Positions 1 through 64,000 of a stretch of 64,000 nucleotides of DNA are shown piece by piece. Made by a program: the position numbers and the translations under genes. This DNA comes from Polytrichum commune (Eukaryota; Streptophyta; Polytrichopsida; Polytrichales; Polytrichaceae). How positions within the stretch are numbered: position 1 is the first letter of the stretch; each line of letters starts with the position of its first letter. The notes under the pieces were generated by a model that worked only from the letters and a program-made list of their open reading frames with translations, was not told the origin of the DNA and did not search any database. Location: the NCBI GenBank assembly GCA_950295325.1, contig OX485804.1, positions 69,230,033-69,294,032 of the forward strand, read 5' to 3'.

Positions 1-2958
1 ATAGTGTATTTGACTTCATAAGTAACACCAAAGGCCCAGATTCAATCTCAAGCACTGTATGTTGGCCAAGGCTTTACAATACCACCCATGTAAGTCGAAG
101 TATAAAAAGGCTCGAAACCAACCCTCGTAGTTCGAACGATTCCTTTGTAATAGTTGAATCAACTCCAGATTCAGCACAGAAACCCAAGATTTAATCTCCT
201 GCAATCTACATCATAGGGGGGGGCATGTCTGTAGCTCACATGGAGTGCCACCAAAGGCACTTGCATTCCATGTGAATCGTGACCCAAGATTTTTGTTTGT
301 GACAACTGACTAAAAATGGGGGAGTGATAGAGCAGAGACATCATCAACCAGGATTCACAATGCCGCCCATGTAGGTTGAAGATGTTTGGGAACAGGTCCT
401 CATAACTTTGAAATACTCCTTTGTAATAGTCGACTCTGGAATTAGCACCTAAAACCCATATTTGATCTCATGCAATTTACAATGACATGAAACACCTATC
501 ACAAACCTACGTATATCACATTCAAGATGTATGATATTTATGCTCATCTCATATCGGTCTGTATCATCATATGTATATATATATATATCTGCACGAAGTG
601 CCACAACAGGTGTCTGAACACGTATCCCATGCACGTGAGCTAGCAAGGTCTATAACTTATTACTGCTTGTGATAGAACCCGAGTACAATGTGGCGGAGCC
701 ACAATGTCAAACAAAAGAAGAGTTCCTTTCGGTAGGGCGGCCAATACCGACCCGCGCAATTCAGGATCAGAACAATTGATACTGTACTAGATCGGAGTTG
801 GTTTGGTAGGGTCACAGACAGAATTCTTCTTTTCTAAATTTAGAACTCCTGATAGGGCAGTGACTGTCTGCACTGATGAAAATGTATAAAGGCCCAGTGA
901 CACCAAAGATGGGTATCCACAAACAATTCTTGTGCTTTTGTGCTCACGGCTTTCTTAGTGCTGCGATTGATTGAAGACCACTTTGAGTATCAGAGCTTAG
1001 GTGAGTGTTGTGGACCAATCAGCTAGGTTGTGATAATTCGGACCATTGTGACTTGTACTTGGTGTCTAAGCTGTCACATGATTTGGTTGTGTCTGTACAG
1101 AGTGAGTGTGAGCAAGGATATGTTCGTTTAGAGTTAGACATTAAACTTTTGTGAAAATGTCGAACATGGGATATCCTGGTTCATGTATCCAAAAGGCCAA
1201 TTTCCCAGCGTAACGCAGTGCAGTGGGCTATGTAAGATAGAGGCTAATAATAACTGGATGGTGTAATTGGAACAAAAGACTTGAAACTACTCAGTATTAC
1301 ATTCTGCAATAGGAAAGGAAACCTATCTCTAGCGTGAGAACCCAGCTGGAAAGGTGGGAGTCCGACTTTTTTTTCTGTTCACAGAAGCATCTCTGAGATT
1401 GAAATTGAGCTGATTCTGATTCTTCGTGAAATGTGCAGTTACCTCCACATTCTTGTATCCCATGGGTGACGGCAAAGCAAACACAATTGGGGCCGGTACC
1501 AGCCGATTGTTGGAGGTGCAAGGGCACGCCAAGCCAGGGCATTGCAGACCAGGGGCCTGCAAGGCAGGGCGCTGCACAATAGGGCAGCGCAATGGATACG
1601 ACAAAAGAAATCTCGTTAAGAAACAAATTGCAACAGAATGCTGTCATTTAGTCAAAAATCTGGCTTCTTGCTGCTTGGCCTGCTGCAAATTACTTTCGGG
1701 AGGTCATGTGGTCCCCGCAAATCAGGACACAGAGCCCCTCAAACTGAAAGACTAAAATCTATGGAAGCCAGATGACATCTTATGTTTTGAGTTGTACAAT
1801 AGTAGGGTTTGCTCTGGAGCCTTTTTTCACAGGGAGAATGATAGGCTTTATAAGGCTGGGGATCCTCTCTCAGGGATCTAAGGCAGGAATGCAAGAATTT
1901 GTTTGGAATAGATAACCTGTAAGAGGAGGTAGATTACTTACTGTGTGGAGCAGTGAGTCATTTGTCCTCCTCGCACTAGTTACATTAGATGACAGATAGT
2001 TGCAAAAATGTTAGGGGAGCGGAAAAAAATAAAAGATGAGCGACTCAACCTGGATCGTGGATGTACCACCACCTTGTAACATCCATGTGAGTATAGTCTC
2101 ACTTTAAAAGGCTCTACCTATGAAGTTATGCAATTTTCTTCCTCATCAAGTGGCAACGACTAAGACTCGATTTCAGGAGTCTATGTATGATAGGATTTTT
2201 CCCTCCCTCACACTATACACTCACGTATGGAGTAACCTGTGTTCATTTTCAGTGTACTGCATATTGATAGTCTTGTTGCAGCTACCACCTGCTCGGCTAA
2301 TTGAAGCATGAAACAGCACAAAGAATGGATGAGGGGTCTGCAACTAGAAATCAGATGGGTTCTGACTGTAAATTTGTGTTCACCTTGAGGGGTAAAGAGC
2401 GAAAAGGCTTAGTTACCTATGTGAATGCATGCACTCCATCAGTTTGGTCAAATTTTTCGTAAAACCCTGCAAATACAAATTTAGCAACGATTTCCTTTCA
2501 ATACCCCTTGAAGAATGCCGACCTGTTGCATCAAAACTACAACACAAGAATCTGCCTTGAAATGTCAGCCTTTTATGACATGAAGAATCATCCAGAAAGA
2601 TCCAGGTCCTTTCTACAAAAGAAGACCCCACACTTTCTGGTATTTCCTTGAACAAAGGAAGCACAGCATACACAGGAGAGAAAGTAAATTCAAAAGCTAC
2701 TTGAATCAAAGATGATTGGCTAGGCACTTTCTAATTCCCACTAAGAAGCATTACTATGGATACTACTAATCTCATATTTATCATCCCTAAAAGATCTATG
2801 GGATATAAATTTGTGACGGTACACAAGCCGCACTTGTTTTTTACTTTGTATTGTAACCTCCTTTATTAGGACTACAGTAAGAAGAATCTGGTAGTACATC
2901 TTCACTGGATCTATTTGCAGTAGATCCTACAGGCAATCAGAATTTTACCATTCCAGTG
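1..2958. other. Non-coding left flank with degenerate repeats
   Basis: No supported gene was found here. Positions 67-215 and 350-485 are diverged copies of one segment (shared pieces include ACCACCCATGTA / CCGCCCATGTA and CCTTTGTAATAGT), and a weaker relative lies near 2060-2170. At 988-998 the string TATCAGAGCTT resembles the primer-binding region that follows many plant LTRs, and a TATA-like ATGTATAAAGG occurs at about 881-891, so part of this may be a decayed LTR retroelement. No gag-pol frame accompanies it. The reading frames present are short and of low quality. Confidence 0.4.
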
Positions 2959-5900
2959 TTAGACACCCTGTGCTTCTGTACCAAACTTGGCAATTAATTT
3001 GTCAATATGAATGCAGATGTCTTCAATAGATGGTCGTGAGGCAATTGAAGGTTGAAGCATCCACGTCACAAATTGACGAAGAGTTTCGGGGTATGGTGGA
3101 TTTGGCCCAGGAGGCCAATTCACATTGTTACTCATCACAGCAAGTTGCACGCTTTCAACCTGCTCACCAAGTGCGCTCTCAAAGGGAGACATACCATACC
3201 TGTAGGACATGAACAACCAGAGGAAAGTGGAATCAGACACAAAATTGAAACATGGAATTATAAGTCAAATGATTCTCATCACCCTACCTATTTGGGCAAG
3301 GGAGGGTGCTTACATTATAGCATAGAGGGTACACCCAAGTGACCAAATATCAGAGCGCTCATCCAAGTCAATGTTGCTGGGGCAGTCCCATAACTCAGGC
3401 GCTCTGTATTGAGCTGTGCAGTGGCGCTCAGCCCAGCCCTGCAAGATGGAAGATATTCAGTTATTGAGTCTTTACAAACAGCCGTACAAAAATTTCATGT
3501 CTGATTGGGCTCGTGTTTGCCTGAAATTAATTTCCACGTCGTCTTTTGAGATGTTCTAATCACACACATGTTGACAAGTGGCACTTTTACCCAAATATAA
3601 TTAATTTTTTCCTAATCTGACCCGTGTGTAGGCTAGTGGAAAGCATGGATCTCTTAAATGTGTTGTAATCATATCAGATGCAGAAAAAAAATACCTGGAT
3701 CACAAGGGCCTCTGATCGTGAACGGACTTGCTTGTGAGCAGGTGTTGCACTACTTAACTCCATAATTACTGCTCTCGGTGGCTGGTTAGGTTGAACAGCC
3801 AGCAATACCTTTTTAGGGTTTATGTCATTGTGAGCATATGGTGGGTCATGCTTATGCATATGCTTTAAACCAGTACAAATCTGTGGAGCATATCAAGACC
3901 ACACTTTAGTACAATGAGAGATAATTACTCATATTCCTATGCACTTAAATACACAACATTTCAGGTGCAGATGAAGGTTAAGAGAGCACAATAACAACAT
4001 GTTAATCATTCAAGAAATAACTTCTGGCATTAACAAATTTTTGAAGAACTAACTGTTTGGAAGGTGCAACTCAAGCATGCAGAACATCACAACTTCAACA
4101 GAAGCAGGCTTAATGTCATCATGAGCAGTATACTTACTTGTTGAAATATATGCATAACAGTGATAGTGGGGAAAAATGTCTTCGTTTCTTGCATCTTTGT
4201 CAGATGGTCATGCAGTGTTCCATCCAGATGCAGTGGGAACAGCATGTAAGCCTCATGATTGCACTTTCCTTCCTGCAGAGCCATTCATACATATTAGGTG
4301 TGTCCTGAATTCCTAAGATATTTCATGGAAATCCTCCTATCACCCAATCTCGCACCCAAGAAGCCAAAAAATCACAAATTTGAGACCAAGGTGGATACCT
4401 TTACGCTGATTATTGAAGAGTCCACAAGCGGAATCAAATTGGGATGATGGAACAGGCGCATGATATTTATCTCCCGGTTCACTGACTCCAACTGCTCTTC
4501 TTTCTGGACTCGCACTTTCTTCAATGTATACAGGCCAGTGTCTGTGCCAACCCCACCGTCTAAAGTAGTAAGTTTGCATCCAAAAGCCAAACAAAAACTC
4601 AGTTGGTCAAACCCAGCAGCCAAAATCCAGCAGCACTGGATAGCCCCAAACATGGTGCATTGGAATTTGTGCTTGAAGAACATAAAATTCAGAGATAGAC
4701 TGATGACAAAACCCCACTTGCACTTCCAGAGAGAAATTGATTTCACGGACAAGTCAGGACAAGCGCAATAAAGAGAACCTCGATCTACAGAACTTTCTGG
4801 GTTACAACCTTTGAAAAAAACTCTTTCCAATTCACACTCCTGGTCTGCCCATAGATGTAATATCCGTTCAAATTGGTTAAAGTACCATGCGTAGCAACTT
4901 TGCAGCTTCAAGCCTGTACATTATTTACCTCATGACCGACTAGTTTCCTTGAGCAGAAAAGGTGCCACACTTTCAAGAGACTTTAGAGGTATTTAATTGG
5001 TTATCCTCGCTAAACGGTGGATAAAATTTCTCTTCGACTCAATCAGTGGAAAACATCTACCTATTCCGTCTACATCAAACCTCCTTCCCTGATTATAAAA
5101 GTGATGTCCTTGACGTTGTCATCTTGGCGATAGCTCTGGACGGAGGGGATTCGTTCCATGCAAACAAAATGAGGTGCACACTACTTGAAGGCGCTGTACA
5201 TTCATGCCACAAGATCGACATTGAAGAGAGTAGAATCTATTGGACAAGGGAAGAAAGCACTTCGGAATTACATGGGATGCAACCCAGAAAGAATGTGGAG
5301 GAATACATTCTTTCAGGACACTCCAGAGGGTTTTAGTTTGTTATCCTCGCTAAATAGTTCATAAAATTGCAGTTTGACTCGATCGGTGCAAAAATACCTA
5401 CCTATTCTGCCTACAGTGAACCTCCTTCCCAGCTTATAAGAAGCGGTGTCCTTTGAGGTATCATCTTAACGATAGCTCTGGAAGGAGGGGCTGCCCTTCC
5501 ATTGCAACAAGATCGGCAGCTAAGGAACTAGAATCTATTGGACAAGCGAAGAGAGGCCTGCAAAATTAGATGGGATGCAAGCCAGAATGTGAGAGGAACA
5601 CATTCTTTCAAGACACTCTTAGAGATTTTTTAGTTTGTTATCCTCGCTAAATAGTGGATTAAATTGTGCTTTGACTCAATCAGTGGCAGAACACCTACCT
5701 ACTCCGCCTACATTGAACCTCCTTCCCTGCTTATAAGAAGAAATGTCCTTTGGGATGTCATCTTAGCGATAACTCTCGACGGGGGGGATTCGTTGATATA
5801 AACAAAATGAGGTGCACACTACTTAAAGGCGCTGTCCAATCATTGACACAAGATCGACATCGAAGTAAAATCTAGTGGACAAGCACAGAAAGAATGTGGA

Positions 5901-6429
5901 TGAACACATTCTTTCAAGAACTTCAGAGATTTTTAGATTCTTATGTTTTCGAAATAATGGATTAAATTGCGCTTTGACTCAATCACTGCAATAACACCTA
6001 CCCTTTCAGCCTTCATGAAATCCACTTCCCTGTTTATAAGAAGCGATGCCTTTAGGATGTCATCTTGGCGATTGCTATGGACAAGATGGAATTCGGTCAA
6101 TACAAGCAAAATGAGGTGCACGCTACTTGAAGGCGCTGTACTTCCATTGCCACAAGATCGACATCGAAGGAAGCAGCATCTTTCGGACAAGCGAAGAAAG
6201 GACTGCAGAATTAGATGAGGAGCAAGCCAGAATGAATGTGGAGGAACACACCTGAGACGAAAGACGGATCCTTCTTTGCGCCAGGCTGCTCTCTGACAAC
6301 GTACACAGATGTGGAGCCTTCCTCCCCAAGTTGGCGTTGAATCCGAAATCGCCTCTTGTTCACCCACACCTCTGCCCCACTTCCTACCGTCCCATAGAGG
6401 GCATCCAACCCTGAAAATGAACAACCCAT
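2959..6429 (-). CDS. STK16-like: STK16/MPSK1-type protein kinase, predicted pseudokinase (6 exons)
   Basis: Six coding exons on the minus strand join in frame to 341 residues: 6252-6429, 4399-4559, 4138-4272, 3695-3880, 3314-3438 and 2959-3199 (stop TAA). All inferred introns are GT-AG. The protein begins MGCSFSGL, a Gly2/Cys3 N-myristoylation and palmitoylation signal typical of this family, which acts on Golgi and other membranes. The N-lobe keeps the likely ATP lysine (K73 in YTLKKV) and the helix-C glutamate (E89). The C-lobe keeps RAPEL and DERSDIWSLG. The catalytic machinery is altered: the loop reads AHNDINPKKVLL (residues 174-185), where plant relatives have a DxKPGN-type loop, and the DFG position reads ELS (199-201). 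The metal-binding Asn and Asp are therefore replaced, and the glycine loop is GEEGST. Family assignment is secure; loss of catalysis is inference. Intron 1 (1,692 bp) holds tandem repeats. Confidence 0.9.
4965..6251. repeat. Four ~300-340 bp tandem repeats filling kinase intron 1
   Basis: Four diverged direct copies can be followed by the marker TTATCCTCGCTAAA at 5001, 5341 and 5638, and its altered form at 5941 (spacings 340, 297 and 303). Each copy also carries an AACCTCCTTCCC or similar block, a TCATCTT..CGATAGCTCT block, TAGAATCTATTGGACAAG, and a GAATGTGGAGGAA-type end. The last copy runs into the 5' splice site of intron 1 on the minus strand. The array therefore looks like repeated duplication of the donor-proximal part of the intron. 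Copies have small indels and no shared open frame. Confidence 0.85.
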
Positions 6430-9009
6430 TGTTTCGACCCTCGAGCGCCTTATACCCTAGTGGGATCCCTGAATATTCCGCTATTTCGTTTCACGAGTTT
6501 CATAGAGATCGATTTGATTCGCAAACCCGCTGTTTTGTGCACCTCCTTTTGCACCTTAAAAGAGAGAAAGCGGTCGATCTCTCTTTTCTAACTTATCCAA
6601 CAGTTGGTGATAGCGAGAGAATTTGCACCTCAATGCAAGTGTCGATCAATGTGATCGATTCCCATTGAATGCACACACTCTTCTCTCTTAGTTCGCCACC
6701 ATATCTAGCATGACTAGATACCTAATTCCGCCCTGTATACATGGTGAGGGAGAACTAACTAAGATCCAAATCTTAAACCTAGAAATGCATATGGAGGTGT
6801 CACCACTTCCACATGCAACCGAAGTTGCTCCTCTCGGAAGAGCGTAGCCTGCCTTGGACCCAACCGACGAAAACTTGCCTTCACGAGATTTGTTTGAAAA
6901 GCGGGTGGTTTGCAACTTTGCCCCTAGTACCAACTCTCGGCACAGCTTGGAATAGAATAACACCTAAGGCATAATCGTTCTCAACAGTAAACCCTCCCTT
7001 TTACCAGGATCCAAATTTAGACATGAGTTCCTTCTCGATCTGCAAGTTGGAAACCCTAATACATTGATGCATCACACCACGTAAACCTCAGCACAGGATC
7101 AGGGATCCTTGCATGAGCAAAAGCTAATCTGCGCAATTAGTTTTCACTAATTCAAACATGAGAATCGATTAAGCATCCATGTTTATCCATCAGAAGTGCT
7201 GGCTCACCACTTTGCAAATTACTCACTCTCCGGCACCATATGATATCGGACCTATGTGACCGACTAGTAATTATCAACGTAAGTAGTATCTGCGGTATTT
7301 TGGCTCCATGATCTCTGTATACAATGTCGCTGCTCGCACGACGCAGTCATCTGTCACGACTCTAATTTCACAATTGTCACGATTCAACTCGGCGAGTTGA
7401 GCAAACAGGGATTTACCTTTACTTCTGGTAACCACTATCCGACGTGACGTAAGAAGAGGCTAAATATCTGCCAAAAGTGAACCGAACAAATGTTACTTGT
7501 TCAGAACGTGGAAGAATCGTGAGTTTTGAAGACATGTTTGCTGTTATTCTAGCCATTGGGAAGCATAGAAAATAACATACAATGCACTTTAGAGTGATGG
7601 GGGAACCTACTGCATGTACGAGATAAATATGGCTTCTCCATTTTTACAAAGCATCTCACGAATAACCTACAGTAGCACTCCCAAAAGTCTTCCAAGAAGT
7701 AAGTTAAGGCAGAATATAATAAGTAGGTCGAAACACCTACTTACACATTAACATACTTTGAGATCCTCATGAGGCCGTGTCATGGAGGCTCTTGACATCT
7801 GTAAGATATGATTTACCAATCTAAACATAGATATTTCGTCTTTATAAATTGCCAGGTCAAATGTTATGCTCGCCTCTAGGCGACACAAAGCCATGCTACC
7901 CAGACTAGTCGCATCAATCATTGCCAAGAAATGACCTAGTTTTATTCGCTCTTATGCTGTGAGTAGATGACAGCGGAGATATGAGTGGGTCCAGCTCTTG
8001 GTCGTGTACCATCATATGTACTTACATCGTGTCAAGGAAGTTATATTTCATGCACATCGTGGAATATAACTAAGTTACCGTTAAGTAGTGCAGAATCCCT
8101 GTTCGATGTCAGTCACCCTTTCACGCTCCATGTAGCAGTTGTGCTTGCAGCCAGGTCTGCTGTAGATGTGAGCACAATTCAAGCACAACAAGGGCCTTGT
8201 CTCTCCAATTGCATCAAATGGTATCCATTGAGGTTGGTGCTGAAGGACCCTACACTAATGAATCACATCTTCAATGGTTTGCCAAATTAACAGAATATTG
8301 ATTCCGTCCAAACTCCATCAAATACATCCTTGGTATTTCTCTTGACCTCCGGTGCTTCAACTTGTTTCTTTAAAACGCATGGCAGAGCAGTTTCTACAGT
8401 GTCAACGTAAGGAAAGCATATTTGGAAAAATAAGATACTTGACTAGCAGAAAATAACTGGTATGAAATGATTCAGAGGTACACATAATCATGCACTTTCT
8501 ATAAACTTCCATTTTGCACAGCGCAGCATGATTCTCAGCTTTGCATGACAAAACTCAGCCAACAGAATGGGTTCAGTCTGGTTGTACACCTTTTCATCTA
8601 TTTCACATCCTGCAAAATAGACAGAAGCAATACGTTGATTGTTTTGAGTCAATGAGCAGACTCTAGCACAAAGAACGTGACTTTCACAAGAGGAGCTGTA
8701 AGTATAATATAGTTGGCAGCTTAAGGTTCTACAAGGTCTATCATGTGGACAATGCAGTCAAGATTGCAACAATGTTGTTTGCCCGAGTGCTACACTCCCC
8801 AGCCCATCTAGTATAACCGCTAAAACTCTTGAGGTCATCAAGTGCACATTCCACAAAACTCCTGTGGCATTCCTGCATAAAGGACCAGTACAGGGTCTAA
8901 GTCCAGAACTTCCAGGCCATGCAATCACACATGAGACAACACAGTTGTGATAACAACAAAGCATAGTTCCCTCAGCCAACCTCTTAGGACTCCACGGAAC
9001 GTTACCATT
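6430..9009. other. Intergenic DNA upstream of the kinase gene
   Basis: This stretch contains the kinase 5' flank (minus-strand gene, start codon at 6429) and the far 3' side of the HYPK gene. No conserved protein, RNA gene or clear element was recognised on either strand. Short frames at 6688-6963, 7985-8290 and 8758-9030 have no recognisable domains. Confidence 0.5.
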
Positions 9010-9583
9010 CACGATGGCCAGCACTAACACTACAGTAATGCGTGCAACATTTCAACAGTGGATCCGATGTTTAAATTAAGAGCAAGACTAGGAGTTACTT
9101 CTTCAAGTCGAGAAATCTGTAGTGACATTGAATGGCCTAGTCGGCGATCAAACTAGTTGCATGAAAAACTAGGACCTGTCATTCGACGACGTTTGCTACA
9201 GTATGTCCATGAAGAAGTTCGTTTTATCCAGCTCGGTCCAATTGCACCACTTTCGGTAGGGCAAAAGGGCATGGCTTTGGTAATGGTTCCGAACATTCGA
9301 GCACAAAAGGCTGCCAAATAAGGTAATTGTTCTCAACCATGGACGAAAGAAATTCATCACCTACCTTGAGGACTAACGAGGTTAAAGATGGCCAGCATTA
9401 ACACTATATGCTTGCGTGCAACAACTCAAAAGTGGACACAATACTTAAAATTAAAAGTCGCCTGAAAAACGAGGACCTGTCATTTTACAACGTTTACTAC
9501 AAAATGTCCATGAAGATAATTGCTCTCAAACACGGACGAAAGAAACTCATCACCTACCTTGAAGACTAGAAAGAATTTAATTT
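9010..9583. repeat. Direct repeats in the HYPK 3' flank
   Basis: GATGGCCAGCAYTAACACTA occurs at about 9013 and 9386, each followed by TGCGTGCAACA and, further on, an AGGACCTGTCATT block and an ATGTCCATGAAGA block. A second overlapping repeat places ACGGACGAAAGAAAYTCATC and CACCTACCTTGA near 9340 and 9535, about 195 bp apart. On the minus strand the last block reads CAAG followed by GTAGGTGATG just past the HYPK stop, a good donor-like sequence, so an intron in the 3' untranslated region is possible. Confidence 0.7.
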
Positions 9584-9907
9584 TCATCTAAGGAAGGATC
9601 GAATGGCAGCGACAGCATCCCCCTTATGCTCTCGCAGCGTCCTCTCCGCCACCTTCCTGTCGATCTCAAGCTCGCTCGCAATAACGTCCACATCTTCAGC
9701 ATTGATCTTCACAGCAGCCAATTCCTTCTCCCGGAGCCTCTGCGCATTTCGATCAGCGTCCGAGTTGGCGGCGATCGAGGCCATCGCCTGCTGCACACGA
9801 GTGGAGTCCAGCTGCCGGTCTTCCACATGGTCGGTCAATGAGTCCAGCGCCTTGCTCTGCTGCTGCAAGTCCTTCGAGTCCAACGTTGGAGCTCCCTCGT
9901 CCGCCAT
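9584..9907 (-). CDS. HYPK: HYPK, NatA-associated chaperone-like protein
   Basis: A single minus-strand exon of 107 codons plus TGA. The start is set at ATG 9905-9907 (AAGATGGCGG, strong context), giving MADEGAPT. An upstream in-frame ATG at 9982 would add 25 residues that do not resemble the family. The protein carries the family core KDLQQQSKALDSLTDHVEDR, then RVQQAMASIA, then the C-terminal UBA-like three-helix segment (about residues 62-107) with REKELAAVKINAEDVDVIA and ERTLREHKGDAVAAI. HYPK binds the Naa15/Naa10 NatA complex at the ribosome; in plants it promotes N-terminal acetylation and protects proteins from turnover. Length and content match plant orthologues. Its 5' flank is the source of the repeat field that follows, so promoter function may be affected by copy-number changes. 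Confidence 0.95.
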   Translation of the reverse strand: MADEGAPTLDSKDLQQQSKALDSLTDHVEDRQLDSTRVQQAMASIAANSDADRNAQRLREKELAAVKINAEDVDVIASELEIDRKVAERTLREHKGDAVAAIRSFLR

Positions 9908-11834
9908 CTTCCCTCGCTCAACGACTTCGCCTTTTGAATCCTCTAAAACCCACAAACCAATTCCACAACCCGGCCTTGTCAACGTCCAACTCTTCCTAAA
10001 CCTTACAAATCATGAAATCAGACCACAATGCAGAAATTTCCAATAGACTAGGGTTTGGTATTAGCGTTCTGCTGTAAAGGAAGAAGAGAGAAAGACAGTA
10101 TTGAGTAAGTGGCCACACATGTATATTACTCGATCCATATTACATAACATATTATGATACTAATTCCCTGCACTGTTCTAATAAATCAAAGGCACATGAG
10201 GCTCTGAAATTCTCTAAACACCACAAAGAAATTCAAAAGTTAGCCTATCAATATGTGACTCTTGCCGTCTGCTTCTTGGACCCTGAAGTCGCGAGAGCAA
10301 AGTATATGCAGCATTTGTCAAGGGGTGACACATTCCAGAACAAAATTCTCACGAATTAAGTGCACGTGAGGCTCTAAACCCTCTGAAACCTTTATCATTC
10401 AATAAAACAAATCCACAACCCTGCCGTGTCAATGTCTACCTCTTCCTAAATCTTACAATCGAACCACCAAACCACAATGCAGCCATTGCCAAGAGTTCAA
10501 TCGCCTACCTGCTCTCTGCTGCAACGACGAGAGACTAGGGTTTGATATGCTACGATCAAAGAATTCCACACTGTTTATGCTATTCATAGATGTCAAATCT
10601 CATTGGCATTGACGGTATGTCCACGAAATTCAACTCATAGTGTTTGGCAGTAGAGGAAGAAGGGGAGAGAAAGACAGGATTATGATCAAGGAATTCCACA
10701 TTGTATATGCTATTGATAGATGTCAAATCTCATTGGCATTGATGGTATGTCCATGAAATTCAACTCATAGTGTTTTGCAGTGTAGGAAGAAGGGGAGAGA
10801 AATACAGGATTGACTAAGTTTGTATGCAATATTGCTGAGAAATCACTTCCCTACAATATTCTATCAAAACAATAGCACTTGAGGCTCTGAAACTCTCTAA
10901 ACACCACAAAAGAAATCCACAACCCAGCCGTATCAACGTGTATCCCTTGACGTCTGCTTCCAGACCTTAAACTCGCCAGAGCAAACCAAATGCAGCAGTT
11001 CTGAGGGACCGCCGCACATTTTTCCAAAGGATAATCCTCATGAATCAAGTGCACATGAGGCTCTAAAACCCTTTTAAATCCTCTAAAATCTACAAACCGA
11101 TTCTACAACCCTGCCGTGTCAACGTCCGACTCTTTCTAAACCTTACAACTATAATACCACATCACAATGCAGCGATTGCCAAGAGTTTCGCCACCCTATC
11201 TACTAACTGCTGCAACGACGAAGAGACTTGGATTTGATATTAATGTCTTACTGTAGAGGAAATAGGGGGAGAAAGACAAGATTGAGTACGTTACTCCATA
11301 TGTATATTGCTATAAATTTAATTTCCGGCACAATTCTCATAAAACAAATGGCACATAAGGCTCCAAAATCCTCTAAAATCTTCTGAAATCCACAACTCAG
11401 CCCTGTCAACGTGTAACTTTTACCGTCTGCTTCCTAGACCTCAGACTCGCGAGAGCAATATCACAGCTGCATTTCTCATGGGATTTCCAGGTAAAACCCT
11501 CACGAATCAAGTGCACACGAGGCTCTACAATCCTGTACAATCCTCAAAACAAATCCACAACTCTCAACGATTGCTGCTCATCCCATGCAGAAGTCTCACA
11601 AATCAAGTGCACATGAGGCTATAAAATCCTTAAAATTAGAAAAAACAAATCCACCACTCTTCTGTGTCCAGGTGCAGTTCTTACCGTCTGCTTCCTAAGC
11701 CTTGGAATCGTGAAAGCAAGTCAAAATGATGCAATTCTCAAGGGCTTCCGAGTCACCCCTGTGCTCTTCGATAACGAAGGGACTAGGGTTCCTGGATTAG
11801 GGTTACAAGGAGGGAGACGACAGGATTCGTAACT
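9908..11834. repeat. Amplified HYPK 5'-flank repeat field (about 7 units)
   Basis: Segments of the DNA just upstream of HYPK recur. The motif TCCACAACCCnGCCnTGTCAA lies at about 9965, 10410, 10916, 11102 and 11391, with decayed forms at 11557 and 11650. GCACATGAGGCTCTRAAA-like blocks occur near 10191, 10362, 10879, 11052, 11351, 11512 and 11611. A second block, CCGTCTGCTTCC with a following CTCGCGAGAGCAA, occurs near 10264, 10948, 11427 and 11684. GAGACTAGGGTTTGATAT-type blocks recur near 10046, 10530, 11222 and 11779. Order is mostly kept, so this is an irregular tandem array and not scattered copies. No coding sequence of HYPK is included. Confidence 0.85.
10551..10808. repeat. 130-bp direct duplication
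   Basis: Two adjacent copies begin at 10551 and 10681. Both contain GAATTCCACAYTGT, ATAGATGTCAAATCTCATTG and CAACTCATAGTGTTT, and end in a GGAAGAAGGGGAGAGAAA block. Only a handful of differences are visible, so this is younger than the surrounding HYPK-flank array. Confidence 0.9.
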
Positions 11835-13753
11835 TACTACCATACAGTAACTAGGTGTAGTAACCAGTACCTAGTAAGCTACTGTATAGAAAATTCATCA
11901 TATGCGCAAATTTCGTAAACTAGTGGCCCAGAAGTCAGAACTTTGGATGTTAAAATCTTCACATTCTTTTGTAAGTTCGGAAATCATCATGATATGAAAA
12001 TTTAACTGAATATTATGGATAATTAGGATTTTCTAAGGAGAGAAAAGATACGGTGTGTGAGTCATGACCCACAATAATAAGCACTGGCTGTATATAATAG
12101 ACATAAACTCGTGGAGTATAAGAATGGTCTTGGGGGCAGTTGTGCCAAACCCTTGACCATATCAATGATATATGCTATTGAGTGTGTCAACTAATCAATC
12201 AATCACGATTTTCTCTTTTCTTCGAAAAGTGATTGGTGCATGTATTGACTCTTTGATTAAAACCCCAGTGAACCTTGGTTCACCAAGCACCCTTCCTTCA
12301 ACTGTGTGACACATGGTGAACACTTATTCCACAGTTACTAAATACCTTCAACAATGTGCAACACCAATTCATTTTAGGACCCAATCCCAGGGACTCGATA
12401 CACCAATGACAGTTCCAAAAACCAACATCCATTTCAAGGGTTGCATAAGCATTTTATACACTGAATTGATGAGGTAAATTAATAAGTCTTCGGCGTGTGA
12501 TGGGACGCATAGTACTTATTGAATCACCGTTTTCCAGTGTGCTGCTGGCAAAAATCTTCAGTCAATACTCCATTGCTAGGCACCAACAATGACAGTACCA
12601 AATACACATACAGATTATCTATAAACACTCACATTGTAAGAGATTAGGCATACATTTGAAATGTGCTCTACAGTGGTAGCACCAGAAAATTGCACAAGTA
12701 GACTGGTCTGCACAAAAAAACTAAACGTGAAGAGCATACTCTCGTGATTAAAAGATGCAGGATGCAAATTCCGTGATTGAGATAGGTGGCAAACAATCCA
12801 AAAAGAGATTGGTGGAGAGTGTGCACAAACATATAAGGATCTCAAGGTGGTCACTCTGTCATTAGAGTGTACTTTGTCGGATACATGATCGAACATCTAC
12901 CTTACTTTTCCAACTCCTTTCTACTTACCTTAGCCTTACATCTGCCAAGGGACCTGAGCAATGAAGCAAAAAAACAATCACCTCATGGCTTCTGGCAATC
13001 TTCAAAAGACATCTACACATACAAAAACAATTTCAAAAACCAAAGCAGGTCTCGTCAAAATTCACCCTCTTGAATTTCTATTGAACCACTTGCTCTTTGA
13101 ATACCTGGACTAAATTTAATGATAGCGACTTCCCCATTGCTGTATTGTCACATGCCCTAGTAAGAAACTGAACAAATGTCTGCTGAGCATCGAAAGACAA
13201 CAATACTGAGCATTATGTGACACAAAAATTTGCAAAATCAAAAGCTCGCAGCTCTCCACATAATTGTGTTAAACCCTTCAACTAGCATATATGAGCAATA
13301 AGTGTCCAATCTTGTTACTTTGAAACCCTCTTCATATGAGAGTGAAGTTCCAAATCCAGCACTACATTTCCATCTTCAAAAATGGCAACAAAACAAAAGT
13401 GGAAAGAAATATTTGGGAAAGTGTTCCTGCAGAGATGAATGTGCAAGCGAGCCAAGATAAAGAGAGTCACATTCCTGTAGCACAGTGTACTCAAACGATG
13501 TCCAGATGTAAATGCTCCTAGTCAACACACACTCTAAGTTGTTCCACATACATGCAGGCAGGATGCTCAGATTCCGGATAGAAGTATAAAAATTGGTGCG
13601 TCTCTATCTGTTAGTGAAAATAATCATGTGGTGGTTAGTAGAAAACTCAATATAATCTCATTGTATACGCACATCTAGAACCTCCCTAAATCTTCTGTCC
13701 ATATATGAGCACAAGTCTGAATAATTTATGGGGGGAGGGAGGGTGACAGCTCA
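11835..13753. other. Intergenic DNA between HYPK flank and LeuRS gene
   Basis: No gene or element was recognised. It includes the 3' flank of the minus-strand LeuRS gene at its right edge. Frames at 12615-12896 and 13336-13521 show no domain and are probably chance. Confidence 0.5.
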
Positions 13754-16700
13754 CTACTCTGAAGAAATTTTCACACCTTGAAGGCCACTGTCCAGATCTG
13801 TCTTCCCAAGATCTCCAAAGGAAACCTCTGAAGCAGACAAAAATGCTGCAACTGGGTTTCCTGGTGTTGGAGGTGATTGATTTAGCTGAGCCTTGTGCGA
13901 GCCTGCCATTTCCAATGCATCTGTGTCTGTGAAGGAGTAGATCTTCACATTGTCCAGTAAAAGCTGACTTGTGATGAAGTCCAGATTCTCCTTCAGAACT
14001 TCCATTTCTCCAAAGGGCAGCTTGAGGTCCAATGCATGCTCACCCACTGCAAGTGTCTCATCCTTCTTGAACTTTATAAAAGGCATACATTGCTTCTGAA
14101 TCTGCTTGAAGTCCGACTGTTGACCTATGGCACTACTCTTAAGAGTAGCTAGAATTTCTGAGTCCGGAGAGAAGCTGTGTGTGCTTGAATGGTATTTACT
14201 TTGCAAAATCTTCATACATTCCTCTTGCCAGCCACCATACCTCTCTGCAACAAAGATCAATGCCACGGAAGGCTTCGAAACTGGTGGGGGAGGTGCACCC
14301 TTTGCACCCTGCTTGACTTTCTTGGGTGCTGACTGTTTCTGTAGTAACTTTCTGAGACTGATAATTACGTCTTGCAAGTACTTGTTAGCCCGTTGCAAGG
14401 TCAAATCCTTTGGACGACTGACCATTGGCCATCCTGCCTTGACTGCAAATCCCTCTTTCTTGAACATGTCAGACCAAACATACTCTGCATAATGTGGACA
14501 GATGGGAGTGATGAGCCTTGTCTGCACATCCATAAACCTCCAAACCAGATCCTTGTGCATTCCCGCTGATCCACATGCCAACCTATACTCATCCCGGGCA
14601 GTTTGAAGATCATAGAAACCAGATTTCAAAGCATCCCTAAACATCATGGAGTTGTAATTCTTTTCAGTCTCTTCAATGGCAATATTTATTTCATTCTCAA
14701 ACACCCGGTCTGGAAAAGAGGCCGCAGGCCCTGTACGGAGTGCCATCTCCACCCCAATCACTTGCTCCATCCATGCTAACTCCTTCGTCAGACGCAATAT
14801 TGCAGAATTGGCTGTCTCAAACACAAAGTTAGCATCATCCATGGCGTCACCGGCATCAGCCAACGCAAACCTTGTAGCATCAGCTGAGAACAGGTCGATG
14901 GATGAGAGGATGGTCAAGAAATTGCCTGTGGATTTCGACATCTTCTCAGAATTCAATAGGAGATGACCATTGCATCGGAAACCCAACGGCCATTTCTCCT
15001 TTGGAAACATTGCTGTGTGGTTGTAGATGCAGAAAGTCAGATGGTTTTGAATCAAATCCTTCCCTGACACACGAAGATCAAAAGGATACCAGTACTCAAA
15101 TTCGCCTCTCATCTTCTGTAGAAGATCAGAGGGTATCCTTGTTTCAGGCATGGGACCTTCTTGGAAGATATAATCCCAGACCTCGTGAGTCATTTCTTCT
15201 GGTTGTATAGGACCCTTGGCCCTCCCATACAAATCGCCGGACTGTAGGAAATGAGCTACTGTGTAATAGGCCATGTAGATTGTAGAATCTGACAGAGATT
15301 CAATCAAAAACTGGGGGTCCCAAGGCACCCGTGTCCCTAGACCGAATGAACGTGAGCAAGCCCACTGGTTAAGCCACCCCAATGTGTGCTCAAACCCATG
15401 TCTGGTCTCATCGTTGTAAAGCTCCATCCCCTTCAGGCACACCTCAGATAGAGCTTTCCATTCTTCTTCACCGTACATCAAGTACCACTGATCTGTGAGA
15501 GCAACAATACACTCATCCCCTGACCTAGACATCACCTTCTTCTCTGGCTCACTGTAAGGGATCGCCAAGTCTTCTTGCTCTAACATCTTTCGGATCAAGG
15601 GTTTGGCATCCGACACCTTGCTTCCCTTGTGTTCTCCAATTATCATGACTCCGTCTGTGAATCCCTTCTGATAAGTCAACCTCTTAGCTTCTGCCAATTT
15701 GTCCTTGTCGTTCTGGCTCTGAATCTTCAAGTCCGTGCACACCTTCTCTGCGGCGACATCTCCAAATCCAGGGATGTTGATGATGGGTATAATTTCAAAT
15801 GGCATAACCCACTCATCCTTCACATTGAATTTCTGACGCAACGCAGGCTTTGACTTGAGATCCTTCATGGCCATAAAATCATCTGGTGAGTCGCTGGGCA
15901 CGCTCGTCACAACTCCTGTACCTTTGTCTGTGAGAATTGTGAGCATGGGTAACACATAAATGGTAGGATATGAAGTGAGAGGACTTTTCAAAGGAAGACC
16001 AATCAGATCATGCCCAGTGAGCTCCACCAAACAAGTGGGCTTCTCCAGGACTCTGGATTTCCTTTGATATGCAAGGTTGAGAGCAGCACGCTTGGTAACA
16101 ATGAACACATCAGTGTCATTAATCTCAAACGCGCCATACTGACCATCAGGCAACACCCATGCATTTGTCTGCCCGTACATTGTCTCAGGCCTCAAAGTGG
16201 CCGCAGCAAGAAACACCCTCTTCCCAGTCAAACGTTCAAGCTTTCCAGTGAACGGAGCCTGGACTTCCATCTTGATAAGGGTGTAATCCTGAGGCTGGGC
16301 ACCCTCACCTGAAGCTCTATCATGATCAGCACATGGCTGGCCATCGAAAGGAGAGTAAATTGCATACCGTGTATCTTTGATCACCTTTCCTTTGTTCTTC
16401 AAACTCTGCAGATGCCATCTCACAAACGAATCATAATAAGGATTCATGTCAGTCGTAACAAACGACCTCCGCCAATCCACTCCACATCCCAAAGCCTTCA
16501 AATGCTCCTTCGCCAAAGGTGGAAAGTACTCCAACCAGTACCCCGAGTCTTGGAACTTGGAAATCTCCTCATCCTCCAACCCTAGAGATTGCATAATCTC
16601 CCATTGGAATTTGGCAGTTCCGGTCTTAGCAGCAGCCTTGGACTTCTTACTCTTAAACTTCTCAGGCTCCGCCCTCTCCACATCCTTCACAGCCGGTGCA

Positions 16701-17110
16701 GCGGCAACAGCACTCAAATCTTTCTCTTCGTCTCGCTCAGGAAACACCGGAGGGTTTCCGAATTGCTCCACCTCTCGAGAGAGCTTATCCGCACATGCCT
16801 TGATTGGCATACCCGTGCAATGGAAGCCAAAAGGGAATAGAACCTCTCTGCCTCTCAATCTGTGGTAGGCGGCTGCAAATTCCACCTTGGACACCGTGAA
16901 TCCATGGCCCAGATGTAGCAAACCGTTCATGTAAGGGTACGGGAAATTGCCGAAGAACTTCTCCCCTTCCTTTGGCCGCTCTGCCTTCGCTTCCACCTCG
17001 AACACCTTCCCTTCCTCCCATTTTTTCTGCACGGATTTCTCAATCTCCAGCAGCTTGTCACGGCGAACGTGGCTCTTGGGGCCGTCCTTGGTTTCCTTGG
17101 TGTCCGCCAT
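13754..17110 (-). CDS. LeuRS: Leucine--tRNA ligase, cytosolic type
   Basis: An uninterrupted minus-strand frame of 1,118 residues from ATG 17108-17110 (CGCCATGGC context); the cytosolic plant enzyme is of similar size. It charges tRNA-Leu with leucine using ATP. The class I HIGH motif is HLGH at residues 66-69, preceded by FPYPYMNG. The KMSKS motif is present exactly at 723-727. The CP1 editing domain is recognisable from TLRPETMYGQTNAW and from SVPSDSPDDF near residues 403-412, which includes the aspartate region used for hydrolysing mischarged tRNA. The tail is the long archaeal/eukaryotic C-terminal extension. A further in-frame ATG at 17176 would add 22 residues (MQILQRSAEFRDHSHRT...), basic and hydroxylated enough to be a weak organelle signal; the internal start is preferred from context and family comparison. 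No frameshift or missing catalytic element was seen. Confidence 0.97.
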   Translation of the reverse strand: MADTKETKDGPKSHVRRDKLLEIEKSVQKKWEEGKVFEVEAKAERPKEGEKFFGNFPYPYMNGLLHLGHGFTVSKVEFAAAYHRLRGREVLFPFGFHCTGMPIKACADKLSREVEQFGNPPVFPERDEEKDLSAVAAAPAVKDVERAEPEKFKSKKSKAAAKTGTAKFQWEIMQSLGLEDEEISKFQDSGYWLEYFPPLAKEHLKALGCGVDWRRSFVTTDMNPYYDSFVRWHLQSLKNKGKVIKDTRYAIYSPFDGQPCADHDRASGEGAQPQDYTLIKMEVQAPFTGKLERLTGKRVFLAAATLRPETMYGQTNAWVLPDGQYGAFEINDTDVFIVTKRAALNLAYQRKSRVLEKPTCLVELTGHDLIGLPLKSPLTSYPTIYVLPMLTILTDKGTGVVTSVPSDSPDDFMAMKDLKSKPALRQKFNVKDEWVMPFEIIPIINIPGFGDVAAEKVCTDLKIQSQNDKDKLAEAKRLTYQKGFTDGVMIIGEHKGSKVSDAKPLIRKMLEQEDLAIPYSEPEKKVMSRSGDECIVALTDQWYLMYGEEEWKALSEVCLKGMELYNDETRHGFEHTLGWLNQWACSRSFGLGTRVPWDPQFLIESLSDSTIYMAYYTVAHFLQSGDLYGRAKGPIQPEEMTHEVWDYIFQEGPMPETRIPSDLLQKMRGEFEYWYPFDLRVSGKDLIQNHLTFCIYNHTAMFPKEKWPLGFRCNGHLLLNSEKMSKSTGNFLTILSSIDLFSADATRFALADAGDAMDDANFVFETANSAILRLTKELAWMEQVIGVEMALRTGPAASFPDRVFENEINIAIEETEKNYNSMMFRDALKSGFYDLQTARDEYRLACGSAGMHKDLVWRFMDVQTRLITPICPHYAEYVWSDMFKKEGFAVKAGWPMVSRPKDLTLQRANKYLQDVIISLRKLLQKQSAPKKVKQGAKGAPPPPVSKPSVALIFVAERYGGWQEECMKILQSKYHSSTHSFSPDSEILATLKSSAIGQQSDFKQIQKQCMPFIKFKKDETLAVGEHALDLKLPFGEMEVLKENLDFITSQLLLDNVKIYSFTDTDALEMAGSHKAQLNQSPPTPGNPVAAFLSASEVSFGDLGKTDLDSGLQGVKISSE

Positions 17111-17455
17111 GGCGAATCCAAGCTCTGTGCGGTGGCTATGGTCTCTGAACTCTGCCGAACGCTGCAATATCTGCATATTGAGGTTTAGGGTTTAGGGTAC
17201 CCGGTGATGGTACCGGCCGGGTATGAAAGAGTCTGCCAGGGTGTCTGAGGTCCGAGGTGGGTTTCAAGCGGGTATTGTGTGGGTACAGGTTCCGGGGCAG
17301 TTATCGTGCCGTGCTTTGCAAGCGTCAAATGTCCCCAATCTCCGAAAGAGGAAAGAAAATAAAACTTACCAATTCCACTTACGAGTTCTAATTTTAGTTG
17401 CGTAACCGATTGCTCATCTAGGTCGAGGGACGGAATTCTCGTATACCGAGTGTAC
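17111..17455. promoter_or_regulatory. LeuRS 5' flank (leader and presumed promoter)
   Basis: This is the upstream side of the minus-strand LeuRS gene. It is richer in C and G than the DNA to its right. No unequivocal TATA box or other element can be assigned by eye. The frame at 17185-17466 has no recognisable domain. Confidence 0.35.
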
Positions 17456-17633
17456 TTCTCATTCATCCAACGTAAAAGCCTTGAAGTAGTATGCAGTCTA
17501 TAGGTTATTATACTAAGTTGATTTTAACAACATAATTAGCTTTAAAGACCCCAAATTATTGTATTCAAGGTCATTTGAGATGAATCGACAACTAATCCAT
17601 AAGGGTTGTGTTTTAATGTTGGATGGATGAGAG
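17456..17633. mobile_element. Short TIR element (MITE), copy 1
   Basis: The left end TTCTCATTCATCCAACGTAA and the right end, read in reverse complement as CTCTCATCCATCCAACATTA, form imperfect terminal inverted repeats. GTAC flanks both ends (17452-17455 and 17634-17637), a plausible but palindromic target duplication. A related copy is at 44307-44480, sharing internal blocks such as AGCTTYAAAGAC and TCATTTGAGATGAATC. The superfamily is not assigned. Confidence 0.7.
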
Positions 17634-17637
17634 GTAC

Positions 17638-18822
17638 GCTCAAATATGATAAATCCCTCTCTCTCATTCAAGTGGAAAGCATTTTTGGCAGCTCCCTTGC
17701 GTTTTTTTTATCCATACAAAGTATAATTTACCCATAATCTATACTTTACAACAATGAGCATACCGGCAATGTAGTGTATGTGTGTGTGTATCTAAATAAA
17801 CCAAACTATTGTAGTTGACATAAAATGTGAATTGGATTAATTATATAGATATATACTTGTACATATTGATAATAAATACATTGATGATATATTATAACTA
17901 TGACATCCAAGGCCACTAGGGGGCAATTGAGATGCAACCTATGCAACAATGAGGAAATAATATAGCAATCATTTAGAATGTAGGTGCATTAAATTTGGTT
18001 CATTGTTTTATATCATAAATTTAACATATGAAGTATCCTCATTGAAGCAAATCCAAACCAAAACTAAACCTAAGAATGATGTTGGACTCAAATCATTGTT
18101 CACAAATCCAATTCAAACTTGTTATTCATCCAACATTTCTTACCATTCATCCATGCAATTGATTTTTAATATATATATATATATGTTTCACCCTTATGCT
18201 TGGTGCTCATATTCTTGCTACTCACTTGACAACCACACCTTGTAAGTAAATGGATGGTGACTTTATCTTGAAGATGTCTCCACATATTTGGGGCATCAAC
18301 TTCAAATGCAAAAGGCCTATTGCCTATTAGTAGTAGCTTATACTTTCACTGCTTCCCCATTTTGACTTGTTTTGTGTCTAGCTTAGATGTATTAAAACAT
18401 GTGATGATTATTGGTGCCAAATTTACCAGATGATAGTAGAGAGGTACCCAAAATTGAATGGAGTGGTTGGCCTTTTGATTTCCAACTCTCAAATCTTCTC
18501 TCTACTTGATAAAAAAAAACTACACTAAATATACCAATTAACGAGGGTGGTACTAATTCAAGTCACACACACAATCTAATAAAATCTCAAAGTTACTAAG
18601 GGCTAAAGTTGCTCCTGAATGACACTAAAATCATAGCTATGGTGAATTCTATGTTCATTTACCATAATTTTTAAGAAAATTAGTGTGTGCTTGTGATTAG
18701 TGTGTGCCACATGTTTTTAATGAATAATACCAAGTGCCCATACATTTAGTGATTAATGCCAAGTGTTTGTACTTAAAGTGAATAACGCCAAGTGCCAATA
18801 TTAACAATGCTTCTTGGTCTTA
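17638..18822. other. AT-rich intergenic DNA
   Basis: No gene was recognised. It contains a short AT microsatellite near 18168-18184 and simple variants of CCAAGTG around 18729-18795 (three spaced repeats of a TGAATAAYRCCAAGTG-type block). Confidence 0.45.
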
Positions 18823-19429
18823 GGGCCAATTTACACCATGGACCATGAAATCGGACCATGGAAGATGGCCTTTTTTCATGGCCCAACTCCATGGTCCAAC
18901 TTCCATGGCCCAATTTCTTAAAAAAGCAATTTACAAAGCTGTGGGCCTCTCACTAGGTGTAAACCGAATGTGGACCAAGAAGAATGACCATGCACCCAAA
19001 AGTGAATGCGTTGATTTTTAAATAGATTCGTGAAAAAAGGAATTTTAAAAAAAATGACCATTCCTCATGTCTTCTCTTGTCTTCATCTTCTCTCTCTCTC
19101 CCTCCCCCCCCCCCAAAAAAAAAACAAGTTCATTAAGAATTTATTTTAACAACGTTTTTTTGCCATGGGCCCTTGCCTTTTTCTACTAGAACACCTCTTT
19201 TGCCTCTCCCACTGCAAAACCCGTTGGACCATGTCAATGGATAATGTAGGCCTTAAAATATGCCTTGTGGGGACCTCGAACTCCATTGTCCCAAAATATA
19301 ACACTCTCTGACATTTTTTCCATGGTGTAAACCAAAGTGGTCCCATGATGAGTTCAAAAACCAATCACATATTTTATAGGGCCTTGGGACGACATGGTCC
19401 ACTTCATGGTCCATGGTGTAAACAACCCC
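18823..19429. mobile_element. Tourist/Harbinger-type MITE with TTA duplication
   Basis: The left terminus GGGCCAATTTACACCATGGA pairs with the right terminus, whose reverse complement reads GGGGTTGTTTACACCATGGA; similarity extends through CCATGAA. TTA lies directly outside both ends (18820-18822 and 19430-19432), the hallmark of PIF/Harbinger insertion. The interior repeats CATGGTCC/GGACCATG motifs and holds no transposase. Length is 607 bp. Confidence 0.88.
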
Positions 19430-19432
19430 TTA

Positions 19433-21305
19433 GACCCAAGATCTTTTGGACATCTTATGAATAAAATAATGAATGGATTAGTAAATAAGGAGATCACACA
19501 TGACCTTTGCCGCACCAATAAAAGCAGATTAGGGATTCCTAATCTCAATCTTGTGGTGAGTCGCCAATGCAAGTTGCCACGTGGCACATTGTATATTTTA
19601 AAACACGAGACAAGTGCCGACATTGTTACTGGCTTATTAAAATCATCCAGTTCACTTGTTTTTAAAAGCCTCCCCCGACATCCAGCCTGGCACGGCCCAC
19701 GCGCACAATTCCCAAGGTGTCCGACGGGTGTGTCACTGGACCAAACCTACACATCCGACATGGACCCCCGTACTTCCTTGCTGGCCCGGGACGTGGACAA
19801 AGCTCTCGTCTGAGATGGCGCCCTTTGATTGGTCAAAGCCGGCTCCTACTGACGTGCGATCCGATCTGGTCGTTTCGTCAGCGTTGCAGCTCGCTCGCAC
19901 GAGCGAGCTTCTATCTAACTTATGGCGACGATGTCTCTTGCGGTGCTCCTTCTCATCATTCGTAAGCTCGGCCGGGAACGATCGATCGACCGACGGTCCT
20001 TTCGTTTCGTTTCGTTTTCATTTGTCGACGGAAGCCTTTCGTTTCGTTTCGGTTCAGTTGTCCCGGAGTTTCTGTATTCCGTTGCGCTTTTCTCGATCCC
20101 TTGGCTGTCCAATTGGTGCCAGAAACGAAGTTTGTTCTCGATCATCGGTAAGCTCAAGCTAACGGTGGCACGGGGTGAAATTCGGTTCGAAGGTCTCTCG
20201 TCGTGACGAAGCTTTGGAGTACAAGGACTGTTAGGAGTATCATTAGCAGTGGCTTCTTTAGTTTAGGTAATAGATTTTTGACCTGGAGGTCATCAGGTTA
20301 CAGGGTTAGGCTTGGCTATGGCTTGGCTGAGTGGAGGCTTTCATCGGGGTGTTGTTCAGCTATTTTGTGCACTTGAGTAGTGTTTTCCAGCCATACAACG
20401 GAAGACCTCGACCAGTAAGGTAAGCAACCTTGGTTTAGGTTTTACAGTGGCATGTCGGTTCTGTGATGATGTTGCATTTCTCGTGTGCTGTGATGATGTG
20501 AACTCTTTTGTATGACTTTCGTTCGCGACGTTCGCCATTGTGGTGTTCTCAGATCCTAATTCGCTAACCAAACTAACACATCATCATGGGATTGAGGCAT
20601 TGCCCTACGTATTTGATCTGATCCTCGTTTGTCTCCAACGTAGGTGGAGAGATCGTCTCTATGTCTATTAGGGTTGTTCTGCCTTTGGAATCGCATTTTC
20701 ACCCAGACTGAGTGTTGTTGTAATTGAACCTGTAGTTAATGTTGGGCAAATTCTTGCCACGACACATGCCCTTGCCATCATCTGGTCCCTGAAAGCATTC
20801 CAATTTGGTGGAATTTTGCAGCGGTCAGGAAATTTCATCAGGAGTTTTCTTAAATTTTAGTACTGAATTTGCGAAAAGTGCCATTCTTAAGGTCACCTGA
20901 ACAAATTTTGGCGGAGCTCCTTCGTTTGGTGATTGCTGAGGAGCTCATCTGCTCAGCATCGTTTCCCGATTAGGTTTTTGGAACTCGACAACGACAACAA
21001 GTCTTTTAAAAAGGGAGTTCGAAGGCTTGTGGCAAAAGGTCATACAGAGAAGAAGACAATGCAGAGAGAATTCACGGGGAATTTCAGAGAGAAACAGGGA
21101 AGCCGCTGTTGCAGATGTAACAGATGACCGAATGGTGAAATCTTTAGCGTCTGAATGATTGCTCCGCAGGGAAGAGTGCAGGTCTTGCACTACTTGGATG
21201 GTCTCAAATCTGCAACTTCAAAAGAAGCGCACGAATTTTGGTAATTCAAGTTTTGTGTAACTAAAGCAGTACAAAATAGATACCGCGGAGGATCCTGTAT
21301 TGGCC
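19433..21305 (+). promoter_or_regulatory. CpG-rich 5' region of the MINDY gene
   Basis: From about 19680 the base composition changes to C/G- and CpG-rich, unlike the flanking DNA, as expected for a promoter and leader of the plus-strand gene starting at 21306. A 22-base near-perfect palindrome, AGCTCGCTCG-CA-CGAGCGAGCT, lies at 19888-19909, and a G-box palindrome GCCACGTGGC at 19576-19585. TTTCG tandem repeats occur at about 20003-20055. CAGTAAG followed by GTAAGC at 20413-20425 is a good donor for a non-coding first exon, with a possible acceptor AAAGCAG near 21264-21270. The leader intron is inference. Confidence 0.5.
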
Positions 21306-24300
21306 ATGGGGGAGCATGATGACGAAGAGCTTCAACGGGCTTTTCGCATGAGTCTGCAGCCTGCCCCTGATGCCAAGCGGAGCAAACCTCGTGATGTTGC
21401 TGCTGCAGGAAGCACAGAATCTCCGGAAGCATTGGACCGGCGAGTACAGCGGGAGCTTCGAGCAGCTGCAGCCGAGCAAAGGAGATTATCAGCTCTTGGG
21501 ACTACTACCCCTGGAACCCATGATCCCTCATCATCCTCACTTTCTCTGGAAAATACTCTCGCAGCTTCTCCTATTGCCAGTGCCAGACACCGGTTGGTGG
21601 AGCCTCGAGTGGCCACCACCAAGCTTCCTGATCGATCAGAAGGCCTGAACCCATTGCGGGATGCTGCTGCTGAGAAAACCAACCGAGGCAAGAGGAGAGT
21701 GGAGGATGAGCGGCAGCAGCTCCCTTTGCGGACAGTGGAGCAATTGTATACCCTAGTATTTGGTACCAAGGTTTCCAAGGACGTCCTCAGTCAGTGGTGC
21801 CACCAAGGCTTTAGGTTTGATTTCAAACCTTCTTCTTATTTCCTGACTTGAGAACTTGTGTAAAAGGATGACCCAGCAATGATACACTGAAATATTTATC
21901 GGCAAGCACTAATTTATGTAAGAAGAGGTCATCACGCTCAAGTCACTAGTTCAGTAGCAGACCATCAGTAGCAGAAATATGTACTCTACATTTTGGAAGT
22001 CTGGAACTGTGAGGGAACATGGGCATTGCTGCAGTCGCCATTCCAGAAATCCAAAAAGGTCAACAGTGGAGCAATTGTACCCTAGTATTTAGTATGAAGG
22101 TTTACAAGGACGTCCTTAGTCAGTGGTGCCACCAAGGCTTTAGGTTGAATTTCAGACCTTCTTTCCTATTTCTTGACTTGAGAATTTGTGTAAATGGAAA
22201 ACCCAGCAATGACACATAGAAATATGGTTTGGCATGCAGTCATTGAACTTGAATTTTTAAATAATTTAATAAGAGGTCATCATGGTCAAGTTAATAGTTC
22301 AGTAGCAGAACTATCAGTACCTATATTTTGGAACTTTGGAATGGTGAGGACGCATGGGCATGGGCATTGATGCAGTCGCCGTTCTGAAGTTCCAAAAAGG
22401 TCAAGTGGCGTTGGCAGCATGTTGAGCAGATGGAGCAGGGACAATTTGGGACAATCCATGTGCATGGGTGCAATGGGCCAGGATGGCATGGGCCCAAACT
22501 ACATGCTTGTCTGTGTAGACATTCTATACTGAAAATTGAAAGCCTCCAAAGTGAAATAGATATGCAAGGTCCATTGTGGATGTCGCAGCTTTTGCAAAAT
22601 ATAGGGACATTAACAGTGCATACTGCTACACTGGAGCAATTTTGTGTGGGTTTTCAATGGATTTTTAAGTCCACTTCTCCAGCATGTGTGATGTTTGTAG
22701 ATACTATTGAAGCTCATGCTGACAGGATCGACTGAGACCTAAACTACTGAATTCTTGGATATCTATGATTTCATTTTGGGTCAATAAGTTTAATTTCGTT
22801 CTTTGTTCATTATTGTGGTGTCAATGTGATTTATAGAAGAAGTAACATTGATAATGAAAGGGGCAGAATGTGAAACTGTTATTGTTGATGCCACGGATCA
22901 TTTTAGAGGATTCAGACAGTGGTTTTTGGATATTGCAGGTTTAGTCCCGATCAAGAAACATCACTAGGTCTTGTGCAGCGAGAAGGGGGGCCTTGTGGAG
23001 TGCTAGCCCCAATACAGGTCAGTGTGTGTAATATCTGAAGGTGTTACCAACTCTCTATACTTAGTTATACAGGGACTCTTGTATCTTTACGTCCCTTACA
23101 CTGGTTACCCTCCAGTTGGTTTTTAACATTTTCATCCTCATCTTACTAAAGCTTTGCTAGAAGTATGAGGAGTTGCAAGTCATTGTCTATTACTGTAGTG
23201 GAATCTTCGAGTCATCAGGAATGAGTTGGATATACTATGCCCCATGTGTAACTTGAGGGCTCAACTTGGTTTCACATTGAGATAGAGGAGCAGTTCTGCT
23301 TACAACTTAGGAGTATAAGGTCCTCAGCTTCTCTACTTGATAGTCACCATTCTCGTTTTGCTGATGTCATGTGAAAGTGCCCAATGTTGTGACTGCCAGA
23401 TCATTGCTTGAAGAATAGATTTTGAAATGGTGAGAAAGGTTGTTTGTATCAGGCACTAGTCCTCAAGTACCTCCTTTTTGTTACGGAAGACGAGATGGAC
23501 ATTAGTATGAGAGGCAAATCCATGGTGCGGGCTTCTCCATTGAAAGCAGTCCAGAATGTCAACAGTGAGACACTTGATGGCAATCTCATTTTCTCAGATG
23601 CTCAGCGAACTCGGTAAGTTTTGAACCAGGAGTTGGTCTCAACAGAAAGTTCTATCTGTAGTATGTTGATCATTACCAATGTAAACGACCAGTTTGAGCA
23701 TTGATTCTCAAGGTGGTTCTGTTTGACATGTTTCATTCTATATTTTATATTTGACTATTTGGAAAATTTGCCTTACAAATGGCCTGCTTTGTCTTATATG
23801 CTTCATTCTACTTAATTGCATGAGTTACATCTGTAACAGTAAAGAAACGACTCAGTGGGAACTTGGGATAGTGGAATGGCAAAAGTTTAGTGACAGACGT
23901 GAGGGAGTTGTAAAGTTCTTCACATGTACTTATTTACCATGTCACTCAAGTTCTGGAGCTGCTTGTTATAACAAATGCACTTTGCTTGTGATGTCATAGT
24001 CCTTTTATTGCATATCACATGATACTCTTCCAAAGAAAAGTGCTTGACCTTCTTTATAGTGAATACAACCCATTTTTTGATCCCTCATTGGGTAAAAGCA
24101 CCTAGGTCAAAGCTTTTCCAACCTTAACCTTCTGCCAGATGTGCCCCTTCGTCAAATTTTACCCCTATTATATGTTCTCAGCTACAAGTGGGTCTCTAGC
24201 TCTTTAGTCTCTGGTATGATTATATGCCACATCATTATTCACAGCCTGGTTACCTTTATCCACAAAGTATTGTGTACACCATACTTTAAGGATAGTTATG

Positions 24301-27300
24301 GGTATAAAGCTTCAAACAACTATTTGTGGAAGCTAGTTCAGTCAGGAATCCAACTACTATTTCTGTTCTTTGCAGGGCTCTTGTTCATGCCATTGGGGAG
24401 ACGCTTTGGCTTGCAGGAGGTAAACGTAAAGCTGTGGTTGCTGTTCTGGATATTCCCGAGATCTATGCTGAAAATGGTGGTAGTGAAGAAGAGCAGGATG
24501 AGGTTCTCATTCAAGCCTGTGCTTGAAGTTTCCTTGTATATTATATTTAAGCATATTTGAATTTGCGGTTTGATCTGCTGTGATTTAGTTGACTGTTTGA
24601 CAATTACCACACACTGATTTTAGCAATAGCTGTGTGTCCTAAATGACTCTTCCCATCAACATGTCTTTTACCTGAGAGATCTACTCAATATTGTAAAAGT
24701 GAGCAAATAACTGTAGTATGGTTGTATTAGTATGAAGGATCTGTTTCTGCATTTCTTAAAAACGATGTTGCTGAACATTTCCTGCATAGCTATGTCACGT
24801 ATTTGTTCAAACCTTGCTGAAATTTGTTGGCGCAGGTTGTTACAAAGGCTCTGGAAGGGTTGTGCCTTGATTCTGGGAAGGAGCTTCATAGATTGTTGAG
24901 AGTGTGTACAGTGACATCTCTCTCGGCCCTTCATCAACATCTCCATAATCTGCTTCCTGGATTCAAGAGTCCATTGGGAGCCCTTTTACTTCTATTCTCT
25001 ATTCTCCTGTCAAGGGGCGTGGTAAGTACTTCACCATGTTCATGCTCTTATTGCGTACTGATGGACCTTTTGCAATCGAACTTTTATATGGATTCAGACA
25101 TTGCAGATCATTAGTGCTCAGCTGTTGAAAGTGAAGATTTACTAAGGACTGGATGAATGGATCTCCTTGTTACCTGAGCTGTATTGTATTTAAGTTAGGA
25201 CACATGTTTTGTTTTGCATCCACTGATGTATTTCAAAAGCACTTGAGAGTCGTGTAATGGTAATGTGGTTGTATCTTATATTTGGATTCATCTGATAAAT
25301 CATTTTCTACCAGGAATTAGTACACACAGACAGGGATGATTCTGATCAGCCGCTGGTGACACCCCCATTTGGTCATGCCTCGCAGGTAACATATCTGCAT
25401 ACACCTGGATCCATTAACTTTTATCAAATAGAACTCATCTTTGAGCGAACCTGGAAATGCCAATTGATCTCTGAAGATGTGTGGGTTTCCTCATGGTACC
25501 CTAACAGAGAATAAAACAATAGATTCAGGAAGGTAACATAGTTCAGTGTCTAAATGTTGAGCATCAATGAAGAAGGTTGCCATTGAAAGTATGAGCTTTC
25601 TTCTGAAAGTAAAATTCTTCTTCAACTGCAGACATAGCAAAGTTGTATAGTCTGAAAGTATACATATATGATTCCCATTGTTATGAAGTTTTAACCCTTC
25701 AATGTCAACCAAACCCTGTCGGGGGGCCTTGGAGACAAGAAGATGAAAATTTTGTTGTTGATAAGATCTTTAGTCATTTCTTCAGTCATCATCAGTAACC
25801 TTCTTGAATTAGCTGATTCTTCTAATGATTCCTCTTATTGAAGAGATAAGTTGAAATTAGGGTGTAAGTATGGTCAAGTATGTGAAAGAACCAGTGTACA
25901 GTTCTATGCAATGCCTAGTCTTTTTAGTCAGGATGATTGTATTTTATGTATCTTTCAGCCCATGTTGTGCATAACACAGGTTTGAGCCTTGGGCCACAAT
26001 TTCATCAGATTGTTTATGATTAGTTGCAATCAAATCTTATAAATGGATTTTTGGCATGTCAAGAAGTTGAATTTAGTTTTCACCTGTATGGATTTAATCT
26101 TCAAGTGATTTGTAACACATTTTCTTGCAATGTAAACAATATTTGAGAATTGAAAGTCTTTTATCTTAAGTAATCTGGAGTTTTAAAAAGCACCTTTGAC
26201 CTTTGACGGTTAAGTTGTTGTCTGTACCTCTAATTTCAGGTAAATTGTTCTTTATGTTATCTGATGTACCCAAAGTTGTTGTACTGGAAAATATCAGCCT
26301 TGTGGAGAAGTTTGGAAGTTTAGTAATCTTGTGCTTGTTGGCAAGTTTGTATTTTCGTAGGCTGCCTCTTGGGTGTACATTTGTGCATGAAATCTCTCAA
26401 GATTGAGAACACTCCCTTACAATGCAGGAGTCCGGGATAATCTGCTTTCAGTCATTTTCATATTATTCTCCAATGTTTTGAATAGAGGGAATTCCAGAGG
26501 CAAAATCTTATGTTAGTTGATCTGACTGAAGCACAGTTTGGATTTTTTTCCAAGGGAGAATTTAACAATACTGATGTCCTTATATTGTGCTAAATGCAGG
26601 AAATTGTAAACCTCTTCCTATGTGGGCAGGCAGTAAGCCATGTATTTGATGGGAACATTGACTTGGGCGGTGGGATGTGTCTGAAGGGAGTTTCAACAAA
26701 TGTTGAAGTGGGCTTTCTGTCGCTCCTAGAAGCTCTCAACCTTTGCAAAGTTGGACACAACTTCAAATGCCCCAAGTGGCCTATTTGGATTATAGGAAGT
26801 GAATCACATTACAGCATTCTGTTTGCACTCAGTCCAGCAGTGCAAGAGGAGACGGACCTTGAGGACCGTGAAATGCGGGTGCGTCAAGCTTTCGATGCCC
26901 AAGATCAGAGTGGTGGAGGTGGTTTCATAAGCCCCGAAGCCTTACAACAACTACTCCTAGACCTGAACATTGACATGCCCCAGGACATGCTGAACAACCT
27001 GTGCAGCAGTGACATTGTGGTGTGGAATGATTTATGGCAGGCTCTTTTGACGATTGACAAGAGCAAAGGTGGGTTGAAGGATCCTTCGACGACACTTGGG
27101 AAACGACAGTTTGAAGTCTTCCACTTCAATGGCATTGCCAAGACCGTTGCGGCCAGTGGAGACCTCACGCAGCAGCGGCCACGGTTGACAAAAATCCGGG
27201 TCTCTGTCCCTCCCAAGTGGACACCTGACACTGCCCTTGTGGAAGAGTATAAAATCAGTCAAGGTGAGGTTTCCCAAGGCGCCACCGAGGGCATTCCTCC

Positions 27301-27400
27301 TCCCGAACCTGCGCAACATGCACCTCTTGTGGATTGTATCCGCACACGGTGGCAACGTGCAACTTGTAATTGGACAGGCGACCCTCCGAGTATTGTATAA
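21306..27400 (+). CDS. MINDY-3/4-type deubiquitinase with UIM (7 exons)
   Basis: Exons 21306-21814, 22939-23017, 23453-23613, 24376-24502, 24836-25021, 25314-25385 and 26600-27400 join in frame to 644 residues. It corresponds to the plant MINDY-3/4-like (FAM188, DUF4205) family, cysteine proteases that trim Lys48-linked ubiquitin chains. Residues 5-18 (DDEELQRAFRMSLQ, starting just after MGEH) fit a ubiquitin-interacting motif. The catalytic cysteine is C189 in EGGPCGVLAPIQ, with Q183 upstream as the likely oxyanion residue, and the histidine is H448 in GSESHYSILFAL. An EF-hand-like stretch, FDAQDQSGGGGFIS, lies near 476-489, and the tail HAPLVDCIRTRW...GDPPSIV is family-typical. All introns begin GT and end AG, but the donors of introns 1 (TTTAG/GTTTGA) and 4 (GATGAG/GTTCTC) are weak. 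Start ATG 21306 is the first in frame; a TTG just upstream is not a start. Confidence 0.92.
21734..22415 (+). repeat. Tandem duplication of MINDY exon 1 end and intron 1 start
   Basis: The segment beginning AGTGGAGCAATTGTA at 21734 recurs at 22065, a 331-bp period. The second copy repeats the last ~80 coding bases of exon 1 including the donor (CACCAAGGCTTTAG then GTTGAA at 22141), the start of the intron and its downstream AGCAGTTCAGTAGCAG-like and GGGCATTG.TGCAGTCGCC blocks. The duplicate has lost two bases (TATACCC to TACCC) relative to exon 1. It still encodes KVYKDVLSQWCHQGFR in a shifted reading frame. It lacks an obvious acceptor, so it is probably a non-functional exon copy. Confidence 0.88.
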
Positions 27401-28500
27401 CTAGTTCCGGCAGTTACTTATCAATCTGGTCAAGTCATAGTTAGTGGCAAGAGTCTCTCTCTCTCTCTCTCCCTCTCTCTCCCCAGGTGTGTTTGATCCT
27501 CAGGATTTATTTCGCTGAATTTTATCGCAACGCCTCCAACAATCTACTTTAGAAAATGGTTGCACTGAGCACACTAGGGTCTCTGGGTTGGTCACAAAGA
27601 AACCAGTCGCGCACTTTTCCGTCTCAAAGCTGCTTCTACCATTGCGCTGAGAGTCTTCCCTATTGCACCCCCAGAAAGGAAACAGAACTCTCGGATTTAT
27701 TCAGAGTTTTACTACATGTTTTTGTGTAATTGTTTGCCCTATGTTTTTGAGCAGATTTACCAATCGCATCCTCGCACTACCTTGGGACATCAAGGAGAGT
27801 TATCAAGTACACCATGTGCAATTTATTTGGAGTTATGGCATCCTACTCTCTTTTTACCAGCACTTGTATACCACTAGTTAGATGCAACAAAGTCATGGTA
27901 GTTGTTAAGTGTCACCTAAATGATGACACAAAGTGGAACAAGCTGCAATGTTTTATAATTACGTTACCCTTTTTGTTGACAGCTGTGCAGGCAAGAGCCC
28001 GGTGGCAACTAAACTCTAAACTCCTGTACGTAATCCCAAAAGCACCTTGATCTCTCAAAGTCTGATGCATTCTCTCTTTCATCTCATATTCCATACACAT
28101 TAGCTGTTCATTGTGATGCAAACTTAGTCCTTCAGTTCTGACAAGGTGGATGACAAATGACGGTCTCAGAATATGAGTTTCTTGTCTTATTCCTTGTATT
28201 CGTATAGCTGTACTGCATAACTTGCTAATGCAGGCTTTGATCTGACCGAATCCTCCAGAGCCTAATCTTGAGGATTAAGCAAGAGCTTAATTAACCTCTC
28301 CCACCCAAAATTGTCAGTATTGGATTTCCATGCCATGATGCATTGCCTAGGTCTGCAAGCATGTCATTTGGTCGCTAATATACCTCTGCAATGGATTCTC
28401 TGTTGTGTCGAAAAACAACAGAACATCATGTGTGCAACACATGCGCACACAAGTTACAGTGATGTGTGGTCACCCAATTTTCAGTCCAATTTTAGTTTAA
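27401..28500. other. MINDY 3' flank
   Basis: It contains the 3' untranslated region and a CT microsatellite near 27455-27482. No further gene was recognised. Confidence 0.5.
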
Positions 28501-28793
28501 GGTATGTGGGTGTTATTCGGGTTTTTTTTCATGTTCTCCACCTTCTACTGATGCATTGCTTTTGCAAAAAATTAGACCTCCCCCCATTTAGTTATGGTTA
28601 TTGAGAGTGCATGTTTGTTGATTTCTTTAATTGACTACATAGGTCCTCCCAATTGTGTTCACTATTGAGTGTAGAGTATTCGATAATATTCAAAGACGTA
28701 GTTCAATCTCTTTTAAACATGTGTCTTTATGGTGTTTTCTTTTTGATCTGAACCGAACCAAACCAAACCACATACCGATCAATTATAGGAGCT
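28501..28793 (-). mobile_element. ~350-bp dispersed repeat, reversed copy
   Basis: It begins AAGGTATGTGGGTGTTATTC and continues with blocks that match, in reverse orientation, the copies at 44517-44872, 62759-63134 and 47571-50064: GGTCCTCCCAATTGTGTTCA, CTCTTTTAAACATGTG, TCTTTATGGTGTTT and GATCAATTATAGG. Full copies end in CCCACATACCTTA, so the family has inverted termini and is probably a MITE. This copy is truncated at the right. Confidence 0.7.
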
Positions 28794-29275
28794 CAAGACC
28801 ATGCATAAAAGGTTCATGGGTCTTTCCCCTTTTGTGTCAACACTTTTCCTTCATGAATGCTTCACAAATCAACCTCCCAACTCTCTCTATCAAGGTGTGC
28901 TAAATTGACCACCGATAGTACTTCTCATAATGGCAAGTAGACACGAAAATAATGCTATAGTGCTCCCAAGTGGAGGGTGATGTGTCAACATTATTACACA
29001 TCATGTAATAGGGTGGGGGGATTATTTTTAATATTAAGAAAATGTATAGTCGTCTAATGAGTAAAAACTTGTAATGAAGATCCTTACAAGTGGGTGTGGA
29101 CCTTGTAAAACAAGAGAGAACACAAAATAAAACTATGACAACCAACTAGGAGGCCAACACAATCCAAGTTGTTCATATAATGGAATCATGGACTTGCCAT
29201 TGAAACTTATTGGTGCTTGACTATCCTAATCCCTAGAGACAACATATTATGTCATTTTTGGTCTTACAATGTAGT

Positions 29276-29560
29276 TGAAAACGAGGCACACTTTGTGTTG
29301 GACTGTCCCCTCTACAACTCCCATTTCAGATGAGTTTCCTTCACTATTTGAAAATGTAGAACCAAGAAGTCTCGAGTCTTTTCTTCCAAATTGACCATCC
29401 AGTTTGATATGAGCTTCTATCTTGCGAAGATTACTGCACTCCACTACTCTAAAGAAATCAACATGTTTGACACTATCTTGATGTATTTTAAGTCCCATGA
29501 GCCTTTTGGCTTCCTTGACTTAAAATGTAATTTCACTTCATTTCATCTCATGTACAAACA
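29276..29560 (+). pseudogene. Remnant of a reverse-transcriptase-type C-terminal region
   Basis: The plus strand encodes ENEAHFVLDCPLYNSHFR followed by a stop, and further shifted pieces. The HxxxxCPLYN spacing resembles the zinc-binding tail common at the end of plant LINE and related reverse transcriptases. A second copy at 56591-56880 shares the same protein segment (ENEAHVVVECPLCNLIRDKV) and downstream DNA (TTTTCTTCCAA, CTCTAAAGAAAT, ATTAGCCTTTTG-like blocks). Both are broken. No polymerase domain is present in either, so assignment is tentative. Confidence 0.4.
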
Positions 29561-29707
29561 TTGTGAATTTACTTTAATAATGAAAGTTGAGATTCTTGAT
29601 GATTTGAAACAATTATATAGGTGTGTTGGTTTATGCCCATCTCAAGCAATCAATTGGCATATTGATCATAAAATAATGTCATAAGTGTGCTTAATAAGAA
29701 AATAACC

Positions 29708-30195
29708 ACACTAAATAGTTTAGTGTTACTCACTATTTGAAGTTCCTTGACAATGCTATGTCTTTATTTTTACTAATGATGTACTTTATTTTTTACCAAA
29801 GTAAAGTTGTTAATGATTTATAGTGTCCAAACAACCAATTTCATATTTGTTGGTAGAATATGAGATACACAATAAATAGATATAGCCTTGTGTAACTTCA
29901 AATAGTAAGTGACACTAGATATCATGTTTAGTGTAATTAGACGTCTCTATATACCCCCATAAAACCTGTGTAGTACACTATATATGTTATTTAATGTCAC
30001 TTGCTGTTTGGAATCACGCATTGCTATAATTGTAAATTGTACATCTCAATTTTCACCAGCACATGTTGAATTGGTCCTTTGGACATCATAGAACATTAAC
30101 ATCTTTATGTGGTAAAAAATTACACTAATAGTGAAATGATATAGGAATGTGTAACTCCGAATAGTAAATGATGCTAAATATCATATTAAGTGTAG
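29708..30195. mobile_element. Cluster of CACTAAA-type inverted repeats
   Basis: CACACTAAATAGTTTAGTGT with TTACTCACTATTTGAAGTT at 29709-29750 is answered in inverted orientation by AACTTCAAATAGTAAGTGAC with ACTAGATATCATGTTTAGTG at about 29895-29935. A second pair occurs at about 29985-30020 and 30150-30195. This is consistent with overlapping small TIR elements; ends and target duplications could not be fixed. Confidence 0.5.
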
Positions 30196-30252
30196 TTCTT
30201 TGAATGTTGTTTTAAAAATTATATGCAATTGTGACCCATGCATGTAACAATT

Positions 30253-30412
30253 TTAAGCAATATGTGTTTGTTCATGTGAACCTTGAGAATATAACCTTGG
30301 GATGCCCCGATTTAGTGCAAGGAGACTCATATTACATCTGAATCTGCAGTAGGTTGGGGCATCCCATGATTATATTCTCAGGGCCCACATGAACGAATGC
30401 ACACTGCTTAAT
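30253..30412. repeat. Foldback (inverted repeat) with ~56-bp arms
   Basis: The arm from 30253 (TTAAGCAATATGTGTTTGTT onward to GGGATGCCCC near 30309) pairs with the arm from about 30355 (GGGGCATCCC) to 30412 (TGCTTAAT). The spacer is about 43 bases. Of about ten mismatches nearly all are transitions. A small MITE or a hairpin RNA locus are both possible. Confidence 0.8.
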
Positions 30413-32351
30413 AATGTTATGCCCACAAGTGACTTTTGTAAATCTTGCCTGGATTTACATGGTTTTGAACACGAAACCTTAGGATATGTTTTAAAAACAC
30501 CTTTAACCCCTAAATATATGGGGGTTTTTAGCTTAAATCAAAGATGTATTGGAAATGTGAATTAAAAAGCTTATTTTGTGTTGGCATACAAGAGAAATTT
30601 TAGGGATTCAATTTTGATCACATCCATGCAATTGGAATATAGTTCGTTGTCCTTGGTCTCCACCAAATTATTTTACAAGCATTTTCCTTTATGAAATAAT
30701 AAAATTCCCAAAATGCAGCAAAATCACTTGATCTTTATTACGATTGACTCAAAGTTTTAGCTACACAATTTGGTGGGAAAAACCAAAAAAAAAATCATGT
30801 CACTCACATTATTACTTTACCATAATAGCTAATTCTATAACAAAAACAAAAACAAGGGTTCCAACCACTTCAAGGTCCATATCTTAGAGTCATTAATATA
30901 TGATTCTAATCCATTTGCTCTACATGGTGGAAAATTTTAATATGTCAAGGTGCATTAAAAAAAAACCAAAAAAAAGTAAAAAAAAAAGGGGGGGGGGGAA
31001 GTTTGCCTTGAGAGATATATCTTTGAAAAACGCTCACAACTACTTTTTGGCTTTTTGGGCATTTAGGGGTTAATCAACATTGTAAAAAATCACATAACAT
31101 ATGAAAACTACATGCTAGTAGGATGTGAAATGAGACTCAACAAAATATTGTATGATGAAACTCAAATATATTATTATTATTATTATTGGATGATTCTAAT
31201 CGAAGTGTTTTTAGGTGTAGTTACCATTGGCCTAAGGTACGTGGGATTTTTGTGGTAATTTTTTCTAATCGGACAATTATATTTCAGTGGGGTGTGGTTA
31301 GGTGTGAATGCAAGAATGAACACCAAAATGAATGTGTTTAAAAGAGAAGGGACTACATGCTCAAAATATGTTAATCATTCTAGGCTCAATAGTCAACATA
31401 ATCGGGAGGGGGGGGGGGGGCATGTACGACCATTTAATGTCAAAAAGAATCTTCACTTTAACAGTTTACAAACATATTCTTATGAGCCTCAAACATTTTG
31501 AGGCAAATGGCTACTTACATATTATCAAGGAATTGGCATACATCTCGCACTAACTTAACCCCTACCTTCCCAAGTAATCCATTTTTGGTTGATGGATGAC
31601 TTCTTCCCTACATCAAGCCTACCTAATTCAGTTATCCATCATCAAAATAAGTATAAACATCGAGCCGACATGGATATCTACCCATAAAGTTATGAACTGT
31701 GCGATCTCGAGATGATTAGAATGTGTGAGAAAATTGTCAAAGTGGGGTTGGTCATGCTTTCGTTCTGTTGGGAGCTCATGTGAGGGTGTTGACTCCAATT
31801 AGTGTTTTGTCACTTTGATGGAAACTTTGCATGAACATCAAAGGTGAAATACTTTTCCGATGTTCATGTTAAAAATGCCTTTCTGCTCACACCGACCATT
31901 CGATTTGATATTTGGACACTCTCAACATCTTAAATTATTCTTTGCATATATGTTGTTGAAAATACAGGACAACGTACGTACTCCAAATGCAAGGTGGCTA
32001 ACCTATTGCGGTTTACATAGTTTGGCACGAGAATTGGTGGAGGTGCTCAATATTTGACTTGTTCCCATCTAGTGGGTTGCACAAGCATTCCGCTCATTTT
32101 TTCAGGATTGGTCAAAGGTTTTTATTTTGGGGAGGGGGGGGGGAGGGGTAAAACATGGCATTTTTGTGTGCATCCCTTTCTTCAGTTGCCACAATCTAAA
32201 AACCTAAAAGGGTTATTCATGCCCATTCTTCCCCTCGACATAACTCATCTCCTGTATTTCAAGATCCTATAAATAACTCCCAATTTAGCCTCAAAATTTG
32301 TCCATGAAAATTCCAAGACCAACATCGAGTGAAATGCACTCAAAAACAACC
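30413..32351. other. AT-rich DNA without recognised gene
   Basis: It contains a poly-A/poly-G tract at about 30955-31001, an ATT microsatellite at about 31171-31188, a poly-G run at about 31409-31420, and a degenerate relative of the ~350-bp dispersed repeat at about 31230-31410 (GGTGTGGTTAGGTGTGAATG, AAAAGAGAAGGGACTAC). Confidence 0.4.
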
Positions 32352-32469
32352 CTTCCCATATGGGCTTGGGAAAATTAAGGGCTAATTGCATGTTTTGCGA
32401 CATAGGAACCCTTCCCATATGGGCTTGAGAAATTTTTGGGTTAATTGCACGTTTTGCGACATAGGAGAA
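32352..32469. repeat. 59-bp tandem duplication
   Basis: CTTCCCATATGGGCTTG begins at 32352 and again at 32411, each followed by GCTAATTGCAYGTTTTGCGA-like sequence and GACATAGGA. Confidence 0.85.
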
Positions 32470-33841
32470 AGTGTTTGCGGAGCTTAAAGAAGCATCCATT
32501 TAAGCCCCCCCACCCCCACCCTCCCAAAACCGGTTACCTTTACATATCGGATCTTTTTACGGAGGTTGCTCATTGAAGTTGAAATATGGTTTTAGTGGGT
32601 GAACTATTTTTTTTCTTGGGGGGGGATGCAGAGGTCGTACTTTGCACAATCTCATGTACTAGCACGAGCCTTCATTGTTCACCGGGTTTTGGGAAGAGTA
32701 CCCTATGACCGTCCTTTCAAGGTATCTTCTACATTTGTACGTGATAAAATTGATAGTCAAAGCCACATTTAACCCCTTGTTCCCTTTGATACCGCGCTAT
32801 ATATACGTGAATGATTATGCAATATTGGTACACTACGGGTGGTTTTGTCAATACCCTAGTTAGTTAGTAATTAATAAAGAACATCATGCGGAGATTTCCA
32901 TACTTAAAGTGTCAAAGTTAAGAGTCTCATTAGACACTTTCAAGTACTTCATGATTGTATATGCGGGAGGTTCGTAGACAACATTGAGATTACGTGAACG
33001 TGTTCCCAATGTCAAATTAGTGCTTTTAAAATCTTCGAATTCATAGTGCTCTTTTATAAGTATTTTTGATGTGATTGTCATGTTCGTCTCTTGGACGATC
33101 ACTTATCTAGAATGTGCGATTCATAGTTGGATCTACAAGCATATGCTAGATTGTATAATGATCATTTGTGATATTTGTGACCACAATTGCGATTCAATCA
33201 ACGACTCTTCTTTATTTTTGGTTATATATCACACTAAATGCTTTACCTTTTCTTCTTCTTCTTCTACCAAGAGGGGATGTTCAACTATACATTCTCTCTT
33301 TTTGGACGATTGATGTCATGGAACTCTTCCCAATTTTGGCAAGGCATCGCTATTTTTGGATGAATGAGTCCTTTTGTATCCTTATTTTGTGTCCTTCATC
33401 GAATAACATGGACGTATAGCTTCTCCGTTGAGAAGATGCTTTCTATACTCCCTATCAATATATGAAATAACCAAAAAAAACACACACACACACACACCAT
33501 GGGATACATTACTTTACTTGTTTTGCGGGACACACAAAGAACTAGGAAGTGAAGGACGTTGTGGTTTCCCAAAGTACATTGATTGTGAGATTTAATGTAG
33601 AAGGCGGCTTTTACTTGCAACTTACAAATTTGTCTCTTCTCACAATAATTCGGTGACACTTGGTGTGTACTTGCTAGCTAGTAGCTCCTTCTTTTTTCTT
33701 GGTGCAACACTATTATTATTTTACACAACTATAGTAGTCGGTACTTAATGAGATTGGGTCATCTACAAAGTGTGGAGACGGGCCAAGGGCAAGGACGCAA
33801 GACATATATATATATATCAATTTTTTTAGAGAGGAGCCCTA
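32470..33841. other. Non-coding AT-rich DNA
   Basis: No gene was recognised. There is a CA microsatellite at about 33480-33498, and a TCTTCTTC run near 33252. Confidence 0.4.
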
Positions 33842-34158
33842 CACTAAATAGGATATTTAGTGTTTGATACATTAAATACGAGCATATACACTAAATATCA
33901 ATAACCCTATGAAGTAAGTAACATTAAATGTAAACTCAAACACTAAATAACAACTATGGTAATATGTGGAAGTTACATGTTTGAATTTAGTGTTAGTAAG
34001 GATATAAAAAAAATGATATAATAAGGGAGGTGACAGTAGGGAAGGTAGCGGCACATTTATGTCTAACGCTAATTATCAGGGTATTGAAAATTAGTGTTGA
34101 GCAGGGTATGGTGGTAACAACACTAAATATAATCAAACATTAAATATCCTATTTAGTG
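33842..34158. mobile_element. 317-bp TIR element, CACTAAATAGGATATT ends
   Basis: The left end CACTAAATAGGATATTTAGT is matched by the reverse complement of the right end, CACTAAATAGGATATTTAAT, with one mismatch through TTTGAT. The target duplication is not clear. The CACTA start suggests, but does not prove, a CACTA-type MITE. Confidence 0.7.
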
Positions 34159-36181
34159 AAGCTACAATTATTGGAGTGATGATACCACATATGGATGATT
34201 ATATAAAATTCATCCAAATGTGCACAGATTCCATCCAAAACTTGGCAATCTCATCCAATCTTTATGATTTTATAAGGGGTTGGTCTTTTGTTGATTTTCT
34301 CCATGATTCTATTTTTTTCATTTTGCACTTTGTAAAATCCATTTCGTATATTTATAATCAAATTTAAAAAATCTCCATATTAGACTTATTGCACTTCACC
34401 CTCTAAAACAAGGGACAAATTTATGTGCCTAATTTGGTTATTAATTTTATTTTGACACCCATATTTGAACAATGTATGGCTAGATGTGGATCCAAGGACA
34501 AACACCAAAAAGGGATTAAATTAGTACATCATCCAAAATCGATTAGCTATTTACAATCAATAGGTAGTTAACATATGCGGGGGGGGGGGGGGGTGCCAGG
34601 TATTCATTTTCAAACTCAACACACATGCAATTTGATAATCATAACTAAGTAAAGGAAGGTTTGTTTTCAATCCCTTCTTATTTTGGCTAATGTTTCATCC
34701 CAAATTTATTGACGTAATATAAGTAATGTTAGGCAATTTGTTGATGTAATATAAGTAGTCTTACATAATTATGATTAGTAGAAGATAGAGAGCATGAAAA
34801 ACTAGCTGAATTACACCACATACCTTAGATGACCACATAGAACTATTGGAAGGATTTAGTAGTTTGTGAAAATGAAGAGGCCGATCTATTTCATCTTTGC
34901 TTATGTTGAATGTATCATCCACGTGGGATTCAAGGGCCTCAACCATTGTGGGAATCATATGTGGCAATATTTGGGGGTTTGTTTTTGTTTTTGTTTTTTT
35001 GTTTTTTTTTGGAAAGGAGAGCCCTTTGTGATACCATTCAAATTGTTATATATTCCAATTGTATCAAAAACAAGTTCCTTTTATGGTCCATGTGACAGTT
35101 TGTATGGCCTTCAACAAGCAAATGTTAAAGTAAAATTTTATTTCGTCTATGAGATTGGAACGCTATTTTGCACAACCAACTACAAAAAAGAAGGTGGAAA
35201 TGCAGTCATATGTGTCAAGGGTGATTACATATACATGGTATGTATTTGAACCTAAGTCATTTCTATGAGCTCAAAGTTCCTTATATATGTACATATTGTA
35301 TTTTATAATTGTATGCTCAAATTCAAATATTACAATTAATCAATGAGTTAAATCTACATGGTGCCATTTTGGATAGTGTAAGAAAAAACAACAACAACAA
35401 CAAGAAAGAATCATAAATACCTCCATACAACATCTTGAGGTCCTCCAAAAAAGGATTAAACTGTAGGTTTGATCTTTTCTGGAGAAAATATCTATTTAGA
35501 GCTCTTTTGGTCATTGTGTATCGGAGCCTATTTTGAAAGTTGGGTGAAACTTTGGTACTTCCTCTTTCCACCTCTCAAACTTTGAGAGAATCTTAAGATC
35601 TAAAATAAGATATGTGCATGATCCACTGTCCTAAATCCTAGATAAGGCTAGCTTGGCCCATCCATGCAAGACAAGCTAGAAAGCCATTTTTAATAGCACA
35701 ACACCACTCTTTTTGTATGGTAATTTAAGCATCACAAAAACACGGGTAATTATGTGTTAATTCTCATAAACTCAAGGTTTGCAACTAAACCCACGATTTC
35801 ATCTACTGTACTTTACAATTAACTCTCTTGTCTAAGCAAAAATACAATTCTTGGGAAGTGTGTTGTACATATCTTGTTCATTCTATGTGTGGCAAATGGG
35901 TATTTTCAAAGGGGGAATTCAAAAGATAAAGTGTAGTCTCATATAGTTGAATCATTTAGAGTGAAAGTTTTGAGAATTTAGATTTTAGAGTTTCTTATTT
36001 TTTGTGTCTTGGAAGCTTGAGATTTAATGCAGGAATGAGAATCGTAGAGAATGTGAAAACAAGGTTACTAAGTAGATCAACATCTCTTTTCTTCTCAATA
36101 TCAATATTAGAAGCTAGGCTTACATTTCCTCTCTTTCAAAAAACTTAAAAGTTAAAATTTAGGTGCTTAGGAGTGATAGAC
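34159..36181. other. Non-coding DNA with one degenerate dispersed repeat
   Basis: Around 34400-34835 is a decayed copy of the ~350-bp repeat, ending CACCACATACCTTAG at about 34816-34830, and interrupted by a poly-G tract at about 34579-34593. The rest shows T-rich tracts near 34980-35012. No gene was recognised. Confidence 0.4.
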
Positions 36182-36507
36182 CACTAGTAGAAAACTATGC
36201 TAAAAAGAACCGCCATCGAAATTGGCTGCGATTTTTTTGACCAGCCTAATCTGCAGTTGCTAAACGATTGCATATTTGTTTTTTTGGTTAAGCAACCAAA
36301 ATTTTAGGAATTTGGGAGTGTGTAATATACCGTTGGAATGGCCTTGAAAATACCTTTCCAAAAAATAGATTATATATCTTAAAAAAGTTAAATTTTAGTT
36401 TCAAAACTATATATAGTTATAGTTATTTAGCGGCTGCAAATTAGGTTGGTCAAAAGAACTGCAACTGACTTTGGCTGCAGTTGTTTTGGGCATAATTTCT
36501 ACTAGTG
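36182..36507. mobile_element. CACTA-type MITE
   Basis: CACTAGTAGAAAACTATGC at the left end is answered by the right end, reverse complement CACTAGTAGAAATTATGCC. Subterminal blocks (CTGCAGTTG / CAACTGCAG-like, GACCAGCCTAA / TTAGGTTGGTC) also oppose one another. The 326-bp element encodes nothing. The CACTAGTAGAAA terminus is typical of CACTA (En/Spm) derivatives; the flanking triplets GAC and GAT are only an imperfect duplication. Confidence 0.78.
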
Positions 36508-39500
36508 GATTAAGCATTGAGGCATTAGACTATATGAGGGGCTAGGTTAGTTACATTGAGTTATGTGTTACATGTACAATTTTTGCCCAATCACTTTGCA
36601 TATTTAGAACTTCCAGAGTGAGTTTGGTGCTCGAGAAGTGTGATAGGAAGCACTACGACTATATTGTAAGTATGTAATTACGTTTAGGTTGTGCCAACGT
36701 CCTTAGATTTATTTTACATGTAAGTTAGGTTCATGGACCAACTATATATTGAGTGGAATCATAAAAAGAAAATGAGTCATATATGATTGTATTGCATTGA
36801 AATCCATATATGATGATATAATCCACAACCTCCATGGTGAGCTTCATAAATGAGTCGCATTTATGAAGGCCAAAATTTGTCGCTCCAAAAAGTGCAAAAA
36901 TGATACCACCTACGTTAGTCAACACTAACATCATGATCGTAAATACCGCGTCCATTAAGACGTGGATACATGCGGCCCATTCAATGCGTTCCATATATAT
37001 TGGCCCAACTTTATGATGAGCGTTGCCAACTACATGTCAAATGTTCTATGACCATAAATGTATATCCGATCCCATAAATACGGGATGCGAGGATAGCAAG
37101 TATTTCTACTTACTCTAGTACGTAGAGGGACGACTCATGAACTCCAAGTTTCCGATCATGCCCCTTTTTTACAAGCTTTACTACTCTAGCACGCCTAATG
37201 AATTCGCCCTCCACACTCTCACATTGAATACCATTTATGAAGAGAAAACCCTCCTACAACTACACCACGAGTACTCAACCAATTGTACCATGATCTAACT
37301 ATATATCATAAGAACTCGAGAGCTCGTGTCTTGGAAAGAAATGCTTGTGTGGCCTTTGTAATCTTGTGGCCTCGTACCATCACCATAACTATAACCAACC
37401 CAAAGTCAACTATTCTCATCCAAATTTCACATTCATCCAATTTGTTTCCGTCAACCGCAAGATCCATCATCATTCGTTGAGAAACGTTATTAATGGCGGC
37501 ACCAACCAATGAGAATGTGATCATTTTTTTTTACATGATAATATAATTATGCAATGTGTTTGGTCAACTACGTTGGGTCCAATTCATGAGGGCGGCATCT
37601 AACTTAAGTAAATTTGAAGTCTCTATACTACACCAATTTTTTCAGGATTGAATTTCCACTAGAGTTGATGGAAAATCAATGTTATGTATGTATCGATATA
37701 TCAAGGATATTAAAAGATATATTTTCAAGTTTTGAAAGATAGAACACAATGTCATGGTATTAAAAAAAACCCCTTAAAAAATCTTGAATTTCAAAATGTT
37801 CTTCATTAAGATAGTGTTGTTCAGTTTTTTACAATGGTCACGAGGAAATCAAGAGGCTCAATTTCAGAAGCAAAGAATCTTGACATCCCAAGGCCCAAAA
37901 TTGAGCATCATGTGCCCTTGTCCTTGGGGCCCATGAAAAAATCAAGATTTCATAAGAAATGTTTATGGTATGTTATAATTGATATTATGGAATTTTGCAA
38001 TGCTAAATGTGAAAATACCAATTGGGGTATCAACATTTGAACACAAGGATGTGATGATGGTGGGTCATGTATTCAATAACCATACACACATATCCTTATT
38101 GATATACATGTTGAGCATAGATACCTTCACAACATTGGTAAGAACACATGTGTAACACTAAGCTAACTATAGAATCCTATCAACTTAAAACCAAAATAAA
38201 CTAAAGTAATGTATTGGATACATTGATTATGGTATAATATGTGGGCCACACTACTTTGGAAGTGGGACATTGTGCCCACTCATTTAACAACTCCTTAAAC
38301 CTAGTTTATCCACTAATACTTGGATGACATGCAAACCAAAATAAAATAATAAATAAAATAATAAATCCATAAAATTTTAGGATCCAACACCATAATAACA
38401 AATTGCCCTCATGATTAGACCATGTGAATGATGTTCTATAAAATAAAGGCACATTCGTTTTTTTTTTTTGAAAAAGTGTTTCCACGACGTTGGGTCTTTC
38501 AAAACATTGATTGTTCATTAGATTTGGACAAGCGTTAACTTAATGAGACATATTCTTGCTTAATCCAATGGTCAAAATTGATTTGTGGAATTGGAAGTGC
38601 AGTAGTTCCATAATAGGGCCACATAATTTTATTGTGATTTTAGAACATGAATCTCATCCGCAATGAATTTTCCTTCAAGGCTAGATTTTACAATATTTAT
38701 TTCATATTTTCCTCTTCAATCGTCACTGAATTTTCAATACGTTAGTGAAATTGTTCAGTTTGAGTTACTTTGGCCGTTGGATTTAGATTGATGTGCTAGT
38801 AGTAGTGATGTTTGTAGATGCTCATATTATTTAGCACATAACTTACAACTTGGGCCTCTAAACACGAACTCACCTTAAATATCTTGAAATTGAGTTATCA
38901 CCTGCTAATATTTGACACATAATCATATTGAGTTGCCCATAATATACTTTTAGTACATGGTAGGAAATAAACTAAAACCATGCACACACTTACTCATGGG
39001 CATAGCCAGTGGCTGGATGTAACGTACTTGAGTTCCAAACACTTGTTGGCTAAAAAAAAACGTAAAAATGCCCCAGACTAGTTGGCGTTGTCTGCTGGCC
39101 ATGCTTTCTAGTAAGTGTGGGCATGGTATAAGTTTTGTTTGTGTTTAGGAGAATGCATAGATACTTCGGGGAGCCCTCAAATCACTTTAATGAAGTAGGG
39201 GTTTTGTGAATGGCTTCTACATCACTTAGAGGGTTTGGAGAACCTACACTTGGATCATATACTGTAAATAGTGGAGAGAGTCTTGATCGTTTAAAAATCT
39301 CTAGCCTATTTAGCTCTAAACACTTAAGACTTGCCATATGAGAGAGAGAGAGAGAACTCACCCCAGTGTTGCCACCAACGTGAATTATGGTGTTGTTGCT
39401 TTATCTTTGAGTTGATCTAACATTAATTGTGATCTCGTAATGGGCCAATGATGATATGTAGTACCATTGAGGGTTTATTGTTCAAATGCCTCTCATATGG

Positions 39501-40782
39501 CTACTATGAGTGAAAATTGGCCAGAATATCGTGAATGAAACCCCAAAAACCAAAAATAAGAAAAAGAACTTCAACGTTGAAATTAGGCCTTGTAAGAATG
39601 TTACACGTTTTGGGTTAATTTTGGCTGGACCTCGGTTGGACTTAGTAACTCTTTTGGTTAATGAGGTAATCCAAAAGCCCTCCATATGGCACCTTGAGGT
39701 CCATAATGGGCCTCTTAGACCACTAAGAGTCGAGTAAATCTAGATCTAAGATTTCATCAAAATTGATTAGTGCATATGAGAGTATCATTTGTATTCTCAA
39801 TACATGCACATTTGTAAGCTGCAACAAAGCAAATTATTTGGAGAAAGGAAACTAGAAGCAAATGGTGGCCATATAAATCATACGTACTTTGAGACGCAAT
39901 GTGATCCAAACATCACATTAAATATGTAACTTCCACAAATAACATAGACTTGTACATGCAACAAAAACATGTTTATAACAAGAGTTGTAGTGCACGTCTA
40001 GTCTATGTCAACTCTATCATAGGCTCCACCAATAATACTATATGTATACAAGTTCATTTCATGTCTAAAGCTCATGCAAAATTCACTTGATACCCAATTG
40101 TTAAGAATTTGAGATTTGGTCACCTAGCCCACGTCGCACAAGTCCAAATCCGAACTCTAAAAAATAATCCCCCTCATTGCAAGGGAATCAATCTACCTAG
40201 TTTTGTTGTAGTCACCTCTGCGAGGCAAAGGAACGTCGATGTAATCACAAAAACATGGGCATGATGGGTCAAAACCATACCTTTACATACCTCCATAGAC
40301 CTATTGTATCTTTACATATCATCTAAACATCCCATAAATAGCCCTATTATACATACATGCCTTACCTTCAACAATACCCCTCCTTGTGTGTATGATGTAT
40401 GGGTTTTTGTTTTAGCTAACACCCCTTTTGTGCACCCGCATGCTTAGGTACTATCTCGATACTCGATCCTACTCGATACTCAAAATGGATGAGCATGATT
40501 CTGAGACCAAAACCACACAAGGCCATCCTTATCCTTATCAAATATTCAGGAGGAGATTTTTTCGTATTTCACTTTCATATTATCAACAAACAAGACATCA
40601 CTCAGGCTACCATGCTTGCTCCCTTTCCTATACGGCGAAGGCCGTGAATCTGCTTGTCTTGGTAGCCTAAACCAGTTGGCCGTTGTATTAGTGTGACCGG
40701 ATGGCTTGTGTCAAGCCCCACCTTGCAAACTAGCATGCAACAATTGATTGATACTATATTCCTTAATTGAAATACACTTTGC
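36508..40782. other. Long stretch without recognised gene
   Basis: No conserved coding region, RNA gene or complete element was found. Two adjacent minus-strand frames (37306-37524 and 36731-36994) encode hydrophobic segments but resemble nothing known to me. A GA run lies near 39340-39355. Confidence 0.35.
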
Positions 40783-41226
40783 ACTCCAATAACCGGAATA
40801 ATGTCCAACCCAATTGACCATTCAACCTCATAGAATGAACAATGTTCAGGCTCACTCTTGTTCGTTTTGCAAGGGTGGCCCAACTTAGAGGGGAGAATGA
40901 TCCTTGTAAAATTCCCGCTCCCTAATGCTCAAGTGTAATTTTATGGACCGCCACCTTAAAGCCATCCAGTAACTGAAATAATATCCAACCCAATTGACCA
41001 TTCAACCCCGTAGAATGAACAATGTTCATGCTGATTACTATTCGTTTTACAAGAGTGGCCCAACTTAAAGGGGAGAATGATCCTTGTAAAATTCCCACTC
41101 CCTAATGCTCAAGTGTAATGTTATAGACCGCCACCTTAAAGCCATCCAGTAACTGGAACAATATCCAACCCAATTGACCATTCAACCCCATAGAATGAAC
41201 AATGTTCATGCTGATTACTATTCGTT

Positions 41227-41724
41227 CACGGGTAGATCACTTAGTGCATTTTAAAAACGACGTGCGGCATAATATAGAGAGGATTAAAATCATTTGAAAT
41301 AAAAATTATAAAGGAATTCCAAATAATGAAGGGGCCATTAAATGTAGACAATCCCATTATAAGTAAGTTAGATGTACATAAAACGTGGGCCATTATTTTT
41401 TTGTAAAATTAATATAGGGGCTGAAGATAAGGATCCTAGGAGGTATGTTTAGTATGGTATGTAAATGGGTTTAGGACTCACGGGGATGGATGATAATTGG
41501 GATTTCCGTTTGTCCAAAAATGAATTAAAAGGAATATAGAGTACAAAAAATTGCAATGACTTGGACAATATAAGTAATGAAAGGGTGCAAACAAATGGGC
41601 CATTTTTGAAATTTAAGTAATTATAGGGAGGCTTTAATTCAACCCTTGAAGGTAAATAGCCCCAAAACAAATAACCCCCAGCCGCACGTGGTGCACAAAA
41701 ATGCCTTAGAGTGATCTACCTGTG
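41227..41724. mobile_element. hAT-like MITE no. 1 inside the satellite
   Basis: A 498-bp insertion with termini CACGGGTAGATCACTTAGTG and, in reverse complement, CACAGGTAGATCACTCTAAG; both ends also carry a CGTGCGGC block about 35-42 bases in. The 8-bp TATTCGTT occurs on both sides (41219-41226 and 41725-41732) and once at the matching place in uninterrupted satellite copies. An 8-bp duplication with CA...TG ends fits the hAT superfamily. No transposase is encoded. Confidence 0.9.
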
Positions 41725-41821
41725 TATTCGTTTTGCAAGGGTGGCCCAACTTTAAGGGGAGAATGATCCTTGTAAAATTCTTGCTCCCTAGTGCTCAAGT
41801 GTAATGTTATGGACCGCCACC

Positions 41822-42232
41822 CACGGGGGGATCACACCCCCTTACATTTCATAACCACGTGCGATAAAATTTTGCTACCCTATATTACATGCCATAGATA
41901 ATTTTTAAAATTATGATATTTTTTCTACATACACATAACCATTGATAATATCTTTTGTATATTTTTTTGAAATTTTTAGTCTTCTTCATTTTTTGTAGTA
42001 ATTTGTTTAGTTCAATGTTGCGTCATTCTAGTTAGAAACGGTATGTTTTATAAAAAAAAACAAATCATCAAATTTGGTTACCAATTTTTACTATGTAATA
42101 GATACTATGTATATCTACTCATGGGAAAAAAATCATAAACTTTTGAACCATTTTGGTGATGTTTTTATGTAAAAGTAGATTTTGTTTTATCGCACGTGGT
42201 GTTCAACTTGACAATGAAGTGCACCCCCCGTG
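41822..42232. mobile_element. hAT-like MITE no. 2 inside the satellite
   Basis: A 411-bp insertion whose ends read CACGGGGGGATCACACCC and, in reverse complement, CACGGGGGGTGCACTTCA, both with CCACGTGCGATAAAA further in. CCGCCACC is duplicated at 41814-41821 and 42233-42240, and belongs to the satellite. The terminus and the inner CACGTGCG block relate it to the neighbouring element, though the interiors differ. Confidence 0.9.
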
Positions 42233-42425
42233 CCGCCACCTTAAAACCATCCAGCAACTGGAATAATATCCAACTTAGTTGACCATTCAATCCCGTAGAA
42301 TGAACAATGTTCATGTTGCTTACTGTTCGTTTTGCAAGGGTGGCCCAACTTAAAGGGGAGAATGATCCTTGTAAAATTCCCACTCCCTAGTGCTCAAGTG
42401 TAATGGTATGGACTGCCACCATAAA

Positions 42426-43888
42426 GCCTTGACACTCCGATCTTTGGAATTTCGGAAAGCCTTTTGCCAGCATCATCATCATCATGAAACTCGAAGTGTC
42501 CCACGATTGCTTTTACTTATGCGAGAGAGAGAGAGAGAGAGAGAATGTGGTGGCGCAAAAGGTCAGTGGAGTAGGTCCAAGTACGTTTATGGGCGGGCGG
42601 GGAATAATTAAAGGAACCACAAGAGCTTTGAATTCCTGCCCGCCCGGCCGCCCGCCTGCCGAAAATTTAAGGTCGCAAGCATGGGCGTCAATCAAGTCCG
42701 AACACGTGTTCCATGTTATTCCCTCAAAAAGCTCCACCGCCTTCATTAAACTTACGCAAAATCCCCAACTTACACATTGTTCCACTTCCCTTGAAAGTCC
42801 AACCCCACCCCTTTCTTCCGTTGCCACGACGGAGGATTTCTTAGCCATAGCCAGCCGAAAAGAAAAAAGAAAAAGAAAAAGAAAAAGAAAAAGAAAAAGA
42901 AAAACCAACTTCACGATCCACGTGATGATAAAAAAATGGAATATTCCTCGGTCACATGGCTCGTGGAATGTTGTGTTACTCAGGAGTTCAATTTTTACCA
43001 ACGAAAGTTCAATAGTTGTTGTTTGGATATTATGGGACATGAATGACTTTGCTTGGTATAGTATTACCTTCTTGTTAAATAGTTATAGCATTGCCTAGCT
43101 ATGAATAATAACACACACTAGCTGGGATGGCCGATGTAGTATAGATGTGGCATCTGAATGACATGATCGAAATCTAGCACAAAATGATCAAAATGACACC
43201 AGAATTTGTCATTTTGGTTCAATCGTGTTCCATGGTTGTGTCATTTAGTTACCACTTCTGTACTTGTGAGTGCAAGCTTCGTGTTGGTTGCACCAATTTA
43301 AAGAAGAAGAAGATTGTCTTGTGAACCTGGGGGGTGGACTCTTCATACCACGTATGAACTAATGTGAGTTTAAGAAGGGGTATTATTTGAGGCGTTGGCG
43401 TACTTAGTATACAAAAGGGAGAGGTATTATTTTCTCTGGTGTGTACATCTAAAAAGGTAAGAAAGTTTTATGAAGTAAAGGTAGTTATACAGAAGGGGAG
43501 CCCAAGGTTTAGAGACATGATTGAGAATTGATGTGTTAGTTTCATTCAATTCAAGTCTTCATTCATTGTTGTCATATGGTCATAGTCCTTAATGATTACT
43601 ATGTATGTTCTTGTCAGGGTTTGCATTTAAGTTCTAGGTTTTTACAAACTAGAGGCTCTTGGAGCGCTCATGTCATGGATTTTGCCTTTGTTTAATATCA
43701 ATCCTCCCTTTGGTTACTCAATTTACGGATAACCACCTTACAATATTGAGAGCTTTCAAGAACATTGGTCAAGCTCTCAAATCTTTAAGCCTTGAATGAA
43801 AGCTTGCCAACTTCGAGTAGCAATCTCCTTCACATTGCAAGTTCAAGCTCTTAACTTGAGCTCTTTGGTGTAAAGGGGGCCTTACATT
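42426..43888. other. Non-coding segment with GC-rich island and simple repeats
   Basis: It contains GA repeats at 42523-42544, a G/C-rich stretch with an inverted pair GGGCGGGCGGGGAAT / GAATTCCTGCCCGCCC at about 42591-42652, and an AAAAAG hexamer array at about 42857-42904. A 204-codon frame crosses the simple repeats and is considered spurious. No gene was recognised. Confidence 0.45.
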
Positions 43889-43890
43889 CA

Positions 43891-43975
43891 AGATTGTCAT
43901 ATAGTATCATATAGTATCAAGATTGTCATATAGTATCATATAGTATCAAGATTGTCATATAATATCATATTGGCA
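43891..43975. repeat. 29-bp tandem repeat, about 2.8 copies
   Basis: AGATTGTCATATAGTATC starts at 43891, 43920 and 43949; each is followed by ATATAGTATCA or a close variant. Confidence 0.92.
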
Positions 43976-44306
43976 ATAAGCGGACATGACACTTTGAGAC
44001 CTCTAGGCATGTAATTTAAGCCCTTCACAAATAATGTACGTGACACTAAATACCAGAAAGGATGTAGTGGCTGCCAGTGATTGGTGCCCTCACTTCACTC
44101 ATATTTAGACTAAGTGAAGCATGGATTTACATTCCATGACATTATCTAGGATCATTTGGCGTGGGGATCTAGGCAAATCCACCATTAGAGGTACAAATGT
44201 TCTTTATGAAGCAGTTGATTTAGGATAAACTTCTTAAGCCCTTTTGGAAATATTCGGGCTTGGGCCTTTGAGAGTGGAGAGAGGGAATTATCACGTACGA
44301 GCGCAC

Positions 44307-44480
44307 CTCTCATTCATCCAACATAAAAGTCTCGAAATAATATGCGGCCCCGAGGTAATTTGTTTTAGTTCATTCGACACCAAAAGTAGCTTCAAAGACT
44401 CTGAATCACTCTAATCCAAATCATTTGAGATGAATCCACCGCAAACTTATAGGGGGGTCATGCTGTTATGTTGGATGGTA
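44307..44480. mobile_element. Short TIR element (MITE), copy 2
   Basis: CTCTCATTCATCCAACATAA at the left and TTATGTTGGATGG at the right are inverted copies. The interior shares CTTCAAAGACTCTGAATCA-like and CATTTGAGATGAATC blocks with the element at 17456-17633. Confidence 0.65.
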
Positions 44481-44516
44481 TGTTGGTATCCTCCCTCTCT
44501 TCCTTTAGGGACCTTA

Positions 44517-44872
44517 AAGTATGTGGGTGCTATTCAATTACGTTTCTTGATCACACACCTATATTAGATTGGCATGTGATTAGGTGAGGATCAAACAAAC
44601 AAACAAACAAACACCATAAAGACACATGTTCAAAAGAGATCGGACAACGCCTTCATATTTTAATCAACCACTCAAAACCTAGAAAGACCTACAGATTCAA
44701 TCAACAAACATGCACTTCCGATTAGCATAACTAAATCAAACGAGATCCGATTCTCAATCTGATTTTTGTTGGTGTTTCATCATAGATTTATTAATGCAAC
44801 ACAAAGTTGACGACATAAATATGATCAACAGAACACGAGAAAACGCGAGCAGCCACTCACCACCCGCATACC
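44517..44872 (+). mobile_element. ~350-bp dispersed repeat, forward copy
   Basis: It starts AAGTATGTGGGTGCTATTCA and ends CACCCGCATACC. It contains the family blocks CCATAAAGACACATGTTC, AAAAGAGATCGGAC, AATGCAACACAAAGTTG and an expanded AAAC run at about 44597-44613. Confidence 0.75.
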
Positions 44873-45003
44873 CTAAGGTGTGTGTTTGGACCCACACCCT
44901 TATGTAGACCCACGCTTTGCACCATGTACATCCAGGCGCGTGCTAGAAGTGAAGCGAAGTAAAGCAACGCAGGCAGTGCACGGGTGCACCAAGTACCTAA
45001 CTT

Positions 45004-45038
45004 ATATATATAGATATATAGATAGATATAGATGTATG

Positions 45039-45067
<29 letters not shown>
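45004..45067. repeat. TATA/GATA/TGTA microsatellite
   Basis: A compound run of TATATAGATA, GATGTATGTATG and TGTGTGTATATATATA units. Confidence 0.9.
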
Positions 45068-45069
<2 letters not shown>

Positions 45070-45795
45070 GCTTCTGTTCCTGTTGCAGAGTCCGCTTTCT
45101 GTTTTCACTGCGAGCTCAGCTGCAAAGCAAAAGCTTTAATCCGGTTCCTTGAAACTCCAACCCCACTCCACTCCGCTCCACTGCTGCTGCTGCTTCACCA
45201 CGACCAAATTACAGCCAAACTGTAAGCTAGTACTTATATCCTGGTCCAAAATTTGAGACTGCAGTGCATGGGTGCACCTTGAATACTACGGATTCCTGCA
45301 GAGCCATTTGAGGCTTTGGTGGCCTCGGGGATAGACAGTGGATCGATCAGTGAATGGGGAGAACCGGCCGCTGGTTCCAGATGAACCGGGGTGAGTTTGG
45401 AGGAATAATAACCAGGCTGAAGTTCATCGAGACCTTTCAGGGAAAGGAAATTACCGAGCGATTCAGAGGAATCCAGAGAATATTCCTCAATTTAATACAG
45501 TTAAAACCCGAACGATGTCAACATGTAACCGGTTGGACGTTGAAAACTCTTGGGATCTCGACTGATTGTGCCCAAGAATCTCCCCGGACACTGTAGTGGA
45601 TCAGTACGTTGATAGACATCGTTGGAATTTTGAACCTATTTGTGTGTCGAGTGCGCACAGCCAACTTTACGAGGATCATCACGAACCTCTCGATCCATGG
45701 AAACGGTGTGTGTGGGGGGTATTTTGTGGTTCGTTTTTCGATCACATTCTCCAGCTCCGACTGATTTGATTTACACAGAGGAAGTTCAGCGCTGC

Positions 45796-45866
45796 ATGAA
45801 GCATCAAGTCTATGATGAAGCATCAAGTTTACGATGAAGCATCAAGTCTACGATGAAGCATCAGCT
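45796..45866. repeat. 19-bp tandem repeat, nearly four copies
   Basis: ATGAAGCATCAAGTCTATG and close variants start at 45796, 45815, 45834 and 45853. Confidence 0.92.
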
Positions 45867-46788
45867 AAAATCGGCTTCTTATGGTTTAGTTATGGTGGAA
45901 TTGGGATTCCGAAGTGCTTTGTTTGTTGGATGGTTTCTGTAAACTGAATACAGAGGTCCTCCTGTTTTGTGTTCACTGGTGAGTGTGCATGGAGTAATTA
46001 ATAGAAGTTGAAAATGTAGGTAGTCTAATCTCTTTTTAAGTCCGTGACTTTATTGTGTTCGCTCTTTGATCCTCACTGAAACCACACAACAATCAAGTAT
46101 ACGGATCCGATCAAGAAAAAGTAACTGAATGACACCCTCGTGCCTTATACCAACAATTGTTCCACACCAATTCAATCGCATCAAGTTCTACATACAACGT
46201 TGGTCCAATGCTTGCACGAGCTTTCTAGGGTTGGTTGCAAGTGCACAAGAGCTAAGAGGTTGATTTGTGGGTCAAATCGAATGTGGAATGGAGGAATTTG
46301 TTTTATGATGCATTAACACTACAAACATGTTGAAGTTTGAAGGGTGTGTGTCAATAGTGAACCTTCTTCGTTCCCACCTTCCATGAAGAACCCTTTTCCT
46401 ACCTCGTGATTTGGCTATGAGAGTGGACCTCCAAGTTTAAATGAGCATTTTGAGATGTAGCATCCAATTTTCATTTGTGAGTGAAAATAGAGAGAGGAAG
46501 GGACGGGGGGGGGGGGGGGGCGGGGGGAGTTAGGTTGTACAATTTTCTCCCTTTCTCAATTTCATAAACAAAAGTCTTACTTACGTTTGCTAAAGAGATC
46601 AAAGTCACCTACCCAACAAGTTTACCAAGTTTTATCCAAACGTGTTGTTCCATGATTAAATCTAGAAAGCCTAGAAATACCATCAAACACCCAACACTCA
46701 ATCGTGAACTATGTTCTTTCCTCATGCTCTAACATCATTCAAATCAAAAGCATATGTCATATTAATACAATTTTTGCATCATTACCCA

Positions 46789-47152
46789 CTACAATAAATA
46801 GTCTTAATAGTGTGGGTGGAAAATTAGTGTGGTGATAATAAGCATGGGCCACACTAACTTTCTAGTCAAGGTGGAATTAATTTGGGTCCAAGACTTGGGG
46901 GGTCTTCCCCTAAGTCTTCATGAAGACTTCTTATCAACACATTGAATATTAGTTATATAATAGAAATGGTACAAAATAAAAATAATCGACCATATTAATT
47001 TTCTATAATTAAAAAAGGATTAATGTGGCTCGCACTAATTTCTACTAGAATTTAGTGTGGGCTAAGAACTAATGTGCTCACATTAATTATGAGAATTAGT
47101 GTGGGCTCTAGAAAGCTATTGTGGCCCATATTGATAGGACTATTTAGTGTAG
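46789..47152. mobile_element. 364-bp TIR element with CTACA ends
   Basis: CTACAATAAATAGTCTTAAT at the left is answered by the right end, reverse complement CTACACTAAATAGTCCTATC. The interior is rich in AATTAGTGTGG and GGGCCACACTAA motifs on both strands. Target duplication could not be fixed; superfamily unassigned. Confidence 0.65.
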
Positions 47153-48092
47153 TTTCTATGTAGCCATGGAAAACGTTTGCACTACAAGCATGAATAGTTG
47201 GCATAGTGCATGGGGCCATTTTGCGAGTTGCGAACTTCTCCATCATCATTTCTCACATAGAGGTCACATATGTTTGAAACATTGGTTTCAAAATAGAGAT
47301 TGGTGGGCCAAGGTCAAAAAATAAAAACTGACCTTCCCATGTGCCTAACCATGAGGAGTTTGCAATGGCTTCAAGGTTGGCCTCTGTATTTTGGGTTAAA
47401 ACAATCTGCTTTCAACTCCAAATGGTTATGCAAGTTTTCAGCAAGGTTACAAAACGGTTGCTTTGAGTTCTCTTTCAACAGGGTGCTGAGAGTCACTTAC
47501 ATTTGCCCACATTGTTCATTATAATCATTATAGTCATCTTTGTTATTTTACCTTCCTTAGAATGTACTCGGTGTAGGGTGTTATTCAATTATCTTTTGTA
47601 TTTGGACACCTATAATTGATTGGTGTGTGGTTAAGTGCGGATTGAAGCCGAACACCATAAAGACACATGTCTAAAAGAGACTGAACTACATTTTTCAAAT
47701 TTCATTAACCAAATCCACACTCAATAGTCAACACAATTGTGAGGACATGTGTATTCAGTTAAGGAACCAACAGTCACGCGCCTTCAATAATCGTAACTAA
47801 ATCAACAGAGGTTTGATTTCCAATCCGGTTTCTATTATCGTTGTATTGTAGGTTGACTATTAAATGCAACACAAACTCCACTGTGTAATTCTAATCTAAT
47901 AATGTTAGGGCCGGTTTACACTACGGTGGAGGAGTCCACCGGTCATGAAAAAAAGGGCGTTTCTCAATTGTGATTGGTCGAAAATGCAACTCTTGACCGG
48001 TGGGTGTTTACACTAGGTGAAGAAAACAATGGTGGTGAACTTTTCTCATGGATGATAAAATGACATGGCCGCCTACATGGCGGCACTTTTTG

Positions 48093-48164
48093 GAGTTGGG
48101 CTTCTCCAGAGGAGGAGTTTCTTGAGGCCGGACAAGAAACTCCTCCTCCGGAGAAGCCCAACTC
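48093..48164. repeat. 32-bp-arm hairpin inside the Harbinger element
   Basis: GAGTTGGGCTTCTCCAGAGG and the following 12 bases (48093-48124) pair with 48133-48164 across an 8-base loop (AGGCCGGA). Only one of 32 pairs differs, and it would be a G-U pair in RNA on one strand. Confidence 0.93.
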
Positions 48165-48531
48165 AAAACACTTTTAACCCTTAAATGACAGAGCAAGCCC
48201 GAGGGGCTTGATTTCTACAGAATCTTCTCTGTAGCTCTTCCGGTACTCAACTTTTCACTTATTTTTGATATCATTCTAATCACCTTCTTATGATACATTC
48301 ACAAAGTGAACTTTTACAATTGAAATCACAATTTGTATGAGTGATTTGTGCTTTGAAAGGATTGTGGTAGGTAGGTTGGGGTTGCACACAACCTTGTAGG
48401 AGGTTGCAAGCTCATCATTGATTGGCTCATTCATGATGCCCAAGTTCAAAAAGTGCACTATTCATGATGCCCAAGCATAAAAGATGCCGTGATCCAATTC
48501 GGGGCTGCCCGCCCAAGCCATGAATTGTCGT

Positions 48532-48981
48532 TTAAGGGTTAATACCCTCACATACTTCTCTCACTATGATTGAAGCACTTGACTTTGAAATACCATACAA
48601 ATCGGCAAGTGTATGCAAAGTATCACCGGTTGCCAATCGATGCAATGTCAAAGAAATTCTACACTCTATTGGAATACAAAGTCTTAATTTTGTATCTTTC
48701 TTGCTCAACATGGGTCCAAGCAAATGACATAAATAAATAAAAGTTGGCTTACTCACCCATACACAATCTTTGAACATTTTTGCATTATATGATCCAAGAA
48801 GAATTTGTGACACATATCCACTTGGCTGGTCAAATTTCCACACCACCCTCTCCTTGCTCCCAAACAAAAAATATGCCATCATCATAATTGAAGCATTATG
48901 GTGATACATGATGGTTTTTTGTATCGCCATAGTTGAAACGATAAAATACTTCAAAACCATAAAGATCATAAGAGAGCACAA
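48532..48981 (-). pseudogene. Truncated Harbinger-type transposase
   Basis: The frame of 149 residues contains the N-terminal region of HARBI1-like nucleases: FKDCVWVSKPTFIYLCHLLG, then LSKKDTKLRLCIPIECRISL, then LHRLATGDTLHTLADLYGIS and a helix-turn-helix-like ASIIVREVCEGI. It stops right there, before any of the DDE catalytic domain, which normally follows for over 200 residues. The remaining element has no continuation. The protein could not catalyse transposition; it is described here as a broken copy and the upstream 40-odd residues before the conserved block may be non-native. Confidence 0.88.
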
Positions 48982-50296
48982 AATCTCTCAGGGAGTACAC
49001 TATTCATTAAAACCAAGCATCACGTGCGTGCATGCCCCTTATTAAAATACCCCTGTATACATTTTATTTTTGCTAAAATCAAGCAATATACATACAAATC
49101 TCATTGCTTCAAAATACATTTCCATATGTACACAAGGGTCCAAAAACAAATACAGAAATTGTATATAACATGTGTACAAATGTTTGGAAATGCAAAAATA
49201 TGGCCCTATTATATGTATAATATCAAATCATGGATTTTTAGTTATAAAGTCGTTACTTAGTGGATGAAAAAACACATGATTCTTGGTCCAGGTCTGACTT
49301 GAACGCGTAAACGAGTAAATGCGTACTTTACATATATTTTTCTATAGCCTCATGTATATCTACTTCTTGCTTAATAGCAATATGTCTCTTGTACGTACAT
49401 TTTGTACATGCTTGTTTTAAATAATACCCCTTTTGTGCACCCACGTGTATAAATACAGTACTTGAATAGTGCACTCCCTAGGCAAAATCTCTCTTCTTCG
49501 ATTATCCATGATTGAAGATCAAAGATAAGAAGAGAGAAATTGATGAGGATGATTAAGAGGAGAGCATGTCTTAAATAATACCAAAGAGTAGTGCTTTGTC
49601 CAATGTGTATGGGTTTTCCCCTCTTCATTCTTAAACACCCAAGGAGACATTTATTTCCTACATGGGCCAAACTTGACAATTGGCAATTTGGCAATTTTCA
49701 TTATATTTTGAATAAAATTGAACATTATATTACACAATTCTTGTTGAAATCTTTTGATACAATGTGAATGTAGAGAATTATGGTTTTTTATCACAAAAAA
49801 TCTTCACCATTAGGTGAACTTCTCTTCACCGGTGGACTTCTCCGCTAAACTTCTCCTCTAGGTGTTTAGACTTCAACCGGTCAAGACTCCTTAAGAAATA
49901 TTTTATTGCCTACCTTTAATTCTTCTCCGGCACATCCACCATTTGCCTCATATAACCATGTCTTGGCCAAGCATTCTTGACCGACCGGAGGCCTTCTCCA
50001 CCGTAGTGTAAACCGGCCCTTAGAGTACTATGAAAACCAAACCGAATAACACCCACATGCCTTAATAGTAGTAGATCAAAAGAATATAAGGGCCGGCTCC
50101 ATGCCAAAGCAAACATGAATGGAGAATATCTTGAGACTGGAGTAAGTTAGTTGGCACAATGACACGCTTTGTAGGACGTCCCTCGATTCCCTAATTAGTG
50201 ATTGTCCTCGTCCTTAGAATAAAGGACAATACTACCGGTTTTGTTATTGAATAAATCAGAACTGCAAGCCTTGCTGAGTCCCAGTGTTAGGACTTA

Positions 50297-50795
50297 GGGC
50301 CACTTCACACATGACACTGTGAGCCCGTGACCATTACACTTCAGCACTCTCATTGGTGGAAAAAAGTAGAGCCGGTCCAAGTTCACTTCACACTACGCTT
50401 GAGGGACCACCGGAGCATGTGAATGCAAGATAGATGTAAAGTCTACATGGATTCTTACATGTCATCAAATGGATCATGTTTCATGGTCACTTGGATTATT
50501 TTCAAAAACCACCTCTTGGAGGTAGGCCTAACACAAAACTGGGAGACCATGGCACTCCAAACGTTGACAACTGTTGATTTATACTATTTTATCATGTGTG
50601 AGCACCCACATGAATAGAACTGCATTGAAATAGCATTTGGTTGAGGGATTGGTCACATATGGCTTCACACTACACTTGAGGATCCGTGACCACACTACAT
50701 GATTTTGGAGGTGTCTTGAGACGGCCTTTGAACACTTTCTTTTGGGCTCTCACAATTTCATGATCATGGCTCTTGGCTCATGTGTGAAGTGGCCC
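50297..50795 (+). mobile_element. Tourist/Harbinger-type MITE, family A copy 1
   Basis: Terminal inverted repeats GGGCCACTTCACACATGA are perfect for 18 bases; TTA is duplicated at 50294-50296 and 50796-50798. The second copy is at 61575-62079 in the opposite orientation. Both contain an open 64-codon frame (50423-50617 here). Confidence 0.92.
50423..50617 (+). CDS. 64-codon frame shared by both family A MITE copies (uncertain)
   Basis: The frame encodes MQDRCKVYMDSYMSSNGSCF and continues with MVTWIIFKNHLLEV. The copy at 61755-61949 on the minus strand has the same start, stop position and length, with 49 of 64 residues identical by my count. I do not recognise the protein. By my codon comparison there are about 15 replacement and 7 silent codon changes, close to what drift would give, so coding function is doubtful. 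It may be a remnant of a parental transposon gene or chance. Confidence 0.25.
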   Translation: MQDRCKVYMDSYMSSNGSCFMVTWIIFKNHLLEVGLTQNWETMALQTLTTVDLYYFIMCEHPHE

Positions 50796-50798
50796 TTA

Positions 50799-52401
50799 GT
50801 AAGCTTGCGAGTCATTTTGATGCTGACCAAAGGATTTTGTGTCCCAGGCACGCAACTCCTCTTCTTCTTTTTAAAGCCGGCTTTTAATTACAAGAATTTC
50901 TTGGAAAGAGGAATCTAGAAATGTAGCTTTGAGAATATTGTGAGCTTATATAGTAAGCAATAATGTATTTTGAAGAAAATTTAATGAGGGGGGAGGGGGT
51001 TAAGGCATCCACTTAAGCCCCATTTAAGATGGGTACCCAAACATCCAAAAGACGCCAAGTTTACAAAAGAATGGACTATATGTTCAAAAATTGCTAACCA
51101 TGGTAACGGAATTATAGGCTCATAACTTATATGATGATTCAATGAGAAAGAGAAACTTCTTCATCTTGATAGTAAATCAAATTTTTATATTAAAATATTA
51201 TATAATAAATTGAGACTCGCCATCTTCATCCAAATCTTAAAAAGTCCATTCTATAATTTGTAAGCCAAGCCTCTAGGTGGTTTTAATGCCCATGCCCCTA
51301 TGTCAATAATATGGGAGTTGAATACCCGGGCTTTGTGTGTCCGCCCTCAATCATAGGGACTTGAAACGTGAGAGCATCATCACTAGGTGAATTTATCCAT
51401 TTACTCAAATCCGTTTTTTCATTTTGCACACACATACAACAAGTGGTGAATTGTGATGGTTTACATCATCCATACTTTTGTTTCTAACTAGTCAAATTTC
51501 TACTCATAAAAGTTAAAGTTTTATTTTCACTTTTAATTCTAATTGAATATTTGGTTTGGATGACGTATGCGTGTTTTGTGTTTCATCAATATATCATTCA
51601 TTTCAAGCCTTATTTTTGGGAAAGTATTTAGTGATACTAAATAGGAATAAAAATATCAAAAGGTGACCTTAATTTTTTTTCCTCACATGTGCTAGGTGAC
51701 AAAATTATTGAAAGCCTTCTACATAACCCCTAAATACCCAAGTGAAATCTCCCCAAAGCCACTTAAGAAATCCATCACAACTCAGTATTTTATCAAAGAA
51801 AATATGTACCTCTAATACATGATGTAATTGTACACATGGCATCTTTGTAAAGTTGGGATTGTTAAAACAAATTTCACCCATCCACATGTCTTTCATCAAA
51901 AGATTACATTATAAATTTATATATTGGTATCATTGGACAAAGCTTATTGCCTTGACCAGAAATAAATAAAAATGAAAATTCTTCTTGACCTTTAGGGGTT
52001 AAACCACTCTAGAGTATGTCACCATATACCGACAAGCATTGCGGCCATCTCTTCACACATACCTAGAGACTACATGACCTAATTAAGTGTTTTTTAAGCA
52101 CTTAAGTTATTGGATTTTGAACGCCTCATAATTAAACCTCGAGCTACATTACATCTTCTTCTTTTGTTATGAACTCAACAGCATGAGCAGTTAGTTCCAA
52201 CTTACTTTTCCCTAAACACATCAAAAACCGCTCCTCTAAGAAATATGAAACACAAGAGACTTAAAAAGTTGAAGCAAAATTTCCAAAACCACCTCAACCA
52301 TTTATGTTTACACAAATGACAATGGCAACAAGGTACCATGCCAAAGTTAAGAAGAACATAGAAGCCCATGGCAAGTAGATAAAGTGACAACTACCGTAGT
52401 T
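50799..52401. other. AT-rich DNA without recognised gene
   Basis: A partial relative of the dispersed repeat family may lie near 51000-51120 (AAACATCCAAAAGACGCCAA, AAAAGAATGGACTATATG). Nothing else was recognised. Confidence 0.4.
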
Positions 52402-52683
52402 CTCCCTCCGTCCCAAAATGATTGTCCGTGTTTCTAACTTTGATGAGATTAAGGTCCACTGACCATTGACCGAGTAGTTGTAAGTATGACTCTTAAAACA
52501 GAAAACAAGAACTACTCTAAAACGCCCCTTGAAGTTGCAGTATCAAAAGACTTCTTGATGATGAAAGTTTGGCGCAAAAATCATGACTTTGAGCCTCAAA
52601 TTTCTAGCTGGGCAGATAAACCGGACAATCATTTTGGGACCAAAAATCCGGGAGGTAGGACAATCATTTTGGGAGGGAGGGAG
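52402..52683. mobile_element. Stowaway-type (Tc1/mariner) MITE
   Basis: The left end CTCCCTCCGTCCCAAAATGA and the right end, reverse complement CTCCCTCCCTCCCAAAATGA, are the classic Stowaway terminus. TA follows the right end; the left flank has TT, so the expected TA duplication has decayed. The right terminal block GGACAATCATTTTGGGA is present twice (52623 and 52658). Confidence 0.88.
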
Positions 52684-55250
52684 TACCATGGTGGTTTTGG
52701 CATTGAATATATTATTTGGGCATTTGTAGATTTTATTTCATTTTTGTTGTCAAAAAACCTCATTATTGTACATAAAGGATAAGTGAGAATCTAGAAGAAT
52801 ATTCATTGTTGAAAATAAATTGGTTCTTCGACGACAATTTATCTTAGCCATCCTGATACTATCTTAAGTAGGTTAGTCATTACAACAACTACACCAATAG
52901 GTGATTAAGTTGCAATTAGGTTGCCTTTGCAAATATGATGCCTCTTAATCCATGCACATTATCTTGGGTCAAAAATCACAATACTTGTAACTTTGTTTAT
53001 CCATTCGTATAGCAACCACAATGAAATAGATTTTTATGGGGGGTGTACTTTGATATTGTGGCGACAAATACTCAAATTAGTGTGGAATGTCGATAAAGTA
53101 GCATGGCTAACCTAATTGCACATATTAAGTAGATGGGTGCTTGAGAATGGAAGGGGACCCTCCAAGTTGGTAAGCACCCGCAACACTTGCTAGTTATTTT
53201 AAGGCCTTCAAATATTGAAGCCAATTCACACAAAATATGGGCACAACCCCAAGAAGGGAGGAAGCTCTGACACAACCCCAAGGAAGTAAATTGGGTTTAC
53301 ATTTTGGTCCAACCCAATTCTCTTCCCTTTGGCCGCTGTCAAATTGTGTCTTTAGTGCATTGAAATATAATTCCACCTCATTAGAATTTGGATTTCGGGT
53401 TATGACCCTAAGTCCATTGTGTGAAAGGCCTTGGGGATGAGTTCGTGGATTAGACCCAATCACGTACAAAAAGTCATGAATGTTAGAGCCAAATAGACCT
53501 CGACTCTTCCTGTAAAGCAACCCTAATTCATGGTCTTTGATGTTGATTTAGGAGTTTTGATTTCAGAGAAACAGACACCCCCCCCCCTTGCCCTACACTA
53601 ATAACCAATGCTTCTAGCCTTCCCTCCCCTTAGTAGGTGTTGTGAACATCCACCCATTTGGGCTTATGGGTTGGCCCATCATTTGGGGCCAAAATATACA
53701 ATGTCGTCATCTTTATCATCATCATGTCCCAACACTCGCGTGCCTCACCCAAACATGATTCGTATATTCATGTGGTGGAAGTTAAAAGTATAGGTTATCT
53801 TGTAAGGAAGCAATGATTTAAGTGGATGAGAAGTTCGATGTTACCGGATCACAATCTTTTGGGTGCAAGGGGGTCACAAGGACCCAGTGGGGACGTCACG
53901 GGGGACACTCGGGGAGGTCCTTTCCATAGAGATGTGTGTCAGAAACACTCGCATACTTACTTACTTACTTACATACATACATACCTGTGCCCAGATGGCT
54001 CAGTATCTAGAACGGATGACATTGAGTATTTTCATCCAAATATGATTGCATTCATCCCATTTCTATGAGTTCAGGGTAAGTTCCTAGCGATTTTACCATA
54101 GGGATCGATAAAATGTTGTATTTCACAATCTTACTTTTTCCCAAAAAAAAAAAAAACTCTACATGAACCAATATAAAATGTTCTTGGCAACTTTAAAGAA
54201 TGTCGCCGCTTTGGCTCTCTCTTAAGGAACTATTGGTTTATTGAAATTTGAAGGTCAAATTTGTTTTAGCACCTCTTAGCATGCTAAAGGGAGTTTAGCC
54301 CTTTATGAGCTGATATACAATGTTCTCCGTTCAAACCTTCACGCTGACTCCAAGTATGCATCGAAAACTTATCAAACATGGAAAGTGTTGTAAACGAAAG
54401 AACCAATGTTTCATTAGAACTCCCGTTAAATTAAAGATAAGTACATTGTATGTTTGATTTAGAGTGGCATTGAAATCCATGAGATGTGTTATGAGAGCGG
54501 CAGCCACAACTTGTCATATAGTATTGTGTGTCCTACGGCACCTTCTTTGGTCATCACCCAGTGATTGCAAGATCATTGGGATGTGTTGATGATGAACAAT
54601 GTGGGTCACACAAAATCGGTAGCTTACATCACAAATTCTCAAGTGTGAAGTTATTATGTAACATGTGTAGTAAAATTGGTACACAAGTGGTGTACCTATA
54701 GCGTAGTTATGTTGCATCTTGTGGAGAATTCTTACATCCCCCCTCCGTACAACCTTCAACTATCCCTACAATTGTGCCAGCCATTGATTTTATTTTTTGG
54801 GGAAAATGATCACATGCTTCCATGTGGATGGGAGTCTAGATTTTTGTTATATGGAAATGTGCCCTTAAACTGTACAAAACGTCTCTAGCATGAAATGTAG
54901 GTAGTTTCAAGAGAATGTGGGGTTGGGTTTGAACAAAAGTGGGATTAACCCCTAACTTCCCATGCCCAACTTCCCTCAATTTTGCCCCCCAAAAAATAAC
55001 TTCAAGCTCAACGACCATAGCTGAAGATCTGAAGTATTTTTGACAAATCCAATAAAAACACATGTTTGCAAGTTATAGGTGACTACTCACAATCCAAATT
55101 TGCAAAGTTGAAGTTCTATTATGTAGGAGATTATGATAGGAATGTCAATAATGATCTTGAGGGGCAGCGGTTTAGAAATTATATCAAGGTTGGCTTCTTG
55201 ATCGAACCTCAACTCAAATTATCTTCAAATGACAAAATGTCATCCTCATT

Positions 55251-55284
<34 letters not shown>

Positions 55285-56344
55285 ACTCAAATTACAAATG
55301 TTGAAACCATTATTTTGTGATTTTTTGGGAAGCTTCGCAATTTGAGGCAATGGCGCCACAACTTGCGCACCTTCCACATGGATTTACACCCACCAACAGA
55401 TGTCCAACTAAAATTTTCCAACACTATATATTTAGGACATGTTGCATTTGAGTGTCATGCATGATTTCAAATCAATTGGAAATCATTGGCACATAGAGAT
55501 TGACAAAAAACTTGTTTGGGATATGTTGCCCTTAAACCGTGGAGGTGACAAATGTCAAGTTTTGGCTCATTGGCTGTAAACCAGTTAAGAGCGTGCTCCC
55601 ATGTTTGAATTAATCCAAAAATAATTAACTATGTTGAGCCAAAATTATCCACGTGGCAAAGCATAGTAGACTTGAACATGAACAAGAGGAGTAGTCGAAA
55701 CAATCAAGAAACCATTTGAATTGGTGTCAAAAGGGATTTGAGCGAACTACTCACGACCAAATTATGGTTGCATAGGACATCAGGGATTAAATTTTGGAAA
55801 GTATGGAGATGTAGCTAGGGATGGATTACTTATATGTTTTGTTAAGTTCCCATATGCAAAAGTTGTAAGGGCTTGAAATATTAGTTGGGTGGAGTGTTGG
55901 ATTTAGTGCAAGGGGAGTTTTGGACAAATGCAAGATTCGGTTTAGACAAGTATCAAGACAATTTTGGGAGCCATTTGCAGTGAAAAAATTGTGGGTCTAA
56001 GGAGGGATTCAACTAGCTAGGGGTAAGTGGCTTCATAAATATGTAGTATATTCATATGATGTGCAAAACAATCTATCTTGCTTTTACCATGTTTAAGCCA
56101 ATTTGTGGAACCTATCATGCATATGACTAATCCAACTACACTCCAAAAACATGCTAAACCAACCAAAAGAGTTGGTTATGAAGAACCTTCTACTTTAAGT
56201 TAAGCAGGTGTAATTCAGTTTATTTACAAGAATTGTCACTTCCACCTATTAGATTTATACTAAAAAACTTGCGTTGCATTAGCAAATCTATGATGAAGCA
56301 TTGACAAAAAATAATTTTGAAAATCAAAGCTCTCACGATTTAGT
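52684..56344. other. Non-coding DNA with simple repeats
   Basis: It contains ACTT/ACAT tetranucleotide runs at about 53957-53983, poly-C at about 53578-53588, and an AT run at about 55248-55280. No gene or complete element was recognised. Confidence 0.4.
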
Positions 56345-56588
56345 TATGATCATCATAAATGCATGTTTGTTGATTTCCAAACCAAACATATAGGTCCTCC
56401 CAATCGTGTTCACTATTGAATGTGGAGTAGTCGATTCAATTTGAAGACATACACAAGCATTAATCTCTTTTGAACATGTGTCTTTATGGTGTTTGCTATT
56501 TGACTGCACCGAACCACACTCCGATCAAATATAGGGGGGGTTCCATTAATCGATTAGAAAATGTAGTTGCATAACACCGACATACCTT
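56345..56588 (-). mobile_element. ~350-bp dispersed repeat, reversed truncated copy
   Basis: It carries GGTCCTCCCAATCGTGTTCA, CTCTTTTGAACATGTGTC, TTTATGGTGTTTGC and GATCAAATATAGG in the same order as the copy at 28501-28793. A piece resembling the opposite end, ATAACACCGACATACCTT, lies at about 56570-56587. Confidence 0.65.
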
Positions 56589-56590
56589 CT

Positions 56591-56880
56591 AGGAAAACGA
56601 GGCACACGTTGTGGTGGAGTGTCCCTTATGTAACCTCATTCGAGATAAGGTTCAATCACTATTTGAGAATGTAGTAGTAGGGAATCAGGAGGGAGTTTGG
56701 AGTCTTTCTTCCAATTGGACCATCAAGCCAACATCAACCACTATCTCACGGAGACTACCGCACTCTGCCACTCTAAAAAATTAACCGGTTTCACACCAAC
56801 ATGATGTACTTTTAGTGCCATTAGCCTTTTGACTTCACGAACTTTAAAATCAATTTCATTTCATTTCACTCCATGTGGAC
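56591..56880 (+). pseudogene. Second remnant of the reverse-transcriptase-type tail
   Basis: The plus strand encodes ENEAHVVVECPLCNLIRDKV, then QSLFENVVVGN. It aligns with the remnant at 29276-29560 at both DNA and protein level. It is a fragment with no polymerase domain. Confidence 0.4.
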
Positions 56881-59800
56881 TTAGTTGAAAGTAGCCACAA
56901 CCTGGGCCACATACCTCTAAGTTATGCTACTTTGGTGCATCATGGGACTCCCATGATCGGGGAGATTTTTGGGCCTACTAATCGGTTGAGATCCTAGTGT
57001 TTGCAAGTCCAACCAGTTACATGTTGACATCCTATGGTTTTCCTTTATTAAATTGGGGTATATTCTACGAAATCCTCTAAAATGATCGGTAATGTTCTTG
57101 CAGTTTTGAACTCCAACCGGTTATTTCTCAAACTCATGCCCCGATCACACCCAAGTTTCCGTCCGGTTCCAGCCCTAAAGTTGTTTGGGATTATGTTGAG
57201 AAATAGATGTTGACCCACCACTTTCCACACCATTACAGCTGGAGATGTTGACGGATGGTGCTAGAAGTGGCTAGTGTGATCAACCCCTCATGCCTTGATC
57301 ACACCAAACTTTCCGTCCAGTTCCAACCATGAAATTGTTGGAGATTATGTTCAGAAATAGATATTGGCCCACCACTTTTCACACTATTACAACTGGATAT
57401 GCTAACTGGATATGGATAACAAACGGGGCACGGACTCCCATTCATGTGGGCATGTGACCGGGAATTGTTGTTTCAACTCTTCTCTTTCTTTTTAGATAAC
57501 CAGGACCTTAAAATAGGACCGGTGGTTGCTGCTTTCAGAATTAGTTAACCCCACGTCTCTTCCATATGTTTGCGAGTGCACCAAATCCGACTGACAGCAC
57601 CTCAAATGTACCTACTGGGTACATTCTGGAATGCCACCTCACCACGCTCATGCACGTAATGCTGCCACATTAGGCTGTTAGAAAATGCAATACAGACCGA
57701 TGTCAAGTCTCCACGCTTTTCATTTATGGGCTTCCTCTCAGCATTCTTATAGCTGTCATTCTTAACGGCTGCCTAGCTAGCTAAGAATGGGATGGTTTTG
57801 ACTTACTCCCTTCTTCTATTCTGACTTCTTCTACTAGAAAAAACGGGGGGAAAAAAAAAAAACGGTGAAAATAAGCTGATTCAGGCCAGGAACAGTGGGT
57901 TGAAAGTTGTGCAATATTTTTCAGAGATGGAGTGGAGGAGATGATGAGGAATGCAAGTTGCTTCCTGATTTTATTCCATGGAAATAATTCATTAGTTCTA
58001 TTCTCCCAAAGTGGCAAATAAGTGAGACCCTTTACTTGCACACAACATAGTCTCCTTAATTTGAGCATCGAAATGTTTTACTTTGTATATGAATGCACAC
58101 AAAACGGTTAACTCATTGGCACTCAGAAGTGATCCAAGTGGTGTGAAACAAGACCGAGCCGACCAATCGATGCATCGAGCTTATTAGTGCATTCTTTCCG
58201 GGCCACCAGTTTTATAATTAGCCATTTCGGGTCCACACAAGGATCATTCTACTCCAAGTCGAGTGCACTATCTTATCAAGGGCCTCTCCCCATCTTCAAC
58301 CTGATCCACTCTCTAGAGTGGGTGGAGAGAGTCCCCAGGGACCAATTAATTGTGAGGGTTGCCATAATATTGGATTCATAATTGTCAGAGTTGAGTCATG
58401 TGAATATCGTATTCATCACCAAATTCATTTTTCTTCGATTTTCTAGTCGTGAGGGTTGTCATAATATTCCTCTTGACCTTCAGGAATGCATAACATTAGT
58501 TAGTATGTAGAGTGAGTTGGGTGGGCCATGGGAGTGAGGGGGGATATTGTTGATGGATCTTGTCATGTTTACCCACAACATCTACAATGTCGTGATGATC
58601 CATGGGAAGTGTCCAAGGCCAATGAGTTATTTTATGTGGGTTGCACATTGTTTGTATAATAGTTTCCCTCGTTAAATGGGTTTGTTACCACATGTGGGAG
58701 ACTTTAAGCGGTTAAGAATGTAATCAAAGTAATACATGGACATGCCATAAGTAATACCTTTTACTTTCTTTAACGATTTCTAATCCATGTTCACACAAAT
58801 GCTCTCTTTATCATTTCTTGATAGAATGAAAGAAATGAAACATTTTTTAAGATAGATTTTTCCAATTGCTAGGAATGTGGTTGTGAGCATATGAGGGTGC
58901 ATTGTCACCCACTCTTTGCTTTCCCGAATAGTGGACCATTATTAGATTTTAAAACTACTCACAAATGGACCTCACGCTACAAGTATGCAAGTTGGCAGTA
59001 GGCGAGCCTACACGCAAACTTTCATGATTTAGAATACGAGTTTAAAATCAACATACGGTATCGGAAGCTCAGGGTAGGTCCACATGCGGGTTTGCCTTCA
59101 CATAATTAACGATACTAAAGCTAAGCATTACTCATTTTGTGAAGGTGGCCCAACATAAGTGGAACTTAATGCTCTCATAATCTCAGCGCTAGGGTGGAAC
59201 ACCCCTAGTGCTAAGTAATGCTATGCTACATGCCGATTTTTAATTTTATTTCTAGAAATTTGATTAACCCCACCCTGAATACCCAAAAACAAAACTAGGC
59301 TGGGGCTTTGAATCATGCTGTCAAATCATGAATTTTGTTCCAAAATGGCAAAAAACACACACACACACACACACAATCAAAGTCCACACACACTCATAGC
59401 CCACCCACACTCACTGGTGTGGGCCACCAGCAAATGTCTCCTACTAACAAAAAAAGGGCCACTTTTATCTCCACTTTGACCAGTGATCGCCACTCGATGT
59501 AACAAGTACCGGTTGAAAACTGCTCATTGGTGGCCTGCACTCCAGTAGGTGGCCTATCCCTAAAACCCACAACCCTATACCTTGAGGCCGCATTGAAGGA
59601 GGAATTCCACATGGCAAGAGCACACCGCACATGGGATTCGGGGTGAGAATCAAAGTGGTGATGATGAGTGGCCAATATACATGCCGGATCGCGTCGAGTG
59701 GAGTGGAGTCGAGTGAAGTGGAATCGAGGAGAGCAAGAGAGCTGACGCCCGCCTGCCCTTCCTTTCTCTCTCTCTCTCCATGCACATAGCGAACGATGGA

Positions 59801-60381
59801 GAGAGGTATCTCTTGTCAATGATACAATTACGCTTGTACAAATAACAAGGGAAGCGCCTGAATCGCAGTGCAATTGATGAGGAGCAGCTACACTAGAGTA
59901 GCAGCCGATGAGCTATATTTGGGAGCGGATCGATCATGTCCGCGCATGCAAATGCATTCAATGCACGACGACGGGATAGTATGGGCGCCAGAAAGAACAA
60001 CTTCCACTGATCGGATTAATGGGATCGAGCAGCACCCACAACAAAAAAACAAAATTAAAACCAAAAAAAACCCATGCATCGTCAAAAGCTGAGGACGAGT
60101 CCCTTGAATGACTACTACTACTACTATTCGTCCGCCTCCGCCTAGTATCTTAAGGTAGACGTGTGGTTATTCGGATACTTTCCTTGCTGCACGAAACTCG
60201 CAATTAACCTTGTGCCCCCTCCCCACCCGACTTTAGCTAAGCCTAGAAGTTGGTTCTAACAACACGGCCTTCACACCATCGACATTATCTGGTGCTGAGC
60301 CTAGTTGGCAAATGATGTGGCATGGTTTGAAAGCGGAGGTTTTGAGCCTCAGGCACCGACTCTCCCTCTCATCGGTACTTA
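56881..60381. other. Non-coding segment
   Basis: No gene was recognised. It contains a CA microsatellite at about 59356-59374, CT repeats near 59766-59778, and a locally GC-richer stretch at about 59500-60000 with no recognisable protein. Confidence 0.35.
57143..57410. repeat. 154-bp direct duplication
   Basis: GATCACACCCAAGTTTCCGT at 57143 recurs in diverged form at 57297. Both copies share GATTATGTTSAGAAATAGAT and the block CCCACCACTTTYCACAC followed by ATTACARCTGGA. Confidence 0.85.
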
Positions 60382-61208
60382 GGGTCAAGTTCCATGTGCT
60401 GGTCCCGGTCCATTTTTTAAATGGGTGAGAAACGGGTGACATCATCCAAAAAATGGGTGATGTCACCCATTTTATGGAGGGGTACTTCTATGTGGGGTGC
60501 CGGTTTATTTCGATTTCCTACTTTCTAACTAAATTTGGTGAGTGATAAGACATGACACTTTATGAAGGTCACCGGCAATAGAGGTCATCATCATTTAACT
60601 TTTCATATTTGATTTGCACATCAATTTCCATACATTTATTGAATGAATTCCCAATTATGTGTTGTTGATATGCGTAGGTTGGTACTCCTGTCATCTATGG
60701 AAATATGTAAATAAATAAATATATATATATATAGTTGAAATTGTCATTGTACATTGTTTATAAGTGATTTTAACTGTGACACCTAAATGGTACCAAAATA
60801 GTCTTTTAAATATTTCATGAGTGTTTCCTTTGGTTTGTTTGCTTTATATATATATATATAGTTAAGATATAGATTCTAAAAACATCATAAAATACACGTT
60901 CCCTAAGAGTACTCCTCAAAAGAAAGGACTTGAAGAACAAAGTGGCCTTTAGTATCCAAGGGTGTACCCTAGTGACCGGCCGATCCGGTCACCGGAGCTT
61001 TCTAACCGGCACATGTCCTTCTTTTGACCGTTAGGACCGCCGGTCCTTTGGCACCCGTTCTTGCACAACACAAAATGTGGGACACCCATCCATGGGGGGT
61101 ACTGGTCCTTGGGTGAGAGGGATGGGCACATGGCACCACCCTCTTTTCACCGGCCCACCCATTTATTTTGAAAAAAACGGAAGGGGACCGGCACATGGAA
61201 CTTGGCCC
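60382..61208. mobile_element. Tourist/Harbinger-type MITE, 827 bp
   Basis: The left end GGGTCAAGTTCCATGTGCTG is answered by the right end, reverse complement GGGCCAAGTTCCATGTGCCG, extending through GTCCC. TTA flanks both sides (60379-60381 and 61209-61211). The interior has a small inverted block, GGGTGACATCATCC / AAATGGGTGATGTCACCCA, near 60432-60470, and AT repeats at about 60717-60734 and 60846-60861. No transposase. Confidence 0.88.
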
Positions 61209-61211
61209 TTA

Positions 61212-61574
61212 GACATGAGGCAAGAATGTAGGACCTTTAAAAGTGTCGCCTCCCGCCCTTGTGATTGGTTGCTTTTTAGTTTTAGCTATGAGGGCACGAG
61301 GAGCTCCATTAACAAAAACCGATGGTAAGATAGATGAGTAGTAAGGGATTTGGGGATGGGACAAAAACTATCCGACATTCGTTCATTGCTTGGTAGATTA
61401 AACCATGAACATGTGTGAAAGCTACTTAACTACAACCTACTCGACAATCTCCGGAGCAAGTTCTTGTAGGTGCATTGGGATAGCCGGACGCCTCCGCTAT
61501 AACCGAGCGAGCTTTACCCGGTTTTTAGGGAAACCTTTGGTTATTTGGTAAAGTTACATGGGGAGGGGGCATTA
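61212..61574. other. Spacer between two TTA MITEs
   Basis: No gene or element was recognised in this 360-bp spacer. Confidence 0.4.
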
Positions 61575-62079
61575 GGGCTACTTCACACACGAGACAAGAG
61601 CCGTGACCGTGAAATTGTGAGAGCCCAAAAGAAAGTGTCCAAAGGCCGTCCCAAGACACACCTCCAAACTCATGTAGTGTGGTCACAGATCTTCAAGTGG
61701 AGTGTGAAGTCATATGTGACCGGGCCCTCAACCAGATGCTATTTCAATGGATTTTTATGCATGCGGGTCCTCTTGCATTATAAAATAGAATAAATCAACG
61801 GTTGTGGGTGTTCGGAGTGCCATGGTCTCCCGGTTTTGTGATTGGTCTACCTCCAAGAGGTGGTTTTTAAAAATAGTCCAAGTGACCATGAAACATGATT
61901 CATTCGATGCCATGTAGGAATCCATGTAGGCTTTACATCCATCTTGCATTCACATACTCCGTTGGTCCCTCAAGCGTGGTGTGAAGTGAACTAGCTTGGA
62001 CCAGCTCCTCCTTTTCCACCAATCAGAGTGCTTGGAGTGTAATGGTCACGAGCACTCAGTCTCGTGTGTGAAGTGGCCC
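61575..62079 (-). mobile_element. Tourist/Harbinger-type MITE, family A copy 2
   Basis: Ends are GGGCTACTTCACACACGAGA at the left and GGGCCACTTCACACACGAGA in reverse complement at the right, with TTA at 61572-61574 and 62080-62082. It is an inverted relative of 50297-50795 over its whole 505 bp. The shared 64-codon frame is at 61755-61949 on the minus strand. Confidence 0.92.
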
Positions 62080-62082
62080 TTA

Positions 62083-62758
62083 GCACGAGATGATTAACTT
62101 AGCGACTCTAAATGCCGCCTCATGGTTTCCTAAAGCTCGTGTAAATATCTTATTCTTCATCAAAGTGAAGATTCTCATGTTCATTAAGTGGTTGTGTAGG
62201 TTCTAAGGTAGACATGTGCTTATTCTAATACTTTTTTGGTTGCGTCCACTTATTGTAGGATGTGAAACAAGCAATTAACCTAGTGCGAGATGATTAGCAA
62301 ACTAAAATCATGCCCATAGCCATTTGTTGCCTCATGATTTTCATAGCTCATGAGAATATCTTATTCTTCATCAAAGTGAGGATTCTCATGTTCATTAAGT
62401 AGTCATATAAGTTAGGTCCCCCAATCATACTGACCACTGTAACTTAGAATGGTTAGCATATTTTGACACGTTGACCCACTTGTCGTAGGATATGGAACAT
62501 GCAATTAGTGCGAGATGATTAGCAATTCCAAATCGTGCATGTAGTCATTTGCCTCGTGATTTTCACTTGGTTCGTGCTTCATAAGATGGTGGCAGTCAAC
62601 AAATGGAGAGGGTAGATCATGAGAGAGGTTGACATGAGTTGCCCTCATTGCGGTTGTGTTTGGCACGGTGGAGTTTGTGATGCACGATTCTATTAGTGTC
62701 CAATGGCTCAATGGGCGTGGGGGAGTGGTGCCAATATTGTATTGTATGGCACCTCTAA
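62083..62758. repeat. Degenerate direct repeats
   Basis: The blocks CGAGATGATTARC, AATATCTTATTCTTCATC and AAAGTGARGATTCTCATGTT recur near 62086-62190 and 62286-62400, with a third GCGAGATGATTAGCAA at about 62510. Unit length is about 200 bp. No gene is present. Confidence 0.7.
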
Positions 62759-63134
62759 GGTAGATGGGTCTTAAGTGGCTCATTTTCTTGATTGAACCCC
62801 ATATTTGATTGGTATGTGGTTCAGTGAGGATCAAAGAGCCAACGTCATAAAGAGGCATGTTTAAAAGAGATTGGACTACGTATTCAAATATTAATAAGTA
62901 CTCTACACTCAATAATGAACACAATTGGGAGGACCTATGTATCCAGTTAAGAAATCAAAAAAATGCACTTCCGTTAACTATAAGTAAATCAAGGGAGGTC
63001 CAATTTTCAATCCATTTTTTTTTGCATATGTTTCATCGTAGATTTGCTAATGCAACATGGCTTTTGTTGTATAAATCTAATCGGTAGAAGTTGGAGCACA
63101 AGAAAAATGAACCAAATAACACCCACATACCTTA
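62759..63134 (+). mobile_element. ~350-bp dispersed repeat, forward copy
   Basis: It starts GGTAGATGGGTCTTAAGTGG and ends AATAACACCCACATACCTTA. It carries GTCATAAAGAGGCATGTTTA, AAAAGAGATTGGACTACG, AATGAACACAATTGGGAGGA and GCTAATGCAACATGG. It is one of the best-preserved copies in the window. Confidence 0.78.
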
Positions 63135-64000
63135 TGCAAAACTTTTCTAACCATGGGCTTGGTTTTCTTTTTCTCATATGCAATGTTTCTTTGATAAAAA
63201 ACTTAGTGAGCACTTAGATGCCTAGAGGTCACAAAGTGTCATGTCCGCGAACTGCCAATATGATGTTACTCATTGACATAAGTAACCTTTTTGATTGAGA
63301 ATTTATTGACATTATGGTTATTCAACGTAGCACACTGGGATACTTGAGATGATAGTTTTGCATTTAAATACGCAAGTGAAAGATGTCAGTGAGCAAACTA
63401 ATAGCAAGTGTCATATGTCTACATTTTAGCATGCAAGAGGAAGATATTGTTGAGCATACTAATCTCAAGTGTCATTTGTGTATACTTTAGTCAACTTGTA
63501 GATCATTGTGTAACATAAGCATGCACCTCATAACACTATGGAGCAAACTCATGCCAATATATTAGTAAGCGCACTTGAACGCCAAGCATCATGAGGTGAC
63601 ACTAATGATGAAATTGTTGATCAATATTGTAACCTAACATATGCCTCAAAATAAGATAAGTGACACTATTGCGCTAATTGGTGTAGTGGTTTGACAATGG
63701 ATATTATTTCTTAACCATAGTAGGGACTCACGGGGCTCCTTCAGTGGGGTTTCAGTTGTGTTAGTTGCTTAATCAACATGGGCGTATTTTTATCTTTTCC
63801 GATTTTTTTTTAATTATTCTAGCTCATACTAGTTAAGGTAATCCAGGAAGGGGGGGGGGACCTATATAATCATTTAAGGGAAAAAACAATATTCACTTTA
63901 ATAATGAACAATATCTTCTTCATCTTCAATCTTATCAATACTATTCTGACATCCAATGGGAGTTTTCCTCTACTACGTTGTAAAAAATGAACTGCAAGGA
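63135..64000. other. Right edge, non-coding
   Basis: Spaced repeats of AGCAAACTAAT / GAGCATACTAATCTC and AAGTGTCATWTGT occur around 63390-63480. A poly-G run lies at about 63850-63859. No gene was recognised. Confidence 0.4.

Follow-up and report, generated by a model that had tools for sequence, protein, structure and literature searches.

Analysis of a 64,000-nucleotide stretch of the Polytrichum commune genome (the window) revealed an STK16-type pseudokinase gene, hereafter W (positions 2959–6429, minus strand, six exons), in which residues of the phosphate- and metal-binding site are replaced, while a second full-length copy with the usual residues, hereafter P, lies 9.0 Mb away on the same contig. 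The reading that we favor, with somewhat better than even confidence, is that W is an old duplicate that is no longer competent for phosphotransfer and has been retained in a binding, competitor or scaffold role. Judged from its active-site residues, W is very probably devoid of normal phosphotransfer, and we think it probable that it is retained as a working gene. Should both hold, it is quite likely that the role is one of binding, competition or scaffolding, and if all of this is granted, there is an even chance that W acts on the pathway of P itself.

The genome searched was a 407.8-Mb assembly of 64 contigs, seven of them 42–78 Mb in length, in which the window corresponds to C2:69230033–69294032. 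The reading frame of W is open with no internal stop, and all five introns have GT-AG borders, as the initial annotation had stated. On the minus strand, exon 1 (6252–6429) contains the MGC acylation signal and a degenerate glycine loop, exon 2 contains YTLKK and the αC Glu, exon 3 occupies 4138–4272, exon 4 (3695–3880) contains the catalytic loop and the DFG equivalent, exon 5 (3314–3438) contains YRAPE and DIWSLG, and exon 6 (2959–3199) encodes the end of the C-lobe and the stop codon. Two acceptors are available for exon 2: the outer one (exon at 4399–4559) gives a product of 341 aa, and the inner one (exon at 4399–4541), which is in frame and 18 nt inward, gives 335 aa and lowers all residue numbers past the exon 1/2 junction by 6. 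Since an acceptor of the outer type breaks the frame of P, whereas its inner counterpart keeps P in frame, the inner acceptor is preferred for W; the coordinates, strand, frame and residue numbers of the initial annotation are correct for the 341-aa model. With the inner acceptor, the introns are 1710, 126, 257, 256 and 114 nt long. Much of intron 1 is taken up by a diverged array of about four direct repeats of approximately 300 bp (4970–6261), with segments 62–91% alike, the last short match of which enters the end of exon 1 slightly, at the donor region.

With the 341-aa form as query, W was recognized as a protein kinase (Pfam Pkinase, 106 bits), and the closest solved structure was human STK16 (2BUJ, 148 bits), followed by GAK (96 bits); P scored 154 bits against 2BUJ. 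The likeness of W to STK16/MPSK1 of the NAK family, represented by the human protein and by intact P, includes the best sequence match, a Gly2 with a nearby Cys, and a DFG-to-APE activation segment that aligned without a gap to human STK16, with the Tyr of YRAPE kept. Gly2 and Cys3, a putative acylation signal, are present in both W and P; human STK16 is described as acylated at Gly2, Cys6 and Cys8 (PMC6480182) and so differs from W in having its Cys residues at 6 and 8 instead of at 3. The STK16 subfamily of NAK kinases is further characterized by an atypical activation segment with a helical insert (ASCH), by a Tyr198 that precedes APE and by intact catalytic residues; several of the last are altered in W, and for this reason W is named here an STK16-type paralogue and not an STK16 kinase.

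Comparison of the motifs revealed GEEGSTSV, YTLKK, HNDINPKKV (3806–3832) and MELSS in W, where P has GEGGFAFV, YALKK, HNDLKPGNV and MDFGS, respectively; eight motif codons distributed over three exons differ between the two. Positions such as Gly52 and Asn171 are cited in PKA numbering, and the roles of these residues are partly general background. For the remainder we followed PMC4718504, in which a pseudokinase is defined as missing at least one of the VAIK Lys, the HRD Asp and the DFG Asp; W has Glu at the DFG Asp and keeps the VAIK Lys and the HxD Asp. Relative to both P and human STK16, the equivalents of Gly52, Lys168, Asn171, Asp184 and Gly186 are changed in W, while Lys72, Glu91, Asp166, YRAPE, Asp220 and Arg280 are kept. 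The spliced translation agreed with the initial annotation in placing K73, E89, APE (from residue 233), DIWSLG (from 250), N179 and K182 of the catalytic loop, and E199 of ELS (3752–3760). Its list of damage was right for the catalytic loop and the DFG position but overlooked changes in the glycine loop, where Glu37 (codon 6319–6321) stands at the Gly52 position, aligned with Gly in P and human STK16, and Ser39 replaces the loop-tip Phe, as well as the Thr that replaces the VAIK Ala. At the DFG position human STK16 has DLG, and its Leu was suggested to be a functional replacement for Phe in the 2BUJ paper (PMC2194165); the Leu in the middle of ELS by itself therefore represents no damage.

Some features speak against a loss of phosphotransfer, namely that the change from Asp184 to Glu is conservative and that Lys72, Glu91 and Asp166 are kept. 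W might accordingly be an atypical active kinase that retains the Lys, the αC Glu and the catalytic Asp and handles ATP by means of the Glu replacing Asp184 together with other residues, and a precedent exists in the Arabidopsis pseudokinase ILK1, for which PMC9403797 mentions confirmed activity. We consider this improbable, as the Asn171 and Gly52 equivalents are altered along with Lys168, Asp184 and Gly186, and in VRK3 the acidic residue that occupies the Gly52 position helps to block the pocket (PMC4718504). With metal- and phosphate-binding residues lost and an intact paralogue present in the same genome, the pseudokinase status that the initial annotation had proposed for W is supported at the level of sequence.

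The second STK16 copy with intact motifs, for which the initial annotation had suggested a search, was found as P at C2:60236481–60240117 on the plus strand (the search matches span 60236481–60240102, and the full model ends at 60240117). Its product is 343 aa, it has the same six-exon layout as W with introns of 1343, 523, 201, 419 and 119 nt, and 239 of 334 aligned residues (72%) are identical between the two. The search of the moss's own genome at E ≤ 1 gave at least 112 matches, 118 of the 339 first-look candidates having been scored, so that the counts are lower bounds. Twelve of the matches were the six exons of W and the six of P, and no third STK16 copy was seen among the matches listed, the other 100 being only 20–39% identical.

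The sequence of W is known from a single assembly, and its appearance might stem from misassembly, from an uncommon allele or from a normal catalytic loop encoded by an exon that escaped detection. This is very improbable in our judgment, since eight motif codons in three exons are altered, W differs from P throughout, and W lies within a 70-Mb contig. Likewise, the motif changes are unlikely to have arisen by chance or from one sequencing error, because P has the usual residues in the same assembly and the eight differing codons fall in three exons. Another exon supplying an intact catalytic loop, which the initial annotation had named as a finding that would overturn its reading, was sought by protein match to the intact exon 4 of P over window positions 2001–7500, and no alternative exon 4 was found there. 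The best other match was AHDDIKPASVEVV (4126–4088, minus strand, intron 3; 13 residues), which has neither the metal-binding Asn nor DFG and is in another frame; its E value was 0.09 with the intact exon 4 and 0.39 with the whole of P as query, and its resemblance to an intact catalytic loop is probably due to chance. A further match, MDEGSAT (7 residues, 2325–2345, E 1.5–5.2), is on the opposite strand and outside W.

Both copies retain introns, and the duplication therefore took place via DNA and not via spliced RNA. The neighbors of W, HYPK and cytosolic leucyl-tRNA synthetase, had no second match in the genome. A comparison between the 80 kb surrounding P, which comprised 918 open-frame pieces, and the 104 kb surrounding W detected the STK16 exons along with many mostly short matches; among the 40 DNA-level matches listed there was one 203-bp stretch with 99.5% identity, and an ORF near P (60276443–60277516) had 54 residues matched at 46% (E 6e-14) in the surroundings of W. 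The short matches in the flanks recurred at several places and were for that reason read as dispersed repeats. No common gene block was seen between the 80 kb and the 104 kb, so a block duplication was not adopted as such, and the origin of the two copies may be a dispersed duplication, or an old block duplication followed by gene loss. Relatives of the gene were also looked for by pattern matches outside the moss: none of 141 such matches in viral contigs was a relative, and of 121 in other genome contigs only one was, a distant bacterial kinase at 28% identity that was not used. It is encoded at 3001–3756 of contig L041 of a Candidatus Obscuribacter MAG, the 28% identity to P referring to the best segment (query residues 24–271).

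Pairwise comparison of W and P over 334 aligned codons gave 57, 51 and 157 differing sites at codon positions 1, 2 and 3, respectively. By four methods, dN was 0.166–0.175 and dS 1.14–2.18, and dN/dS, which the initial annotation had proposed to determine, was 0.12 (NG86), 0.145 (LWL85), 0.15 (ML) and 0.08 (YN00), the range of 0.08–0.15 being a mean over two branches with dS near saturation. Three of the methods covered both the N-terminal and the C-terminal part and gave similar values for the two. If all amino-acid changes are assigned to W and dS is halved evenly, dN/dS for W alone would be about 0.3 at most.

The distribution of changes was examined with human STK16 as the sole outgroup, a distant one (identical to P at 101 and to W at 93 of 270 sites). 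W and P agreed at 199 of the 270 sites, W alone had changed at 19 and P alone at 11, and all three differed at 41; 19 versus 11 was not significant (p = 0.20). The 19 changes of W fall among the 101 sites at which P equals the human protein. The active-site set comprises 13 sites, 7 of which differ between W and P, and of the active-site residues common to P and human STK16, 6 of 12 were changed in W, compared with 13 of 89 others (p = 0.009). The excess depends on the set, the sets having been chosen by us from the PKA numbering: 5 of 7 were changed for the phosphate/metal site (p = 0.002), 3 of 6 for a six-residue set (p = 0.08), 4 of 9 for the Hanks invariants of phosphotransfer (p = 0.06), and 4 of 12 for all Hanks invariants versus 15 of 89 others (p = 0.16), p-values that serve as guides only because the sets were picked after the motifs had been seen. 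Among the structural residues of the C-lobe, 0 of 7 were changed. Outside the 13-site set, W alone had changed at 13 sites and P alone at 10 (p = 0.68). These alignments suggest that the surplus change of W sits in or near the active site and that the remainder alters about as in P, the small number of sites allowing no more than large differences to be seen.

Simulated neutral drift of 0.57–0.71 substitutions per site (half of the LWL85 and NG86 dS, starting from W or P) produced a mean of 12–13 stops, and none of 1000 runs was free of stops; long neutrality of W is thus excluded. At 0.1 per site 2–3% of runs were stop-free, and at 0.05 per site 13–14%, which leaves room for a recent decay. 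The statement in the initial annotation that the gene does not look dead is accordingly borne out by the open frame, the splice sites and the low pairwise dN/dS, but does not extend to a loss of constraint in the recent past. W would in that case be a recently decaying duplicate, its catalytic changes being early damage without present function; P could cover the function, and the strict Hanks set gives no significant excess of change at the active site. We nevertheless find this unlikely: the frame of W is unbroken and free of stops and its GT-AG sites are all present, a uniform 0.05 substitutions per site would by our own estimate hit about 1.5 of the 13 catalytic codons as against the 7 that differ from P, and by two of the residue sets the changes cluster in the active site, while the structural residues of the C-lobe are spared.

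Under the preferred reading of W as a retained, non-catalytic duplicate, an old duplication of a canonical plant STK16-type kinase would have given rise to W and P, after which W would have lost much of its phosphotransfer machinery and kept the rest of the kinase domain together with the N-terminal acylation signal. The W product would bind ATP-Mg poorly or never and would reside at the Golgi or plasma membrane by way of acylated Gly2 and Cys3. There it may hold partners or compete for them, most simply those of P, and hence tune P. The membrane-anchored scaffold suggested in the initial annotation is a plausible role of this kind. By analogy with kinase-dead mutants of the human protein, W could act as a competitor, since it would be a naturally inactive form that keeps its acylation signal. 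Kinase-dead STK16 E202A is reported to bind actin like the wild type and, when expressed in human cells, to raise the share of cells with a fragmented Golgi (PMC5353726), and also, in hepatic cells, to impair soluble cargo secretion (PMC6480182). STK16 Tyr198 mutants that are off the Golgi return upon kinase inhibition, from which the authors concluded that the inactive form is Golgi-resident (PMC6801969). Against such a role for W, STK16 is described as needing kinase activity for its actin- and Golgi-related functions in human cells (PMC5353726), and its membrane location as depending on autophosphorylated Tyr198 (PMC6801969); the latter counts against W because a dead W would be unable to phosphorylate its own Tyr198 equivalent.

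A more specific and rather doubtful proposal is that W is a charge-swapped, nucleotide-free STK16, in which the residues at the Gly52 site (Glu) and the Asn171 site (Lys) are joined by a salt bridge that spans the empty cleft and replaces ATP-Mg. The domain would then be locked in a closed, kinase-like state and could serve as a constitutive membrane decoy that antagonizes P in Golgi or secretory trafficking.

Parallels to W are found in several known pseudokinases. VRK3, like W, is a pseudokinase beside active relatives (VRK1 and VRK2), with an acidic Gly52 site and the Lys72–Glu91 pair kept; this residue is Asp in VRK3, where it protrudes into a pocket with no nucleotide bound, and Glu in W, and in VRK3 bulky residues also fill the purine pocket (PMC4718504). 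VRK3 belongs to another kinase family than W. STRADα resembles W in that its Asn171 site is basic (His, as against Lys in W), and it is described as binding ATP without a cation, with the Arg of a GLR motif in place of the cation, and as acting on LKB1 (PMC4718504). W differs from STRADα in ELS and in its acidic glycine loop. BIR2, BSK8, CRN and DRIK1 are known as receptor-like or receptor-like cytoplasmic kinases and are not known to belong to the NAK/STK16 group. Similar to W, they are plant kinase-domain proteins with degraded catalytic motifs (for BIR2 and BSK8, PMC4718504). Loss of kinase function by a duplicate is a known route, as described for VRK3 (PMC4718504) and BUBR1 (PMC3591445), and as an example of a pseudokinase that arose from a duplicate W is good but rather ordinary. 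According to PMC6480182, STK16 is conserved in all eukaryotes, and in the accounts cited here the separation of its catalytic from its non-catalytic functions relies on engineered mutants and on an inhibitor used in human cells (PMC5353726, PMC6480182, PMC6801969). A naturally crippled W beside an intact P would help to split catalytic from non-catalytic functions of STK16. No plant STK16 pseudokinase was found among the titles listed, in a body of literature from which most subscription journals are missing.

Several other observations were made in the window and on the contigs. The HYPK gene is at 9587–9907 (minus strand; UBA_HYPK, 70 bits; one match in the genome), and the cytosolic leucyl-tRNA synthetase is at 13757–17113 (minus strand), where one frame runs without interruption for about 1118 aa and includes a RagD-binding domain; it has one genome match at E ≤ 1e-10. 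TTTAGGG-type repeats were present at three of four contig ends inspected, the fourth (L057) having 1500 N in 4000. At 48535–48987 (minus strand), HTH_Tnp_4, a DDE-endonuclease helix-turn-helix, scored 20.7 bits, below the 27-bit cut-off, and our guess is that this fragment is a transposon remnant. Exons resembling a MINDY-3/4 deubiquitinase were located at 21261–27397 (plus strand), with MINDY-3_4_CD at 26594–27397 (107 bits), and UIM-like matches under the cut-off at 21309–21848 (plus strand) are perhaps the start of this gene.
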